Source: Geodermatophilus aquaeductus (GTDB lineage Bacteria > Actinomycetota > Actinomycetes > Mycobacteriales > Geodermatophilaceae). Taken from it: 64,000 bases of DNA. The translations under genes were made by a program, and so were the position numbers. The notes under the pieces are model-generated. The model worked only from the letters and a program-made list of their open reading frames with translations. It was not told the DNA's origin and searched no databases. Below are positions 1-64,000 of the stretch, in pieces. The stretch covers positions 1 to 64,000 of the forward strand of contig NZ_FXTJ01000016.1 of assembly GCF_900182545.1 (NCBI RefSeq), read 5' to 3'. Numbering within the stretch: the first letter of the stretch is position 1; each line of letters opens with the position of its first letter.

Positions 1-206
1 GTGGGCAGCACCCGGTCCTCCCCCAGCACCGGCCCGGTCACCTCCGTCAGCCGGTGCGGCAGGTCCACCGGCGTGCGCAGCGGCGCCCGCAACGCGGTGC
101 TGCGGTACTCGGCGAACCCCACCGGGGTGCGGGCGGCGGCCTCCTCCCGCAGATAGCGCGGCAGGTGCAGACCCGGCACGGCCGGCGCGGGAGTGGTCCC
201 GGTCAT
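1..206 (-). CDS. pcaH: protocatechuate 3,4-dioxygenase beta subunit, N-terminal part
   Basis: Only the first 68 codons are inside the window; the gene continues past the left edge. The residues YRSTALRAP and LPHRLTEVTGPVLG match the N-terminal domain of PcaH, the iron-bearing beta subunit of protocatechuate 3,4-dioxygenase, which opens the aromatic ring of protocatechuate to 3-carboxymuconate in the beta-ketoadipate pathway. The iron-ligand Tyr and His residues lie in the missing part and cannot be checked. The ATG at 206 has no ribosome binding site but has TAGCTT seven bases upstream on this strand, so the transcript is probably leaderless. The family call rests on this short stretch only. 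Confidence 0.72.
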   Translation of the reverse strand, partial: MTGTTPAPAVPGLHLPRYLREEAAARTPVGFAEYRSTALRAPLRTPVDLPHRLTEVTGPVLGEDRVLP

Positions 207-213
207 ACCCGCG

Positions 214-219
214 AAGCTA
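214..219 (-). promoter_or_regulatory. -10 element of pcaH (leaderless)
   Basis: TAGCTT read on the minus strand, ending seven bases before the ATG at 206. The same spacing recurs at many other genes in the window. Confidence 0.5.
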
Positions 220-472
220 CGGCCGCCCGGCGACCCGCCCCAAGCCGGCGGTCCCGCTGGACGGAAGCACGCCGCACCCCGGACGCCGCTGCCCTCCGGT
301 CGGTCACTTCCCGCGGGAGAAGCCCGGGGGTGCCGCGCCCGGGCGGGCCGGAGCATCATCCGGCACACGATCTCCGCGCGCCCGGACGAGGGTGAGGGCG
401 CCGACGTGCGGTCGAACGGGTCGCGGCCCTGGCGGCGACCCCGAGCGCCTGACCCGCCGAGGGAGGCCCGCC

Positions 473-3061
473 GTGCCCATCCGGACCCCGGACCAGCGGC
501 TCCGGGTCTTCCTCAGCTCCACCATGCAGGAGCTGGCCGACGAGCGCGGCGCGGTGAAGGCCGCCGTCGAGCGGCTGCGGTTCACGCCGGTACTCTTCGA
601 GCTGGGCGCCCGGCCCCACCCGCCGCGCGAGCTGTACCTCGCGTACCTGCGGCAGAGCGACGTGTTCGTGGGCGTCTACTGGCAGTCCTACGGCTGGGTG
701 GCTCCCGGGCAGGAGCTGTCGGGGCTGGAGGACGAGTACGTCGCCGCGGAGGACATGCCGAAGCTCGTGTACCTGAAGGAGCCGGCACCCGACCGGGAGC
801 CGAGGCTGGCGGCGATGATCGACCGCATCGGGTCCGACGGGCTGTCCTACCGCAGCTTCGGGACCGCCGAGGAGCTCGCCACCCTGGTCGCCGACGACCT
901 CGCCCTGCTGGTGAGCGAGCGGTTCGCGACCCCGGGGGCGACGGCGGGCGGTGTGCCCGCTCCGCGGTGGAGGCTGCCGGCCCCGACGAGCTCCTTCGTC
1001 GGCCGGCAGCGTGAGGTGGCGGAGCTGCGGGAGCTGCTGACCGATCCCGCCACGCGCCTGGTGACCCTCGTCGGGCCCGGCGGCATCGGCAAGACCCGCC
1101 TGGCGCTGCAGGTCGCCGCCGGGCTGCAGGAGGCGTTCCCGGACGGCGTCGCGGCCGTACCGCTGGAGACGGTGCGCTCGCCGGACCTCGTGCCGTCCGC
1201 CGTGGCGACCGCTCTCGGCCTCCCGGGCGGGGGTGGCCGGTCGCCGCAGGACGCCCTCGCCGCGTTCCTGGCACCGCGGCGGATGCTGCTGGTCCTCGAC
1301 AACCTGGAGCAGGTCGTCGGCGCGACGCCGCTGGTCACGCAGCTGCTCGGTGCCGCCGCGGACCTCACCGTGCTCGCCACCAGCCGGGAGGTCCTCCACC
1401 TGACCGGCGAGCACGTGGTCACCGTTCCCCCGCTGCGCACGGGCGGAGCCGGGGAGCCGGTCGAGGTGCAGGCCCGGGCCGAGGCGGTGCAGCTGTTCCT
1501 CGACCGCGCCCGGGCGGTCCGGGCCGACGTCCCCCTGGACGTGCCGCAGCTGCGGGCGGTCGCCGAGATCTGCCGTCGGCTCGACGGGCTCCCGCTGGCG
1601 ATCGAGCTGGCGGCCGCCCGGGTCCGGCTGCTCGACCCGGTCGAGCTGCTGCGCCGGCTGGACTCCCGGTTCACCGTGCTGGCCGAGGGACCGCGCGACC
1701 TGCCGGAACGGCAGCGCACCCTGCGCCGGACGGTGGAGTGGAGCTACGACCTGCTCGACGCCGGGGACCGGGTCGCCTTCGCCCGGCTGGCCGTCTTCGT
1801 CGGCGGCTTCACCCTGCCCGCCGCGGAGGCGGTGTGCCGCGACGAGCGGGTGCCCGACGTGCTGGGCGCGGTGGCCTCGCTGGTGGACGAGAGCCTGGTG
1901 CGGGTGGGGGCTCCGGACTCCGGGGACCCGCGCTTCAGCCTGCTGGACACCGTCCGGGAGTTCGCCCTGGAGCGGTTGGAGGCCGGCGGCCAGGCCGATC
2001 GGGTCCGTGCGGCCCACGCCGCCTTCTACCGCGCGTTCGCGCTCACGATCCAGCCGACGCCGGGCGGGTCGGACCCCTCCGCGCTGGACCGGTACGTCGT
2101 CGAGTCGAGGAACCTCGACGCGGCGATGCGGACGTTCCTCGACCGCGGTGCCGAGGACGGGGCGACCGATCTCGGGCTCGCGCTGTGGCGGTTCTGGTGG
2201 GTCCACGGGCTCTTCCGCCCCGGGATCGGGTGGATGGAGGAGGTGCTGGCGCGCGGCACGGGCATCACGGAGGCCGAGCGCGCCCACGCGTCGCTGGTGC
2301 TCGGGATGCTCAGCTTCGGGCAGGGCGACCACGACCGGGCGCTCCCGGCCCTGCGGACGGCGGTCGAGCTGCACCGCGCCCTCGGCGACCGCCGCTCGGC
2401 CGCCCTGGCCGCGGTCCCGCTCGGGCAGCTCGTGGCGGCCTCCGACCCCGCCGGAGGACAGGCGATGCTCGAGGCCGCCGTCGCGGACCTGCGTCGGCTC
2501 GACGACCGGTGGGGCCTCGCCTTCGCGCTGCTGTTCCTGGGCGCGGCGCTGCTCCTCCGGGACGAGCCCGGGAAGGCGGTGCCGGTGCTCCAGGAGAGCG
2601 TCGCGGTCGCCCGGACGGTCCCGACCGAGATCGTCCTCGGCAACGCGCTGGTGAACCTCGGTCTCGCGCACGCCGCGCAGGGGGACCTGGACGAGGCGGG
2701 CCGCGTGCTCGGGGACGCGCTGGAGCAGGGCCGGGCCCTCGACAGCCGCGAGACCAGCGCCCGCGCACTGGACGGGCTGGCCGCCGTCGCCGTGGCGGCA
2801 GGACAACCGGAGCGGGCAGCCCGCCTCGCCGGCGCGGCCGAGGGGATCCGCCGGTCGGTCGGTGCGACCGTCTTCCCCACCGACCAGGCGGCCTGGGCGC
2901 GCACCCGGTCCGCACTCGCCGACCGGCTGGGCGCGGCGGACAGCGCCGCCCGCATCGAGGCCGAGGCGCGCCGGCCGCTGGAGGACCTGCTCACCGACCG
3001 GTGGCGCCCGCCCGCTCCCCCCGGATCCCCGGCGGACGCACGACCGGCCGCGGCGGGATAG
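473..3061 (+). CDS. DUF4062 - STAND ATPase - TPR protein
   Basis: 862 aa. Residues about 8-100 match DUF4062 (RVFLSSTMQELADER near the start), a domain found at the N-terminus of NTPase signalling proteins. A NB-ARC/AfsR-type ATPase follows: Walker A GPGGIGKT at 201-208, Walker B LLVLDN at 272-277, and LATSRE at 301-306. The last ~300 residues are helical repeats of the TPR type. It resembles the ATPase-TPR half of SARP/LuxR regulators, but I see no DNA-binding domain at either end, so DUF4062 replaces the usual output domain. GTG 473 is chosen because GAGGGAGG lies seven bases upstream; an in-frame GTG at 392 lacks such a site. Role unknown: STAND proteins act as ligand-triggered switches, some in phage defence. 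Confidence 0.8.
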   Translation: MPIRTPDQRLRVFLSSTMQELADERGAVKAAVERLRFTPVLFELGARPHPPRELYLAYLRQSDVFVGVYWQSYGWVAPGQELSGLEDEYVAAEDMPKLVYLKEPAPDREPRLAAMIDRIGSDGLSYRSFGTAEELATLVADDLALLVSERFATPGATAGGVPAPRWRLPAPTSSFVGRQREVAELRELLTDPATRLVTLVGPGGIGKTRLALQVAAGLQEAFPDGVAAVPLETVRSPDLVPSAVATALGLPGGGGRSPQDALAAFLAPRRMLLVLDNLEQVVGATPLVTQLLGAAADLTVLATSREVLHLTGEHVVTVPPLRTGGAGEPVEVQARAEAVQLFLDRARAVRADVPLDVPQLRAVAEICRRLDGLPLAIELAAARVRLLDPVELLRRLDSRFTVLAEGPRDLPERQRTLRRTVEWSYDLLDAGDRVAFARLAVFVGGFTLPAAEAVCRDERVPDVLGAVASLVDESLVRVGAPDSGDPRFSLLDTVREFALERLEAGGQADRVRAAHAAFYRAFALTIQPTPGGSDPSALDRYVVESRNLDAAMRTFLDRGAEDGATDLGLALWRFWWVHGLFRPGIGWMEEVLARGTGITEAERAHASLVLGMLSFGQGDHDRALPALRTAVELHRALGDRRSAALAAVPLGQLVAASDPAGGQAMLEAAVADLRRLDDRWGLAFALLFLGAALLLRDEPGKAVPVLQESVAVARTVPTEIVLGNALVNLGLAHAAQGDLDEAGRVLGDALEQGRALDSRETSARALDGLAAVAVAAGQPERAARLAGAAEGIRRSVGATVFPTDQAAWARTRSALADRLGAADSAARIEAEARRPLEDLLTDRWRPPAPPGSPADARPAAAG

Positions 3062-3089
3062 GCACGGCTCCGTGCCCGCCGAGCCGTCG

Positions 3090-3869
3090 TCAGGGAGCGC
3101 TGCTGGGGAACCTCGGCGGGCGCTTGCCGAGGAACGCCGACACGCCCTCCCGGCCGTCGGGAGCGGCGGCCCGGGCCCGGATCGACAGGGTCTCGCGACG
3201 CAGCGCCGTCTCCGCGGCAGGGGTGGCGGTCTCGCGCAGCAGGCGCTTGGCGGCCACCTGCGCCGCCCGCGAACCCGACCGCAGCACCGCGACCACGTCC
3301 TCCACCGCCGCGTCGAGCTCGTCGTCCGGGTGGACCTGGGCGACCAGCCCCGCGGCCCGCGCCTCCTCCGCTGACAGGACGGGGTTGAGCAGCGCCAGGT
3401 GCAGCGCCCGGTGCAGTCCGATCGACGCCGTCAGGAGCGTGCTGCCGCCGTCGGGCGAGAAGCCGATCCGGGTGTAGGCGAGGGTGAACCGCGCGGACGC
3501 CGCCGCGAGCACGAGGTCGGCCGCCGCGGCCAGCGGCACCCCGGCGCCGGCTGCGGTGCCGCGCACGACGGACACCACCACCGCGTCCATCCGGTGCAGG
3601 TCGCTGACGACGCGGTGCAGCGACTCGGCCATGTCGTCGACCATCTGCTCCACGTCGTCGGCGGCGGCGAAGGCGGACACGTCCCCGCCGACGCTGAAGG
3701 CGCGGCCCGCGGCGGAGAGGACGACGACGTGCACGTCGTCGGCGCGGGCCCGCCGTACGGCGCGGCCCAGGTCCTGGACCATCGCCGGGGTGAGGGGGTT
3801 GCCCCGCTCCGCGTCGGCCAGCGTGATCCGCGCGACGCCGTCCCGCTGGTCGTACTCGACGGTGGTCAT
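3090..3869 (-). CDS. enoyl-CoA hydratase/isomerase family protein
   Basis: 259 aa, normal for a crotonase. The chain shows AAGRAFSVGGDVSAF (oxyanion-hole region), then VVRGTAAGAGVPLAAAADL and FTLAYTRIGFSPDGGSTLL, the usual order of crotonase motifs. The acid/base Glu of true hydratases is not obvious (FSPDGG where many have a PExG-type motif), so it may be an isomerase or a dehydratase of another acyl-CoA. ATG 3869 has GGAGGAG just upstream. It ends 28 bases from the stop of the convergent STAND gene and is divergent from the small protein at 4020. Substrate unknown. Confidence 0.85.
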   Translation of the reverse strand: MTTVEYDQRDGVARITLADAERGNPLTPAMVQDLGRAVRRARADDVHVVVLSAAGRAFSVGGDVSAFAAADDVEQMVDDMAESLHRVVSDLHRMDAVVVSVVRGTAAGAGVPLAAAADLVLAAASARFTLAYTRIGFSPDGGSTLLTASIGLHRALHLALLNPVLSAEEARAAGLVAQVHPDDELDAAVEDVVAVLRSGSRAAQVAAKRLLRETATPAAETALRRETLSIRARAAAPDGREGVSAFLGKRPPRFPSSAP

Positions 3870-4019
3870 GGCGGCTCCTCCGCGGATCCCAGGGGGACGA
3901 CCCCGCCGGCGATGATCCTGGCCCGGCTGTCCAGGCGCCCGTGGACAGCGGAGGCGATCAGGGACAGTCTGGGCGCCCCCGACCACGGTCGGACAGTCGA
4001 CCCGAGACGAGGGCTCTCC

Positions 4020-6326
<2,307 letters not shown>

Positions 6327-6422
6327 GCGCCCAGGCTCCCGGCCGGGCCGGGGTGGGCACATCCGGGAACACCCTGGCCCGGGCCCTGACCCGCGGGGTG
6401 TCATCGCCGGGGCGGCCGCCGC

Positions 6423-7103
6423 CTACGGGGCGACGAGTCCCGTCCGGTAGGCGACGACGACGAGCTGCGCGCGGTCCCGGGCACCCAGCTTGGTCATGGC
6501 GTGGCTGACGTGCGTCCGGGCGGTGGCCGGGCTGAGGAACAGCGCGGCGCCGATCTCGTCGTTGGTCATGCCCCGGCCGACGAGCGCGAGGACCTCCCGC
6601 TCCCGCTCGGTGAGGACGGCCAGCCGGTGCGCGGCGGCCGCGTCGGCCGTCCGGCGGGCGGTGAACTGCGCGATGAGGCGACGCGTGATCCGCGGCGCGA
6701 GCAGCGCCTCGCCGGCGGCGACCACCCGGATGGCGTGCAGCAGCTCGGCCGGGCCGGCGTCCTTGAGCAGGAACCCGCTGGCCCCGGCCTGCAGGCCCTC
6801 GAACACGTGCGCGTCGGTGTCGTAGGTGGTCAGGACGAGGACCCGCACCCCGCGCAGCCCGTCGTCGCCGGCGATCCGGCGGGTGGCCTCGATGCCGTCG
6901 GTCCCGGGCATGCGGATGTCCATGAGGACGACGTCGGGGCGGAGCTCCCGGGCCCGGGCGACGGCCTCCGCGCCGGTGGCGGCCTCCCCCACGACGGCGA
7001 TGCCGTCCTCGGTCTCGAGCAGCAGCCGGAGGCCCGAGCGCACCAGCTGCTCGTCGTCGGCGAGCAGCACCCGGATCGGGCTCCCGTCCTCCGGCGCGGT
7101 CAC
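6423..7103 (-). CDS. NarL/LuxR-type response regulator
   Basis: 226 aa. The receiver domain covers residues 9-125 with the acidic pair D16/D17, phospho-acceptor D62 in VLMDIRMPGTDG and conserved K114 in FLLKD. A LuxR-type helix-turn-helix fills 160-226 (LTEREREVLALVGRGMTNDE). The start overlaps the stop of the sensor kinase by four bases, so the two genes are co-translated. The signal is unknown. It has the same architecture as the second, damaged regulator at 20988. Confidence 0.93.
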   Translation of the reverse strand: MTAPEDGSPIRVLLADDEQLVRSGLRLLLETEDGIAVVGEAATGAEAVARARELRPDVVLMDIRMPGTDGIEATRRIAGDDGLRGVRVLVLTTYDTDAHVFEGLQAGASGFLLKDAGPAELLHAIRVVAAGEALLAPRITRRLIAQFTARRTADAAAAHRLAVLTEREREVLALVGRGMTNDEIGAALFLSPATARTHVSHAMTKLGARDRAQLVVVAYRTGLVAP

Positions 7104-8305
7104 GCGCTCCCCGTCCCGGCCGGCACCAACGGCAGCCGCGCGGTGACGGCGAACCCACCGCCCGGCAGCGGGCCGGCGTCGAGGTCACCACCGAGGAGCC
7201 GGCAGCGCTCGCGCATCCCGGCGATCCCCTGGCCCGTCCCGGCCGCGGCGGCGCGCCGTCCCTCCCGCGGGCCCTCGTCGCGGACGCGGACGCACAGGAT
7301 GCCGGCGGCGACCTCCAGCGCGACCGTGACCCGGGTCGGCCCGACGTGCCGGATCACGTTGGTCAGCGACTCCTGCAGGATCCGGTAGGCGGCCCCGCCG
7401 ACGGCGCCGGGCACCGGCGGAGGCGGCGAGGCGGCCGCGAGGTCGACGTCGAGCCCCGCCTCCCGCGCCCGCGCGGTCAGCTCGCCGATCCGCCCGAGGC
7501 CGGGGTGCGGGGCGCGACCGTCGTCGGGACCCCGCAGGACCCCGAGCACGGCCCGCATGTCCTGCAGTGCCTCCGAGCTCGTCCGCGCGATCGCCTCCAG
7601 GGCCTCGCGCGCGCGGTCGGGCCGGCGGTCGAGCACGTGCGCGGTGACGCCGGACTGCACGCTGATGACGGCGAGGGCGTGCGCGACGGTGTCGTGGACC
7701 TCGCGCGCGATCCGCAGCCGCTCCTCGTCGACCCGGGCGCGGGCCTCCTGCTCCCGCGTCCGCTCGGCGAGCTCGGCCCGGGCCAGCGCCTCGGCGGCGA
7801 TCTCCCGCCGGGAGCGGACGCTCTCGCCCAGGGCGGCGCTCATCACCGAGGCGCCGATGCGGAAGAACACCCAGCCGATCGCGGCCGGCGGCTCGACGTC
7901 GGCGCCGGACACGAGCCAGCCGGCGGCCAGCACGGCCGTCCCCCCGCCGGCGACCAGCAGCGACCGGCGCCCGTCGCCGAGGGCGGTGACCGTGTACAGC
8001 GCCACGAAGAGCCCGAGCCAGCCGGGCCCGTCGGGGAAGTCGAGCGCGTAGTAGAGCAGGCTCGCGAGCGCGGTGGCGGCGAACACCGGGACCGGCCAGC
8101 GGCGGCGGACCACGACGACGGCGCCTCCGACGACCAGCAGGACGTACCCGAGGTAGCCGAGGTCGTCGAGCGGGCGCAGCACCCGCGCAGGATCGGCGTC
8201 GACGCGGGAGACCGTGCCCTGGACCTGCATGACCGTCACGAACGCCGCCAGCAGGACGTCCTGCGCCCAGGCGGGCAGGCGGAGCGGCGCGGCCCGGCCC
8301 TGCAT
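7100..8305 (-). CDS. two-component sensor histidine kinase (HisKA_3 type)
   Basis: 401 aa. Four to five membrane segments occupy about residues 15-160, followed by a short coiled linker. The dimerisation/phosphotransfer motif REVHDTVAHALAV gives H204 as phospho-acceptor. The ATPase domain ends in GTGQGIAGMRERCRLLGG. The arrangement matches the DesK/NarX-like kinases that pair with NarL regulators, and the partner follows directly with a four-base overlap. There is no large extracytoplasmic sensor domain, so the stimulus is probably sensed in or at the membrane. Confidence 0.92.
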   Translation of the reverse strand: MQGRAAPLRLPAWAQDVLLAAFVTVMQVQGTVSRVDADPARVLRPLDDLGYLGYVLLVVGGAVVVVRRRWPVPVFAATALASLLYYALDFPDGPGWLGLFVALYTVTALGDGRRSLLVAGGGTAVLAAGWLVSGADVEPPAAIGWVFFRIGASVMSAALGESVRSRREIAAEALARAELAERTREQEARARVDEERLRIAREVHDTVAHALAVISVQSGVTAHVLDRRPDRAREALEAIARTSSEALQDMRAVLGVLRGPDDGRAPHPGLGRIGELTARAREAGLDVDLAAASPPPPVPGAVGGAAYRILQESLTNVIRHVGPTRVTVALEVAAGILCVRVRDEGPREGRRAAAAGTGQGIAGMRERCRLLGGDLDAGPLPGGGFAVTARLPLVPAGTGSA

Positions 8306-8498
8306 GGCCGCGAGCCTAGGGGCCCCGGAGCCGGTCCCGACTCCGCTCGGCGGCGCGAGGGACTACGTCAGCGGGCGCGGTCCGGCCGGACCGGAGTGCG
8401 CCGGCGGGCGGAGGCACGGCCGATCGCCGGCCGACGACGACCGCGTGCCCGCGACGCGACGCTCGTCGGTGTCCGTCCCACCCCATCAGGAGGCCCCC

Positions 8499-8855
8499 GT
8501 GTCCGTCCTGCACCTGCTCGCCGTCCCCTCGTCCCTCGCCGCCGGCTACGAGCTCGGCACCGGGCGGGCCGTCCCCAGCGCGGCCGCCGTCGTCGGGCTG
8601 GTCGCCGTGGTCGCCGGCGGGCTGGCCCTCGCCCGCGCCGGCCGGACGGCGGGCCTCCTCGCCGTGGTGGCCGGGCCGGCCGCCACGCTCGTCGGCGGGG
8701 TGCACGCCCTCAACGCCGCGGGCGGCCTCGGCACGGGCAACGGCCTCGCCGGCGCCGTCGTCGCCGTCGTGCTCGGGCTGGCCGGCACGGTCCTCGGCGC
8801 GACCGCCCTGGCCCGCTCCCGCCGCTCCGCCCGGGTGGGGACCGGCGCGCGGTAG
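8499..8855 (+). CDS. small membrane protein, DUF6223-like
   Basis: 118 aa. Three hydrophobic stretches (about residues 26-46, 50-66 and 82-104) separated by short Gly- and Arg-containing turns, with a basic C-terminus (ARSRRSARVG). The pattern GTGNGLAGAVVAVVLGLAG resembles DUF6223 proteins, which have no known function; this assignment is from memory of the family. GTG 8499 is preceded by CAGGAGG at five bases. The gene lies between the divergent sensor kinase and the convergent antiporter gene, whose stop is six bases away. Confidence 0.7.
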   Translation: MSVLHLLAVPSSLAAGYELGTGRAVPSAAAVVGLVAVVAGGLALARAGRTAGLLAVVAGPAATLVGGVHALNAAGGLGTGNGLAGAVVAVVLGLAGTVLGATALARSRRSARVGTGAR

Positions 8856-8860
8856 CCCGC

Positions 8861-10051
8861 TCAGCCGCCCTCGACGGTCGGGACCGGAGCCGGCGCGGCC
8901 GGCCTCCGGTCCAGGGTGACGACCAGCGCGGGGAAGAGCAGCACCGTGAGCACGCCCGCCCCGACCAGCGCCGCGGCGTTCTCCGGCAGCATCGTGCCGC
9001 TGCGCAGGCCGATCTCCGCGAGCGCCACCAGCACGGGCAGCGCCGTCGCGCTCACCAGGGCGGTCTGCACGCGCTGCCGCGGCGGGAGCACGCGGCGGTA
9101 GAGCAGCAGGGCCGGCCCCCCGCGGACGGCGAGCATCAGCCCGAAGAACAGCAGCAGCCGCAGCGGCGCCTCGGCGATCGAGGCCAGGTCCAGCGCCATG
9201 CCCGAGGCGACGAAGAAGACCGGGACGAAGAAGCCGTAGCCGACCGCGTCGAGCTTCGCCTCCAGCCGGGGCGCCGCCGCGCCGACCCACCGCCGCAGGA
9301 CGACGCCGGCCAGGAAGGCGCCGAGCACCGCGTCGAGGTGGACCCGGTCGGTGACCGCGATCAGCGCGACCAGGAGCAGCACCGTGGCGCGCAGGGTGAT
9401 CTGCGCCGTCTCGTCCTGCCCCGCGGCGACCACCCTGGCGAGCCGGCCACCCTCCCGGACGCCGCGGCGCAGCAGGTCGAGGACGAGGGCCAGCAGGCCC
9501 ACCGCGGCCAGCGACAGCAGGGCGGTGAGCCGGCCCTCGGTGCCCAGGAACACGGCGATGGCGAGGACGGGGAACAGCTCCCCGACGCCGCCGGTGGCCA
9601 GCAGGTACCGCCCGAGGCGGCCGCCCAGGAGGCCCTTCTCGCGCAGGACCGGCAGCAGCGTCCCCAGGGCGGTGGTGGTCAGCCCGAGCGCCACCGGCAG
9701 GAAGGCGCGCACCAGGCCCGTACCGGCCAGCACTCCCACCACGCCCAGGGCCAGGCCGAGCGAGACGAACCAGGCGAGGACGGCGCGGCGGCCGGCGTCC
9801 TCGCGGAAGAGGCGGAGGTCGAGCTCGTAGCCGGCCAGCAGGAAGACGAAGCCGAGGCCGACGTCGGCGAGCACCCGCACGTCCTGCGCCGCCCCGACGT
9901 CGAGCACGTGCGGGCCCAGCAGCATGCCGCCGGCGAGCAGCAGCACCACCTGGGGCACCGGCAGGCGCGGGAACAGCCCGACGACGACCGCCGCGACGAG
10001 CGAGACGGCAGCGACGGCGGCCAGGGTGTCGATCGACACGACGTCGTCCAC
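8861..10051 (-). CDS. cation:proton antiporter (CPA2/KefB type)
   Basis: 396 aa, almost entirely membrane segments (about 11-12 helices). LLAGGMLLGPHVLDV, FVFLLAGYELDLRLF and LDAVLGAFLAGVVLR are typical of the Na+/H+ exchanger domain of the CPA2 family. It lacks the C-terminal TrkA-N domain of KefB/KefC, so it is a membrane-only exchanger; whether it moves Na+ or K+ cannot be told. GTG 10051 has GGAGG four bases before it; a second GTG at 10039 is possible. It is divergent from the repeat-bearing membrane protein at 10203. Confidence 0.85.
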   Translation of the reverse strand: MDDVVSIDTLAAVAAVSLVAAVVVGLFPRLPVPQVVLLLAGGMLLGPHVLDVGAAQDVRVLADVGLGFVFLLAGYELDLRLFREDAGRRAVLAWFVSLGLALGVVGVLAGTGLVRAFLPVALGLTTTALGTLLPVLREKGLLGGRLGRYLLATGGVGELFPVLAIAVFLGTEGRLTALLSLAAVGLLALVLDLLRRGVREGGRLARVVAAGQDETAQITLRATVLLLVALIAVTDRVHLDAVLGAFLAGVVLRRWVGAAAPRLEAKLDAVGYGFFVPVFFVASGMALDLASIAEAPLRLLLFFGLMLAVRGGPALLLYRRVLPPRQRVQTALVSATALPVLVALAEIGLRSGTMLPENAAALVGAGVLTVLLFPALVVTLDRRPAAPAPVPTVEGG

Positions 10052-10202
10052 CCGGCCTCCCCTCGGGGCGCGTGCCGCCGCGGCGGCGGGGACCGATCGT
10101 CCCGGGCGGCGGAGCGGGGCGGAAGGCGCGCGTGCGCGCTGCCCACGCGCGCGGCCACCGGGGGACCATGCCCGCGTTCCCCGGTCACGACAGGGAGGTG
10201 GC

Positions 10203-10277
10203 GTGGACCTCGACGGCGTGGACCTCGACGGCGTGGACCTCGACGGCGTGGACCTCGACCCCGTGGACCTCGACCCG
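10203..10277 (+). repeat. five tandem 15-bp units encoding VDLDG/VDLDP
   Basis: GTGGACCTCGACGGC is repeated at 10203, 10218 and 10233; at 10248 and 10263 the last codon is CCC or CCG. Each unit begins with GTG, so every unit offers an in-frame start codon. The array is the first 25 codons of the next gene. Confidence 0.95.
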
Positions 10278-11000
10278 GAGCTGCTGCCGGTGCTCAGCGG
10301 CCGGCGCGAGCTGGTCGCGTGGCTGGTCCTCGGCTTCCTCGTCGCCTTCCTCGTGACCCGCTTCGTCACGCACGCCATCCGCAGCGGCCGGGGCCCCTTC
10401 CGGGACGCCAGCGTCGGCGGGGTGCACCTGCACCACGAGGTGTACGGGATCTTCCTGCTGCTGGGCGCCGGCACCGCCGAGTTCGCCTACCGCCCGGCCG
10501 GCGCGGCCGGGGCGCTGCTGGCCGTGCTGTTCGGGACGGGCGCGGCGCTGACCCTCGACGAGTTCGCGCTGTGGCTGCACCTGGAGGACGTGTACTGGTC
10601 GCGCGAGGGCCGCAGCTCGGTGGACGCGGTGCTCGTGGCGCTGGTGGTCGGCCTGCTGCTGCTCGTCGGCGCCAACCCCTTCGACGCCGACCGGGCGGAC
10701 GGCGAGGGCGTGGTGGCGCTGACCGTGCTGGTCAACCTGGCCGTCGCCCTCGTCGCGATCCTCAAGGGCCGGGTGGTCCTCGGCGTCGTCGGCGTGTTCG
10801 TCCCGCTGGTGGCGGTCGTCGGCGCCCTGCGGCTGGCCCGGCCGCACTCGCCCTGGGCCCGGCGCCGGTATGCCGCCGGCGGCTCCCGCGCGGCCCGCTC
10901 GTTGCGGCGCTTCCCGCCGGGTCGGCGCAACGGCTGGGACGCGCTGGTCGACCTGTTCGCCGTCGTCCCGCCCCGCGTGCCGGCCGCCGCGGCCCCGTGA
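10203..11000 (+). CDS. integral membrane protein with N-terminal VDLDG repeats, function unknown
   Basis: 265 aa if the first repeat GTG is used; AGGGAGGTG lies just upstream of it. After the 25-residue acidic repeat come about six hydrophobic segments. The stretches VHLHHEVYGIFLLLGAG, ALTLDEFALWLHLEDVYW and GRSSVDAVLVALVVG are like a conserved actinobacterial membrane family with no role I know; the HLHH and DEFALWLHLEDVYW patches could bind metal. The C-terminus is basic. The four downstream GTG codons in the repeat could give shorter N-termini, and gain or loss of units would keep the frame. Confidence 0.8.
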   Translation: MDLDGVDLDGVDLDGVDLDPVDLDPELLPVLSGRRELVAWLVLGFLVAFLVTRFVTHAIRSGRGPFRDASVGGVHLHHEVYGIFLLLGAGTAEFAYRPAGAAGALLAVLFGTGAALTLDEFALWLHLEDVYWSREGRSSVDAVLVALVVGLLLLVGANPFDADRADGEGVVALTVLVNLAVALVAILKGRVVLGVVGVFVPLVAVVGALRLARPHSPWARRRYAAGGSRAARSLRRFPPGRRNGWDALVDLFAVVPPRVPAAAAP

Positions 11001-11012
11001 CGGCGCCCCCGG

Positions 11013-12605
11013 TCAGCGGCCGGGCGGGCGGACCGACTGGGCGTGGTGGAACTGGTCGGTGGGGTCCCACCGCCCCTTGACCTCCTGCAGGCGGCGGTAG
11101 TTCGGGCCGAAGTACAGGGTGGGCCAGTTCCGCAGGTCGACGTCGGGGTAGTTGACGTAGCAGCCGTCGGTGACGTCGTCGCGCGCCGGCTCCCCGCCGG
11201 TGTCGGCGTAGACCGAGGCGTAGGACCGGCGGATCCAGTCCAGGTTCACCTCGTCGTCGGCCGGGTCGGTCCAGTAGGTCTGGTACTGCAGCTTCATGAT
11301 CGACGAGCGCTGCGACACCGCCGTGTCGCCGGGCGCGACGGCGTTGATCCGCCCGCCGTAGGTGTCCACCTGCACCAGCGCCTGCGGATTGCTGTAGGAG
11401 GCGTCGGTCAGCGCGGCGTGGAGGGCGGCGACGTGCCGGTCGGGGAAGGGCCGGCGCATGTACGCCGACTTGTACTTGCCCCGCTGGTTGGGACCCGAGC
11501 CGTTGAGCGTCTGGGTCGCCTGCAGCCACGGCATCGTGCGCCGCGTGGTGGTGGGCAGCGCCGCGGCGGGCATGCCGTCGTCGAGCGCCCCGAGGAAGGC
11601 GTCGAGCAGCTCGGGGTCCTCGCCGGAGGCCTGGGTGAGCAGCGTGACCGTGCCGGCGGAGACGTGGGAGAGCTTGAGCAGGCCGAACAGCCGGCAGCCG
11701 GGGCTGTCGGGAGCGCTGTTGGCGGCCAGCCAGCCGCCGTAGTTGCGCAGCAGGGTGGCGAAGGACGCCGCGTCGAGGGTCGCCCACTGCCACGTGGTGG
11801 TGGCCAGCTGCACGGCCGGCGGAGGTGCCGGCAGGTCGCGGAACGTGTAGGCCGTGATGACGCCGAAGGTGCCGCCCCCGCCGCCGGTGTGCGCCCAGAA
11901 GAGGTCACCGGTGTCCGGGTCGCCCGGGCGGGCGGTCACGAGGCGCACCGACCGGTCGGCGTCGACGACGACCACGTCGACGGCGGCGAGGTGGTCGACG
12001 GTCAGACCGTGCTCGCGGGACATCAGCCCGTAGCCCCCGCCGACGACGTGGCCGCCCAGGCCGACCGAGTAGCAGGACCCGGCGGGCAGCGTGACGCCGT
12101 GGCTCTTGTACAGGAGTTCGTAGACGTCCCAGTTCGTGCACCCGCTCTCCATCCGGATGCCGCCGTCGGCGTCCTGGGTGACCGCGCGCATGCCCGAGAC
12201 GTCGAGGACCACGCCGTCGGGGTTGTCCGTCACGAACCCCTCGTAGCAGTGGCCGCCGGCGCGCACGGTGATCCGCCGGCCCGCGGCGACCGCGTCGCGG
12301 ACCGCCGCCAGGCACTGGTCCTGGGTGGTCACCACGACCACCGCCGCGGGCGTGCCGGTGAACCGCTGGTTGAACCCCGTCACGAGCGCCGGGTACCGCG
12401 GGTCGGTGCGGCCGACCACCGCCACGGGGACCGGGCCGCCGCCCGGAGACCCCGGCGGGTGCGCCGCCGCCGGCGCCGGGACGACCGCCCCCATCGCGAC
12501 GCCGGCGGCCGCCGTCCCCGATCCGACGAGGAACCCGCGCCGGGACAGCCCGCGTCGCGCCCTCCGTCCGCTGCGGTCCTCGCTGGTCTCGCGCACGCTC
12601 GTCAC
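11013..12605 (-). CDS. Tat-exported FAD-linked oxidase (berberine-bridge-enzyme type)
   Basis: 530 aa. A twin-arginine signal (SRRGFLV with R22/R23, then an Ala-rich segment to about residue 48) directs export of the folded protein. The FAD_binding_4 domain follows, with RAGGHCYEG (H119) and PAGSCYSVGLGGHVVGGGYG (C178), the His and Cys that carry FAD bicovalently in this family. The C-terminus NYPDVDLRNWPTLYFGPNY is the BBE motif. Such enzymes oxidise sugars, alkaloids or polyketides; the substrate is unknown. GTG 12605 has AGGGGGAG upstream. The gene is divergent from a SARP-type regulator that may control it. Confidence 0.9.
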   Translation of the reverse strand: MTSVRETSEDRSGRRARRGLSRRGFLVGSGTAAAGVAMGAVVPAPAAAHPPGSPGGGPVPVAVVGRTDPRYPALVTGFNQRFTGTPAAVVVVTTQDQCLAAVRDAVAAGRRITVRAGGHCYEGFVTDNPDGVVLDVSGMRAVTQDADGGIRMESGCTNWDVYELLYKSHGVTLPAGSCYSVGLGGHVVGGGYGLMSREHGLTVDHLAAVDVVVVDADRSVRLVTARPGDPDTGDLFWAHTGGGGGTFGVITAYTFRDLPAPPPAVQLATTTWQWATLDAASFATLLRNYGGWLAANSAPDSPGCRLFGLLKLSHVSAGTVTLLTQASGEDPELLDAFLGALDDGMPAAALPTTTRRTMPWLQATQTLNGSGPNQRGKYKSAYMRRPFPDRHVAALHAALTDASYSNPQALVQVDTYGGRINAVAPGDTAVSQRSSIMKLQYQTYWTDPADDEVNLDWIRRSYASVYADTGGEPARDDVTDGCYVNYPDVDLRNWPTLYFGPNYRRLQEVKGRWDPTDQFHHAQSVRPPGR

Positions 12606-12855
12606 GGGCTCCCCCTGGACTCGGCCCCTCGGCGGGGCGGCGGTCGCGCCACCCTGCGTCCGGCCGCTCCAAACCCGCTCCAACACCGGCGGCCGGCCGC
12701 GCTCCCGACCCCTACCGGGGCGGCGCCGGATGCGGTACGCAGTGGTCCGACGCTGGGGCGTCACCGGCGGTGGTCGCGCACCGGGTGCGGCGGCTCCCGC
12801 CCGGAGCCGTGCCCCGTCGTCGCGGCACGGGGGTGGCACGCGAGGGGGTCCCATC

Positions 12856-13677
12856 GTGCACGGCGACGTCCCAGCCCACGCGCTGTCCTTCCGGGACCTC
12901 GGCCCGCTCGAGGTCCACCGCGGCGGGGCGCCGGTCGCCCTCGGCGGCGGCCGCCTCACCGCGGCCCTGTCGCTGCTGCTGCTCGGCGCGGGACGGCAGG
13001 TCAGCGTCGACGCGCTCACCGAGGCCGTGTGGGGCGAGCGGTCCCCGGCCCGCTCGCCGTCGACGCTGGACTCGCACGTCTGGCGGCTGCGCAAGGCGCT
13101 CGAGCCCGACCGGCTCCCGGGCGCTCCCTCGGCGGTGCTGGTGCGCGAGCCGGGCGGCTACCGGCTGGCCGCCGCTCCCGGGAGCATCGACTCGGGGCGC
13201 TTCGCCCTGCTCGCCGGCGAGGCGCGGGCGGGGCTCGCCGCCGGTCGCCCGGACGAGGCCGGCCGGGCCGCCGAGCGGGCGCTGGCGCTGTGGCGGGGGC
13301 GGCCCTACCCCACGGTGGCCGACGAGCCGTGGGCCGTCGCCGCCGTGGCCCGGCTGGAGGAGCAGCGCGACCAGGTGCGCGAGCTGCTGGTCGAGGCGCT
13401 GCTCGCCGCCGGCGACCCGGAGCGCGCCCTCCTGGAGGTGGCGGCAGCCGTCGCGGAGACGCCGCTGCGCGAGCGGCTGTGGAGCCTGCGCATGCTCGCG
13501 CAGCACCGCCTGGGCCGGACCGAGGAGGCGCTGCGCAGCTACCGCCAGGTGCGCGCGGTGCTGCGGGACGAGCTCGGGCTCGAGCCCGGATGCGGGCTGC
13601 GGACGCTGCACGCCCGGATGCTGGCCGAGGACCCGACGCTGGCCGGCCCGTCGCGCGCGCTCACCACACCCGCCTGA
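12856..13677 (+). CDS. SARP-type transcriptional regulator (wHTH + BTAD)
   Basis: 273 aa. An OmpR-like winged helix covers about residues 10-100 (VSVDALTEAVWGERSP, then LDSHVWRLRKALEP), and a bacterial transcriptional activation domain covers 105-255 (LRERLWSLRMLAQHRLGR, then LRDELGLEPG). This is the short SARP form without an ATPase or TPR half; in streptomycetes such proteins activate secondary-metabolite genes. GTG 12856 follows GAGGGGGT by six bases. The only plausible neighbour target is the divergent FAD oxidase, 250 bases away. No biosynthetic cluster is visible. Confidence 0.88.
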   Translation: MHGDVPAHALSFRDLGPLEVHRGGAPVALGGGRLTAALSLLLLGAGRQVSVDALTEAVWGERSPARSPSTLDSHVWRLRKALEPDRLPGAPSAVLVREPGGYRLAAAPGSIDSGRFALLAGEARAGLAAGRPDEAGRAAERALALWRGRPYPTVADEPWAVAAVARLEEQRDQVRELLVEALLAAGDPERALLEVAAAVAETPLRERLWSLRMLAQHRLGRTEEALRSYRQVRAVLRDELGLEPGCGLRTLHARMLAEDPTLAGPSRALTTPA

Positions 13678-13814
13678 GCGGATCCCGGCCGGCCGGCGCC
13701 ACTCCTGATACGGCCGACCCACGCGCCACTGGCGTTCCTGTACGGCGACGTTCCCGTGCCGCACCATGGCGGACCGGTGCAGCGGTGCACCGGTGTCCAC
13801 GGGGGAGATCGCCC

Positions 13815-15668
13815 ATGTCGTCGTTGTCCGACCCTGCCGTCCAGGCCGTCCTGCGGCACCACAAGCAGCGCTCGCCGGAGACGCCGATGCGCGCGGTGGT
13901 TTCGAAGGCCGCCGCCCTCGGCTTCGACGTCGTCCCGCCCCGCGAGGGCAGCAGCGCCACCTACCTGCGCCTGGTGTCGACGACGCCGTCGGGCCGCAAG
14001 GTCACCCTCTACGTCGACGGCGCCACGCTGACGTCGAACGCGAAGGGCGACCGCGCCTTCGCCGCCGCGCTGCCCGGCGCGGTCGAGACGACCGTCGACG
14101 TGCAGTTCCCGTTCGCCGGGACCGATCCGGTCGAGGTGCTCGTCGCCTTCACCGACGACGCGCGCCACGGCGCCGTGCGGACCGCGCCCGTCCCCGCGCC
14201 TGCGCCCGTCCCCGCGCCGGACACCACCGGCTGGCCCGCTCCGTGGCCGGCTCCCGCTCCCCTGCCACCCGCGCCCCTGCCGCCCACCCCGGTGCCGGTG
14301 GGCCAGGGACGTCAGCGTCTCGTGCTCGGGGTCGTCGCGGCGGTCGTCCTGCTGTTCGTGGTCGCCGGTGTGGTCACCAGCGGGGTCGGCGGCGGGCTGG
14401 CGATGGCCGGGCTCGCCGCCCTGCTCGTCGGCCTCGGCGCGGTCGTCGCCGGCCGGGCGCGCTGGGCGTTCATCGCCTCGCGCCGGGTGGGCGGTGCCGT
14501 CCTCGCCGCGGGCCTCGTGGCCGTCGTCGTCGGCGGCGTCACCGCGCCCCGGACCGAGCCCACCGCCGCCTCCGCGCCGGCGAGCACGTCGTCGGCCGCT
14601 CCGGGCACGTCCTCGGCCGCCGAGCGGAGCGCCGCCGCGGAGGCGGAGGTCGCCGCCGCCGAGGCCGCCCTGCAGCGGGCGGAGACCAGCGAGTCCGCCG
14701 TCGTCCCGGTCGACCCCGCCACCGGGCTGCTCTCCGACACCGCCGCCGACGCCGCCGTGGGGACCGCCGCGCCCACCACCGCGCTGGCGGCGCTGGCCGC
14801 CGTCCCGGTGCAGGGCCGGGCGCCACGCACCGGCTACGACCGCGACCTGTTCGGCGCCGGCTGGGTCGACACCGACCGCAACGGCTGCGACACCCGCAAC
14901 GACGTGCTCGCCCGCGACCTCACCGGTGAGACGTTCAAGCCGGGCACGCGCGACTGCGTCGTCCAGACCGGCACGCTCGCCGACCCCTACTCCGGCCGCA
15001 CGATCGGCTTCCAGCGCGGCCAGACCACCAGCGACGACGTCCAGATCGACCACGTCGTCGCGCTGTCGGACGCCTGGCAGAAGGGCGCCCAGCAGTGGGA
15101 CACCGCCCGCCGGACGCAGTTCGCCAACGATCCGCTCAACCTGCTCGCCGTCGACGGCCCGCTCAACATGCAGAAGGGCGACGGCGACGCCGCGACGTGG
15201 CTGCCGCCGGCCCGGGGCTACCGCTGCGCCTACGTGGCCCGGCAGGTCGCGGTGAAGGTCAGCTACGGGCTGTGGATGACGCAGGCCGAGCGCACCGCGA
15301 TCGCCACGGTGCTGAGCACCTGCCCCGGTGAGCCGCTGCCCGGTGGCGTGGTGGCCGCGGTCCCGCAGACGGCCGCGCCGACCACCGCCGCGCCGACGAC
15401 CCCCCGGCCGAGCACGCCGGCTCCCGCGCCGACGACGGCGCAGCGCCCGGCACCGGCCCCCGTGCCCGTCCCGGCACCCGCACCGGCTCCCGCACCCGCG
15501 CCGGCGCCCGCCCCGGCACCGGTGCCCGCCCCCGCGCCCGCCCCGGTCGCGACGTACGCGAACTGCACCGAGGTCAAGGCAGCCGGGGCCGCCCCCATCT
15601 ACCGGGGCGACCCGGGCTGGCAGGACAAGTTCGACCGCGACGGCGACGGGGTCGGCTGCGAGTCCTGA
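13815..15668 (+). CDS. membrane-anchored HNH nuclease (DUF1524) with Excalibur domain
   Basis: 617 aa. Residues 1-120 form an unrecognised soluble domain, then a Pro-rich linker, then three hydrophobic segments (about 169-190, 193-213, 224-242). A DUF1524/HNH domain covers about 338-500: CDTRNDVLARDL, QIDHVVALSDAW (H413), FANDPLNLLAVDGPLNMQK. A Pro-Ala repeat leads to a C-terminal Excalibur motif, DRDGDGVGCE, a likely calcium site. Related secreted DUF1524-Excalibur proteins are common in actinomycetes, probably as extracellular nucleases; the membrane domain and N-terminal domain are less usual. GGGGGAGA precedes ATG 13815. Cleavage of external DNA is inference. Confidence 0.85.
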   Translation: MSSLSDPAVQAVLRHHKQRSPETPMRAVVSKAAALGFDVVPPREGSSATYLRLVSTTPSGRKVTLYVDGATLTSNAKGDRAFAAALPGAVETTVDVQFPFAGTDPVEVLVAFTDDARHGAVRTAPVPAPAPVPAPDTTGWPAPWPAPAPLPPAPLPPTPVPVGQGRQRLVLGVVAAVVLLFVVAGVVTSGVGGGLAMAGLAALLVGLGAVVAGRARWAFIASRRVGGAVLAAGLVAVVVGGVTAPRTEPTAASAPASTSSAAPGTSSAAERSAAAEAEVAAAEAALQRAETSESAVVPVDPATGLLSDTAADAAVGTAAPTTALAALAAVPVQGRAPRTGYDRDLFGAGWVDTDRNGCDTRNDVLARDLTGETFKPGTRDCVVQTGTLADPYSGRTIGFQRGQTTSDDVQIDHVVALSDAWQKGAQQWDTARRTQFANDPLNLLAVDGPLNMQKGDGDAATWLPPARGYRCAYVARQVAVKVSYGLWMTQAERTAIATVLSTCPGEPLPGGVVAAVPQTAAPTTAAPTTPRPSTPAPAPTTAQRPAPAPVPVPAPAPAPAPAPAPAPAPVPAPAPAPVATYANCTEVKAAGAAPIYRGDPGWQDKFDRDGDGVGCES

Positions 15669-15703
15669 CCGCCGGGTCCCCACCGCCGTGTCCCCACCGC
15701 CGA

Positions 15704-15742
15704 GTCCTGGACCCCGCGCCCCCGTGGTGCGGGGGCCAGGAC
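15704..15742. terminator. hairpin between convergent genes
   Basis: GTCCTGG (15704-15710) pairs with CCAGGAC (15736-15742) and inside it GCCCCCG (15718-15724) pairs with CGGGGGC (15730-15736). It lies between the nuclease stop and the stop of the minus-strand small gene, and can serve both. Confidence 0.55.
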
Positions 15743-15761
15743 CGGCGGGCCGGAGCCGGGC

Positions 15762-15992
15762 TCAGTCGGCGAGCAGGGCGGCGTGCGCGCCGAGGCGGTG
15801 GGCCAGGGCCGCGGCGGTACCGGTGGAGCGCAGGACGTCGGCCAGCAGGGCGGCCAGCTCGTCGGCAGCGGCGGCGTCGAGCGGGAGCCCGGCGGCCGGC
15901 TCGTCGAGCTCGGCGCGCAGTGCGGCGTCGAGGTCGGCGGTGTCGAGGTCGTCCAGCTCGACGAGCACGAGCGGGCGCGCGGTGGTCTCCAT
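15762..15992 (-). CDS. small acidic protein, function unknown
   Basis: 76 aa, rich in Ala, Leu, Asp and Glu (VELDDLDTADLDAALRAEL, then AAADELAALLADVLR). It should be mostly alpha-helical and soluble; no cysteines, signal peptide or known motif. ATG 15992 is preceded by GAGGAG. It lies 110 bases downstream of the signal peptidase-LamG gene on the same strand and could share its transcript. I do not recognise the family. Confidence 0.55.
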   Translation of the reverse strand: METTARPLVLVELDDLDTADLDAALRAELDEPAAGLPLDAAAADELAALLADVLRSTGTAAALAHRLGAHAALLAD

Positions 15993-16102
15993 GACGGGCT
16001 CCTCGGGGTCGGCGGGCCGGGATCCGTCCCGGCGACGACGACACTGACCGGCGCTCCGCAGCGCCGGCTGCGGGCAACCGCACGATTCCCGCAAGACCGT
16101 GC

Positions 16103-17494
16103 TCAGCGCCCCGCCCGCGCGTGGTCGGCCACCTGCGCCGGCGTCAGCACCAGGGCGCTGTAGGTCGACACCGACGCCAGCGACCCGGCGAACCAGTTGC
16201 TCGCCGGGCGCACCGGCCAGGCGTCGTTGCTCATCGCGTCCCAGCCGATCCGCCAGAAGCCGCTGTACGCGCGCCCCGCGGTCATCGTCGCGTCGGAGGC
16301 CACCAGAACGCCGTCGACGTAGAGCCGCGAGCCGGGCGCCGCCGCCGCGTTCGTCATGGTGACGACGGCGACATGCCACGTGCCGTCGTTGTAGGCGGAC
16401 GTCGAGGCGATCGTGCGGAAGGTGCCGGCGGTGGGCTGCAGGCCGAAGAGCAGCCGCCCGTCGTTGGCCATGTAGAGGACCCGGTCGACGTCGGCGGAGG
16501 CGCCGGTCTCGGACGTGGCGACGGCGACCAGCACGCCGCCGCGGGTCGTCGTCGTGCGGAACCAGACCTCGTAGCTGAACACCGTCGGCGCCGTGCCGCC
16601 GGTCGACGTCGTCACGTGGTCGTCGACGCCGTCGAGGGAGACCGCACGGCCGCCGTCGCGCGGGCACGGCCCGGCGACGCCGAGGGTGACCCCGTTGCGG
16701 TAGGTGCCGTTGGTCGCCGTGCCGGAGGTGTCGGCCGCGGCGGTGCCCCCGGTCTCCTGCAGCGCGTAGTACCGGCCGGCCACAGCGGTGCCGGTGACCC
16801 CGCCGGCCCCGACGTCGCGCGCGGCGTTGCCGCAGGTGAAGTAGGTGGCCGAGGTCAGCCCGCCGGAGTCCCCGCCCGTCGTGCCCGCGAAGGCCGCCCG
16901 GCCGGGGACGGCGACCAGCGCGACCACCAGCGCCGCCGTCCCGGCCGCCGCGACGGCGATCAGCGGCCGGCGCCACCGCGCCCGGGGCCCGGGCTCCGCG
17001 GCGGGCCCGCGGTACAGCAGCGCCGCCGCGACCACGACGGCGAGCCCGGCCCCGGCGCCGGCCAGGGGCGCGGCCCGGTGCCCGGCCACCCAGACGGCGG
17101 CGTGCCCGACGACGGGCACCCGCAGCGCGCCGACCCCGTGCACGGCGCCCCGGTCGACCGGCGTCCGGTCGACCTCCGGGTTCGCGTCGCCGCGCAGCAC
17201 CAGGCGCCCGTCGTCGCCGACCTGCACCAGCCGGTGCAGCCGCAGCGCGCCCGGGTGGTCGGGGTCGTCGACGAGCAGCACCTGACCCGGCACGAGGTCG
17301 TCGCCGGCCGGCCGGGCGAGGACGACGTCGCCGACGGCCAGAGCCGGCGCCATCGACCCCGACCCGACGACCGTGGCCTCCCAGCCGGCCGCGACCGGCA
17401 CGACCGACCACAGCACCAGGCCGCCGAGGGTGGCCAGCAGGCCGCGGGCCAGGGTCGACACCAGCAGCGCGGTCCAGGTGCCGCGGGCGGACAC
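16103..17494 (-). CDS. SipW-type signal peptidase I fused to an exported LamG domain
   Basis: 463 aa. Residues 1-165 are a signal peptidase of the SipW/ER type: a first membrane helix (13-33), SGSMAP with catalytic S47, LHRLV with H87 replacing the bacterial Lys, RGDANPEVD with D103, and a second helix (145-162). A third hydrophobic helix (177-199) follows, ending in AFAGTT (201-206), much like the region after the signal helix of the TasA-like neighbour (AFSATT). Residues about 230-463 form a LamG/concanavalin-like domain (VSLDGVDDHVTT, LYVDGVLVA). So the chain looks like peptidase plus its own substrate. GTG 17494 lies 21 bases after the TasA-like gene. The fusion is seen; self-processing is inference. 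Confidence 0.85.
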   Translation of the reverse strand: MSARGTWTALLVSTLARGLLATLGGLVLWSVVPVAAGWEATVVGSGSMAPALAVGDVVLARPAGDDLVPGQVLLVDDPDHPGALRLHRLVQVGDDGRLVLRGDANPEVDRTPVDRGAVHGVGALRVPVVGHAAVWVAGHRAAPLAGAGAGLAVVVAAALLYRGPAAEPGPRARWRRPLIAVAAAGTAALVVALVAVPGRAAFAGTTGGDSGGLTSATYFTCGNAARDVGAGGVTGTAVAGRYYALQETGGTAAADTSGTATNGTYRNGVTLGVAGPCPRDGGRAVSLDGVDDHVTTSTGGTAPTVFSYEVWFRTTTTRGGVLVAVATSETGASADVDRVLYMANDGRLLFGLQPTAGTFRTIASTSAYNDGTWHVAVVTMTNAAAAPGSRLYVDGVLVASDATMTAGRAYSGFWRIGWDAMSNDAWPVRPASNWFAGSLASVSTYSALVLTPAQVADHARAGR

Positions 17495-17515
17495 GGGAGC
17501 GGCTCTCGGCGCGGG

Positions 17516-18118
17516 TCAGACGCTCTGCGCCTCCCACGTGAAGCCGACCTGCGCGCTGCCGCCCTGGGTGCTGTTGGGCGCGGAGGCGCTGAAGGCGTAG
17601 GTGAACCGGTAGGCGCGGGTCTCCGACGCCGCGCCGGTCGGGTTCCAGGTGCCGTAGCCGGCGGCGTAGGTCGCGGCGGTGAACCCGGCGAGGGTGCCGC
17701 TGTAGACCGCCGCGCCCGTGGGCAGCGTGGTGAAGTCGCTGCAGTCGGCGGCGGCGCCCGTCCCCTGCGTGACGGTCAGCGTCAGGTACGACGACAGGGC
17801 ATTCGTCGTGGTCAGGCCGGTGCCGTACAGCTTCACGCTCGAGGGCACGGTGCCGGTCGAGGTCACCGCGATGCAGCGGGTCCCCGTGGCGCCGGGCGCC
17901 ATGCGGGTCACGGTGAACAGCGCGGTGCCGGCGTCGTTGTCGGTGAGGGTCACCGTGCCCGCGGCCCAGGAGTCCGGGCCGTTGTCCGTCGTCGCCGAGA
18001 ACGCCGACGACGAGGACTGCCAGACCAGGCCGACGGAGGCGGCGAGCCCCAGCACGGGGGCGAGGACGGCGGCGGCGAGGGTGGCGCGGCGGCCGGGGCG
18101 GCGGACGGTGCGGGTCAT
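17516..18118 (-). CDS. TasA/camelysin-like exported protein
   Basis: 200 aa. A basic start (TRTVRRPGRRATL), one hydrophobic helix (about 14-33) and then SSAFSATTDNGPDSWAAG, the typical context of SipW-dependent exported proteins such as TasA and camelysin. The mature part is a Ser/Thr/Gly-rich beta protein of about 160 residues with two cysteines. In Bacillus such proteins form biofilm fibres; here assembly is not shown. ATG 18118 has GGGAGAG upstream. It is the first gene of a pair with the SipW-type peptidase that follows at 21 bases. Confidence 0.72.
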   Translation of the reverse strand: MTRTVRRPGRRATLAAAVLAPVLGLAASVGLVWQSSSSAFSATTDNGPDSWAAGTVTLTDNDAGTALFTVTRMAPGATGTRCIAVTSTGTVPSSVKLYGTGLTTTNALSSYLTLTVTQGTGAAADCSDFTTLPTGAAVYSGTLAGFTAATYAAGYGTWNPTGAASETRAYRFTYAFSASAPNSTQGGSAQVGFTWEAQSV

Positions 18119-18333
18119 GGACTCTCCCGGGACAGGTGCCGGCCTCGTGCCGGTGCCGTGCCCAACGGGGTCCCGCGCCGAGGGCTGCGGCCGTCACCGG
18201 GCGCCTGCCCGGCCGGGTGAGCACCGGCGCCCGGACGGCGGAAGGGTGGTGGGCGGGGTCGCTCAGCGTGAGGAACGCAGGTCGGAACCCGCCACGCGGG
18301 GGCCCGGGGGTCGGCAAGACCGCTCCGGACGGC

Positions 18334-18339
18334 TAGGGT
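18334..18339 (+). promoter_or_regulatory. -10 element of cspA
   Basis: TAGGGT, with a weak -35 (TCGGCA at 18311-18316) 17 bases before it. It implies a 5' leader of about 60 bases before cspA, which fits cold-shock genes, whose leaders often regulate translation. Confidence 0.45.
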
Positions 18340-18406
18340 TCCTCGCGTCGGGAAGGCCCTGCGCTCTGGCAGGACCCCGATGCACCATCGCAGCTAGGAG
18401 CGAGCA

Positions 18407-18610
18407 ATGCCCGAAGGAACTGTCAAGTGGTTCAACGCGGAGAAGGGGTTCGGCTTCGCCACCCCCGACGGTGGCGGACCTGACGTGTTCGTCCACTACT
18501 CGGCCATCCAGACCAGCGGGTACCGCTCGCTCGACGAAGGCCAGCGGATCTCGTTCGACGTCGAGCAGGGCCAGAAGGGCCCGCAGGCGGCCAACGTCAC
18601 CCCGCTCTGA
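18407..18610 (+). CDS. cspA: cold-shock protein
   Basis: 67 aa, the standard size. It starts [16 protein letters not shown] and carries both RNA-binding motifs (KGFGF and DVFVHYSAI), ending in PQAANVTPL. It is a single OB-fold RNA chaperone that binds single-stranded nucleic acid and prevents RNA structure. AGGAGCGAG precedes ATG 18407, and a strong terminator follows. It is probably transcribed alone. Confidence 0.97.
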
Positions 18611-18624
18611 TCTCCTGATCAGCA

Positions 18625-18660
18625 CAGCGCCCCCGCCCGGTCCTCCGGGCGGGGGCGCTG
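18625..18660. terminator. strong terminator after cspA
   Basis: A perfect 15-bp stem, CAGCGCCCCCGCCCG with CGGGCGGGGGCGCTG, and a six-base loop, 14 bases after the cspA stop. It also lies 15 bases from the stop of the convergent gene at 18676 and probably works for both. There is no long T tract. Confidence 0.85.
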
Positions 18661-18675
18661 TCGTTCGCGGGGCGG

Positions 18676-19140
18676 TCAGTGCGCCCGGGGCACGTACCCG
18701 CCGACCAGTGCCTGCATGAGCAGCGCCCCCGCGTCCGGGCCCACCGCCCGCGCGGCGTCGGCGAAGGCCCGCCAGCGCTCGCGCTCGACGTCGGTCGGCG
18801 CCCGCTCGGCCCGGGTCTGCGCCTGCTCCAGCAGCCGCTCCCACTCCCCCTGCGGGGTCGGCCACAGCCCCGCCAGCCGCCGCGCCTCGGCGGAGATGCC
18901 GGTGATCCGCACGATGTCGCCGGCGTGGTTGGTCAGCGGCTCGATGTAGCCCGCCGCCGCGAGGGCCTTCGCCGCGGCGATCACCTGCTCCTTGGGCAGG
19001 CCACTGCCCGGGACGACGGAGCCGAGGAGATACGGCGCGCCGCCGTGCTTGGGCTCGTCCACCAGCCGGGCGACCGCCCGCAGCACGGGCAGGTCGCGGG
19101 AGAACCAGGTGTCGGCCAGGGGTGCGTCGGGCGGTGTCAC
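18676..19140 (-). CDS. hypothetical protein, possible winged-helix fold
   Basis: 154 aa. The first 90 residues (LPVLRAVARLVDE, LPKEQVIAAAKALAAAGYIEPL, then VRITGISAEARRLAGLWP) look like a winged helix: helices followed by a short beta pair. The rest is a charged helical segment ending LLMQALVGGYVPRAH. I do not recognise a named family. GTG 19140 has no clear ribosome binding site. Convergent with cspA. Confidence 0.65.
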   Translation of the reverse strand: MTPPDAPLADTWFSRDLPVLRAVARLVDEPKHGGAPYLLGSVVPGSGLPKEQVIAAAKALAAAGYIEPLTNHAGDIVRITGISAEARRLAGLWPTPQGEWERLLEQAQTRAERAPTDVERERWRAFADAARAVGPDAGALLMQALVGGYVPRAH

Positions 19141-19169
19141 GCCGTCCAGTCTCCCCGCCGCACGCGGCG

Positions 19170-19206
19170 GCGCCCCGCCACCCGGGGTCACGGGGTGGCG
19201 GGGCGC
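19170..19206. terminator. hairpin after the remnant membrane gene
   Basis: A 14-bp perfect stem, GCGCCCCGCCACCC with GGGTGGCGGGGCGC, and a nine-base loop. It lies 17 bases past the stop of the minus-strand membrane gene at 19224. Confidence 0.7.
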
Positions 19207-19223
19207 TGCCGGCCGGCGCGGGG

Positions 19224-19560
19224 TCAGCGGGCGCCGGTCAGGTGCGGGCGGGCGGCCAGGACGATCCCGAGGACCGTGTAACCGGCCAGCAGGTGTCCCG
19301 CCCCGGCGAACGAGGCGGTCTGCGCGTCGGCCAGGGCCGAGACCGGGAACACGACCAGCGCCCACGTCTCCGCGACCGCCGGCCAGGCACGCGCCGGCCC
19401 CCGCCACCGCCCGGCGACGGCGATCCGCACGCCGATCGCCGCCATGCCGAGCATCGACAGCGGCCAGAACAGGTCCAGCGCCAGGAAGAAGGCGTTCTCG
19501 GACAGGCCGGGGGCGGAAGAGCAGCGAGCTGGCCTTGTAGGCGAGGGCGTGGTCGGCGTG
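19224..19560 (-). pseudogene. remnant of a membrane protein gene, 5' part missing and frameshifted
   Basis: The last ~96 codons encode four clean hydrophobic segments (LDLFWPLSMLGMAAIGVRIA, then ALVVFPVSALADAQ, then LLAGYTVLGIVLAA). Reading upstream, the protein-like sequence continues as YKASSLLFRP in another frame; dropping one base from the G5 run at 19509-19513 joins them as LLFRP-GLSENAFF. Beyond about 19560 the opposite strand clearly codes for the kinase, so the N-terminal half is gone. I do not know the family. A sequencing or assembly error would look the same. Confidence 0.6.
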
Positions 19561-20991
19561 CTGCTGCCGCTGGCCGTCGTCACCCACCGACTGCGCGCCG
19601 CCGCCGGCGAGGACCGGCGACGGATGCGCTGGCTGCTGTGGGCCGGCGTCGTGGACGCCCTGGTCGTGCTGGGCGCGGTGCTCTTCCCCAGCACCACCCT
19701 GAGCCTGGACCTGAGCGTGGCGGTCGGGCTGACCGGGCTGGCCGTGACCCTCGGCCTGTTGCGGCCGCGGGCGGTGGACATCGACCGGCTGCTCGGCGGC
19801 ACGCTGGTGTACGGCGGCCTCGCCGTCGGCGTGGTGCTGCTCGACCTCGCCGTCCTCGCCGCTCTCGGTGCCCTGCTCGGGACCGCCGTCGGCGAGCGCG
19901 ACGCCACCCTGGTCAGCGTCCTGCTCGTCGCGGTCGTCTACGTCCCGTTGCGCGCGGCGCTGTGGCGGCTGGTCCGCCGGTGGGTGCTCGGCGAGCGCGA
20001 GGACCCCTACCGCGTCGTGTCGGGACTCGCCGAGCGGCTCGAGCGCTCCGACGGCGCCGAGGAGCAGCTCATGGCGGTCGCGGCCGGCATCGCCGAGGCG
20101 TTCCGCGTCCCCTACGTCGGCGTCGAGGTCGACTCCGCCGACGGCGGCCGGCTGGTCGCCGGGCACGGCACCCGCCCCGGCACCGTGCAGTCCCTGCCGA
20201 TCGCCTACCGCGGCGAGGGAGTCGGCCGGCTGCTGCTCCCCCGCTCCGGCGTCCGCGCGCACCTGGTCACCCGCGACGAGCGGCTGCTCGCCGACGTCGT
20301 CCGGCAGGCCGCCGCGGCCGCCCGCGCCGGGTCGCTCGCCGCCCAGCTGCAGGCCAGCCGCGAGCAGCTCGTCACCGCCCGCGAGGAGGAGCGCCGCCGG
20401 CTGCGCCGCGACCTGCACGACGGCCTCGGCCCCTCGCTCGGCGCGGTGGTGCTGCGCATCGACACCGCCCGCAACCTGGCCGCGAGCCGCCCCGACGACG
20501 CCGACGCGCTGCTGCGCCAGGCCCGCGACGACGTCGCCGCCGCGCTGGCCGACGTCCGCCGGCTGGTGCACGACCTGCGCCCGCCCGCGCTCGACGACCT
20601 CGGGCTGGCCGGTGCGGTCCGCCAGCAGGCCGAGCGGCCGCTCGCGCCGGCGGTGCCGGTGACCGTCGAGGCCGAGGGGCTCGCCGACCTGCCCGCGGCC
20701 GTGGAGGTGGCGGCCTACCGGATCGCGTCGGAGGCGCTGGCCAACGCGGCGCGGCACGCGGCCGCCACGCGGGTGCGGGTGCGGCTGGCCCGCGACGCCG
20801 GCGGCGCGCTGGAGGCGACGGTGACCGACGACGGTGTGGGCATCGCGCCCGACCGGGCCGCCGGCGTGGGGCTGGTGTCGCTGCGCGAGCGGGCCGCCGA
20901 GCTCGGCGGACGGTGCACGGTCAGCTGTCCCGCCGGCGGTGGGACGCAGGTGCGGGCGGTGCTGCCCGTCGAGGGAGGAGGACCGGCGTGA
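19549..20991 (+). pseudogene. sensor histidine kinase lacking its N-terminal membrane domain
   Basis: 480 codons from GTG 19549. Four hydrophobic segments remain (about residues 1-12, 28-46, 53-72, 84-112), then a GAF-like region, RRDLHDGLGPSLGAVV with phospho-acceptor H290, and an ATPase domain with DDGVGI and GVGLVSLRERAAELGG. Kinases of this type usually have six to eight helices before residue 300 and are some 150-200 residues longer. The frame begins where the remnant membrane gene on the other strand is cut off, so both genes seem to have lost their divergent 5' ends. The catalytic part is intact, so a shortened kinase could still be made. GTGA overlap with the regulator. Confidence 0.65.
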
Positions 20992-21643
20992 CCGAGGACG
21001 AGGAGCCGCTGCGGATCGTCGTCGCCGACGACCACCCGGTGTACCGGGACGGGCTGGCGCTGCTGCTCGGCTCGGTGCCGGGCCTGGAGGTGGTCGGCAC
21101 CGCGGCCGACGGCGCCGCGGCGGTCGAGGTGGTCCGCGAGCACCTGCCCGACGTCGTCGTCATGGACGTGCAGATGCCGGTGCTCGACGGCATCGAGGCG
21201 ACCCGGCGGATCGCCGCCGAGGCGCCGTCGGTGGGGGTGGTCGTGCTGACCATGAGCGAGGACGACGGCACCGTGTTCGCCGCCGTCCGCGCCGGCGCCC
21301 GCGGCTACCTGCTCAAGGGCGCCGACCAGGAGGAGGTGGTCCGGGCGATCACCACGGTGGCCTCGGGCGGGGGGTGTTCGGTGCCGCGCTGGCCCGGCGG
21401 ATCGCGGAGTTCTTCACCGTGGGCCCCGCCGGCCCGGAGACGGCGTTCCCGCAGCTGACCGCCCGCGAGCGGGAGGTGCTCGACCTGGTGGCGGCCGGGC
21501 GGTCCAACGCGCAGATCGCCGCGGTGCTGTACCTGTCGCCGAAGACGGTGCGCAACGTGGTGTCCAACGTGCTGACCAAGCTGCAGGTCACCGACCGCGC
21601 GCAGGCGATCGTGCGGGCGCGGGAGGCCGGTCTGGGCCGCTGA
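20988..21643 (+). pseudogene. NarL-type response regulator with a frameshift
   Basis: The receiver domain reads well from GTG 20988 (IVVADDHPVYRDGLALLL, VVVMDVQMPVLDGIEATRR, YLLKGADQEEVV). After TVASGG the frame goes into unrelated Arg/Ser residues, while another frame carries on as VFGAALARRIAEFF and a LuxR-type helix-turn-helix (LTAREREVLDLVAAGRSNAQ). One missing G in the G6 run at 21369-21374 restores a standard ~218-aa regulator. If real, the product has no DNA-binding domain. It follows its kinase with a four-base overlap. Confidence 0.8.
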
Positions 21644-21683
21644 GACGGGGAATCCGGCCGCCGCCCGGCTCGTTCCCCCTGGC

Positions 21684-22103
21684 ATGACGACGTCCGCTTC
21701 CCAGCCGAAGGTGACCAAGAGCGACGCGGAGTGGCGCGCCCAGCTGTCCCCGCAGGAGTACGCGGTGCTGCGCCAGGCCGGCACCGAGCGGCCGTGGACC
21801 GGTGAGTACGTCGACACGAAGACCGTCGGCGTCTACACCTGCCGGGCCTGCGGCGCCGAGCTGTTCCGCTCGGAGACCAAGTTCGACTCGCACTGCGGCT
21901 GGCCGTCCTTCTACGAGCCGTCCGCGGAGGACAACGTGGTGCTCCGCGAGGACCGCAGCCTCGGCATGCTGCGCGTCGAGGTCCTCTGCGGCACCTGCCA
22001 CAGCCACCTCGGCCACGTCTTCGAGGACGCCCCGCAGACCCCGACCGGCGACCGCTACTGCATCAACTCGGTGAGCATCCGGCTGCAGCCCGCCGAGGGC
22101 TGA
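21684..22103 (+). CDS. msrB: peptide-methionine (R)-S-oxide reductase
   Basis: 139 aa. All MsrB features are present: zinc cysteines C53/C56 (CRAC) and C102/C105 (CGTC), the HCGWPSFY loop at 70-77 and the catalytic C126 in RYCINS. The enzyme reduces the R-form of methionine sulfoxide in proteins, using thioredoxin. The start ATG 21684 follows the frameshifted regulator by 40 bases. A hairpin follows and separates it from the second homologue. Confidence 0.96.
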   Translation: MTTSASQPKVTKSDAEWRAQLSPQEYAVLRQAGTERPWTGEYVDTKTVGVYTCRACGAELFRSETKFDSHCGWPSFYEPSAEDNVVLREDRSLGMLRVEVLCGTCHSHLGHVFEDAPQTPTGDRYCINSVSIRLQPAEG

Positions 22104-22123
22104 CCCGGCCCGGCTCGCCCCGG

Positions 22124-22153
22124 ACGGCCTCCCCGGTTCCCCGGGGAGGCCGT
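22124..22153 (+). terminator. hairpin between the two msrB-like genes
   Basis: A 13-bp perfect stem, ACGGCCTCCCCGG with CCGGGGAGGCCGT, with a TTCC loop, 20 bases after the msrB stop and seven before the next start. Confidence 0.75.
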
Positions 22154-22159
22154 TCTACG

Positions 22160-22585
22160 GTGACCGCCGTGCAGCCCGACGAGGACGACGAGCCGGCGGT
22201 CGTCCGGACCGACGACGAGTGGCGCGCCCAGCTGTCCGCACGCGAATTCGCCGTGCTGCGGCGCGGCGGCACCGAGCGGCCGTGGTCGGGCCGCTACGTC
22301 GACACCAAGGCGGCGGGCGCCTACCTCTGCCGCGGCTGCGGCCAGGAGGTGTTCCGCGCCCGCACCAAGTTCGAGTCGGCGACGGGCTGGGCGTCGTTCT
22401 ACGCGCCGAGCAGCGCCGCCCACGTGCAGCTGCGCCCGGACGCGTCCGGCCGGTTCCCGCGCATCGCGGTGCGCTGCTCGGCCTGCCACGGGCACCTCGG
22501 GCACGTCTACGGCGACGCGCCGCAGACGCCCACGGGCGACCGCTACAGCATCAACTCCGCCGCCGTCCGCTTCGTGCCGAGCTGA
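22160..22585 (+). CDS. MsrB-like protein without the catalytic cysteine
   Basis: 141 aa, aligned end to end with the preceding MsrB (TERPWSGRYVDTK, then TPTGDRYSINSA). The zinc site is kept: C57/C60 (CRGC) and C106/C109 (CSAC). The catalytic Cys is replaced by Ser at 130 (RYSINS against RYCINS), and HCGWPSFY has become ATGWASFY, losing the active-site His. Methionine sulfoxide reduction by the known Cys mechanism should not work. It may bind oxidised Met, regulate, or be an early pseudogene, although the frame is intact. GTG 22160 or 22169 could be the start. Confidence 0.9.
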   Translation: MTAVQPDEDDEPAVVRTDDEWRAQLSAREFAVLRRGGTERPWSGRYVDTKAAGAYLCRGCGQEVFRARTKFESATGWASFYAPSSAAHVQLRPDASGRFPRIAVRCSACHGHLGHVYGDAPQTPTGDRYSINSAAVRFVPS

Positions 22586-22600
22586 ACCTCAGGCCCTGTC

Positions 22601-23320
22601 TCAGGCGAGGTCGCGCACCAGCTCGGCGACCGGCTTGCGGACGCCGGTGTAGAACGGCACCTCCTCGCGCACGTGCCGGCGGGCGCGGCTGGCCCGCAGG
22701 TCGCGCATGAGGTCGACGATGCGGTGCAGCTCGTCGGCCTCGAAGGCGAGCATCCACTCGTAGTCGCCGAGGCCGAACGAGGCCACCGTGTTGGCCCGCA
22801 CGTCGGGGTAGGGCCGGGCCTGCATGCCGTGCTCCTTGAGCATGTCCCGCCGCTCCTCGTCGGGCAGCAGGTACCACTCGTAGGACCGCACGAACGGGTA
22901 GACGCAGACGTAGCGCCGCGGCTCCTCCTCGGCGAGGAACGCCGGGACGTGGCTGCGGTTGAACTCCGCCGGGCGGTGCAGCGCCATCTGCGACCAGACC
23001 GGGTCCAGCGAGCGGCCGAGCTGGGTGCGGCGCAGCCGGGTGTAGGCCTCCTGCAGCGCCTCGGGGGTCTCGGCGTGCCACCAGACCATCACGTCGGCGT
23101 CGGCCCGCAGCGCCGCGACGTCGTAGGTCCCGCGGACGACGACGCCCTTGCCGGCGAGCTCCTCGAACAGGCCCGTGACCTCGTCGGCGGCCGCGGTGCG
23201 CTGGTCGTCGGCCAGCGGCCGGGCGAGCCGGAACACCGACCACATCGTGTAGCGGATGAGGGAGTTGAGCTCGTTCGCCCGCTTGCCGACGCTGCGCTGT
23301 TCGGTGTTCTGCTCGCTCAT
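22601..23320 (-). CDS. hemQ: coproheme decarboxylase (HemQ/ChdC)
   Basis: 239 aa, chlorite-dismutase fold. It carries [12 protein letters not shown] (Y141, the likely reactive Tyr) and MLKEHG (H164, the likely proximal haem ligand). It performs the last step of the coproporphyrin-dependent haem pathway, decarboxylating two propionates of iron-coproporphyrin to give haem b. It shares the strand with hemE and hemY, separated by one DUF4126 gene. ATG 23320 fits the usual N-terminus ([16 protein letters not shown]). Confidence 0.95.
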
Positions 23321-23369
23321 GCGCCCATTGTCCCGCGCTCTCCCGGCGGGGTGCGGTGGGATCCCGGTC

Positions 23370-24326
23370 TCAGGAGCGGACGACCGACAGCGGCACCCGC
23401 CGGGTCCGGCGGCCGGGCAGGCAGGCAGCGGCGGCCAGGGCGATCGCGACGGCGTCCTCGGCGAGCGCGGCCTGCCAGTCGGGCACCCGCGCCCCGGCCC
23501 AGCGCCGCCACGCCAGGCCGCCGAAGGACCCGCCGAGCGCGCCGAGCAGCCCCGCGGTGACCGGCGCGGCGCCGTTGGCCCCCTGCCGGGCCGCGAGCCG
23601 GCCGGCGGCGCCCGCCCCACCGAGCAGCCGGACGGGCAGCGACTCGGCACTCGTGCGCGCCGGGACCCCCGGCTGCTTGTCGGCCACCAGCTCCCCCGCG
23701 ACGGCGGCCAGCGCGCCCAGCCGGGAGGCGCCGCGGGACCGGGGGTCGGCGAGCACCGGCCCGGCGACGGCCAGGGAGCTGCGGCCGCCGGTGGCCAGGC
23801 CCAGCACGGCCGAGCGCAGCACGAGCCCCGGCGCGGCGGGAGTGCGCAGGTCCCGCTGCTCCCGCGCCACCGGCACCGCCGACAGCACGCCCTGCACCGC
23901 GGCGCCGTAGGCGAGGTGCGGGACGGCGTCGGCCGCCCAGTCCGCGGCACTCCACGTGCGCGGGTCGCTGACGCCCAGCCCGGCCACCGGCAGGTCGGTG
24001 CCGGCCATCGCCGCGGCACCTGTGACGACGGCGCCCACCGGCGCGGGGAACCGGACCCCGGCCGCCCGCGCCGCGCTGGCGAGCACGCCGATCCCCAGCC
24101 CGGTGCCGATCCCGCTGAGCGCCCCGAGCGCCGTCCGCCGGTGCTCCCGCACCGCGCCGCGACCCGGCACCCGCGTCCCGGCTGCCGCCGCCAGCGCGTC
24201 GACCACCCGCCCGGGGGTCTCGCTCGGCGCGCGGCCGCGCCACAGCACGTCGAGGTGGGTCACGGCGTTCAGCGCGGTCGTGCCGGCGGCGCCGGCCACC
24301 AGTCCGCGGGCGAGGGTCCCGATCAC
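23370..24326 (-). CDS. DUF4126-like protein between hemY and hemQ
   Basis: 318 aa, rich in Ala and Gly with several weakly hydrophobic helices. The part near residues 200-250 ([25 protein letters not shown]) resembles DUF4126. The N-terminal half ([24 protein letters not shown]) looks like another membrane-associated domain. No catalytic motif is visible. It lies 57 bases after hemY and 49 before hemQ on the same strand, so a role in haem synthesis or just co-transcription is possible. GTG 24326 is preceded by GGTGAGG; an in-frame TTG at 24362 is an alternative. Confidence 0.7.
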
Positions 24327-24383
24327 GGCCTCACCCTGCGGGGACACCGGCGGGTGCGGCAACCGCAGGTCAGGTCAGCGCGG

Positions 24384-25751
24384 TCAGGTCAGCGCCTCGA
24401 CCGCACGCCGGGCGCCGCGGATGCAGGCCGGCACGCCGACGCCGTCGTAGGCCGCCCCGGCCACAGCCAGCCCCGGCACCGCGGCGACGGCGTCGCGGAT
24501 CGCGACCACCCGCTGCGGGTGGCCGACCAGGTACTGCGGCAGGCCGCCGCCCCAGCGCACCAGGTGGGCCTCCCGCGGTTCCGGGCGCTCGAGGCCGAGG
24601 AGGTCGGCGACGTCGGCGACCACCGCGGCGGTCAGGTCGTCGTCGTCGCGCTGCAGCTGTGACTCGTCGCCGTAGCGCCCCACCGACGCGCGCACCCGCA
24701 GGAGGCCGTCGCCGGACAGGTGCGGCCACTTCGACGACGACACCGTCACGCCCTTGACCAGCCGCCCGGTCACCGGCGGGACCAGCAGCCCCGATCCGGC
24801 GTCGACCGGCTGGGCGGGGAAGGCCATCGCGACGACGGCCATCGAGGCGTACGGGATGCCGCGCAGCGGCTCGACGGCGTCCGGCGCCACCCCCGCCAGC
24901 AGCCGCGCGGACTTCCCGGCCGGCGCGGTGACGACGACGGCATCGGCCGCCAGCACCTCGGGCGCGGCCGTGGGCCCCACCGCGACCTCGAGCCGCCCGC
25001 CCGCCCGGCGGATCGCGTGCGCCGGCGTGCGCAGCCGCACCTGCGCGCCGGACGCCGCGACCAGCGCCTCCGGCAGCGAACCCAGGCCGCCGTCGACGGT
25101 CACGAACACCGGTCCGTCGACGTCGCCGCGGCTGCGCGCCCCGGCGTCCCGGGCGGCGAGCGCGGCGGCGAGCACCGAGTCGGCGCGGGCGAGCTGGGCG
25201 GCCAGCGCCGGCATGGTCGCGGCCAGCGAGAGGTCGTCGGGGCGGCCGGCGTAGACGCCGCCGAGCAGCGGCTCCACCAGCCGGTCGACCACCTCGTCGC
25301 CGAGCCGCGCCCGCAGCAGTGCGCCCACCGAGACGTCGCCGTCGAGGCGCAGCGGCGGCAGGTCGGCCTCGGCCCGCACCCGCGCGACGCCGTCGGAGGT
25401 GAGCACGCCGGCCAGCCCGTCGGCCGACGTCGGCACGCCCTGGACCGTCCCCGGCGGCAGCGGGTGGCGGCCGTCGGGCAGCACGATCGCCGCCTGCGTC
25501 GTCCGCGGCGCCACCAGCCGGTCGCCCAGGCCGAGCTCCTCGACCAGCTCCACCGCCTCGGGCACGCGGGCCAGGACCGCCTCGGGGCCGGTGTCGTACC
25601 AGGTGCCGGCGAGGTCGACCCGGTCGATCTTGCCGCCGATCCGCCCGCCGGCCTCCACGACGACGACCTCGTCGCCCGGCCGCTCCCGGGACCACGCGAA
25701 GGCGGCGGTCAGCCCGGCGATCCCCGCGCCGACGACGACCAGGCGGCTCAT
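24384..25751 (-). CDS. hemY: coproporphyrinogen III oxidase (HemY/CgoX)
   Basis: 455 aa. N-terminal FAD motif [16 protein letters not shown], then [11 protein letters not shown], then [13 protein letters not shown] and a C-terminal [13 protein letters not shown], all typical of the HemY flavoenzyme. In actinobacteria it oxidises coproporphyrinogen III to coproporphyrin III. ATG 25751 overlaps the hemE stop by four bases, so it is translated with hemE. The ferrochelatase gene needed between HemY and HemQ is not in the window. Confidence 0.93.
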
Positions 25752-26803
25752 CGCGCCGACAGCTCGTGCACCAGCTCCACGACGTGCGTGAGCACACCCG
25801 GGTCGGTCTCGGGCAGCACGCCGTGCCCCAGGTTGAACACGTGCCCCCGGGCGGCGCGGCCCTGCTCGACGACGCGGCGGACCTCGCGGTCGACGGTGTC
25901 CCGGTCGGCCAGCAGGACGGCGGGGTCGAGATTGCCCTGCAGCGACCGCTGCGGCCCCACCCGCCGGGCGGCCTCGTCCAGCGGCACCCGCCAGTCGACG
26001 CCCACGACGTCGGCCCCGGCGTCGCCGATCAGCGCGAGCAGCTCGCCGGTGCCGACGCCGAAGTGCACGCGCGGCACGTCGCGGTCGCCGAGCCCGTCGA
26101 AGACCGCGCGCGAGTGCGGCAGCACCCGGGTGCCGTAGTCGACGGCCGACAGCACGCCGGCCCAGGAGTCGAACAGCTGCACCGCCGAGGCGCCGTTGTC
26201 GATCTGCACGCGCAGGAAGGTGGCCGCCGAGACCGCCAGGCGGGTCAGCAGGCGGGTCCAGGCCTCCGGCTCGGCGTACATGAAGGCCTTGGTTCGGGCG
26301 TGCTCCTTCGACGGGCCGCCCTCGATCAGGTAGGTGGCGAGGGTGAACGGCGCCCCGGCGAAGCCGATGAGCGGCGTCGGCCCGAGCTCGGCGACCAGCC
26401 GGCGCACCGCCGTCGCGAGGAAGTCCAGCCGGTCGGGCTCGAGGTCGGGCAGCGCGTCGACGTCGGCGACCGTGCGCACGGGGTCGGCGACCACCGGGCC
26501 GACCCCCGGCTTGATCTCGATGTCGACCCCGGCCACGACCAGCGGCAGGACGATGTCGGAGAAGAGGATCGCGGCGTCCACGCCGTGGCGGCGGACCGGC
26601 TGCAGGGTGATCTCGGTGACCAGGTCGGGGTCCTGGCATGCCTCGAGCATCGCGGTCCCGGCGCGCAGCGCCCGGTACTCGGGCAGCGACCGCCCGGCCT
26701 GCCGCATGAACCACACCGGCGTCCGCGTCACCGGCAGGCCCCGCGCTGCCCGCACGAGGTCCGAGTCGGCGGGGGACGGCGGAACGGCAGGTGCGGTGCT
26801 CAC
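25748..26803 (-). CDS. hemE: uroporphyrinogen decarboxylase
   Basis: 351 aa, the family's usual size. [16 protein letters not shown] is the diagnostic N-terminal motif with the catalytic Arg residues; [17 protein letters not shown] and [10 protein letters not shown] are further conserved blocks. It removes four carboxyl groups from uroporphyrinogen III to give coproporphyrinogen III. GTG 26803 has GGGAGGA ten bases upstream and gives the expected N-terminus; earlier in-frame codons do not. First gene of the haem cluster, divergent from the DUF3000 gene. Confidence 0.97.
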
Positions 26804-26867
26804 GACGGCCGATCCTCCCAGACCCCTGAGCAGCGGCGCGTCCGAGACAGACCGGGCCCGGGGCACC

Positions 26868-26873
26868 TACCCT
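26868..26873 (+). promoter_or_regulatory. -10 element of the DUF3000 gene (leaderless)
   Basis: TACCCT ending six bases before GTG 26880. No ribosome binding site lies in the gap. Confidence 0.6.
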
Positions 26874-26879
26874 GCGAGC

Positions 26880-27524
26880 GTGGAGCCACGCAGCCTGGCC
26901 GGACCCCGGGACGGGGCCGGTGCGCGCGCGGGCTCCGGCGGCCCCGGTGACGACCGGCCGGCCGACTTCGTCGCGGCCCTGGCGTCCCTCGCCGCGGTCC
27001 GGGCCCGCCCCGAGATCGTCCTCGAGGAGATCCCCGCACCGCAACGCCTGGCGCCGTTCGCGCACGCGCTCGCCGCGCACGTGACCGAGGGCGAGGGCGA
27101 CGACGAGGTCGAGCTCGCCGTCGCCCGGTTCATCGTCCTGCACGACCCCGCCGGCCACGAGGCCTGGGACGGCACCACCCGCTGCGTGGGGTACCTGTCG
27201 GCCAGCACCGACGAGCACATGGTCGACGACGCGATGTTCTCCGAGGTCGCGTGGAGCTGGCTGACCGACGCCCTCGGCGAGTGCGGCGCCGCCTGGCACG
27301 CGCTCGGCGGCACCGTCACCCGCACCGCCTCCACCCGCTTCGGCGACCTCGCCGGTCCCGAGCACTCCGTCGACGTCGAGCTCCGCGCGTCGTGGACCGC
27401 CGAGGACACCGCGCTCGGCCGCCACCTCGACGCCTGGCTCGAGGTCCTCGCCAACGCCGCCGGTCTGCCGCCGCCCGGGGTCGCCCTCCTCGGCCCGGCC
27501 GGCACCGCACCCGAGCCGTCCTGA
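26880..27524 (+). CDS. DUF3000 family protein
   Basis: 214 aa. LEEIPAPQRLAPFAHALAAH and DDAMFSEVAWSWLTDAL, with a C-terminal EHSVDVELRASWT, match DUF3000, a soluble actinobacterial family of unknown function. It is conserved next to RNase D and hemE in actinomycetes, as here. GTG 26880 has a -10 hexamer six bases upstream and no Shine-Dalgarno, so it is probably leaderless. Confidence 0.88.
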   Translation: MEPRSLAGPRDGAGARAGSGGPGDDRPADFVAALASLAAVRARPEIVLEEIPAPQRLAPFAHALAAHVTEGEGDDEVELAVARFIVLHDPAGHEAWDGTTRCVGYLSASTDEHMVDDAMFSEVAWSWLTDALGECGAAWHALGGTVTRTASTRFGDLAGPEHSVDVELRASWTAEDTALGRHLDAWLEVLANAAGLPPPGVALLGPAGTAPEPS

Positions 27525-27560
27525 CTCCTCCCCCTCGCCGGGCGCACGCGCCGCGGTCTC

Positions 27561-27566
27561 TACGAT
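27561..27566 (+). promoter_or_regulatory. -10 element of the RNase D gene
   Basis: TACGAT between the DUF3000 stop and the RNase D start; it would give a leader of about 50 bases. Confidence 0.4.
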
Positions 27567-27624
27567 CGGGAGGACAGCCGGGCGGCGCACGCGCGGACGG
27601 GACGGGCGAGAAGGTGGACGGCAA

Positions 27625-28878
27625 CTGAGCACCGAGCCCCTGCCCGCCGACGCCCAGGACGACGACCGCGAGCCGGACGCCCCCGCAGCGGTTCCCCTGC
27701 TGGCCCCGCGCGACGGCCTGCCGCCGGTCGTCGACACCCCCGAGGCCCTCGCCGGCTACGCCGACGCCCTGCGCGCGGGGACCGGTCCGGTCGCCGTCGA
27801 CGCCGAGCGCGCCTCCGGCTACCGCTACGGCCAGCGTGCCTACCTCGTGCAGCTGCGCCGCGCCGGCGCGGGCACGGGGCTGGTCGACCCCATCCCGCTG
27901 GGCGACCTGTCCGTCGTGCAGTCCGCGATCGCCGACGCCGAGTGGGTGCTGCACGCGGCCAGCCAGGACCTGCCCTGCCTCGCCGAGATCGGCATGGTGC
28001 CCGCGCGGATCTTCGACACCGAGCTGGCCGCGCGCCTGGCCGGGCTGCCGCGGGTGGGCCTGGCCGCCGTCGTCGAGTCGCTGCTCGGGTACTCGCTGGT
28101 CAAGGGCCACTCGGCCGCCGACTGGAGCACCCGGCCGCTGCCCGAGGAGTGGCTGGTCTACGCCGCCCTCGACGTCGAGGTGCTCGTCGACCTGCGGGAC
28201 GCGCTCTCTGCCCTCCTCGACGAGCAGGGCAAGACCGAGTGGGCGCGCCAGGAGTTCGCCGCGGTCCTCGCCGCCGGCACGCCGCCGCCCCGGCAGGACC
28301 CGTGGCGGCGCACCTCCGGCGTGCACGGGCTGCGCAACCGGCGCCAGCTCGGGATGCTGCGCTCGCTGTGGGAGGCGCGCGACGACCTCGCCCGCCGGCG
28401 CGACATCGCCCCCGGCCGGGTGCTGCCCGACGCGGCGATGGTGGCCGCCGTCCAGGCCGATCCGCAGACCGAGGCCGCGCTGCTGGAGCTGCCGGTGTTC
28501 CGCGGCCGTGCCAACCGGCGGCTGGTGGGCACCTGGTTCGGCGCACTGGCCCGCGGCCGGGCGCTGCCGGAGTCGGAGCTGCCGCCGCACAGCCGCCCGG
28601 GCGACGGGCCGCCGCCGGTCAACCGCTGGTCCGACCGCGACCCCGCCGCGGCCGCCCGCCTGCAGGCCGCCCGCAAGGGGCTGGCCGCGCTGTCGGAGCA
28701 GCACGACGTCCCGGTGGAGAACCTGCTCTCTCCCGACCTGGTCCGCCGGCTGATGTGGACCCCGCCCGAGCCGCGCGACGCCGAGACCGTCGCCGGTGTC
28801 CTGCGGGCCGGTGGCGCGCGCGAGTGGCAGGTCGAGCTGACCCGCGACCTGCTCGCCGAGGCGCTCACCCGCGCCTGA
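27625..28878 (+). CDS. rnd: ribonuclease D (DEDDy exonuclease + HRDC), CTG start
   Basis: 417 aa. The DEDD exonuclease domain spans about residues 45-225: VAVDAERASGYRYGQ (first Asp and Glu), LHAASQDLPCLAEIG, and VYAALDVEVLVDL at the end. An HRDC domain follows (about 250-400). It trims 3' ends of structured RNA such as tRNA precursors. There is no ATG, GTG or TTG in frame before GTG 27847, which would remove the catalytic Asp and Glu. CTG 27625 is the only sensible start: AAGGTGG lies six bases upstream, and CTG-AGC-ACC mirrors the GTG-AGC-ACC starts of other genes here. Codon 1 would still insert Met. Confidence 0.88.
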   Translation: MSTEPLPADAQDDDREPDAPAAVPLLAPRDGLPPVVDTPEALAGYADALRAGTGPVAVDAERASGYRYGQRAYLVQLRRAGAGTGLVDPIPLGDLSVVQSAIADAEWVLHAASQDLPCLAEIGMVPARIFDTELAARLAGLPRVGLAAVVESLLGYSLVKGHSAADWSTRPLPEEWLVYAALDVEVLVDLRDALSALLDEQGKTEWARQEFAAVLAAGTPPPRQDPWRRTSGVHGLRNRRQLGMLRSLWEARDDLARRRDIAPGRVLPDAAMVAAVQADPQTEAALLELPVFRGRANRRLVGTWFGALARGRALPESELPPHSRPGDGPPPVNRWSDRDPAAAARLQAARKGLAALSEQHDVPVENLLSPDLVRRLMWTPPEPRDAETVAGVLRAGGAREWQVELTRDLLAEALTRA

Positions 28879-28893
28879 GCACCTCCCCGACGC

Positions 28894-28935
28894 ACGAGGG
28901 GGCGGCCCCGGCCTGAGCCGGGACCGCCCCCTCGT
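28894..28935. terminator. terminator after RNase D
   Basis: A 19-bp stem with one mismatch, ACGAGGGGGCGG... with ...CCGCCCCCTCGT, and a four-base loop, 15 bases after the stop. Confidence 0.85.
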
Positions 28936-28953
28936 TGGTGAGTGACCGGGTGG

Positions 28954-29004
28954 CCCCTCTGCAGGGTCCCGCCGCGAGCGTGCGAGCGGTGGGGTGCAGA
29001 GGGG
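28954..29004. repeat. palindromic intergenic element, copy 1
   Basis: Outer arms CCCCTCTGCA (28954-28963) and TGCAGAGGGG (28995-29004) pair perfectly. The core between them, GGGTCCCGCCGCGAGC...GCGAGCGGTGGGG, is nearly the same as in the copy at 45826, where the arms differ. Both copies lie at the meeting point of convergent genes. Confidence 0.75.
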
Positions 29005-29009
29005 TCCTT

Positions 29010-30296
29010 CTAATGGCCGGTCGCGGCCGCCCGCCGCCGGGCCAGCGCGTCGACGCTGGCGGCCAGCAGCAGCACTGCGCCGGTGATGATGTAGTTGAGG
29101 TACGCCTCGGTGCCCAGCAGGCCCAGCCCGTTGGCGATGATCGCCACGACCAGGCCACCGAGGACGGCGTCACGCACCCGGCCCCGGCCACCGAAGAGGC
29201 TCGTGCCACCGATGACCGCGGCACCGACGGCGTAGAGCAGCGTGTTGCCGCCGCCGGACCCCGGCGCGACCGAGCCGAGCCGCGCGGCCGCGACGATGCC
29301 GCTGATCGCCGCCAGGGTCGAGCCGATGACGAACACCGACACCCGGATCTTCGTGACGTTGATGCCGGCCCGCCGGGACGCCTCGGCGTTGCCGCCGACC
29401 GCGTAGACGTGCCGGCCGAAGCCCGTGCGGCCGAGGAGGAACGTCAGGACCAGCAGCAGGATGACGACCAGCGGGATGGCGTACGGGATGCCCGCGAGCA
29501 CCACACCGGGGGCCGGGGCCCGGTCGACGCTCAGCACCGCCGTGACCAGGACGACGACGGCGGCGATCACGCCGATCCGCACGAGGACCACGGCGAACGG
29601 GGCGTGCGCGAGGCCCTTGGCCTTCTGGACGCGGTACCGGTTGAGCTGCAGCGCGGCGTACACGGCGATGGTCAGCACGGCGAGGACCCAGCCGAGGACG
29701 ACCGGCAGGTTCTCGTCGCTGATCGCCGAGATGACCGGGTCGCGCACCGGCACCGTGCCGCCCTCGCCGATGAGCCGCAGGGTGAAGCCCTGCCAGCCCA
29801 GGAAGAGCGCGAGTGTGACGACGAACGACGGGATGCCGACCAGACCGACGAGGCTGCCGGTGAACAGGCCGATGGCCACGCCGGTGAGGATGGCCGCCGC
29901 CACCGCGACGTACCACGGCGAGCCGGCGTCGGCGAGCAGCTTGGCCATCACCGCGGCACAGACGCCGCTGACCACACCCGCGGACAGGTCGATCTCGCCC
30001 AGCAGCAGGACGAACACCAGCCCCATCGCCAGGATGATGATCGGCGCCGCCTGGTCGGCCAGGTTGGCCATGTTGCGCGGGGTCAGGAACGTCTCGGGCC
30101 GGAGCGCGAAGAACAGCAGGCCGAGGGCGACGATGCCGAGGATGGCCGGCAGCGCGCCCAGGTCACCGCCCCGGACGCGGTCGACGTAGGCCCGAGCGGC
30201 CCCGCCGAGGGACTCGGCGGAGCGGTCGGCCTCGAAGCCCGACGGCGCACCGCCGGGCTCCTGCGCGCTGGTGGGCGGGGAGATGGTGCTGGACAT
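29010..30296 (-). CDS. sugar ABC transporter permease (XylH/FrcC type)
   Basis: 428 aa with about ten to twelve membrane helices. GEIDLSAGVVSGV and the EAA-like loop NAEASRRAGINVTKIRV are typical of permeases of the ribose/xylose/fructose class. It forms the channel for the ATPase encoded four bases upstream. An N-terminal soluble tail of about 45 residues precedes the first helix. The second ORF-internal half has GGTSLFGGRGRVRDAVLGG, a family signature. The sugar cannot be named. Confidence 0.92.
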   Translation of the reverse strand: MSSTISPPTSAQEPGGAPSGFEADRSAESLGGAARAYVDRVRGGDLGALPAILGIVALGLLFFALRPETFLTPRNMANLADQAAPIIILAMGLVFVLLLGEIDLSAGVVSGVCAAVMAKLLADAGSPWYVAVAAAILTGVAIGLFTGSLVGLVGIPSFVVTLALFLGWQGFTLRLIGEGGTVPVRDPVISAISDENLPVVLGWVLAVLTIAVYAALQLNRYRVQKAKGLAHAPFAVVLVRIGVIAAVVVLVTAVLSVDRAPAPGVVLAGIPYAIPLVVILLLVLTFLLGRTGFGRHVYAVGGNAEASRRAGINVTKIRVSVFVIGSTLAAISGIVAAARLGSVAPGSGGGNTLLYAVGAAVIGGTSLFGGRGRVRDAVLGGLVVAIIANGLGLLGTEAYLNYIITGAVLLLAASVDALARRRAAATGH

Positions 30297-30299
30297 GCC

Positions 30300-31106
30300 T
30301 CAGACCTCCACAGCCGCGGCAGCAGCGGGCGCGATGCCGAGGTCGCCCGACCGGCCCGCGGTGATGAGCTCGATGACCTGGGGGCGGTCGACCTGGGAGA
30401 TGGGGATGTCGGCCGCCATCCGGCCCAGGTAGAGGGCCGCGATCCGGTCGGCCACCTCGAAGACGTCGACCATGTTGTGGGTGATGAACAGGACGGCGTG
30501 GCCGGTGTCGGCGAGCCGGCGCACGAGGTCGAGGACCTGCCGGGTCTGGGCGACGCCGAGGGCGGCGGTCGGCTCGTCGAGGATGACGACCTTCGACTCC
30601 CACAGGACGGCCTTGGCGATGGCGACCGTCTGGCGCTGACCACCGGAGAGGCTGGAGACCAGCTGGCGCACGGACTTCAGGGTCCGGACGGAGAGCTTGG
30701 CGAGCGTGTCCCGGGCGGCCTGCTCCATGGACGTCTCGTCGAGGAGGATGCCGGTCTTGCGCTCGCGGCCGAGGAACATGTTCTGGACGACGTCGAGGTT
30801 GTCGGCCAGGGCGAGGTCCTGGTAGACGACCTCGATGCCGAGCGCCGCGGCCTCTCGCGGGCCGCCGACGGTGACCGGCCGGCCCTCGAAGAGGACCTCG
30901 CCGGAGTCGATCGGGTGGATGCCGGCGATGGACTTGATGAGCGTGCTCTTGCCCGCGCCGTTGTCGCCGACCAGCGCGGTGACCTGGCCGGGGTACACCT
31001 TCAGGTGCACGTCGTGCAGGACCTGGATGGCACCGAAGCTCTTGTTGACGCCGCGGAGTTCCAGGGTGGGGGTGCCGTCCTGGGGACGGTCGGTGGGTGT
31101 GGACAC
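30300..31106 (-). CDS. sugar ABC transporter ATP-binding protein (single-domain, FrcA-like)
   Basis: 268 aa with one nucleotide-binding domain: Walker A GDNGAGKST, signature LSGGQRQ, Walker B VVILDEPTAALG, switch His in FITHNMVDV. RbsA/XylG proteins are double (about 500 aa); this single form resembles FrcA. GTG 31106 is preceded by GAGAGG at seven bases. It lies between the binding protein gene and the permease gene. Confidence 0.92.
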   Translation of the reverse strand: MSTPTDRPQDGTPTLELRGVNKSFGAIQVLHDVHLKVYPGQVTALVGDNGAGKSTLIKSIAGIHPIDSGEVLFEGRPVTVGGPREAAALGIEVVYQDLALADNLDVVQNMFLGRERKTGILLDETSMEQAARDTLAKLSVRTLKSVRQLVSSLSGGQRQTVAIAKAVLWESKVVILDEPTAALGVAQTRQVLDLVRRLADTGHAVLFITHNMVDVFEVADRIAALYLGRMAADIPISQVDRPQVIELITAGRSGDLGIAPAAAAAVEV

Positions 31107-31145
31107 ACCGGGCCTCTCGGTCGAGCTGGTGGGGCTGGGACAGCA

Positions 31146-31180
31146 GCCGCCGGGGCGTCCATGATGGGCGCCCCGGCGGC
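31146..31180 (-). promoter_or_regulatory. hairpin between binding-protein and ATPase genes
   Basis: A 12-bp perfect stem, GCCGCCGGGGCG with CGCCCCGGCGGC, and an 11-base loop, ten bases past the binding-protein stop. Such hairpins stabilise the upstream mRNA or end part of the transcripts, giving more binding protein than transporter. Confidence 0.65.
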
Positions 31181-31189
31181 AGCTGTGAA

Positions 31190-32296
31190 CTACGAGATCC
31201 CGAGCTCCTCGCACGCGGCGGCGAAGTCGCCGGTGCACAGCTCCTCGGCGGTCACGAACTCGTCGTCGACGACGTCCTTGACGTTGTCCCGGAAGATCGA
31301 GACCGGGGTGAGCAGGACCGACGGGACCTCGCGGCCGGCCTCGGTGTCGGTGACGGTGCCGGTGGTCTCGCCCTCCTCGCCGTTGAGCAGCGCGACGGCC
31401 AGCTCGGCCAGCGCGTTGGCCTCGTCACGGACCGACTTGTAGACGGTCATGCACTGGTCGCCGGCGAGGATGTTCTGCAGGCCCTCGACGCTGGCGTCCT
31501 GACCGGTCACGTTGTTCGCGCCCGCGGCGTTGTTGCGCCCGAGGATCTGGATCACCGAGTTGGCCAGCCCGTCGTTGGCCGCCAGCACACCCTGGATGTT
31601 GCCGTTGTTCTGGGTGTACATCTGCTCGAAGATCGTCGCGGCCTCCTGGTTGTCCCACTCGGGGACGGCCTGCTCGGCGACCTGCGGGTACTGCGTCAGC
31701 GGGTCGAGCACCTCGTGGGCGCCCGAGGAGAACAGCGTCGCGTTGTTGTCGTCCGGCGAGCCGTTGAGGAACGCGATGTTGCCCTGCGTGACGCCGTTGG
31801 CCTCCAGGCACTGCTGCAGGCCCGCACCCTGGAGCCGGCCGACCTCGGTGTTGTCGAAGGAGACGTAGTACTCGGCGGAGCCGCCCAGCGTGAGCCGGTC
31901 GTAGTCGATCGTCGAGACGCCCTCCTGGGCCGCCTGCTCCTGGATCTGCGCACCCGAGGCCGAGTCGAGGTTGACGATCGCGAGGACGGTGGCGCCCTCG
32001 GTGATCATCTGCTCGGCGATGGTCGCCTGCCGCTGGGCGTCGCCCTCGGCGTTCTGGATGTCGTACTCGACACCGGCCTCCTCGAAGGCCGCCTCGAGGT
32101 AGGGGCGGTCGAAGTTCTCCCACCGCACCGAGGACTCGGTGTCGGGGAGGATCACGCCGACCTTGCCGGCGGACTCGCCGCCGCCACCGCCGCCGCCACC
32201 GCTCTCGGTGTCGCTGCCACTGTCGCTGCCACAGGCAGCAAGGCTGAAGACCAGGGCGGCCGCCAGGGCCGTCATCGTGGTGCGCCGTCGCGCCAT
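31190..32296 (-). CDS. sugar-binding lipoprotein of the ABC importer
   Basis: 368 aa. A lipoprotein signal ends in SLAAC (C22), followed by a Gly/Ser linker. The mature part is a periplasmic-binding-protein fold of the ribose/xylose group (VGVILPDTESSVRWENFDRP, then AIVNLDSASGAQIQEQA, then GVLAANDGLANSVIQIL). It captures the sugar outside the membrane. ATG 32296 gives a normal signal peptide; ATG 32311 is also possible, as neither has a strong ribosome binding site. First gene of a three-gene operon, divergent from the fatty-acid oxidation operon. Confidence 0.92.
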   Translation of the reverse strand: MARRRTTMTALAAALVFSLAACGSDSGSDTESGGGGGGGGESAGKVGVILPDTESSVRWENFDRPYLEAAFEEAGVEYDIQNAEGDAQRQATIAEQMITEGATVLAIVNLDSASGAQIQEQAAQEGVSTIDYDRLTLGGSAEYYVSFDNTEVGRLQGAGLQQCLEANGVTQGNIAFLNGSPDDNNATLFSSGAHEVLDPLTQYPQVAEQAVPEWDNQEAATIFEQMYTQNNGNIQGVLAANDGLANSVIQILGRNNAAGANNVTGQDASVEGLQNILAGDQCMTVYKSVRDEANALAELAVALLNGEEGETTGTVTDTEAGREVPSVLLTPVSIFRDNVKDVVDDEFVTAEELCTGDFAAACEELGIS

Positions 32297-32457
32297 GGAT
32301 GGGTCCACCATTCCGTCGGGAATCTGCAGAAGTGCGGCGGCCAATATGCGCTCCCCATCACACGCGTTGCAAGCCCGGGTCGGTGGCGTTGCCGGACCGT
32401 GACCCTTCCGGGGTGAGCGGCGGGTCCCGCGCCTGCCCCCGCGGGGTCGGGTCGCGC

Positions 32458-32486
32458 TTGGTCCAGGTGTTACCGACGGGTAACTT
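32458..32486 (+). promoter_or_regulatory. promoter of the fatty-acid oxidation operon with palindromic operator
   Basis: TTGGTC (32458-32463) and TAACTT (32481-32486) are spaced by 17 bases. The perfect palindrome GTTACCGACGGGTAAC (32469-32484) fills the spacer and overlaps the -10, as expected for a repressor site. The regulator, perhaps a TetR- or GntR-type acyl-CoA sensor, is not in the window; its identity is inference. Confidence 0.6.
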
Positions 32487-32539
32487 CTCCCCTGCCGTCC
32501 CCGTGCCCAGGGACCGCTCCCACTCCTGCGGAGGTCCGA

Positions 32540-33763
32540 GTGTCATCTGAAGAGCGGCGGCCGCGTGCGCTGCGCGAGGTCGTCTTCGTCGACGGCGTGC
32601 GCACCCCCTTCGGCAAGGCCGGCCCGAAGGGCCTGTACGCCGAGACGCGCGCCGACGACCTGGTCGTGCGGGTGATCCGCGAACTGCTGCGCCGCAACCC
32701 GGCGCTGCCGGCCGAGCGGGTCGACGAGGTCGCGATCGCCGCGACCACCCAGATCGGCGACCAGGGGCTGACCATCGGCCGCACGGCGGCGCTGCTGGCC
32801 GGCCTGCCGAAGTCGGTCCCCGGCTACGCCATCGACCGCATGTGCGCCGGCGCGATGACCGCCGTCACCACCACCGCCTCCGGCATCGCCTTCGGCGCCT
32901 ACGACGTCGCCATCGCCGGCGGTGTCGAGCACATGGGCCGCCACCCCATGGGCGAGGGCGCCGACCCCAACCCGCGGTTCTTCAGCGAGAAGATCGTCGA
33001 CGGCTCGGCGCTGGTCATGGGCTCCACCGCCGAGAACCTGCACGACCGCTTCCCGCACCTGACCAAGGAGCGCGCCGATGCGTTCGCGCTGGCCAGCCAG
33101 CAGAAGTACGCCAAGGCCGTCGCCAACGGGCAGATCGGCCCGGAGCTGGTGACCGTCTCCACCCGCAGCGCCGAGCAGGGCTGGGGCCTGGCCACCGCCG
33201 ACGAGCCGCCGCGGCCGGGCACCACGCTGGAGGGCCTGGCCACGCTCAAGACGCCGTTCCGCCCGCACGGGAACGTGACGGCCGGCAACGCCGCGGGCCT
33301 CAACGACGGCGCCACCGGCTGCATCCTCGCCGCCGAGGAGACCGCCGAGGAGCTCGGCCTGACCGCCGGCATGCGGCTGGTCGGCTACGGCTTCGCCGGC
33401 GTGGAGCCCGAGGTCATGGGCGTGGGCCCGGTGCCCTCCACCGAGCGGGCGCTCGCCCGCACCGGCCTGTCCATCTCCGACATCGGCCTGTTCGAGCTCA
33501 ACGAGGCCTTCGCCGTCCAGGTGCTGGCCTTCCTCGACCACTTCGGCATCGCCGACGACGACGAGCGGGTCAACCCCTGGGGCGGCGCCATCGCCGTCGG
33601 CCACCCGCTGGCCTCCTCCGGCGTCCGCCTCATGACCCAGCTGTCGCGGCAGTTCGCCGAGCGGCCCGACGTCCGCTACGGCCTGACCGCCATGTGCGTG
33701 GGCCTCGGCATGGGCGCCACGGTCATCTGGGAGAACACCAACTGGGAGGGCTCGGCCACGTGA
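32540..33763 (+). CDS. fadA: acetyl-CoA acyltransferase (thiolase)
   Basis: 407 aa. Thiolase with nucleophile C102 in DRMCAGA, the GHPLASSG histidine near 355 and the second active Cys in AMCVGLGMG. NEAFAVQ and the order of motifs fit a degradative 3-ketoacyl-CoA thiolase, which releases acetyl-CoA at the end of each beta-oxidation round. GTG 32540 has GGAGG five bases before it. The stop overlaps the start of the next gene (GTGA), so both are made together. Naming as fadA is by context. Confidence 0.92.
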   Translation: MSSEERRPRALREVVFVDGVRTPFGKAGPKGLYAETRADDLVVRVIRELLRRNPALPAERVDEVAIAATTQIGDQGLTIGRTAALLAGLPKSVPGYAIDRMCAGAMTAVTTTASGIAFGAYDVAIAGGVEHMGRHPMGEGADPNPRFFSEKIVDGSALVMGSTAENLHDRFPHLTKERADAFALASQQKYAKAVANGQIGPELVTVSTRSAEQGWGLATADEPPRPGTTLEGLATLKTPFRPHGNVTAGNAAGLNDGATGCILAAEETAEELGLTAGMRLVGYGFAGVEPEVMGVGPVPSTERALARTGLSISDIGLFELNEAFAVQVLAFLDHFGIADDDERVNPWGGAIAVGHPLASSGVRLMTQLSRQFAERPDVRYGLTAMCVGLGMGATVIWENTNWEGSAT

Positions 33764-35847
33764 CCACCGCCGTCTTCGAGAACGAGGTCGTGACCGCCGC
33801 CAGGGTGCGGTACCTCCGGGTGCCCGGACTGGCCGGCGAGATCGCCCTGGTCACGCTGGACAACGGGCACGACCACACGCGCCCGTCCACCTTCGGCCCC
33901 GGCGGGCTGGCGTCGCTGGACGCCGCGCTCGACGAGATCGCCGCGCACACCCCCGCCCCCGCGGCCATCGCGGTGACCGGCAAGCCGTTCATCTTCGCCG
34001 TGGGCGCCGACCTCTCCGGTGTTCCCTCGGTGACCGACGCCGCGACCGCGCGGGAGATCGCCGAGACCGGCCACCGGGTGTTCCGGCGGCTCAAGGACGC
34101 CTCCGTGCCGACGTTTGCGTTCGTCAACGGCGCGGCCCTCGGCGGCGGCCTGGAGCTGGCGCTGCACTGCTCGTACCGCACGATCGCGAGCACCGCCGCC
34201 GTCGCCTTCCCCGAGGTGTTCCTCGGCCTGGTGCCCGGCTGGGGCGGCACGCAGCTGCTGCCGAACCTCATCGGGATCGACCCGGCGGTCACCGTGGTCG
34301 TCGAGAACGCCCTGGCGCAGAACAAGGTCACCTCCGGCCCCAGGGCCGCGAAGCTGGGGATCGCCGACGCGCTGTTCGAGCCGGCCGACTTCCTCGAGCG
34401 GTCGCTGGAGTGGGCCGCCGCGGTCCTCACCGGCGACCTCACCGTCGCGCGCCCCGAGGTCGACCGCTCGGGCTGGGACGCCGCGATCGAGCGGGCGCGC
34501 GGCATCGTCGCGGCCCGCACGCGCAACGCCTCCCCCGGCGCGCTGCGCGCCGTCGAGCTGCTCGACCTCGCCCGGAACGGCGTCGACGGCGAGGCGTTCA
34601 CCGCCGGCACCGCCGCGGAGGACCAGGCGCTCACCGACCTGCTCATGAGCGACGAGCTGCGGGCCGGCCTGTACGCGTTCGACCTGGTCAACAAGCGCGC
34701 CAAGCGCCCGGCCGGCGCCCCGGACAAGGGCCTCGCCCGCAAGGTCACCAAGGTCGGCGTCGTCGGCGCCGGGCTCATGGCCTCGCAGCTGGCGCTGCTG
34801 TTCGTGCGGCGGCTGGAGGTGCCGGTCGTCCTGACCGACGTCGACCAGGCCCGCGTGGACAAGGGCGTCGGCTACGTGCACGGGGAGCTGGACAAGCTGG
34901 CCGCCCGCGGGCGGCTGTCGGCCGACAGGCTGAACCGGCTCAAGGGGCTGGTCACCGGCGCGCTGGACAAGGCCGTCTTCGCCGACGCCGACCTCGTCAT
35001 CGAGGCCGTCTTCGAGGAGATGTCGGTCAAGCAGCAGGTGTTCGCCGAGGTGGAGGCCGTCGTCTCCCCCGAGTGCGTGCTGGCCACCAACACCTCGGCG
35101 CTGTCGGTCACCGAGATGGCCTCCAAGCTCGAGCACCCCGAGCGGGTCGTCGGCCTGCACTTCTTCAACCCGGTGGCGGTCCTGCCGCTGCTGGAGGTCG
35201 TGCGCGCCGAGCAGACCGACGACGCCGCGCTGGCCACCGCCTTCGCCGTCGGCAAGGCGCTGAAGAAGTCCTGCGTGCTCGTGGCCGACGCCCCGGCGTT
35301 CGTCGTCAACCGGCTGCTCACCCGCTTCCTCGGCGAGGTCACCTCGGCCGTCGAGCAGGGCACGCCCGTGGCCGTCGCCGACCGGGCGCTGGACCCGCTG
35401 GGCCTGCCGATGTCGCCGTTCGAGCTGCTCACGCTGGTCGGCCCGCCGGTCGCCCTGCACGTGGCCGAGCGGATGCACGAGGCCTTCCCCGACCGGTTCG
35501 CCGTCGGCGAGGGCCTGAGGAAGATGGTCGAGCTGGGCAAGACCAGCGTCTACTCCGAGCCGGGCGTCGTCGACCCCGAGCTCGAGGGCATCGACGCCGG
35601 CGACTCCCCGCTGACCGAGGACGAGGTCCGCGACCGCGCGGTCCGGGCGCTGGCCCAGGAGATCGGGCTGATGCTCGACGAGGGCGTCGTGCAGGCCGTG
35701 CAGGACATCGACCTGTGCATGGTGCTGGGCGCCGGCTGGCCGTTCTGGCTGGGCGGCATCTCCGCGTACCTCGACCGCGCCGGGGTCTCCGAGGCGGTCA
35801 CTGGCTCGCGGTTCCTGCCGCGCGGCGTGGCCTCGCTGCCCGCGTGA
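33760..35847 (+). CDS. fadB: multifunctional enoyl-CoA hydratase / 3-hydroxyacyl-CoA dehydrogenase
   Basis: 695 aa, the size of the beta-oxidation alpha subunit. Residues about 10-250 are a crotonase domain (FAFVNGAALGGGLELALHCS, then FPEVFLGLVPGWGG). From about 325 comes the NAD-binding dehydrogenase domain (VGVVGAGLMASQLALLF, NTSALSVTEMA, VVGLHFFNPV with the catalytic His) and two helical C-terminal domains. With the thiolase it forms the trifunctional fatty-acid oxidation complex. GTG 33760 overlaps the thiolase stop by four bases. Confidence 0.95.
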   Translation: MTTAVFENEVVTAARVRYLRVPGLAGEIALVTLDNGHDHTRPSTFGPGGLASLDAALDEIAAHTPAPAAIAVTGKPFIFAVGADLSGVPSVTDAATAREIAETGHRVFRRLKDASVPTFAFVNGAALGGGLELALHCSYRTIASTAAVAFPEVFLGLVPGWGGTQLLPNLIGIDPAVTVVVENALAQNKVTSGPRAAKLGIADALFEPADFLERSLEWAAAVLTGDLTVARPEVDRSGWDAAIERARGIVAARTRNASPGALRAVELLDLARNGVDGEAFTAGTAAEDQALTDLLMSDELRAGLYAFDLVNKRAKRPAGAPDKGLARKVTKVGVVGAGLMASQLALLFVRRLEVPVVLTDVDQARVDKGVGYVHGELDKLAARGRLSADRLNRLKGLVTGALDKAVFADADLVIEAVFEEMSVKQQVFAEVEAVVSPECVLATNTSALSVTEMASKLEHPERVVGLHFFNPVAVLPLLEVVRAEQTDDAALATAFAVGKALKKSCVLVADAPAFVVNRLLTRFLGEVTSAVEQGTPVAVADRALDPLGLPMSPFELLTLVGPPVALHVAERMHEAFPDRFAVGEGLRKMVELGKTSVYSEPGVVDPELEGIDAGDSPLTEDEVRDRAVRALAQEIGLMLDEGVVQAVQDIDLCMVLGAGWPFWLGGISAYLDRAGVSEAVTGSRFLPRGVASLPA

Positions 35848-35849
35848 TC

Positions 35850-35898
35850 CCGTGCACTTCCGCGGATGTGCACGGCGCACATCCGCGGAAGTGCACGG
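35850..35898. repeat. perfect 22-bp inverted repeat
   Basis: Arms 35850-35871 and 35877-35898 are exact reverse complements with the loop ACGGC. Each arm contains TGCACTTCCGCGGA or its complement, and the centre TTCCGCGGA is itself nearly palindromic. It starts three bases after the fadB stop, so it may terminate or protect that transcript. Confidence 0.8.
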
Positions 35899-35902
35899 AC
35901 GG

Positions 35903-35941
35903 CGAACGGCCCGGGTCCCCGCGTGGGGCCCGGGCCGTTCG
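35903..35941. terminator. terminator between fadB and the thiamine-binding gene
   Basis: A 13-bp perfect stem, CGAACGGCCCGGG with CCCGGGCCGTTCG, and a 13-base GC-rich loop, immediately after the 22-bp repeat and five bases from the stop of the convergent gene. Confidence 0.75.
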
Positions 35942-35946
35942 TCGTC

Positions 35947-36234
35947 CTACCGGAACTTGTGCGTGAGGCTGTCCATCGTGCGGTCGACCGAGGCGACCTT
36001 GACGTGCGACAGACCGCTCGTGGCACCCGCGGCCAGCATCGCCTCGTGCGCGGCCCGCAGGGTGGCCCACACGGCGTCGGCGTCGCCCTCGAGCGTCGTC
36101 CCGAGCGCGCCCACCTCCGAGTGCAGCCCCGAGGCCTGGATGACCCGGACGGCGGCCTCGACGAAGGCGTGCGGGTCGTCGGGCGTCCCGGCCGGCGAGG
36201 GCGCCACCTGGATCTCGGCGATGACCCAGTTCAC
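35947..36234 (-). CDS. thiamine-binding protein of the MTH1187/YkoF family
   Basis: 95 aa. [15 protein letters not shown], then [20 protein letters not shown] and a C-terminal [19 protein letters not shown] match the small ferredoxin-like MTH1187 (DUF77) proteins, several of which bind thiamine. The start overlaps the dxs stop by four bases (GTGA). DXS needs thiamine diphosphate and its product is also a thiamine precursor, so the coupling makes sense. The binding function is from family knowledge. Confidence 0.82.
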
Positions 36235-38150
36235 CGCTGGGCGCCGTCGACCCGTTCGGCGTGGACCGGACGCTCCGTACGCTCGGTGAGCACCGCGGTC
36301 CACTCGGCGATCCGCCGGGCGACGTCCTGCTCGGTGAGACCGCAGTCGGCGAGCACCTGGCCGCGGCTGCCGTGCTCGAGGAAGGCCTGCGGCAGGCCCA
36401 GGGACCGCACCGGGACGTCGTGCTGGCCGTCCTGCAGCGCCTGCGCGAGGTGCATCCCGACGCCGCCGGCCCGCCCGCCGTCCTCGACGGTGACGACCAG
36501 CCGGTGCGCGGCGGCCATCTCCACCAGCTCGTCGGCGACCGGCAGCACCCACCGCGGGTCGACGACGGTGACGTCGATGCCGTGGTCGGCGGCCCGCTCG
36601 GCGGCGGCGAGGCACATCGGCACCATCGAGCCGACGGCGACCAGCAGCACCTCCTCGCGGTCCCCGCGGCGCAGCACGTCGACCCGGCCGCGGCGCTCCA
36701 GCGCCGGGATGTCGACCGGCGGCGGGCCCTTGGGGAAGCGGACGACGGTCGGCCCGTCGGTCACCGCGACCGCCTCGCGCAGCACCTCGCGCAGCGTCGG
36801 CTCGTCGCGCGGCGCGGCCAGCTGCAGCCCCGGCACCACCGAGCAGATCGACATGTCCCACATGCCGTTGTGCGAGGCGCCGTCGGTGCCGGTGACGCCG
36901 GCCCGGTCGAGGACGACGGTGACCGGCTGGCGGTGCAGCGCGACGTCCATGAGCAGCTGGTCGAAGGCCCGGTTGAGGAAGGTCGAGTAGACGGCGACCA
37001 CCGGGTGCAGCCCGGCCATCGCCATGCCGGCCGCGCTGGTGAGCGCGTGCTGCTCGGCGATGCCGACGTCGTAGGTCCGCTCGGGGAAGCGCTCGGCGAA
37101 GGCGGCCAGCCCGGTGGGGTGCAGCATCGCCGCGGTGACCGCGACGACGTCGCTGCGCTCGGTGCCGATGCGCACGAGCTCGTCGGAGAAGGCCGTCGTC
37201 CAGTCGCGGGCGACGGCGGGACCGACGCCGCTGTCGGGGTCGAAGACGCCGGTGGCGTGCCAGGCGTCGATCTGGTCGGTCTCGGCCGGCGCGTAGCCGA
37301 AGCCCTTGGTGGTGACGGCGTGCACGATCACCGGGCGGCCGAAGGAGCGCGCGCGCCGCAGCGCCGACTCCATGACCTCGACGTCGTGCCCGTCGACGGG
37401 GCCGACGTACTTGAGGCCGAGGTCCTCGAACATGCCCTGCGGCGCGAGGACGTCCTTGACGCCCTTCTTCAGGCCGTGCAGCGCGTCGTAGAGCGCCGAG
37501 CCCACGACCGGCGCGCGGTGCAGGGCCTGGCGGATGGCCAGCAGCGCCTGCTCGTAGCCCGGCCGCAGCCGCAGGCCGGCCAGCGCGTCGGCGACGCCGC
37601 CGATGGTCGGCGAGTAGGAGCGGCCGTTGTCGTTGACGACGATGACGACGGGGCGGTCCTGCGCGGCGGCGATGTTGTTCAGCGCCTCCCAGGCCATGCC
37701 GCCGGTGAGCGCGCCGTCGCCGATCACGGCCACCACGGGCCGGTGCTCGCCGCGGACGGCGAAGGCCTTGGCCAGCCCGTCGGCGTAGGACAGCGACGTC
37801 GAGGCGTGGCTGTTCTCGACCCAGTCGTGCTCGCTCTCGGTGCGGCTCGGATAGCCCGACAGCCCGCCGCGCTGGCGGAGCCGCTCGAAGCCCTCGACGC
37901 GGCCGGTGAGCATCTTGTGCACGTAGGCCTGGTGGCCGGTGTCGAACACGATCGGCTCGCGCGGGGACTCGAACACCCGGTGCAGCGCGATGGTGAGCTC
38001 GACCGTGCCGAGGTTGGGGCCGAGGTGGCCGCCGGTGCGGGCCACGCTGGTGACCAGCGCGTCGCGGATCTCCGCGGCCAGGACGGGCAGCTGCTCAGGG
38101 GGCAGCGCCCTCAGGTCGGCGGGGTCGCGGAGCGAGCGCAGGAGCGACAC
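36231..38150 (-). CDS. dxs: 1-deoxy-D-xylulose-5-phosphate synthase
   Basis: 639 aa. [20 protein letters not shown] and [16 protein letters not shown] start the thiamine-diphosphate domain; [17 protein letters not shown] is the metal/ThDP motif with [13 protein letters not shown] after it; [15 protein letters not shown] is in the transketolase-like domain. It condenses pyruvate with glyceraldehyde-3-phosphate, the first step of the MEP isoprenoid pathway. GTG 38150 gives the N-terminus [12 protein letters not shown] as in other actinobacterial DXS; a GTG at 38186 is an alternative. Confidence 0.97.
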
Positions 38151-38331
38151 GACGCGGCGGTGTCCTCTCTGTCGGCGGCGGGGCACGGCCCTCGGGGCCG
38201 CCGGTCAACTGTAGTCGCGGAACGGCGGGGACCTCCGGTCGAACGAGGTGCACCCGCGAGGGGACGTTCCGTCACGGCTGGACGTCACGACGGCCGTTCA
38301 CCGGGACGAGGTCCTCCACTTCCGTCGGTGA

Positions 38332-38360
38332 TTGACAGAACGCGGACGGGCTCTCACGAT
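38332..38360 (+). promoter_or_regulatory. promoter of the ROK gene
   Basis: A perfect -35 TTGACA (38332-38337), 17-base spacer and CACGAT (38355-38360). The -10 ends seven bases before ATG 38368, so the message is probably leaderless. The best sigma-70-like promoter in the window. Confidence 0.7.
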
Positions 38361-38367
38361 GCCCGCC

Positions 38368-39555
38368 ATGGACCCCCGTCGGCCGTGGCTGCCCGACCTC
38401 ACGGGCCCCTCGCGGCGGCTGGTCCAGGAGCTGCGGGTCAGCGGCCCCTCGACCCGCGCCCAGCTGGTCGAGCGCACCGGCCTGTCCCGCGCGACGGTCT
38501 CCGGGTACGTGTCCGACCTCGTCGACCGCGGCCTGGTCGCGCCGTCGGAGGAGACCGGCGCGGTGGAGACCGGGGGCCGTCCCGCGCGGCTGGTGCACCT
38601 CACCCGCCGCGCCGGCGTCGTCGTCGGGGTCGACATCGGGCGCACCCACGTCCGGGTCGCCGTCGCCGACCTCTCGCACGAGATCGTCGGCGAGGAGACC
38701 ACCACGCTGCAGGTCGCCGACCTCGACTCCGACGCGGTCCTGGACACGGTGGCCACCCAGGTGCGCGCGGAGCTGCGGCGCGCCGGGGCCTGCACCGAGG
38801 ACGTCGTCGGCGCCGTCGTGGGGCTGCCCACCCCGGTCGTCGGCCGGGCCGCCAGCGCCCGCGGCACCGTCGCGCGGTCGAACATCCTCCCCACGTGGTC
38901 GGGACGGACGCCCGCGCCCGCGCTGCAGGAGCGGCTCGGCGTCCCGGTCATCGTGGAGAACGACGCCAACCTCGGTGCCGTCGCGGAGGTCCGCTGGGGC
39001 GCCGGCCGCGGCTCGCGCAGCACGATCTACCTGAAGATGGCCACCGGCGTCGGCGGCGCGATCGTCCTGGACGGCGACCTGCTGCGCGGCGTCTCCGGCA
39101 CCGCCGGGGAGATGGGGCACGTCAGCCTGGACCCGGCCGGCGCGCTGTGCCGCTGCGGCAACCGCGGCTGCCTGGAGCTGACCGCCGGCGGCACCGCGCT
39201 CCTGCAGGCCATCCGCACCGCCGCACCCCATCTGGCCGACCTGCGCGCGCTGGTGGCCGGCGCGCAGGAGGGCGACCAGGCCTGCCGGCGGCTGATCGCC
39301 GACGCCGGCACGTCGGTGGGCCAGGTGCTCGGCGGGCTGGTCAACGTGCTCAACCCCGACCGCATCGTCGTCGGCGGCGAGCTCGGGACCGCCGGCGACC
39401 TGCTGGTCGACCCGCTCCGGCGCGCGCTCGGGCAGTCCGCCATCCCCGCCGCGGCCGAGCAGCTCGCCGTGGTCCCCGGCTCGCTCGGGGCCCGCGCGGA
39501 GGTGCTCGGCGCGCTGGCGGTCGCGCTCCGGGAAGCCGACCGGCTGACCGGCTAG
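38368..39555 (+). CDS. ROK family transcriptional regulator
   Basis: 395 aa. A winged helix (about 10-65: TRAQLVERTGLSRATVSGYV) is followed by a ROK sugar-kinase fold with VVGVDIGRTHVRVAVAD and the zinc motif CRCGNRGCLE near 260. NagC/XylR-type ROK proteins repress sugar uptake or use genes and respond to a sugar or its phosphate. The target is unknown; the ABC importer at 29-32 kb is one candidate. ATG 38368 is chosen over 38359 from the promoter position. Confidence 0.92.
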   Translation: MDPRRPWLPDLTGPSRRLVQELRVSGPSTRAQLVERTGLSRATVSGYVSDLVDRGLVAPSEETGAVETGGRPARLVHLTRRAGVVVGVDIGRTHVRVAVADLSHEIVGEETTTLQVADLDSDAVLDTVATQVRAELRRAGACTEDVVGAVVGLPTPVVGRAASARGTVARSNILPTWSGRTPAPALQERLGVPVIVENDANLGAVAEVRWGAGRGSRSTIYLKMATGVGGAIVLDGDLLRGVSGTAGEMGHVSLDPAGALCRCGNRGCLELTAGGTALLQAIRTAAPHLADLRALVAGAQEGDQACRRLIADAGTSVGQVLGGLVNVLNPDRIVVGGELGTAGDLLVDPLRRALGQSAIPAAAEQLAVVPGSLGARAEVLGALAVALREADRLTG

Positions 39556-39558
39556 GGC

Positions 39559-39594
39559 CCCGGGGGCCCGTGGACGCCGGGCCGGGCCCCCGGG
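39559..39594. terminator. terminator after the ROK gene
   Basis: An 11-bp perfect stem, CCCGGGGGCCC (39559-39569) with GGGCCCCCGGG (39584-39594), and a 14-base loop. It lies between convergent genes. Confidence 0.65.
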
Positions 39595-39641
39595 CGCCGC
39601 CCTGCAGCCCTCCCCTACAGCCCCTCCGCTACAGCCGCTCC

Positions 39642-40010
39642 CTAGAGCCGCGGCACCCAGACCTCGCCGCGCAGCGCCCCGGCCACGACCTCCACGCCCC
39701 GCGCGGCCGCGGCCAGACGCGCCCCCTCGCGCTCGTAGGCGGCGACGGCGGCCTCGATGGCGTCCGGCGGCAGGTGGTCGGCCAGGTCGACGCGCACCGT
39801 GCGCCACCCTGCGCGAGCCGCCTCGAGGCCGGCGGCGACGTGGTCGCCGGCGAGGCGGGCCAGCAGCACCGGATAGCGCCGCAGCACCTCGTGGGCGCGG
39901 TAGTCGGGCGGGACGAGGTCGAACAGCCAGGCGACCGCGGTGTGCTCCCAGTCCGGAGCGCCCATCGGCCGCACCTGCTCCGGCCAGCCCGGGGGGACGC
40001 TCGCTGCCAC
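39642..40010 (-). CDS. hypothetical protein, probably conserved in actinobacteria
   Basis: 122 aa. The stretch DWEHTAVAWLFDLVPPDYR, followed by LRRYPVLLARLAGDHVAAG and a C-terminal AVAAYEREGARLAAA, is well-formed, with Trp, Tyr and His residues that suggest a real protein. I recall similar short proteins in actinobacteria but no function. No signal or membrane segment. GTG 40010 has no ribosome binding site; the frame stays open upstream, so the start is uncertain. Confidence 0.65.
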   Translation of the reverse strand: MAASVPPGWPEQVRPMGAPDWEHTAVAWLFDLVPPDYRAHEVLRRYPVLLARLAGDHVAAGLEAARAGWRTVRVDLADHLPPDAIEAAVAAYEREGARLAAAARGVEVVAGALRGEVWVPRL

Positions 40011-40108
40011 GGGGGCATCCTGCCGCAGGTCGAACGCGTGTTCGACCCGGCGCGCGCCGTCGTTCCCGGGTCGTGACCACCCGGGGCGGCCGCGGCGGGT
40101 GCCGGGCG

Positions 40109-40336
40109 CTAGGAGATCTGGCGCTTGAGCCAGAACTGCTCGAAACCCCACGTGCCGGCACCGCTGGAGTGGTAGCTGACCAGCTCCCAGCCCTCGGCAC
40201 CGAGCCGGTTGAGCACCGAGCTGGTGTCCCCCTGCTGCCGTTCCAGCTTGCCGTTGGGGAGCTTGACGCTCACCCCCGCCCGCTGTGACTCGGCGTCGTT
40301 GGCCGTGATGACCGAGGCGTACTCCCAGGAGGTCAC
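40109..40336 (-). CDS. small DUF4177-like protein
   Basis: 75 aa. WEYASVITAND at the start and LNRLGAEGWELVSYHSS in the middle match the DUF4177 pattern (a short beta-alpha-beta unit with LGAEGWEL). Function unknown. GTG 40336 has TACGGT ending six bases upstream and no ribosome binding site, so it is probably leaderless. Confidence 0.78.
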   Translation of the reverse strand: MTSWEYASVITANDAESQRAGVSVKLPNGKLERQQGDTSSVLNRLGAEGWELVSYHSSGAGTWGFEQFWLKRQIS

Positions 40337-40342
40337 GGACAG

Positions 40343-40348
40343 ACCGTA
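40343..40348 (-). promoter_or_regulatory. -10 element of the DUF4177-like gene (leaderless)
   Basis: TACGGT on the minus strand, six bases before GTG 40336. Confidence 0.55.
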
Positions 40349-40374
40349 TCGGGCCGGTCGCGGCCGGCCCGGGA

Positions 40375-40584
40375 CTAGGGGCGCCGGTGGCCGGAGCGGT
40401 TCTGGCCCGACCCGGGGCACAGCGCCGGCTCGGCCCGCGTCCCGCTGCCCCAGATCTCCGGCGCCCACGTGTGGTCGACGAACACCAGCGGGTCGCCCAC
40501 CTCGTCGTGCCGGTCGTCGGCCGCTCCGCTGTCGCGGCGGCGCGTCAGCTCCCCGCAGACGGGGCAGGTGTCGGGTCCGGCCAC
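40375..40584 (-). CDS. small zinc-ribbon-like protein
   Basis: 69 aa. CPVCGE near the N-terminus (residues 7-12) looks like half of a zinc ribbon; a lone Cys in ALCPGSG later could be part of the second half. The rest is polar (DSGAADDRHDEVGDPLVFVDHTWAPEIW). No further assignment is possible. GTG 40584 has TACCCT ending six bases upstream, again a leaderless arrangement, which supports a real gene despite its size. Confidence 0.68.
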   Translation of the reverse strand: MAGPDTCPVCGELTRRRDSGAADDRHDEVGDPLVFVDHTWAPEIWGSGTRAEPALCPGSGQNRSGHRRP

Positions 40585-40590
40585 GTGCGC

Positions 40591-40596
40591 AGGGTA
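40591..40596 (-). promoter_or_regulatory. -10 element of the zinc-ribbon gene (leaderless)
   Basis: TACCCT on the minus strand, six bases before GTG 40584. Confidence 0.55.
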
Positions 40597-40603
40597 GGCC
40601 GCG

Positions 40604-40963
40604 TCAGGTCCCGGACGCCGCGCCCTCGTGCTCGGGGCAGTAGGTGGCGGTGGCCGCCCCGTTGACCTGGCCGGCCTCGTAGGCGTCGAAGCCGCTGGCC
40701 TCGAGTGAGGCGACGACGTCGGCGAGGGGCACGCCCCGGTCGTAGGCGTCGCAGACCGCCAGCGCCAGGGCGATGAGGTCCTCGGGGCTGCCGTGGGAGG
40801 TCAGGCCCTGGGCGGTGACGAAGTCGGTGAAGACGGCGTCGGCGGCCTCCCGGTCCGACGCCGGGGTGCTCGCGCTCGCAGCGGGAGGAGGTGTAGCCGT
40901 CGTCCCGGCGTCCCCGCAGCCGGCCAGGGCCAGCGCGGTGAGGCACGCCAGGACCCGCCTCAC
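40604..40963 (-). CDS. DUF732-type lipoprotein
   Basis: 119 aa. A short lipoprotein signal (RRVLACLTALALAGC, lipobox Cys at about residue 16) is followed by a Thr/Pro/Ala linker and a DUF732 domain (FTDFVTAQGLTSHGSPED, then ALAVCDAYDRG and a final ATYCPEH) with two Cys that can form a disulfide. DUF732 proteins are exported in mycobacteria and relatives; role unknown. The start overlaps the methyltransferase stop by four bases. Confidence 0.82.
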   Translation of the reverse strand: MRRVLACLTALALAGCGDAGTTATPPPAASASTPASDREAADAVFTDFVTAQGLTSHGSPEDLIALALAVCDAYDRGVPLADVVASLEASGFDAYEAGQVNGAATATYCPEHEGAASGT

Positions 40964-42282
40964 CGTCCCGCGTCCCCCGGTACCAGCAGCGCCACGCACT
41001 CGACGTGCGCGGTCATCGGGAAGGCGTCGAAGGCGCGCAGTGCGGCCAGGCGGTACCCGGCCGCGGCGAACGCGGCGACGTCGCGGCCCAGGGACGCGGG
41101 GTCGCAGGCCACGTAGACGACGGCGCGCGCACCGGTGCCGGCCAGCACCCGGCTGACCGCCGGACCCGCGCCGGCCCGCGGCGGGTCGAGCACCACGACG
41201 TCGGGGGTGCCGCCGAGCTCCTCGAGCAGGCCGGTGAGCCCCTCGGCGTCCACCTCGCCCTGCCAGACCTCGGCCTGCGGCAGCCCGGCGAGGTTGGCCT
41301 CGGCCGCGGCACACGCCTCGGCGTCGGACTCCACGCAGACCACCCGGCCGGACTCCCCCACCGCCGGTGCCAGCGCGCCGCCGAACAGGCCGGCGCCGGC
41401 GTAGAGGTCGAGCACCGACTCCCCCGGCCGCACGGCGGCGGCCCCGGCCACGGCGGCGACCAGGGCGTCGGCGGCCGAGTCGTGCACCTGCCAGAAGCCG
41501 GTGCCCTCGACCTCCCAGTCCCGCCCGGCCGCGCGGCGCCCGGCCCGCCCGTCGGCCTCGCCGGGCACGTCCTCGCCGGCCCGCAGCACCCGGGTCGACG
41601 TCGGCACGCCGCGGCGGTCCAGGCGGGTGGTGGTCACCGTGCCGGCCGAGTCGACGGCGACGTCGACCGCTCCGGCGCCCGGCCAGCGGCGCGCCAGCAC
41701 CGCCTGCGCGGCGGGCTCGACCGTGATCGGGCAGTCGTCGAGCAGGACGACGTCGTGCGAGCGGTGCCGCCGCAGCCCGGGCGCGCCGGTCCGGTCGACG
41801 GCGAAGCGGGCCCGCGAGCGCCAGCGCAGCGGCCCGCCGGGCAGCGGCTCGACGTCGAGACCGGTCAGCAGCGGGTCGCCGTCGTCCAGCCCGCCGAGCC
41901 GGGTGAGCTGCTCGCGGACGACGTCGGCCTTGAGGCGCCGCTGCCCCTCCCAGGACACGTGCTGCCAGTCGCAGCCCCCGCAGCGCCCGGGCCCGCTGTA
42001 CGGGCAGGGCCGCTCGACCCGGTCGGGCGAGGCCTCGAGCACCTCGACGGCGTCGGCGCGGCAGTAGCCGGGCTGACGGTCCTCGGTGACCCGGACGACG
42101 ACCCGCTCGCCGGGCAGCGCGTGACGGACGAAGACCACGCGCCCCTCGTGCCGGGCCACGCAGTGCCCGCCGTGCGCGACGGGACCGACCGTGACCTCGA
42201 ACTCCCGGCCGGTCCACCCGCCGCCGCGGTCGGGCCGGGCCTGCCGAACCGGTCGGGTACCCGGGCGTCGGCGGTCAGCCAT
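40960..42282 (-). CDS. 23S rRNA (uracil-C5) methyltransferase of the RlmD/TrmA family
   Basis: 440 aa. A TRAM RNA-binding domain (about 25-85), an iron-sulfur cluster motif CPYSGPGRCGGCDWQHV, then the SAM-binding domain (VLDLYAGAGLFGGAL), VVLDPPRAG and the catalytic Cys in VYVACDPASLGRD. RlmD, RlmCD and TrmA share this plan; which uridine is modified cannot be told. ATG 42282 overlaps the end of the permease gene by eight bases, an unusual coupling of an RNA enzyme and a transporter that is also known in mycobacteria. Confidence 0.92.
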   Translation of the reverse strand: MADRRRPGTRPVRQARPDRGGGWTGREFEVTVGPVAHGGHCVARHEGRVVFVRHALPGERVVVRVTEDRQPGYCRADAVEVLEASPDRVERPCPYSGPGRCGGCDWQHVSWEGQRRLKADVVREQLTRLGGLDDGDPLLTGLDVEPLPGGPLRWRSRARFAVDRTGAPGLRRHRSHDVVLLDDCPITVEPAAQAVLARRWPGAGAVDVAVDSAGTVTTTRLDRRGVPTSTRVLRAGEDVPGEADGRAGRRAAGRDWEVEGTGFWQVHDSAADALVAAVAGAAAVRPGESVLDLYAGAGLFGGALAPAVGESGRVVCVESDAEACAAAEANLAGLPQAEVWQGEVDAEGLTGLLEELGGTPDVVVLDPPRAGAGPAVSRVLAGTGARAVVYVACDPASLGRDVAAFAAAGYRLAALRAFDAFPMTAHVECVALLVPGDAGR

Positions 42283-44317
42283 ACGGGGTGGCCTCGACCT
42301 GGTCCTCGGTGAGGCCGCGGCGCAGGTCGCCGGGCATCGGGCCGTCGCGCCGGTCGTCCTCGCCGCGGCCGACCGAGCTCTCCAGCTGCCACGGCACCGT
42401 GGTGATCATGACCCCGGGCTGGAACTGCAGCCGGGCACGCAGCCGCAGCGCGCTCTGGTTGTGCAGCACGTTCTCCCACCAGTGCCCGACGACGTACTGC
42501 GGCACGAAGACGATGACCAGCTCACGCGGGCTGTGCCGGCGGATCGCCTTGACGTAGTCGACGACCGGGCGGGTGATCTCCCGGTACGGCGACTCCAGCA
42601 CGGTGAGCGGCACGGGGATGTCGTAGCGCTCCCAGTCGGCCTGCAGCCCGCGGGTGTCGCTCTCGTCGACGTTGACCGTCAGCGCGGTGAGGACGTCGGG
42701 ACGGGTGGCGCGGGCGAAGGCCAGCGCCCGCAGCGTCGGCTTGTGCACCTTCGAGACCAGGACGATCGCGTGCACCTTGCTCGGCAGCAGCCGGGCGTCC
42801 TGGTCGGGGACGAGCTGCTCGGCCACGTGCGAGTAGTGCTTGTTGATGGCCTTCATGAGCAGGAACAGGACCGGCATCACCAGGATGACCAGGTAGGCAC
42901 CCCGGGTGAACTTCGTGATCACGATGATCACCAGGACGGTCGTGGTGATGCTGCCGCCGATGGTGTTGATGACCTGCGAGCGGCGCATCGCCCGCTTGGC
43001 GGCCGCGTCGTCGGTCAGGCGGATCTCGCGGTTCCAGTGCCGGACCATGCCCCACTGGCCGATCGAGAAGCTGGTGAAGACGCCGACGATGTACATCTGG
43101 ATCAGCCTGTTGGCGTCGGCCTGGAAGGCCACGATCAGCAGCGCCGCGAACCCGGCCAGCAGCAGGATCCCGTTGCTGTAGACCAGCTTGTCGCCGCGGG
43201 TGTGCAGCTGCCGGGGCAGGAAGCGGTCCTGCGCGAGCACCGAGCCCAGCAGCGGGAAGCCGTTGAACGCGGTGTTGGCGGCGAGGATGAGGACCAGCGC
43301 GGTGGCCGCCTGGATGTAGAAGAAGCCGACGGAGGTGTCCCCGCCGAAGGTGGCCGCGGCCAGCTGGGCGATCACCGTTCGCTGGGGGTCGGTCTCGCAG
43401 TCGCCGGGGAACCCGACGAGGTCGCAGGTGTTCTCGGCGTACTTGACGCCGCCGATCAGGGCCATGGCGGTGACGCCGGCGAACATGGTCGCCGCGATGC
43501 CACCCATGAGCGCCAGCGTCGTCGCGGCGTTGCGCGACTTCGGCGGCCGGAACGCCGGGACCCCGTTGGCGATCGCCTCGACGCCGGTCAGCGCGGTGCA
43601 GCCCGACGCGAAGGCGCGCAGCGCGAAGAACACCAGCGCGACGCCACCCAGGTTGTCGTACCCCGGCTCGGCGGTGATCGACCAGCCGGCGCTCTCGGCG
43701 ACCACCGGGGAGTCGGTGACGAAGTCCCGGATCAGCCCGGTGACGATCATGACCATGATCCCGGCGACGAACAGGTACGTCGGGACGGCGAAGGTCTTGC
43801 CCGACTCCCGCACCCCGCGCAGGTTGGCCGCGGCCAGCAGGGCCACCAGGCCGACGGCGATGAGCACGCGCTGCTCGTTGAGCTCCGGGAACGCCGAGAT
43901 GATGTTGTCGGTGCCGGCCGAGACCGAGACGGCGACGGTGAGCACGTAGTCGACCAGCAGGGCGCTCGCGACGGTCAGGCCGGCGAACTGCCCGTGGTTC
44001 TTCATCGCGACCTCGTAGTCACCGCCTCCCGAGGGATAGGCGTGCACGACCTGCCGGTAGGAGAGGACGACGGTCGCCAGCAGCAGGACCACGACGACGG
44101 CCAGCCACGGCGCGAGGAAGAGGAAGGCGGTGCCGGCCAGCGTCAGGACGATCAGGATCTCCTGGGTGGCGTAGGCCACGGAGGAGAGCGGGTCGCTGGC
44201 GAAGATCGGCAGGGCCAGGGACTTCGGGAGCAGGGACTCCCCCACGCGGTCGCTGCGGACCGGACGGCCCAGCACGAGCCGTTTGGGGAGTTGTCCGAGG
44301 TCGGACAGCTTGGGCAC
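42275..44317 (-). CDS. APC-superfamily permease, KimA-like potassium importer
   Basis: 680 aa. Twelve or so membrane helices up to about residue 480, then a cytosolic region resembling a universal-stress domain (KVHAIVLVSKVHKPTLRALA). LALPIFASDPLSSVAYATQE and HAYPSGGGDYEVAMKNHG are like KimA, the proton-coupled K+ importer of Bacillus, more than amino-acid carriers. It is divergent from two TrkA-type K+ regulatory genes, which supports K+ transport. GTG 44317 has TACCAT seven bases upstream and no ribosome site. Substrate is inferred. Confidence 0.8.
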   Translation of the reverse strand: MPKLSDLGQLPKRLVLGRPVRSDRVGESLLPKSLALPIFASDPLSSVAYATQEILIVLTLAGTAFLFLAPWLAVVVVLLLATVVLSYRQVVHAYPSGGGDYEVAMKNHGQFAGLTVASALLVDYVLTVAVSVSAGTDNIISAFPELNEQRVLIAVGLVALLAAANLRGVRESGKTFAVPTYLFVAGIMVMIVTGLIRDFVTDSPVVAESAGWSITAEPGYDNLGGVALVFFALRAFASGCTALTGVEAIANGVPAFRPPKSRNAATTLALMGGIAATMFAGVTAMALIGGVKYAENTCDLVGFPGDCETDPQRTVIAQLAAATFGGDTSVGFFYIQAATALVLILAANTAFNGFPLLGSVLAQDRFLPRQLHTRGDKLVYSNGILLLAGFAALLIVAFQADANRLIQMYIVGVFTSFSIGQWGMVRHWNREIRLTDDAAAKRAMRRSQVINTIGGSITTTVLVIIVITKFTRGAYLVILVMPVLFLLMKAINKHYSHVAEQLVPDQDARLLPSKVHAIVLVSKVHKPTLRALAFARATRPDVLTALTVNVDESDTRGLQADWERYDIPVPLTVLESPYREITRPVVDYVKAIRRHSPRELVIVFVPQYVVGHWWENVLHNQSALRLRARLQFQPGVMITTVPWQLESSVGRGEDDRRDGPMPGDLRRGLTEDQVEATPYG

Positions 44318-44324
44318 GGCGGCG

Positions 44325-44330
44325 ATGGTA
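44325..44330 (-). promoter_or_regulatory. -10 element of the permease gene (leaderless)
   Basis: TACCAT on the minus strand, seven bases before GTG 44317. With no leader there is no room for a riboswitch. Confidence 0.55.
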
Positions 44331-44426
44331 CGGACGCGGGGGCACCCGGTGCCGCCTGCGGCGACCTCCTCCCCAGCAGGGGTCGTGTGATCCGGGATGC
44401 GTCCCCGGCCACCCGGTACCCGGGTG

Positions 44427-44432
44427 TAGCTT
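44427..44432 (+). promoter_or_regulatory. -10 element of the TrkA pair
   Basis: TAGCTT, giving a leader of about 48 bases before GTG 44487, which does have a ribosome binding site (GGGAG). Confidence 0.45.
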
Positions 44433-44486
44433 CGCGCCCTGGACCGCGGGCGGACGGCGCCCGTGCGAGGCATCCGGGAGCGACAC

Positions 44487-45152
44487 GTGCACGTGGTCGT
44501 CATGGGCTGCGGCCGCGTCGGCTCGGCCATCGCGCGGCGGCTGGAGCAGATCGGCCACAGCGTCGCGGTGATCGACCAGGACCCCGAGGCCTTCCGCCGG
44601 CTGGGTCCCGACTTCGGCGGCCGGCAGGTCACCGGCCTGGGCTTCGACCGGCAGACGCTGCTCGACGCCGGCATCGACTCCGCGGGGGCGTTCGCCGCGG
44701 TCAGCAGCGGCGACAACTCCAACATCATCAGCGCCCGGGTGGCCCGGGAGACCTTCGGCGTCCAGCACGTCGTCGCCCGGATCTACGACTCCAAGCGCGC
44801 CGAGGTGTTCGAGCGCATGGGCATCCCCAGCGTGGCCACCGTCCCGTGGACGGTGAACCGGCTGCTGCGCGAGCTGCTGTCGGTCAAGGTCAGCGAGATC
44901 TGGCGCGAGCCCACCGGCCGGGTGCTGCTGATGCGCGTGACCGTCACCGACGGGTGGGTGGGCCGCAAGCTCGCCGAGCTCGAGGCCGCCTCCGGGGCGC
45001 GAGCGGCGTGGCTGGTCCGCTTCGGCGAGGCGCAGCTGCCCACCTCCTCCACCGTGCTGCAGGACGGCGACCAGCTCGTCGTCGCGGCCACCGACGAGAT
45101 CTCCGACCGGGTGCACCACACGGTCGAGCACCCCGAGGGAGGCAGGGCCTGA
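44487..45152 (+). CDS. TrkA-type potassium regulatory protein (CeoB-like)
   Basis: 221 aa. An N-terminal Rossmann TrkA-N domain (VVMGCGRVGSAIARRLEQIG, then VIDQDPEAFRRL) binds NAD(H) or nucleotides, and a TrkA-C domain fills the last ~80 residues. Such cytosolic subunits gate K+ transporters. It sits directly before a second, different TrkA gene with a one-base stop/start overlap (TGATG) and divergent from the KimA-like permease. M. tuberculosis CeoB/CeoC have the same arrangement. Confidence 0.93.
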   Translation: MHVVVMGCGRVGSAIARRLEQIGHSVAVIDQDPEAFRRLGPDFGGRQVTGLGFDRQTLLDAGIDSAGAFAAVSSGDNSNIISARVARETFGVQHVVARIYDSKRAEVFERMGIPSVATVPWTVNRLLRELLSVKVSEIWREPTGRVLLMRVTVTDGWVGRKLAELEAASGARAAWLVRFGEAQLPTSSTVLQDGDQLVVAATDEISDRVHHTVEHPEGGRA

Positions 45153-45820
45153 TGCGCGTCGCCATCGTGGGCGCCGGGGCGGTCGGCCGCTCCATCGCCG
45201 GGGAGCTGCTCAGCAACGGGCACACCGTGATGCTCATCGAGAAGGACGGCCGCAAGGTCCGCACCCGCTCGGTGCCGGGCGCGGAGTGGGTGCAGGCCGA
45301 CGCGTGCGAGGTCTCCTCGCTGGAGGAGGCCCAGCTGGCCACCTGCGACGTCGTCGTGGCGGCCACCGGCGACGACAAGGCCAACCTGGTCGTCTCGCTG
45401 CTGGCCAAGACCGAGTTCGCCGTCGCCCGCGTCGTCGCCCGGGTCAAGGACCCGCGCAACGAGTGGCTCTACACCGAGGCGTGGGGGGTCGACGTCGCCG
45501 TCTCCACCCCGCGGGTGCTGGCCGCGCTGGTCGAGGAGGCGGTGACCGTCGGCGACGTCGTCCGGCTGATGAGCTTCCGCAAGGGCGCGGCCAACCTGGT
45601 CGAGATCACCCTCGCCGAGGACACCCCGTGGGCCGGCCGGCCGCTGCGCGAGGTGCCGCTGCCGCGCGAGACGGTCCTGACGGCGCTGCTGCGCGGCGAC
45701 CGGGTCATCACGCCGACCCCCGACGAGCCGCTCGAGATCGGCGACGAGCTGCTGTTCATCACGCACGCCGACGTCGAGGAGCAGCTGCAGCAGGTCCTCT
45801 CCCCCGAATCCATCCGCTGA
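45152..45820 (+). CDS. TrkA-type potassium regulatory protein (CeoC-like)
   Basis: 222 aa. RVAIVGAGAVGRSIAGELLS starts a Rossmann TrkA-N domain, with VVVAATGDDKANLVVSLLA in the middle; a TrkA-C domain follows, ending DELLFITHADVEEQLQQVL. It is probably a hetero-oligomer partner of the preceding protein, forming the gating ring of a K+ transporter. No TrkH/KtrB-type channel gene is near, so the partner may be the divergent permease or a gene elsewhere. Confidence 0.93.
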   Translation: MRVAIVGAGAVGRSIAGELLSNGHTVMLIEKDGRKVRTRSVPGAEWVQADACEVSSLEEAQLATCDVVVAATGDDKANLVVSLLAKTEFAVARVVARVKDPRNEWLYTEAWGVDVAVSTPRVLAALVEEAVTVGDVVRLMSFRKGAANLVEITLAEDTPWAGRPLREVPLPRETVLTALLRGDRVITPTPDEPLEIGDELLFITHADVEEQLQQVLSPESIR

Positions 45821-45825
45821 CCCGG

Positions 45826-45874
45826 CCCCGTCCAGGGGTCCGCCGCGAGCTCGCGAGTGGTGGGGAGGACGGGG
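45826..45874. repeat. palindromic intergenic element, copy 2
   Basis: Arms CCCCGTCC (45826-45833) and GGACGGGG (45867-45874) pair perfectly. The core GGGGTCCGCCGCGAGC..GCGAGTGGTGGGG resembles the core of the copy at 28954, while the arm sequence is different but still complementary. It fills the five-to-fifty-base gap between the convergent TrkA and DUF3159 stops. Confidence 0.75.
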
Positions 45875-45877
45875 TCC

Positions 45878-46753
45878 TCACTCGTCCGGCTCCGTCGCCA
45901 CGCGGTGGCGGTGCAGCCGCGAGACCACCCACAGCGTCAGCGCCAGCGCCGCCGCGGTCACCGGGAGGCCGAGCACGAGCGAGGCGACGCCGAGCAGGTC
46001 GTCCTCGTCGGCGAGGTAGAGCGGCGTCTGCACGGCCACGCGCAGCAGGAACGTCAGCGCCCACACGACCGTGAGCCAGCCGTAGGCGCGCACCACCCGC
46101 GGGTCGTCGCGCCAGTGCCGCTCGGGCTCGGGGTCGGCCGGGCGCTCGCCGCCCGCGGGCTGCTCGGGCTCGGGAGGCGGCTGGTGGTGCAGCCGCGCGC
46201 GGGCGCTGTCGACCCGGCGGCGCAGGCCCGGCACCGTGTGGGCGGCCATCGACCCGAGGTGGCTGGGGGCGAGGAACTCCGCGACGACGCCGACCAGCGG
46301 CCAGCGCAGCGGCACCGACCCCAGCAGCACGACGCCGATCACGGCGTTGCGGATGATGCCGGGCACGTAGTAGTTGCGTGCCTGGCCCGAGGCGGCCGCG
46401 ATGGCCACCGCGACCGCGACGCCGAACAGGCCGCTGAACGCCTGCTGCGGGCTCTCCCGGCGGGCCAGCCGGAACAGCAGGACGAGGACGGCGGCGCCGA
46501 TCGCCGCCCAGATGCCGGTGCGCAGGCCGCCGATGGAGTTGGCCACGATGAAGGCCACCGTGGGCAGCGTCGCGTCGACCATGCCGCGCCAGCCGCCGAG
46601 CTGCTCGAGGACCAGGTGCCGGTCGAGCGTCAGCCCGCGCCCGCCGGGCCCGGCGTCGTCGGAGGTGGTGCCGTGCTCCTGCTGCGGTGACTCCTGCTGC
46701 GGTGCTGCTCCCCCCGGATCACGCCGGCCGTCGTCGTCGGCCGCCGGGATCAC
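45878..46753 (-). CDS. DUF3159 family membrane protein
   Basis: 291 aa. An acidic, Gln-rich start of about 35 residues precedes about six membrane helices (LPTVAFIVANSIGGLRTGIW, then RNYYVPGIIRNAVIGVVLLG, then LPVTAAALALTLWVVSRL). A soluble loop rich in Pro and Glu separates the two halves. DUF3159 proteins are found only in actinobacteria, usually beside an OB-fold gene and TrkA genes as here; function unknown. GTG 46753 overlaps the OB-fold gene stop by four bases. Confidence 0.88.
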   Translation of the reverse strand: MIPAADDDGRRDPGGAAPQQESPQQEHGTTSDDAGPGGRGLTLDRHLVLEQLGGWRGMVDATLPTVAFIVANSIGGLRTGIWAAIGAAVLVLLFRLARRESPQQAFSGLFGVAVAVAIAAASGQARNYYVPGIIRNAVIGVVLLGSVPLRWPLVGVVAEFLAPSHLGSMAAHTVPGLRRRVDSARARLHHQPPPEPEQPAGGERPADPEPERHWRDDPRVVRAYGWLTVVWALTFLLRVAVQTPLYLADEDDLLGVASLVLGLPVTAAALALTLWVVSRLHRHRVATEPDE

Positions 46754-47130
46754 CCCGCGCTCAGCTCGTACCAGGGGTTGTAGATGACCTTGCGGCCGTC
46801 GAACTGGGCGAACCGGCCGCGGGCCGTGAGCGTCCGGCCGGGCTCGATGCCCGGGATCCGCCGGCGGCCGAGCCAGACGAGGGTGACCGAGCCGGACCCG
46901 TCGAACAGCTCCGCCTCGAGGGTCGGGACCGTCTCGCGCGGGGTGTAGACCACCGACTTCAGCCGGCCGGTCACGGTGACCACGGCGCCCTTGCGGCAGG
47001 CGCTGACCGGCTCGCAACCGGCGCGGTCGGCCTCTTCGCGCAGCTCCAGCGCGTCGATGGCGGAGTCGTCGGCGGTGAGCCGCTGCAGCGTGCGCGCGAG
47101 CCAGCCGCCGCCGGGACGGGTCTGTGTCAC
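46750..47130 (-). CDS. OB-fold nucleic-acid-binding protein
   Basis: 126 aa. A helical start (WLARTLQRLTADDSAIDALEL) and an OB-fold (GAVVTVTGRLKSVVYTPRE, then AELFDGSGSVTLVWLGRRRI, then GRTLTARGRF) like the tRNA-anticodon/RecG-type wedge. It probably binds single-stranded nucleic acid; partner unknown. Its start overlaps the hydrolase stop by four bases, yet TACGCT lies six bases before GTG 47130 inside the hydrolase end, so it may also be made from its own leaderless transcript. Confidence 0.85.
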   Translation of the reverse strand: MTQTRPGGGWLARTLQRLTADDSAIDALELREEADRAGCEPVSACRKGAVVTVTGRLKSVVYTPRETVPTLEAELFDGSGSVTLVWLGRRRIPGIEPGRTLTARGRFAQFDGRKVIYNPWYELSAG

Positions 47131-47921
47131 GGTTCCAGCGTAGTGCCGGTGCGGCGGGCGGCGGCGGGTTCCCCCAGCCACTCCCGGACGACGGCCCACG
47201 CCTCCCCCGCCACGTCGATCGGCACCCGGTGGCCGCCCGGGACGGTGCGCACCTCCACCCGGTCACCGGCGTCCGCCGCCGCCGCGGCGTAGCGCTGTGA
47301 CTGCTCGAGCGGGACGACGTCGTCGTCGGTGCCGTGCACGCACAGGACGTCGGCGCCGGTGGGCAGCAGGCCGACCGGGTCGGCGACGGCGTAGCGGCCG
47401 GGCACCTCCCCGGGCTCCCCGCCGAGGAACTCCTGGACAGCGCCCGACCCCAGCCGCTGCTGCGCGGCGCGCCGCAGGTCGACGACGCCGGCCTGCAGCA
47501 CCGCCGCGGTGACCCGCACCCGCGGCGCGGCGCCGGGGGCACCGGCCGGCAGCCGCCCGCGACCGGCGGCCCACGCCGCGAGGTGCCCGCCGGCGGAGTG
47601 GCCGACGACCGTGACGTCGCCGAGGTCGAGCCGGGCGGAGTCGGGCAGGCCGGGCAGCGCGTCGAGGGCGGCGGCGACGTCCTCGAGGGTGGCCGGCCAT
47701 CCCCCGCCGGTGCCCACGCGCCGGTACTCGACGGCGACCGCGGCGTACCCGGCGGCGGCGAGGTCGGCGGCCAGCGGGCGGGCCAGCTCGATGCCGTACG
47801 CCGCGCGCCAGAACCCGCCGTGCAGGACGACGACCACCCGCGCCGGATCGGAGCCCTCCGGCAGGGTCAGCTCGAGGAACTGGTCGGGGTGCGGGCCGTA
47901 GGCGAGGACCGCAGGGCTCAC
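47127..47921 (-). CDS. alpha/beta hydrolase
   Basis: 264 aa. VVVLHGGFWRAAYG carries the HGG oxyanion motif of the hormone-sensitive-lipase/kynurenine-formamidase type; GHSAGGHLAAW gives the nucleophile Ser; VHGTDDDVVP gives the acid Asp, and the His is in VPGGHRVP. No signal peptide, so it acts in the cytosol on a small ester or amide. GTG 47921 overlaps the DUF3710 stop by four bases. Substrate unknown. Confidence 0.88.
   Translation of the reverse strand: MSPAVLAYGPHPDQFLELTLPEGSDPARVVVVLHGGFWRAAYGIELARPLAADLAAAGYAAVAVEYRRVGTGGGWPATLEDVAAALDALPGLPDSARLDLGDVTVVGHSAGGHLAAWAAGRGRLPAGAPGAAPRVRVTAAVLQAGVVDLRRAAQQRLGSGAVQEFLGGEPGEVPGRYAVADPVGLLPTGADVLCVHGTDDDVVPLEQSQRYAAAAADAGDRVEVRTVPGGHRVPIDVAGEAWAVVREWLGEPAAARRTGTTLEP
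47137..47142 (-). promoter_or_regulatory. internal -10 element before the OB-fold gene
   Basis: TACGCT on the minus strand, inside the last codons of the hydrolase gene, six bases before GTG 47130. Confidence 0.5.
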
Positions 47922-48661
47922 GCGGTCGGCCCCGGCGGCCCCGGCGGCGTCGCCGGACGGCCCTGCTGACCGGCCTGCTGCTGACCGGCCTGCTGCTGGC
48001 GGGCGAGTTGCTCGGCGGCCTGCGGCGGCAGGGTGAGCGGGAGCTGCTCGCGCACCGGCATCGGCTGGGTGCCCCGGACGACGACCACCCGCCGGAAGAC
48101 GTCCTCGAGCACCGCGGCCGCCTCGGGCGACTCGGCGGCCGGGCCGCTGATCATCCCGCGCAGGAACCAGCGCGGTCCGTCGACGCCGAGGAACCGCGCG
48201 GCCCGCCGCACCGGCTGGGGAGGCGGGCCACCGGGCTGGGCCGGGGGCGTCACCACGACCGTGCCGGAGAGCTCCGGGCCGAAGGGGCCGTCGACCTCCT
48301 GCAGCCGGCCGCCCTGCCCCGACGCGCTGCGCGCCAGCTCGGCGCGGACGTCGTCCCAGATGCCGGCCGCGCGGGGGGCGGCGAAGGCCGACAGCTGCAG
48401 CATCGAGTCGCCGTAGCGCAGCGTCGCGCCGATGACCTTCTGCTGCTGGTTGAGGTCCACCCGCAGCTCGGTCCCGGCCAGCGCCGGCAGCCGCAGGGCA
48501 CCGAGGTCGACGCGGGGGGTGCCGTCGTCGTCGGGGACGTCGGACTCGTCGTAGGGACCGGTGGTCTCCTCGACGTCGCGCTCGCGGTGCTGCGGCTCGG
48601 GCGGGACGCCGCGCTCGCGCAGGGTGCGGTCGATCCGGTTGCGCCGTCGTCCGAAGGGCAT
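47918..48661 (-). CDS. DUF3710 family protein
   Basis: 247 aa. A basic start (FGRRRNRIDRTLRERG), an acidic linker and a DUF3710 core (VDLGALRLPALAGTELRVDL, then RWFLRGMISGPAA), ending in a Gln/Pro-rich tail with the repeated unit QQQAGQQ. Actinobacterial, soluble, function unknown; it is regularly next to dut. The ATG is one base past the dut stop, so it is coupled to it. Confidence 0.9.
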   Translation of the reverse strand: MPFGRRRNRIDRTLRERGVPPEPQHRERDVEETTGPYDESDVPDDDGTPRVDLGALRLPALAGTELRVDLNQQQKVIGATLRYGDSMLQLSAFAAPRAAGIWDDVRAELARSASGQGGRLQEVDGPFGPELSGTVVVTPPAQPGGPPPQPVRRAARFLGVDGPRWFLRGMISGPAAESPEAAAVLEDVFRRVVVVRGTQPMPVREQLPLTLPPQAAEQLARQQQAGQQQAGQQGRPATPPGPPGPTA

Positions 48662-48662
48662 C

Positions 48663-49118
48663 TCAGGCCTCCTGTCCCGCGCCGGTGGACCCGTGTCCGC
48701 CCTCGCCGCGGGCGCTGGCGGGCAGCTCGTCGACGGGCACGAACCGCGCCTGCACGACCGGCTGCACCACCAGCTGCGCGACCCGGTCGCCGCGGCGCAG
48801 CGTCAGCGGGGTGGTCGGGTCGAGGTTGACCAGGTTCACCTTGATCTCCCCGCGGTAGCCGGCGTCGATGGTGCCGGGGGCGTTGACCAGGCTCAGCCCG
48901 TGCCGGGCGGCCAGGCCCGACCGCGGGTGCACGAACCCGGCGTAACCCTCGGGGATGGCCACGGCCACCCCGGTGCCCACGAGCGCCCGCTCGAACGGCG
49001 CCAGCTGCACGTCCTCGGAGAGGGTGAGGTCGGCTCCCGCGTCGCCGGGGAGGGCGTAGCGCGGGGGTACGGCCCCCGCCGCGGTCAGCCGGACGGGGAC
49101 CTCGAGGGGGTCGGACAC
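48663..49118 (-). CDS. dut: deoxyuridine 5'-triphosphate nucleotidohydrolase
   Basis: 151 aa, trimeric dUTPase. All five motifs are visible: [31 protein letters not shown] (catalytic Asp and the Tyr that excludes thymine), RGDRVAQLV and the C-terminal GEGGHGSTG arm. It hydrolyses dUTP to dUMP and pyrophosphate, keeping uracil out of DNA. GTG 49118 has TAGGGT seven bases upstream, so this promoter is leaderless and starts the operon with DUF3710, hydrolase, OB-fold and DUF3159. Confidence 0.97.
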
Positions 49119-49125
49119 GACGGCG

Positions 49126-49131
49126 ACCCTA
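49126..49131 (-). promoter_or_regulatory. -10 element of the dut operon (leaderless)
   Basis: TAGGGT on the minus strand, seven bases before GTG 49118. Confidence 0.6.
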
Positions 49132-49169
49132 ACCGCGCCGCGGACCGGTCGGCGGACCGGCCGCCGGGC

Positions 49170-50099
49170 TCAGGAGCGCCCGCGCTGGAGGTCCGACCGC
49201 ACCCGCCGGGCGAGGGTCTCGGTGGCCTTGAGGTTGACCCGGCCGCCGAGCGCCGCGCCGATCAGCAGCGGCGCCGCCGAGCCGACGCTGCGGGCGAGGC
49301 TGCGGGACAGCCGCCGGCGCAGTGCCCGGAACCCGGCGGTGCCCAGGACGGTCGCCAGCCCCTGCCGCTCGCCACCGGAGACGGCGCGCTGCTGGGTCCA
49401 GCTGGACAGGTAGGCGGCGGCCCGGTCGGCGGCGCTCCCGGGAGCCGGCCGGCCGTAGAGCTCGTGCAGCTCGCCGAGCAGCACCACCTCGACGCCGGCG
49501 GTGAGCAGCGTCTCGGCGCCCATCTCCAGCGGCAGTGCCACCAGGGACGGCGGCGCGAACCACTGCGCGGCGAACAGCCCGCCGGTGGCCGCCCCGACCG
49601 CGGCGGTCAGCCGGGAGGCACGCGCCACCAAGGCATCGGCGATCTCCTCGTCCGAGCTGCCCGGGTACGCGGCGCGCAGCCGGGCGGCGTCGCGGATCGG
49701 CAGGCGGGGCGCGGCGGCGGCCAGCAGGTCGCCGAGCACGCCGACCGGGTTGCGGAGCAGCCCCTCGTCGCCGGCCGTGTCCGGGGCCCGGTCCTCGCCG
49801 CGACCGCCGGCCGCCGCGGACGCCACGGCCGAGGCCACGGCGCCCACGACGTCACGCAGCACACCGCCGCCCGACCGTCCGGAGTCGGGCCGCTCGCGAG
49901 GGGACGCCTCGTCGGCGCTGCCGCCGAGCAGCCCGGACACCGCGTCGGCGACGGCCCGGGCGGCGCGGCCCAGGCCGCCGTCCTCAGCGAGCCAGGCCGG
50001 ACCGTCCCCCGACCGGTCCGGCTCCGGTGCGGCCGGCGGCACGGGCCGCGGCGGGGGGACGTCGCGGGGCGCCCCGATGCGCTGGGTGGGCTCGGTCAT
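49170..50099 (-). CDS. conserved protein with EcsC-like C-terminal half
   Basis: 309 aa. The first ~130 residues are low-complexity Pro/Gly/Ala with short amphipathic helices. From about 165 (LTAAVGAATGGLFAAQWF, then LLTAGVEVVLLGELHELYG, then APLLIGAALGGRVNLKAT) it resembles EcsC-family proteins, helical and probably membrane-associated. Function unknown. ATG 50099 has GAGGGGAG upstream. It lies 42 bases downstream of the DUF4193 gene, so probably in one transcript. Confidence 0.72.
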   Translation of the reverse strand: MTEPTQRIGAPRDVPPPRPVPPAAPEPDRSGDGPAWLAEDGGLGRAARAVADAVSGLLGGSADEASPRERPDSGRSGGGVLRDVVGAVASAVASAAAGGRGEDRAPDTAGDEGLLRNPVGVLGDLLAAAAPRLPIRDAARLRAAYPGSSDEEIADALVARASRLTAAVGAATGGLFAAQWFAPPSLVALPLEMGAETLLTAGVEVVLLGELHELYGRPAPGSAADRAAAYLSSWTQQRAVSGGERQGLATVLGTAGFRALRRRLSRSLARSVGSAAPLLIGAALGGRVNLKATETLARRVRSDLQRGRS

Positions 50100-50140
50100 C
50101 GGCTGCTCCCCTCGGGTCCTGCTCGCTGGGTGGTCCTGCG

Positions 50141-50443
50141 TCAGGCCGCGCAGTCGCGGCAGTACAGCTGGTCGCCGCGGGTGGCGGCGAGCCGGCTGCG
50201 GTGCTGCACGAGGAAGCACCGCGAGCAGGTGAACTCGTCCTCCTGCTTCGGCAGCACGCGGACGGTCAGCTCCTCGTTGGACAGGTCCGCGCCGGGCAGC
50301 TCGAGGCTCTCGTTGAAGTCGGTCTCGTCGACGTCGACCGAGGCCGACTGGGCCTCCGCGCGGCGGGCCTTGAGCTCCTCGAGGGAGTCCTCGCCGAGCT
50401 CGTCGGCCTCGTTGCGGCGCGGGGCGTCGTAGTCGGTGGCCAT
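50141..50443 (-). CDS. DUF4193 family zinc-ribbon protein
   Basis: 100 aa. An acidic helical start, then CSRCFLVQHRSRL and YCRDCA, a four-Cys zinc site. DUF4193 is an actinobacterial family with no known function, usually near dut, suhB and sigA, as here. ATG 50443; a good candidate for a small nucleic-acid- or sigma-related factor, but that is guesswork. Confidence 0.92.
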   Translation of the reverse strand: MATDYDAPRRNEADELGEDSLEELKARRAEAQSASVDVDETDFNESLELPGADLSNEELTVRVLPKQEDEFTCSRCFLVQHRSRLAATRGDQLYCRDCAA

Positions 50444-50756
50444 GGGGTGTGCCCCTCCTCCGGGGTTCTCGCGGGCGCGTCACGCGCGCCCGCCGTCGTC
50501 CGACGGCAGCGGGGGCCGCCGTCGTCCTGGCCGGCCGCCCGAGGGGCGGCCGCTGGTCACGGCCGGACCCGTCTGCGGCCGACCCGGTGGTCGGCCCGGT
50601 TCGGGACCGGCAGCCCCCCAACGCCGTGTGGCCCCGGTTTGTGCCCGCCTTCGCGGGCGGGACACAGGAGGCCGTTTCTCGGCCCCTGCAGGGCACCCGG
50701 GACGGGCCCGGGCGGGGCGGTCGGGGAGCGGAGTGCCGGAGGTTACCCTGCCGCCC
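50444..50756. other. gene-free stretch between DUF4193 and the phosphotransferase gene
   Basis: 313 bases between divergent genes. It holds an eight-bp hairpin (GGCCGCCC / GGGCGGCC, 50533-50551), some GC-rich palindromes, and the -10 of the phosphotransferase gene. I see no small gene or RNA I can support. Confidence 0.6.
50744..50749 (+). promoter_or_regulatory. -10 element of the phosphotransferase gene (leaderless)
   Basis: TACCCT ending seven bases before GTG 50757. Confidence 0.6.
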
Positions 50757-51800
50757 GTGTCGAGTCCCGTGGGAGCTGACCCCGCCGTCGTCGGTCCGTA
50801 TCTCGCCTCCGTCCTCGGCGACGAGCGCTGGCGGGAGGTGACCGTCGAGCTCATCGCGGCGGGCATGTCCAACCTCACCTACGTCGTGACGCCCGCCGGC
50901 GGCAGCGCCGACGACGCGGTGATCCTGCGCAGACCGCCCACGGGCGCCGTGCTGGCCACCGCGCACGACATGGCCCGCGAGCACCGGGTCATCAGTGCGC
51001 TCGGGCCGACGCCGGTCCCCGTGCCGCGCACGCTGCACCTGTGCACCGACACCGCGGTGCTCGGCGCGCCCTTCTACGTGATGGAGCGCGTCGTCGGCCT
51101 GCACGTGGTCAACGAGATCCCGGCCGGCTACGCCGACACCCCCGAGCAGCGGCGGCAGATCGGCGACGGGCTCATCGACGTCCTGTCCGACCTGCACGCC
51201 GTCGACCCCGAGGCGGTGGGCCTGGGCGACTTCGGCCGGCCGGAGGGCTTCCTGGCACGGCAGGTGCGCCGGTGGACCAAGCAGTGGGACGCCACCCGCG
51301 ACCGCGACCGCCCGCAGATGGACGCCCTCGCCGCCCGGCTGGCCGAGACCGTGCCGGCCAGCCAGCGGACCGGCGTCGTCCACGGCGACTACCGGCTGGA
51401 CAACTGCCTGCTCGACCCCGAGCACCCCGGCGGCATCCGCGCCGTCCTCGACTGGGAGATGTCGACGCTGGGTGACCCGCTCACCGACATCGGCATGCTG
51501 TTCGTCTACTGGCCCGAGGCCGGCGAGACCCGGCCGGTCCTCAGCCCGGTGACGACGCTGCCCGGCTTCCCCACCCGCCGGGAGATCGCCGAGCACTACG
51601 CCGCCCGCAGCGGCGTGGACCTCTCCGATCTCAACTGGTACGTCGGCTTCGCCTTCTTCAAGTTCGCCGCGATCGTCGCCGGGATCGTCGCCCGCTCGGC
51701 AGCCGGCGCGATGGCCGGCAAGGACACCTCCGGCTACGCCGACCGCATCGACCCGTGCGTGGAGCTCGGACGCGCCGCGCTGGAGGACGGTGCCCTCTGA
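50757..51800 (+). CDS. phosphotransferase family protein (ACAD11-like kinase fold)
   Basis: 347 aa. An aminoglycoside-phosphotransferase/choline-kinase fold: VVHGDYRLDNCLLD is the catalytic loop, and VLDWEMSTLGDPLTDIGML the metal-binding DWE segment. The pattern FYVMERVVG and the length fit the acyl-CoA-dehydrogenase-associated group, thought to act on hydroxylated fatty acyl compounds. It is probably not an antibiotic-resistance enzyme. GTG 50757 lacks a ribosome binding site and is leaderless by the -10 position. Confidence 0.87.
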   Translation: MSSPVGADPAVVGPYLASVLGDERWREVTVELIAAGMSNLTYVVTPAGGSADDAVILRRPPTGAVLATAHDMAREHRVISALGPTPVPVPRTLHLCTDTAVLGAPFYVMERVVGLHVVNEIPAGYADTPEQRRQIGDGLIDVLSDLHAVDPEAVGLGDFGRPEGFLARQVRRWTKQWDATRDRDRPQMDALAARLAETVPASQRTGVVHGDYRLDNCLLDPEHPGGIRAVLDWEMSTLGDPLTDIGMLFVYWPEAGETRPVLSPVTTLPGFPTRREIAEHYAARSGVDLSDLNWYVGFAFFKFAAIVAGIVARSAAGAMAGKDTSGYADRIDPCVELGRAALEDGAL

Positions 51801-51816
51801 GGCCGTCGGCCCGACC

Positions 51817-51822
51817 TAGACT
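51817..51822 (+). promoter_or_regulatory. -10 element of the LytR_C gene
   Basis: TAGACT, giving a leader of about 42 bases that includes AGGAGGA before GTG 51871. Confidence 0.45.
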
Positions 51823-51870
51823 CCGCGCGACCTGCCGCACCCGCCCGGGGCGCCGTCGAGGAGGACGACC

Positions 51871-52403
51871 GTGAGCACCAGCACCGACAGTCCCCCGGCC
51901 CGCCCCCGGCGGGACCGCCGGCCGGTGCCGCCGCTGGTCTTCCTGCTGGTGCTGGCCCTCGCCGCGCTCGGCGTCTGGTGGAAGGTCCTCGACGACGCCG
52001 GCGCCCGCGAGGACGCCGCCCAGGCCGCCTGCGAGACCGCCGCGGCGGCACCGCCGTCGCTGGACCCCGGCACCGTGACCGTGCGCGTCTACAACGCCTC
52101 CGACCTCGCGGGCAAGGCCCAGGAGGTCGCCGACCAGCTGACGCAGCGCGGCTTCGTCGTCGACGAGATCGCCAACGACCCCACCGACCGCGAGGTGCCC
52201 GGGCCCGGCGAGATCCGGCACGGCGCGCGCGGCACCGACGCCGCGCGCTACCTGGCGCTGTTCCTCCCGGGCGCGGGCTCCTTCCAGGACACCCGCGCCG
52301 ACGCCCGCATCGACCTGGTGATCGGCCCGGACTTCCCCGGGCTGGCCTCCCCCGACGACGTCGCGGCCACCCTCGAGCCGATCGCGAGCGCCGAGGCCGC
52401 CTG

Positions 52404-52407
<4 letters not shown>
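51871..52407 (+). CDS. LytR C-terminal domain envelope protein
   Basis: 178 aa. A basic cytosolic start (RPRRDRRPVPP), one membrane helix (about 21-38), then an extracytoplasmic LytR_C domain (VTVRVYNASDLAGKAQEVADQ, then GFVVDEIAND). The M. tuberculosis protein at the same place, between DUF4193 and suhB, supports cell-envelope integrity; the same role is likely. The stop TAG shares a CTAG with the stop of the convergent suhB gene. Confidence 0.88.
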
Positions 52408-53219
<812 letters not shown>

Positions 53220-53266
53220 CCGGGGGATCCTGCCCGAGCCGCGCATGCGAGTGCGGCGCCGGTCAC

Positions 53267-53272
53267 TAGGGT
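53267..53272 (+). promoter_or_regulatory. -10 element of ppgK (leaderless)
   Basis: TAGGGT ending six bases before GTG 53279. Confidence 0.6.
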
Positions 53273-53278
53273 GATCGC

Positions 53279-54022
53279 GTGCAGGGGTTCGGTGTGGACA
53301 TCGGCGGCAGCGGCATCAAGGGGTGCCCGGTCGACCTCGAGGCCGGTGTGCTGATCGGTGAGCGGGTGCGGGTGGAGACGCCGCAGCCCTCCACCCCGGA
53401 GGCCGTCTACGAGGTGGTCGCCGGGATCGTGACGTCCTTCGGCTGGACCGGCCGGATCGGCGTCACCTATCCCGGGGTCATGAAGCGGGGCGTCGCCCAC
53501 ACCGCGGCGAACATGGACAAGGGCTGGATCGGCACCGACGTCGACGCCGGCATGACCGCGCTGGTGCCCGGGACGGTCGAGACGCTCAACGACGCCGACG
53601 CCGCGGGGATGGCCGAGATGCGCTACGGCGCCGGCCGCGACCAGGACGGCGTCGTCCTCATGCTGACCTTCGGCACCGGGATCGGCAGCGCGCTGTTCTA
53701 CGACGGCCGGCTGGTGCCCAACACCGAGTTCGGCCACATCCAGGTCGACGGCGAGGACGGCGAGCGGCGCGCATCGGCAGCGGCCCGCGAGCGCGAGGAG
53801 CTGTCCTACCCCGAGTGGGCGGCGCGGGTGGACCGCTACCTCGACGTCCTCGAGGCCGGGCTGTGGCCCGACCTGATCATCGTGGGCGGTGGGGTGAGCA
53901 AGAAGGCGCACAAGTGGGTGCCGCTGCTGACCACGCGGACGCCCGTGGTGCCCGCCCAGCTCCAGAACGACGCGGGCATCGTCGGGGCCGCGCTGGCCGC
54001 CGCGGAGCGCTTCGAACCCTGA
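53279..54022 (+). CDS. ppgK: polyphosphate glucokinase
   Basis: 247 aa. A ROK-type kinase with GFGVDIGGSGIKGCPVDLE (phosphate loop), MLTFGTGIGSALFYDG and TEFGHIQVDG. It phosphorylates glucose with polyphosphate or ATP, an enzyme typical of actinobacteria and located before sigA in many of them. It lacks the CXCGXXGC zinc motif of ROK regulators, as expected for PpgK. Leaderless start. Confidence 0.95.
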   Translation: MQGFGVDIGGSGIKGCPVDLEAGVLIGERVRVETPQPSTPEAVYEVVAGIVTSFGWTGRIGVTYPGVMKRGVAHTAANMDKGWIGTDVDAGMTALVPGTVETLNDADAAGMAEMRYGAGRDQDGVVLMLTFGTGIGSALFYDGRLVPNTEFGHIQVDGEDGERRASAAAREREELSYPEWAARVDRYLDVLEAGLWPDLIIVGGGVSKKAHKWVPLLTTRTPVVPAQLQNDAGIVGAALAAAERFEP

Positions 54023-54094
54023 CCTGCGGCCCGGAGCAGCCCTTCCGGGCGATCCCGGACCGTTCGAGGCGGTGGTCACACCGGATCTCGTCGC

Positions 54095-54100
54095 TACAAT
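54095..54100 (+). promoter_or_regulatory. -10 element of sigA
   Basis: TACAAT, a near-consensus hexamer with no good -35. It implies a leader of about 165 bases before GTG 54273. Confidence 0.55.
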
Positions 54101-54272
54101 GGAGGAGCCCCAGCCCGTCACCACCCAGCCGGGAGTCATCCCCCGTCCTCCTCGCGGTGAAACACCGCGTCCGGACCCTGGGGCCTCCCCCGCTCCGTGG
54201 CCGACGACCGGGGCCGCTGCCCGGGAGCCGATCCACTCCCGGGGAACGCACCCAGCACGGGAAGGAACCTGA

Positions 54273-55649
<1,377 letters not shown>

Positions 55650-56062
55650 GTCCCCGCTCGTCCGCGACGGCCCCCGACCCCCTGCGGGTCGGGGGCCGTC
55701 GACGTCGGTGCCGTGTGTCGGCCGCGTTGCGGGATGGTCACGATCTCACCCGGCGGGGCGGACCGGGCGGTGTACCGCAGCACCGGCCGGGTAGACGGCG
55801 TAGCGTGGGCGACGTCGAGACAGCAGCGGACCCACAGCCGGAATCCAGCCGGCGCCCGGAAGAGAACCAGTCCCACCAGACAACCGGCACCACCCAGTGA
55901 CGTCCCTGCTGAACCCACCACCACCAGTCCCAGCGGTCACCGGCTCACCAAGACCCGGCGAGTCGATCGCAGTGACGGGAGGCACGGGAACACAGGGGTC
56001 CATCCTGGCGCTGTGCAGGAGGCCGATCCGCAGCCGCGGGTCCGTGCGGTAGAGAGCGAGTG
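55650..56062. other. gene-free stretch after sigA
   Basis: 413 bases. The first 52 hold the sigA terminator. After that come two hexamers that could be -10 elements (TAGACG near 55793 and TAGCGT near 55802), which would give a 250-base leader for the DUF7455-like gene. The rest has lower third-position bias than the genes around it, with CACCACCACCA-type runs. I see no conserved RNA or protein I can support. Confidence 0.55.
55665..55701 (+). terminator. sigA terminator
   Basis: A 16-bp perfect stem, CGACGGCCCCCGACCC with GGGTCGGGGGCCGTCG, and a five-base loop, 16 bases after the stop. Confidence 0.88.
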
Positions 56063-56272
56063 ATGACCCAGATGACCCAGACGCTGACGACGACCCCCGC
56101 CGCCGACGACCTGGTCGTGCCCTTCCACTGCGACCGGTGCGGCGCACTGGCCAAGGTGCGTGTCGTGCTCGCCAGTGGCAGCGACCTCGTGTTCTGCGGG
56201 CACCACGCTCGCGAGTACGACACCAAGCTCCGAGACATCGCCGTCGACATCATCGCGACGGACGGCGAGTAA
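56063..56272 (+). CDS. small zinc protein (DUF7455-like)
   Basis: 69 aa. FHCDRCGALAKVRVVL and FCGHHAREYDTKLRD: a two-Cys plus Cys-His-His site that can hold a zinc ion. I recall this family (DUF7455) just after sigA in many actinobacteria; function unknown. A GTG three bases earlier is an alternative start. AGAGAGCGAG lies upstream. Confidence 0.82.
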   Translation: MTQMTQTLTTTPAADDLVVPFHCDRCGALAKVRVVLASGSDLVFCGHHAREYDTKLRDIAVDIIATDGE

Positions 56273-56314
56273 CCCTCCCCACTCCGAGAGAGGGCAGTAT
56301 CGTCGCGTTCCGCG

Positions 56315-58729
56315 ATGAAGCCCTCACCCGACGCCGCCGCCGGCGTCCCCGGTCCGCCTGACGCGGCCGGGGACCCGGCGGCTCCGTCTGTCCCGGGGAC
56401 CCCCGGTCGACGGCGACCCGAGGAAACCCCGATGCCGCAGCAGCCTGCACCCACGACCGCCGCCACGTCCGAGGATCCCGGAGCCGGCGGCTTCTCCGAC
56501 GACACCCGGCCGGTCCCCCGCGACCGCGGCCCCATCGGTCCCGACGCGCCTCCGCCACCGGCCACCGCTGCCGCCGCCCCGGCCGAGTCGCCGGTCCAGG
56601 CCCCGTCCGAGGCCCCCGCCGCCACGGACGACACGCCGGCGCCCGACCCGGTCCACGACACCGTGGCGTTGACCGGCGGCCCGGCCGGCACGCAGACCAC
56701 CCAGCCGGTCGAGACGGCCCCGGCTCCCGAGGCACCCCCGGCCCCCGAGACACCCGGGGCCCCTGAGACGCCCCCGGCCGCCGACGCCTCGGACACCGTC
56801 ATCCTGGACGGCGCCGCGGTGCCCGCGGACGCGCCTCCCGCCGCCCAGCCGCCCGCGACCCAGCCTCCAGCCGCCCAGCCGCCCGCGCCTCCCGTCCCGC
56901 CGACGGGTCCCGCCGGCGACGGGTCCGGCGGACCGGGCGGGCAGGTCCCGGGTCCGCGCCGGTCGTTCTGGCGCCGTCCCGCCGTCCTCGCCCCCGTCGG
57001 CCTGCTCGCGGTGCTCGGCGCGGCCTACGGCGTCGACCTGCTCGTGGCCGGTGGCGACGTCCCGCGGCACACCGTCGTCGCCGGCGTCGACATCGGCGGC
57101 CTGTCGCCCGCGGCCGCCGCCGACGCCCTCGAGCAGGACCTCGCCCCGCGGGTCGCGGCCGACCACGTCGTCGTCGCCGACGACGTGGAGGCCACCCTCT
57201 CCCCCGCCGCCGCCGGCATCACCCTCGACGTCGACGCGACCGTCGACGCCGCCGACGACCAGCCGCTCAACCCGTGGACCCGCCTGGTCTCGCTGTTCAG
57301 CGACCGCGAGGTCGCCCCGGTCATGACCGGCGAGGAGACCTCGCTGGCCGCGCAGGTCGACACGATCGCCACCCAGGTGGACCGGGCGCCGGTCGAGGCC
57401 GGCATCACCCTCGAGGGCACCACGCCGAGCCTGGTCGAGCCCGTCGACGGGCGGACGCTGGACCGCGAGGGTGCCGCGACGGCGATCACCGAGGCCCTGG
57501 CCACCGGTGGCGACCCCGCGACGCCGATCGAGCTCCCCGTCGACGTCGAGCCGGTGCGGGTGGACACCGAGGAGGCACAGCGCGTCCTCGACGAGACCGT
57601 CACCCCCGCGCTCGCCGCGCCGGTCACGGTGACCAGCCAGGACGGCGCCACCTCGGTCGAGATCCCGGTCGAGGCGATCGCCGCGTCGCTGACCTTCACC
57701 CCACAGGACAGCGGCGAGCTCGCCGTCGCCGTCGACCCGGCCGCGCTGCAGACGGCGATGGCCGAGGAGTTCACCGCCTTCGGCACCCCAGCGCAGGACG
57801 CACGCTTCGAGGTCGCCGGCGGCGCCGTGCAGGTCGTCCCGTCGGTCGACGGCACCGGCGTCGACCCCGCGGCGCTGGCCGGCCAGCTGCTCGAGGTGCT
57901 GCCCGACCCCGCGCCGCGCTCGGTCACCGCCGAGCTCGGCCCGGTCCCGGCCGAGCTGACCACCGAGGAGGCCGAGGCGCTCGGCATCCGCGAGGAGGTC
58001 AGCTCCTTCACGACGACGACCACCAACAACGCCAGCGGCACGAACATCCGCGTGGTGGCCCAGGAGGTCGACGGCGCGCTGGTGCTGCCCGGCGAGACGT
58101 TCAGCCTGAACACCTACACCGGCCCGCGCGGCACCGCGCAGGGCTACGTGCCGGCCAACGTCATCAGCGGCGGCGAGCTGTCCACCGCGGTCGGCGGCGG
58201 GATCAGCCAGTTCGCCACCACGATGTTCAACGCGGTCTTCTTCGGCGGCCTCGAGGACGTCTACCACAAGCCGCACAGCTTCTACATCAGCCGCTACCCG
58301 GCCGGCCGCGAGGCCACCGTGTACGAGGGCCAGATCGACCTGCAGTGGCGCAACGACACCGACACCGGCATCTACGTGGACACGCAGTGGACGCCCGGCG
58401 CCTCCGGCGGGTCGATCACGGTCACCTTCTACGGGACCAAGCGCTACGAGGTCGAGGCCATCGAGGGCCCGCGGACGAACTACCGTGCCCCGGCGGTGCA
58501 GGAGCGGGTCGACGACGGCGACTGCATCCCGCAGTCCGGCGTGCAGGGCTTCGACGTCACCGTGACCCGGGTGTTCCGCGACCTGCAGAGCGGCGCGGAG
58601 ATCCGTCGGGAGACCTTCGAGACCACGTACGCGGCCGAGGCGGTCATCCGCTGCATCGCCCCGCCGGCCGAGGAGCCGGCCCCGCCGGCTCCGGACGGCG
58701 GCACCCCGCCGGCCGAGCCGACGGCCTGA
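56315..58729 (+). CDS. VanW family membrane-anchored protein
   Basis: 804 aa. A ~215-residue Pro/Ala-rich cytosolic tail with QPPATQPPAAQPPAP, one membrane helix (222-244), two peptidoglycan-binding-like (PG_binding_4) repeats, then a VanW domain (about 590-690: LPGETFSLNTYTGPRG, VGGGISQFATTMFNAVFFGG) and a Pro-rich end. It is an envelope protein, probably linked to peptidoglycan; biochemical role unknown. ATG 56315 is preceded by TATCGT (56298-56303) suggesting a short leader; ATG 56432 with GAGGAAA before it would shorten the tail by 39 residues. Confidence 0.88.
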   Translation: MKPSPDAAAGVPGPPDAAGDPAAPSVPGTPGRRRPEETPMPQQPAPTTAATSEDPGAGGFSDDTRPVPRDRGPIGPDAPPPPATAAAAPAESPVQAPSEAPAATDDTPAPDPVHDTVALTGGPAGTQTTQPVETAPAPEAPPAPETPGAPETPPAADASDTVILDGAAVPADAPPAAQPPATQPPAAQPPAPPVPPTGPAGDGSGGPGGQVPGPRRSFWRRPAVLAPVGLLAVLGAAYGVDLLVAGGDVPRHTVVAGVDIGGLSPAAAADALEQDLAPRVAADHVVVADDVEATLSPAAAGITLDVDATVDAADDQPLNPWTRLVSLFSDREVAPVMTGEETSLAAQVDTIATQVDRAPVEAGITLEGTTPSLVEPVDGRTLDREGAATAITEALATGGDPATPIELPVDVEPVRVDTEEAQRVLDETVTPALAAPVTVTSQDGATSVEIPVEAIAASLTFTPQDSGELAVAVDPAALQTAMAEEFTAFGTPAQDARFEVAGGAVQVVPSVDGTGVDPAALAGQLLEVLPDPAPRSVTAELGPVPAELTTEEAEALGIREEVSSFTTTTTNNASGTNIRVVAQEVDGALVLPGETFSLNTYTGPRGTAQGYVPANVISGGELSTAVGGGISQFATTMFNAVFFGGLEDVYHKPHSFYISRYPAGREATVYEGQIDLQWRNDTDTGIYVDTQWTPGASGGSITVTFYGTKRYEVEAIEGPRTNYRAPAVQERVDDGDCIPQSGVQGFDVTVTRVFRDLQSGAEIRRETFETTYAAEAVIRCIAPPAEEPAPPAPDGGTPPAEPTA

Positions 58730-58750
58730 GCGGCTCCCCGATCGAGGGGT

Positions 58751-58796
58751 CCCGGCGCCCGCACCGCCCGCGTCGTGGGCGGAGGCGGGCGCCGGG
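58751..58796 (+). terminator. hairpin after the VanW gene
   Basis: Outer 12-bp stem CCCGGCGCCCGC with GCGGGCGCCGGG; an inner paired part CCGCCCGC / GTGGGCGG lies within. It starts 21 bases after the stop. Confidence 0.75.
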
Positions 58797-58812
58797 CGTG
58801 CACACTGGCCAG

Positions 58813-59886
58813 GTGAGCACCGTGCGGGCCGGCGGGCGGTCCCGCACCGGGACCGCCGAGGATCCACCCGTCCCGGCGCCCGCCCCCGCGGCGCCCGGCG
58901 ACGGTGCCACCCGCGCCGACCTCCCCGCTCCCGGCCGGCTCGACCACTGGCCCGCCGTCGTGCGGGTGCCGGCGCAGGTCGTCGGCCGCACGGTGGGCAA
59001 GGCCTGGAAGGACCGCATCCTCGGGCTGTCCGGCGAGGCGGCGTTCTGGCAGATCCTCTCGGTGCCGCCGCTGCTGATCGCGCTGCTCGGGTCGCTGGGC
59101 TACCTGGGCAGCTGGATCGGCGCCGCGTCGGTGCAGACGATCGAGGACACGCTGGTCAACGCCTCCAGCGAGGTCCTCACCGCCGACGTCGTCGACTCGC
59201 TGGTCCGGCCGACGCTCAGCGACATCCTGACGTCGGGGCGGCTCGACGTCGTCAGCCTGGGCTTCCTGATCACGCTGTGGGCCGGGTCGTCGGCGACGGC
59301 GACGTTCATGAACACGATCGTCATCGCCTACGACCAGCGCGACGTGCGCGGCCCGATCGCCACCCGGCTGATGGCGCTGTGGCTGTTCGTCGTGGGCCTG
59401 GTGCTCGCGGTGCTCATGCTGCCGCTGCTGGTGCTCGGGCGCGGGGTGCTCGTCGCGCTGCTGCCCCAGCACTGGCAGGGGACGGCGACCACGCTGATCA
59501 ACGCGGTGTACTGGCCGGTCGTGCTGGTGGGCCTGCTGCTGGCGCTGACGAGCTTCTACCACGTGATCCTGCCGCGGCGGCTGCCGTGGCGACGGCACCT
59601 GCCGGGCACGCTCCTGGCGGTCGCCTTCTTCCTGGTGGCGGCCACGGTGCTGCGGCTCTACGTGTCCGACATCCTGGTCGCCGCGCTGCCCTACGGCGCG
59701 CTGGCCACCCCGATCGCGGCCCTGCTGTTCCTGTTCTTCTTCGGCATGGCCCTGCTGCTGGGCGCAGAGCTCAACGCGACCATCCAGGAGCGCTGGCCGG
59801 CGCCCCCGCGCCGGCACACCCGCCGGGCCCAGCGCCGCCGCGCCGCCGAGCTGGAGGCCGAGGCCAAGCGCCTCGGCCTCCAGTGA
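58813..59886 (+). CDS. YihY/BrkB family membrane protein
   Basis: 357 aa. Six membrane helices of the YihY family: FWQILSVPPLLIALLGSLGY, then LGFLITLWAGSSATATFMNT, then LLFLFFFGMALLLGAELNA. An N-terminal soluble stretch of about 55 residues and a basic, helical C-terminal tail. The old label ribonuclease BN is wrong for this family; role unclear, perhaps in envelope or transport. GTG 58813 follows CCAG only weakly; the stop is one base from the convergent DUF3039 stop. Confidence 0.9.
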   Translation: MSTVRAGGRSRTGTAEDPPVPAPAPAAPGDGATRADLPAPGRLDHWPAVVRVPAQVVGRTVGKAWKDRILGLSGEAAFWQILSVPPLLIALLGSLGYLGSWIGAASVQTIEDTLVNASSEVLTADVVDSLVRPTLSDILTSGRLDVVSLGFLITLWAGSSATATFMNTIVIAYDQRDVRGPIATRLMALWLFVVGLVLAVLMLPLLVLGRGVLVALLPQHWQGTATTLINAVYWPVVLVGLLLALTSFYHVILPRRLPWRRHLPGTLLAVAFFLVAATVLRLYVSDILVAALPYGALATPIAALLFLFFFGMALLLGAELNATIQERWPAPPRRHTRRAQRRRAAELEAEAKRLGLQ

Positions 59887-59887
59887 C

Positions 59888-60118
59888 TCACTCCTTGCGG
59901 AGCTGCTCGTAGACCTCCTTGCAGGCCGGGCAGACCGGGCTGCCGGGCTTCGGTGACTTGGTCACCGGGAACACCTCGCCGCACAGCGCCTCGACGAGCG
60001 TGCCCATGACGGCGCTCTCGGCGATCTTGTTCTTGCGGACGTAGTGGAAGACCTCGTTGGCGTTGCCGGTGTCCGAGTCGCGGACGTCGGGCTTCTCGAG
60101 GAGGTCGGAGTTGCTCAC
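59888..60118 (-). CDS. DUF3039 family protein
   Basis: 76 aa. FHYVRKNKIAESAVMGTLVE, then ALCGEVFPVTKSPKPGSPVC and CPACKEVYEQL: a small zinc-ribbon-like protein (Cys in ALCGE and CPAC). Typical of actinobacteria, function unknown. GTG 60118 has GGGAGAG just upstream. Divergent from the psuGK pair. Confidence 0.9.
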   Translation of the reverse strand: MSNSDLLEKPDVRDSDTGNANEVFHYVRKNKIAESAVMGTLVEALCGEVFPVTKSPKPGSPVCPACKEVYEQLRKE

Positions 60119-60208
60119 GGTCTCTCCCAGGGTGGGCGACGGATCCCGGCGGGCGGCCCGGCGCGCCTCCTGCCGGAGGTGGGCGCCGGGCGCGACCGCC
60201 CCGCCCAC

Positions 60209-60214
60209 CATGAT
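60209..60214 (+). promoter_or_regulatory. -10 element of psuG (leaderless)
   Basis: CATGAT ending six bases before GTG 60221. Confidence 0.45.
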
Positions 60215-60220
60215 GGCAGG

Positions 60221-61170
<950 letters not shown>

Positions 61171-61174
<4 letters not shown>

Positions 61175-62052
61175 GCACCCGCCCGGTCGTCGTCGTCGGC
61201 GACCTGGCCACCGACGTCGTCGCCGTCCTCTCCGGGGAGCCGGCGCCGGACTCCGACCGGCCGGCCACCATCCGCAGCCGCGGCGGCGGCGCGGGCGCCA
61301 ACGTCGCCGCGCACCTGGCCGCGCTCGGGGTACCGGTCACGCTGGCCGGGTGCGCCGGCGACGACACGGCCGGCGCGGGGCTGCTCGCCGAGCTCGCCGC
61401 CGCCGGGGTGGACCTGGCGGTGCGGACGGTGGCGGGAGCGGCCAGCGGCACGATCGTCAGCCTCGTGGAACCCGGCGGGCGGCGGAGCATGCTGGCCGAC
61501 CGCGGCGCCAACCTCGACCTGCGCCCCGCCGACGTCCCTCCCCCGGCCCCCGGCGGGCACCTGCACCTGTCGGGCTACACGCTGCTCGACGCGCGCCCGC
61601 GCGCGGCGGGCCTGACTGCGCTGGCCGCGGCTCGCGCGGCGGGGTGCACGACCTCGCTGGACCCGGCGTCGACCGGTCCGCTGACCGCCTACGGGGTGGA
61701 CCGGTGGCTCGCCGACACCGCCGGTGTGGACCTGCTGCTGCCGAACGCCGACGAGGCACGGCTGCTGTCGGGCTGCGCCGACGTCGGCGACGCGGCACGC
61801 GCGCTGGCCGGCCGGCACACGGCGGTGGCCGTCACCCTCGGGGCCGAGGGCGCGCTGTGGGCGGCGGGCACCGCGCTGGTGCACCGCCCGGCGCACCCGG
61901 CGCGCGTCGTCGACACGACCGGGGCCGGGGACGCATTCACCGCCGGGCTGCTCGCGGTGTGGCTGGCCGACCCGCAGGGCGACCCGGCGGCCGCGCTGGA
62001 CGCGGGACTGGCCCGGGCCGCCGACGTCGTCGGCCGCCCGGGCGCGCGCTGA
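61171..62052 (+). CDS. psuK: PfkB-family kinase, probable pseudouridine kinase, CTG start
   Basis: 293 aa. Ribokinase fold: GGGAGANVAAHLAALG near the start, and the C-terminal catalytic VVDTTGAGDAFTAGLLA with the base Asp. Position directly after psuG suggests it phosphorylates pseudouridine, the step before PsuG. No ATG, GTG or TTG in frame lies close; CTG 61171 overlaps the psuG stop as CTGA, just like the GTGA overlaps elsewhere, and gives L-S-T-R-P-VVVVGDL, the expected first strand. Confidence 0.85.
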
Positions 62053-62067
62053 GGACCCGCCGGGCGC

Positions 62068-62430
62068 TCAGCCGTCGATGACGGTGCCGCCGCCCTCGAT
62101 CGCCCGCCGCTGACGGGCCGGGTCGTCGAGGATGTGGTCGGGCCGCGGCGCGACGTAGCGGTGCGCGTCGAGCTTCTTCTTCGGCGGCCGGTCGTTGGCC
62201 ATGACGACGGCGATCCAGGGCAGCACCGTGCCGAGGACCGCGAAGATGATCGCGAGCCAGAGGATCTGGTAGAACGCCGCGGCCAGCACGAGGCTGACGG
62301 CGCGGACGCCCATGGTGATGACGTACCGCTTCTTCCGGGCGGCGTGCTGCTCGGCCAGGCTCGGCTCGGCCTGGGTGATGAGCACCGGCTCCGACCGGCG
62401 GGGTCGTGCGGGCTGCTGGCTCGAGGCCAC
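62068..62430 (-). CDS. DUF3099 family membrane protein
   Basis: 120 aa. A polar start, then RKKRYVITMGVRAVSLVLAA and ILWLAIIFAVLGTVLPWIAV, two membrane helices, then a basic C-terminus (PPKKKLDAHRYV). DUF3099 is an actinobacterial family with no known role. GTG 62430 is eight bases from GGAGGG; GTG 62436 would leave only two. Convergent with psuK, stops 15 bases apart. Confidence 0.9.
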   Translation of the reverse strand: MASSQQPARPRRSEPVLITQAEPSLAEQHAARKKRYVITMGVRAVSLVLAAAFYQILWLAIIFAVLGTVLPWIAVVMANDRPPKKKLDAHRYVAPRPDHILDDPARQRRAIEGGGTVIDG

Positions 62431-62594
62431 GGACACATCCCTCCGCTGGCCCGGAGCACCGACGGCACGGTGTCGCCTGTGGTGGCCAGGACCCGGTCTC
62501 TGCTGGCCGGGCCCCGGGTATCCCCCCGGTCCGGTTCCCATGGTGCCACTGCGGGAGGGGCCGTGCAGGTGCCTCCGCGGACGATCGCGGCCCG

Positions 62595-63185
62595 CTACGG
62601 GCGGGTCCCCGCGGCGTCCTTCGCGGCCTTCTTCGCCGCCTGCTTGGCGGCTCTGACCTCGGCCAGCGACTCGGGTCCGGTGATGTCGGCGACCGAGCGC
62701 CGGGACCCCTCCTCGCCGTAGGAACCGGCCGCCTCCCGCCACCCGGGCGGGGTGACGCCGTACTGCTTGCCGAGCAGCGCGACGAGGATCTTCGCCTTCT
62801 GCGCACCGAACCCGGGCAGCTCGCCGATGCGCCGCAGCAGCGTGGCGCCGTCCGGGGCGTCGGACCACAGCCCGTCGGCGCGGCCGTCGTAGCGCTCCAC
62901 GAGCAGCCGGCACAGCGCCTGCGCCCGGGCGGCCATCGAGCCCGGGTACCGGTGCACGGCCGGCGGCCCCTGGAAGCAGGTGAGCAGCCGGTCGGGGTCG
63001 GCGTCGGCGATCCCCGCGGCCGTCAGCGTGTCCACCCCCAGGCGGTCGGCGAGCAGCCGGGGGCCGGCGAAGGCCCGCTCCATCGGGAACTGCTGGTCGA
63101 ACAGCATCCCGAGCACGAGGGCGAGCGGGTCGCGGCCGAGCAGCTCGTCGGCGGCGTCGTCCTGGGTGATGCGAACGGGGGGCAC
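62595..63185 (-). CDS. HhH-GPD-type base-excision repair protein
   Basis: 196 aa. The region LVLGMLFDQQFPMERAFAGP and then LPGFGAQKAKILVALLGK (the helix-hairpin-helix) belongs to a DNA glycosylase-like family common in actinobacteria. There is no iron-sulfur cluster Cys set. The lysine-rich C-terminus (AAKQAAKKAAKDAA) may bind DNA. Which damaged base it removes, or whether it is active, is unknown. CACACT lies six bases before GTG 63185. Confidence 0.88.
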   Translation of the reverse strand: MPPVRITQDDAADELLGRDPLALVLGMLFDQQFPMERAFAGPRLLADRLGVDTLTAAGIADADPDRLLTCFQGPPAVHRYPGSMAARAQALCRLLVERYDGRADGLWSDAPDGATLLRRIGELPGFGAQKAKILVALLGKQYGVTPPGWREAAGSYGEEGSRRSVADITGPESLAEVRAAKQAAKKAAKDAAGTRP

Positions 63186-63387
63186 CTGCGCAGTGTGCCA
63201 AGCCGTGGGAGCGCGCGGGTCGCGGTGGCAGCCGGGCCTCCCCGGACGGACCGAGCCGGCCGAGGAGACCCGTTGCCGCACGCAGATCGACGGGATCGGC
63301 AGGCGGCGATCACCGGCCGCGGCGTCGCGGAGGCTCATCGGCGGGTGGCGGCCCCGGCGTCCGCACCCTCGGGCACGGCCGCGCGGG

Positions 63388-64000
63388 TCAGCGCGGGTGC
63401 CGGAGCGACGCCCGCCACCGCCCGCGGACCCGGGCTGCCGGGGGCTCGTCCGCGACCAGCTCGTAGCGTCTCCCGTAGTTCTCCACCACCGCCTCGATCG
63501 CGGCGACGACCGGGATGGCGACGAAGGCGCCCATCGGCCCGAAGAGGCTCACCCCGACGATGACCGAGCCGAGGGCGACCGCCGGGTGGATGTGCACGGT
63601 GCGCGCGGTGATCCTCGGTCCGATCAGGTAGTTCTCCACCTGCTGGTACGCGACGCCGAAGACCACCACCCACAGTGCGTCCGCCGGCTGGCCGGCGAGT
63701 GCCACCACCGCGGGCAGGCCGATCGCGAGGTAGGTGCCCACGGTCGGGATGAACTGGGACACCAGCCCGGTCCAGAGCGCGAGCGGTAACCAGAACGGCA
63801 CCCCCAGGACCAGCAGGAACACGGCCGTGACGAACGAGCTGAGCAGGGCGAGCAACAACCGGGAGAACACGTAACCGCCGGTCTTCTCCACCGTGATGTC
63901 CCAGACGAGGGAGATGACCCGCTGCTGGCGGGGCGGGAAGCGCCGGGACACGGTGTCCCGCAGGGCGGGCGCCTGAGCGGACATGTAGAAGGCGAACAAC
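63388..64000 (-). CDS. AI-2E family transporter, C-terminal part
   Basis: About 203 residues; the N-terminal half is beyond the right edge. Hydrophobic segments and the family pattern WTGLVSQFIPTVGTYLAIGLP, ALWVVVFGVAYQQVENYLIG and PMGAFVAIPVVAAIEAV match the AI-2E/PerM family, which exports AI-2-like or other small molecules or ions. A soluble Arg-rich tail ends the chain. Start not visible. Confidence 0.9.
   Translation of the reverse strand, partial: LFAFYMSAQAPALRDTVSRRFPPRQQRVISLVWDITVEKTGGYVFSRLLLALLSSFVTAVFLLVLGVPFWLPLALWTGLVSQFIPTVGTYLAIGLPAVVALAGQPADALWVVVFGVAYQQVENYLIGPRITARTVHIHPAVALGSVIVGVSLFGPMGAFVAIPVVAAIEAVVENYGRRYELVADEPPAARVRGRWRASLRHPR

Follow-up and report, generated by a model that had tools for sequence, protein, structure and literature searches.

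On the minus strand of the 64-kb window (the whole stretch of DNA analyzed here, 64,000 nucleotides), a 200-aa ORF encoding a TasA-like protein is followed, after a 21-base gap, by a 463-aa ORF in which a SipW-type signal peptidase continues through a third hydrophobic helix into a LamG domain, all in a single chain. This architecture is real and widespread and, as far as could be found, undescribed; in databases it is visible under generic names. We consider it an evenly balanced proposition that the two genes form a fibre unit in which the peptidase is made jointly with a protein that, like TapA, would initiate or cap the fibre. In such a unit the upstream gene would supply the TasA-like fibre subunit, and the downstream gene the peptidase, an internal signal helix and a secreted cargo. 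The features of the locus are as follows.

17516..18118, minus strand: TasA-like exported protein, candidate fibre subunit, 200 aa, ATG start; signal helix 1-38, donor-strand-like segment 39-51, beta-sandwich 52-200.
17966..18004, minus strand: TasA-like residues 39-51 (AFSATTDNGPDSW), a donor-strand-like segment predicted to form +1 to +13 of the mature protein; placed by alignment, preceding model residue 52.
16103..17494, minus strand: fusion of SipW-type peptidase, signal helix and LamG, 463 aa, GTG start; defined by ORF, domain matches and model.
17390..17476, minus strand: transmembrane helix 1, residues 7-35, from the AlphaFold (AF2) model.
17105..17389, minus strand: peptidase domain, residues 36-130, with Ser47, His87, Asp103 and Asp109 invariant in alignments.
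17021..17104, minus strand: transmembrane helix 2 region, residues 131-158 (AF2 model helices 131-137 and 141-158).
16967..17020, minus strand: Arg-rich loop, residues 159-176, which as n-region of the internal signal is predicted to lie in the cytoplasm; from Lys/Arg column counts.
16904..16966, minus strand: helix 3, residues 177-197 (h-region of the internal signal), from AF2 helix 177-194 and alignment.
16895..16903, minus strand: predicted cleavage motif G198-R199-A200, cut before A201; small residues at 200 and 198.
16856..16894, minus strand: donor-strand-like block, residues 201-213 (AFAGTTGGDSGGL), from profile similarity to TasA-like N-termini.
16103..16855, minus strand: LamG cargo, residues 214-463, with Cys221 and Cys277, from Pfam match and alignment.
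16048..16067, no strand: perfect G+C inverted repeat with no T run, just beyond the fusion gene; repeat and fold computed.

The inverted repeat is possibly the end of the two-gene unit; a consensus scan of the locus gave no promoter or terminator-like site. A small acidic 76-aa ORF lies 3' of the fusion gene (15762-15992, minus strand), and we rejected it as a third gene because it has no relative among the fetched loci.

The reading frame that joins peptidase, third helix and LamG is unbroken, as the sequence-only reading had described. That a sequencing error or a gene-calling artefact created the join is vanishingly improbable: nothing in the window speaks for it, though a handful of copies elsewhere (L053, L080, L117, L043) are shortened or interrupted, while the frame is uninterrupted in the window and in many independent genomes, which rule an artefact out. 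A protein search that scored 7994 candidates found at least 216 matches at E≤0.001, counting the window's own; 120 of them were listed, and most of these cover nearly the full query length. The listed matches come from sources including Geodermatophilus, Blastococcus, Modestobacter, Frigoribacterium, Arthrobacter and Allobranchiibius, mostly under the names “signal peptidase I,” “LamG-like jellyroll fold domain-containing protein” and “hypothetical protein.” Scanning with a pattern confined to the peptidase gave 77 loci from named genomes; the Geodermatophilus tzadiensis fusion is locus L005. Within the window's own family, our reading of the match rows places the fusion in 18 of 96 genomes (own included, one of the 18 cut by a contig end), and one further genome of the 96 has a decayed copy. 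Two shortened copies, L117 and L043 (the latter on the same contig as L120), retain the peptidase and have most of LamG lost or out of frame.

Nor does the LamG part carry signs of separate translation, the other danger that had been raised. In the stretch 12-45 codons ahead of the junction, 8 of 54 fused ORFs have an in-frame ATG, and 0 of 54 have one accompanied by a ribosome-site-like motif. The window's fusion has GTG codons at distances of 47 and 11 codons from the junction, neither with a ribosome site visible by eye.

The N-terminal part of the fusion is predicted from its sequence to be a signal peptidase of the SipW/ER type, removing signal peptides. TIGR02228 matches it at E 1.7e-8 (34.5 bits) and NF046067 at E 1.6e-4 (21.3 bits); since the curated cut-offs (51.85 and 190, respectively) are not reached, we call the enzyme SipW-type rather than SipW. 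All 16 of the 16 diverse members of our peptidase profile match both models at E≤0.001, and the profile built from them matches human SEC11C at E 3.1e-15. The catalytic residues are of the type in which Ser is paired with His replacing Lys, plus Asp. Ser47, His87 and Asp103, the residues named from sequence alone, are indeed invariant in all 119 proteins that have these columns among the 120 listed (window's own included), but Asp109, likewise invariant in a 52-sequence alignment, and not Asp103 is the residue that aligns in SEC11C with the aspartate we take to be catalytic in SEC11. In the source genome the fusion is the sole match to its own peptidase part at E≤0.001; the one other TIGR02228 match there is weak (24.3 bits) and reads as Lys-type, with V-V-K-R replacing H-R.

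Topology and cleavage-site prediction, proposed earlier as a check, points to an internal signal peptide. The AlphaFold model of the fusion (52-sequence alignment, mean pLDDT 88.5, pTM 0.57), in which the relative placement of domains is unreliable, has long helices at 7-35, 141-158 and 177-194, an unstructured stretch at 195-216 that contains small-x-small at 198-200, and a well-ordered LamG domain. The chain would cross the membrane three times, with helix 1 anchoring the enzyme, helix 2 bringing the chain back to the cytoplasm, and helix 3 serving as an internal signal peptide that exports the cargo. In the alignment of the 120 listed proteins, which includes the window's own and is not thinned for kinship, position 200 is Ala, Ser, Gly or Thr in 120/120 and position 198 in 118/120, with positions 199 and 201 variable; position 202 (+2) is Phe or Tyr in 115 and position 206 Thr in 97 of the 120. 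The median number of Lys/Arg in columns 165-178 is 6, with a single protein of the 120 having none, and the net charge of 159-178 is positive in 80% of the listed proteins. The junction order of positive, hydrophobic and small-x-small segments is, at the level of sequence, that of a signal peptide within a protein. The AF-x-x-T-T motif previously noticed after the hydrophobic helix is present in both the fusion and the TasA-like protein. Cys221 and Cys277 of the LamG part are each conserved in 117 of the 120 listed proteins, which fits an outside location of this domain. Cleavage at the junction is likely, and self- or sister-cleavage is plausible.

A junction finder fired in 62 of 67 LamG fusions (8.1 expected from shuffled tails), 17 of 26 FnIII-like fusions (2.2 expected) and 2 of 59 cargo-less peptidases (0.8 expected), these classes being set by profile or tail length, with L109 and L110 moved to the cargo-less (“free”) class by eye. 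It also fired in 19 of 21 “other” fusions (3.7 expected) and 3 of 9 “odd” ones (1.5 expected); both groups were sorted by eye after the tails were read, so the former count is no independent test. A profile of the TasA-like signal region scored at least 5 bits in 39 of the 120 listed fusions and 8 of 82 locus ORFs, versus 0 of 120 shuffled controls and 18 of 8910 other ORFs. Because this profile missed the window's own junction, we prefer the column statistics.

Helix 3 might instead be a permanent membrane anchor, with the uncut LamG or other domain forming a tethered substrate- or wall-binding arm. At 18 residues in the model, the helix could span a membrane. However, a permanent anchor would not need the same site to recur with unrelated cargos, nor would it account for small residues held at -1 and -3 throughout the listed proteins (120/120 and 118/120) with variable positions beside them, and we regard this arrangement as quite improbable.

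The cargo itself is variable. In the window it is a LamG domain (PF13385, E 6.6e-15, residues 288-456, 56 bits, exceeding the cut-off of 27.6). Foldseek searches with the fusion model returned generic jelly-roll folds, including clostridial neurotoxin binding domains, an arabinanase domain and CBM40; we read these matches as the common concanavalin-type fold only and infer neither ligand nor toxicity. The 77 loci comprise 48 LamG fusions, 25 FnIII-like fusions and 3 without such cargo (L076 is cargo-less, L043 and L053 shortened or interrupted), with L080 omitted. The FnIII-like cargo, so named by our own reading with no Pfam domain assigned, spans ∼105 residues behind the same peptidase and helix in Curtobacterium, Microbacterium and one Frigoribacterium. 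In a phylum-wide sample, peptidase matches at E≤1e-15 occur in at least 12 of 396 genomes, among them the window's own; the 12 loci from this sample besides the window's are 9 fusions and 3 cargo-less peptidases, with LamG, RCC1 repeats, WD40 plus fn3 and an ALK/LTK-type Gly-rich domain as cargos, and several without a Pfam match. At class level, at least 107 of 394 sampled genomes have a match at E≤1e-12, and examples from these add bacterial Ig domains. The scans of both samples scored 8 or 9 candidates per genome, which makes these totals minimum values.

Sorting 182 distinct peptidase domains gave 67 with LamG, 26 with FnIII-like cargo, 57 cargo-less and 32 other, of which 21 were kept, 9 set aside as odd and 2 moved to the cargo-less class by eye. 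In a tree of 140 of these domains, built from few columns, with 59 of 137 inner branches open and odd rows and near-copies omitted, the distribution of cargo-less domains requires no fewer than 11 changes. Five of these are forced by well-supported branches; some of the forced ones are recent losses or cut contigs, since the “free” rows include the shortened or interrupted L043, L117 and L053 and also L149 at a contig end. One LamG fusion (L031) falls among FnIII-like fusions with weak support. L080 was omitted from domain sorting, junction-finder test and tree. Unrelated cargos thus stand behind the same peptidase, helix and site, showing that the cargo is swapped behind a constant junction. 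LamG had been proposed as the peptidase's own substrate partner; the fusion holds up, but LamG is just one among several interchangeable cargos.

Several relatives depart from this plan. In L172 (2309-3751, minus strand) a signal-peptidase-like domain is in frame with an EAL domain (PF00563, 1e-25), possibly coupling this peptidase to cyclic-di-GMP signaling, and in L171 (2259-3950, plus strand) a SipW-like peptidase has a C-terminal domain that is weakly Hpt-like (PF01627, 2.1e-4, below cut-off). Three or four SipW-type peptidases are clustered in L177, L183, L185 and L189, from genomes of one family, where cargo-less and fused peptidases are mixed and junctions read A-[YFW]-x-D.

In other genomes, as had been proposed for comparison, the architecture nearly always lies beside a TasA-like gene. 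For 74 of 78 peptidase ORFs, the stop of such a gene lies upstream at a distance of ≤125 bases. This count leaves out 4 of the 82 segments, namely L080, a second weak match in L042, and both L040 and L065 for motif mismatch, and measures gaps from the start codon nearest the TasA-like stop, which favors short gaps. Among cargo-less loci, the peptidase lies between two TasA-like genes in 13 of 15; in L076 a cargo-less peptidase is followed by three TasA-like genes in tandem. The predicted model of the window's TasA-like protein has the TasA beta-sandwich fold, and its best structural match is the TasA fibre. PF12389 scores 14.8 bits against this protein, and because the cut-off of 22.5 is not reached we name it TasA-like; across the 36 TasA-like proteins, PF12389 matches 23 at E≤0.1 (best 6.8e-7). 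TasA was not among the listed matches of a PDB sequence search with the TasA-like profile, so the link to the solved TasA structure is by fold only.

To compare the two N-termini, 89 non-redundant fusions and 29 TasA-like proteins were aligned gaplessly at the cut site. The similarity of the two profiles passes the 95% null at -1 and, within the 13 positions from +1 to +13, at 9, most strongly at +2, +13, +8 and +6, with no similarity at +14 to +28. Two hydrophobic helix positions, -8 and -7, match as well, and -6 to -2 do not. According to the structural reports, mature TasA is 28-261 (PMC10151520) and has its donor strand, residues 28-38, at the N-terminal end; F29, I32 and F39 touch the next subunits (PMC9674648). 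The TasA-like model is unstructured at 36-47, and its residue 52 aligns with TasA residue 40, where the structural alignment begins, so that residues 39-51 would occupy the donor-strand position. The N-terminal block and the modeled fold are consistent with polymerization of the TasA-like protein by donor-strand exchange. According to the same sources, the N-terminus of TapA resembles a donor strand and starts TasA fibres, with TapA's own Ig fold complete (PMC9674648, PMC10151520). The fused cargos share this logic, combining a donor-like N-terminus with a fold of their own. Because the shared block runs to +13, like the TasA donor strand, and because TapA sets a precedent, we propose that the cargo caps the fibre, which is the boldest reading that the evidence allows. 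The self-releasing surface protein suggested by the sequence-only reading gains partial support, in that the cargo stands behind a site like that of the TasA-like protein, but the extent of the block suggests fibre capping over simple release.

A simpler account is that the cargo is cut off and secreted as an independent lectin-like LamG protein, the +1 to +13 block serving in SipW recognition only. The conserved site and block would be enough for processing, and the cargo and TasA-like blocks of a locus show no covariation beyond phylogeny. Both this lack of covariation and the failure of the TasA-like signal profile to pick the window's own junction speak against capping. Against the simpler account, the block stops where the TasA donor strand stops and the TasA-like neighbor is nearly constant. 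Moreover, signal peptidases are not known to require conserved residues as far as +13, which weakens it further; we hold it to be unlikely, if still worth weighing.

Under the capping proposal, the peptidase, either its own copy or a neighbor's, would cut after small-x-small at two places, the precursor of the TasA-like protein and the junction with the cargo. Once released, the cargo would start with a TasA-type donor strand (A-F-x-x-T-T...) and, because it begins in this way, could occupy the groove left open at an end of the TasA-like fibre, as TapA does in Bacillus. Having no groove to pass growth on, it would start, cap or anchor the fibre and show LamG there. More broadly, and with somewhat less assurance than evenly balanced, Actinomycetota may possess a modular, self-processing fibre-tip system in which peptidase, internal signal and exchangeable donor-strand tip protein form one chain. 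Cleavage by the peptidase would release a fibre-starting or capping subunit at the assembly site in fixed ratio to the enzyme, and lineages would swap the cargo behind the constant junction to alter fibre display, with lectin-like, propeller, Ig or Gly-rich tips.

The fusion would thus hold enzyme, client and perhaps fibre cap in one molecule. A signal peptidase with its own swappable substrate raises the question of cleavage in cis, and the fusion likewise raises that of how donor-strand fibres start in Gram-positive bacteria. It also hints that Actinomycetota have TasA-type fibres whose tips can be exchanged, and the peptidase together with the small-x-small-x-aromatic junction offers a sequence handle for finding what such fibres display. 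Searching the open literature by titles and abstract openings, with most subscription papers outside its scope, we found no description of the peptidase-cargo fusion and none of a TasA-type fibre with exchangeable tips in Actinomycetota.

Among known systems, viral polyproteins contain an internal helix that acts as a signal, and the protein that follows is released by a signal peptidase; there a host enzyme cuts, whereas in the fusion the candidate enzyme sits in the same chain. The ER-type signal peptidase SEC11 (S26B) is alike in its Ser-His-Asp type (profile E 3.1e-15 to SEC11C), but the matched SEC11 chains, at 177-211 residues, leave no room for such a cargo. Bacillus cereus sipW-calY, in which SipW and camelysins share one operon, resembles the cargo-less loci, and the passage describing it mentions no fusion (PMC10151520). 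The Bacillus subtilis tapA-sipW-tasA operon likewise combines a SipW-type peptidase, a subunit with the TasA fold and a non-fibre partner whose N-terminus is TasA-like; the signals of both TasA and TapA are removed there by SipW (PMC9674648, PMC10151520). The N-terminus of the fused cargo, which the peptidase would free as SipW frees TapA, resembles those of the neighboring TasA-like proteins over -1 to +13, but the cargo carries LamG in place of TapA's Ig-type domain; at most it works like TapA, without being a TapA. Unlike in tapA-sipW-tasA, partner and peptidase here form one chain, and the partner domain varies between lineages.
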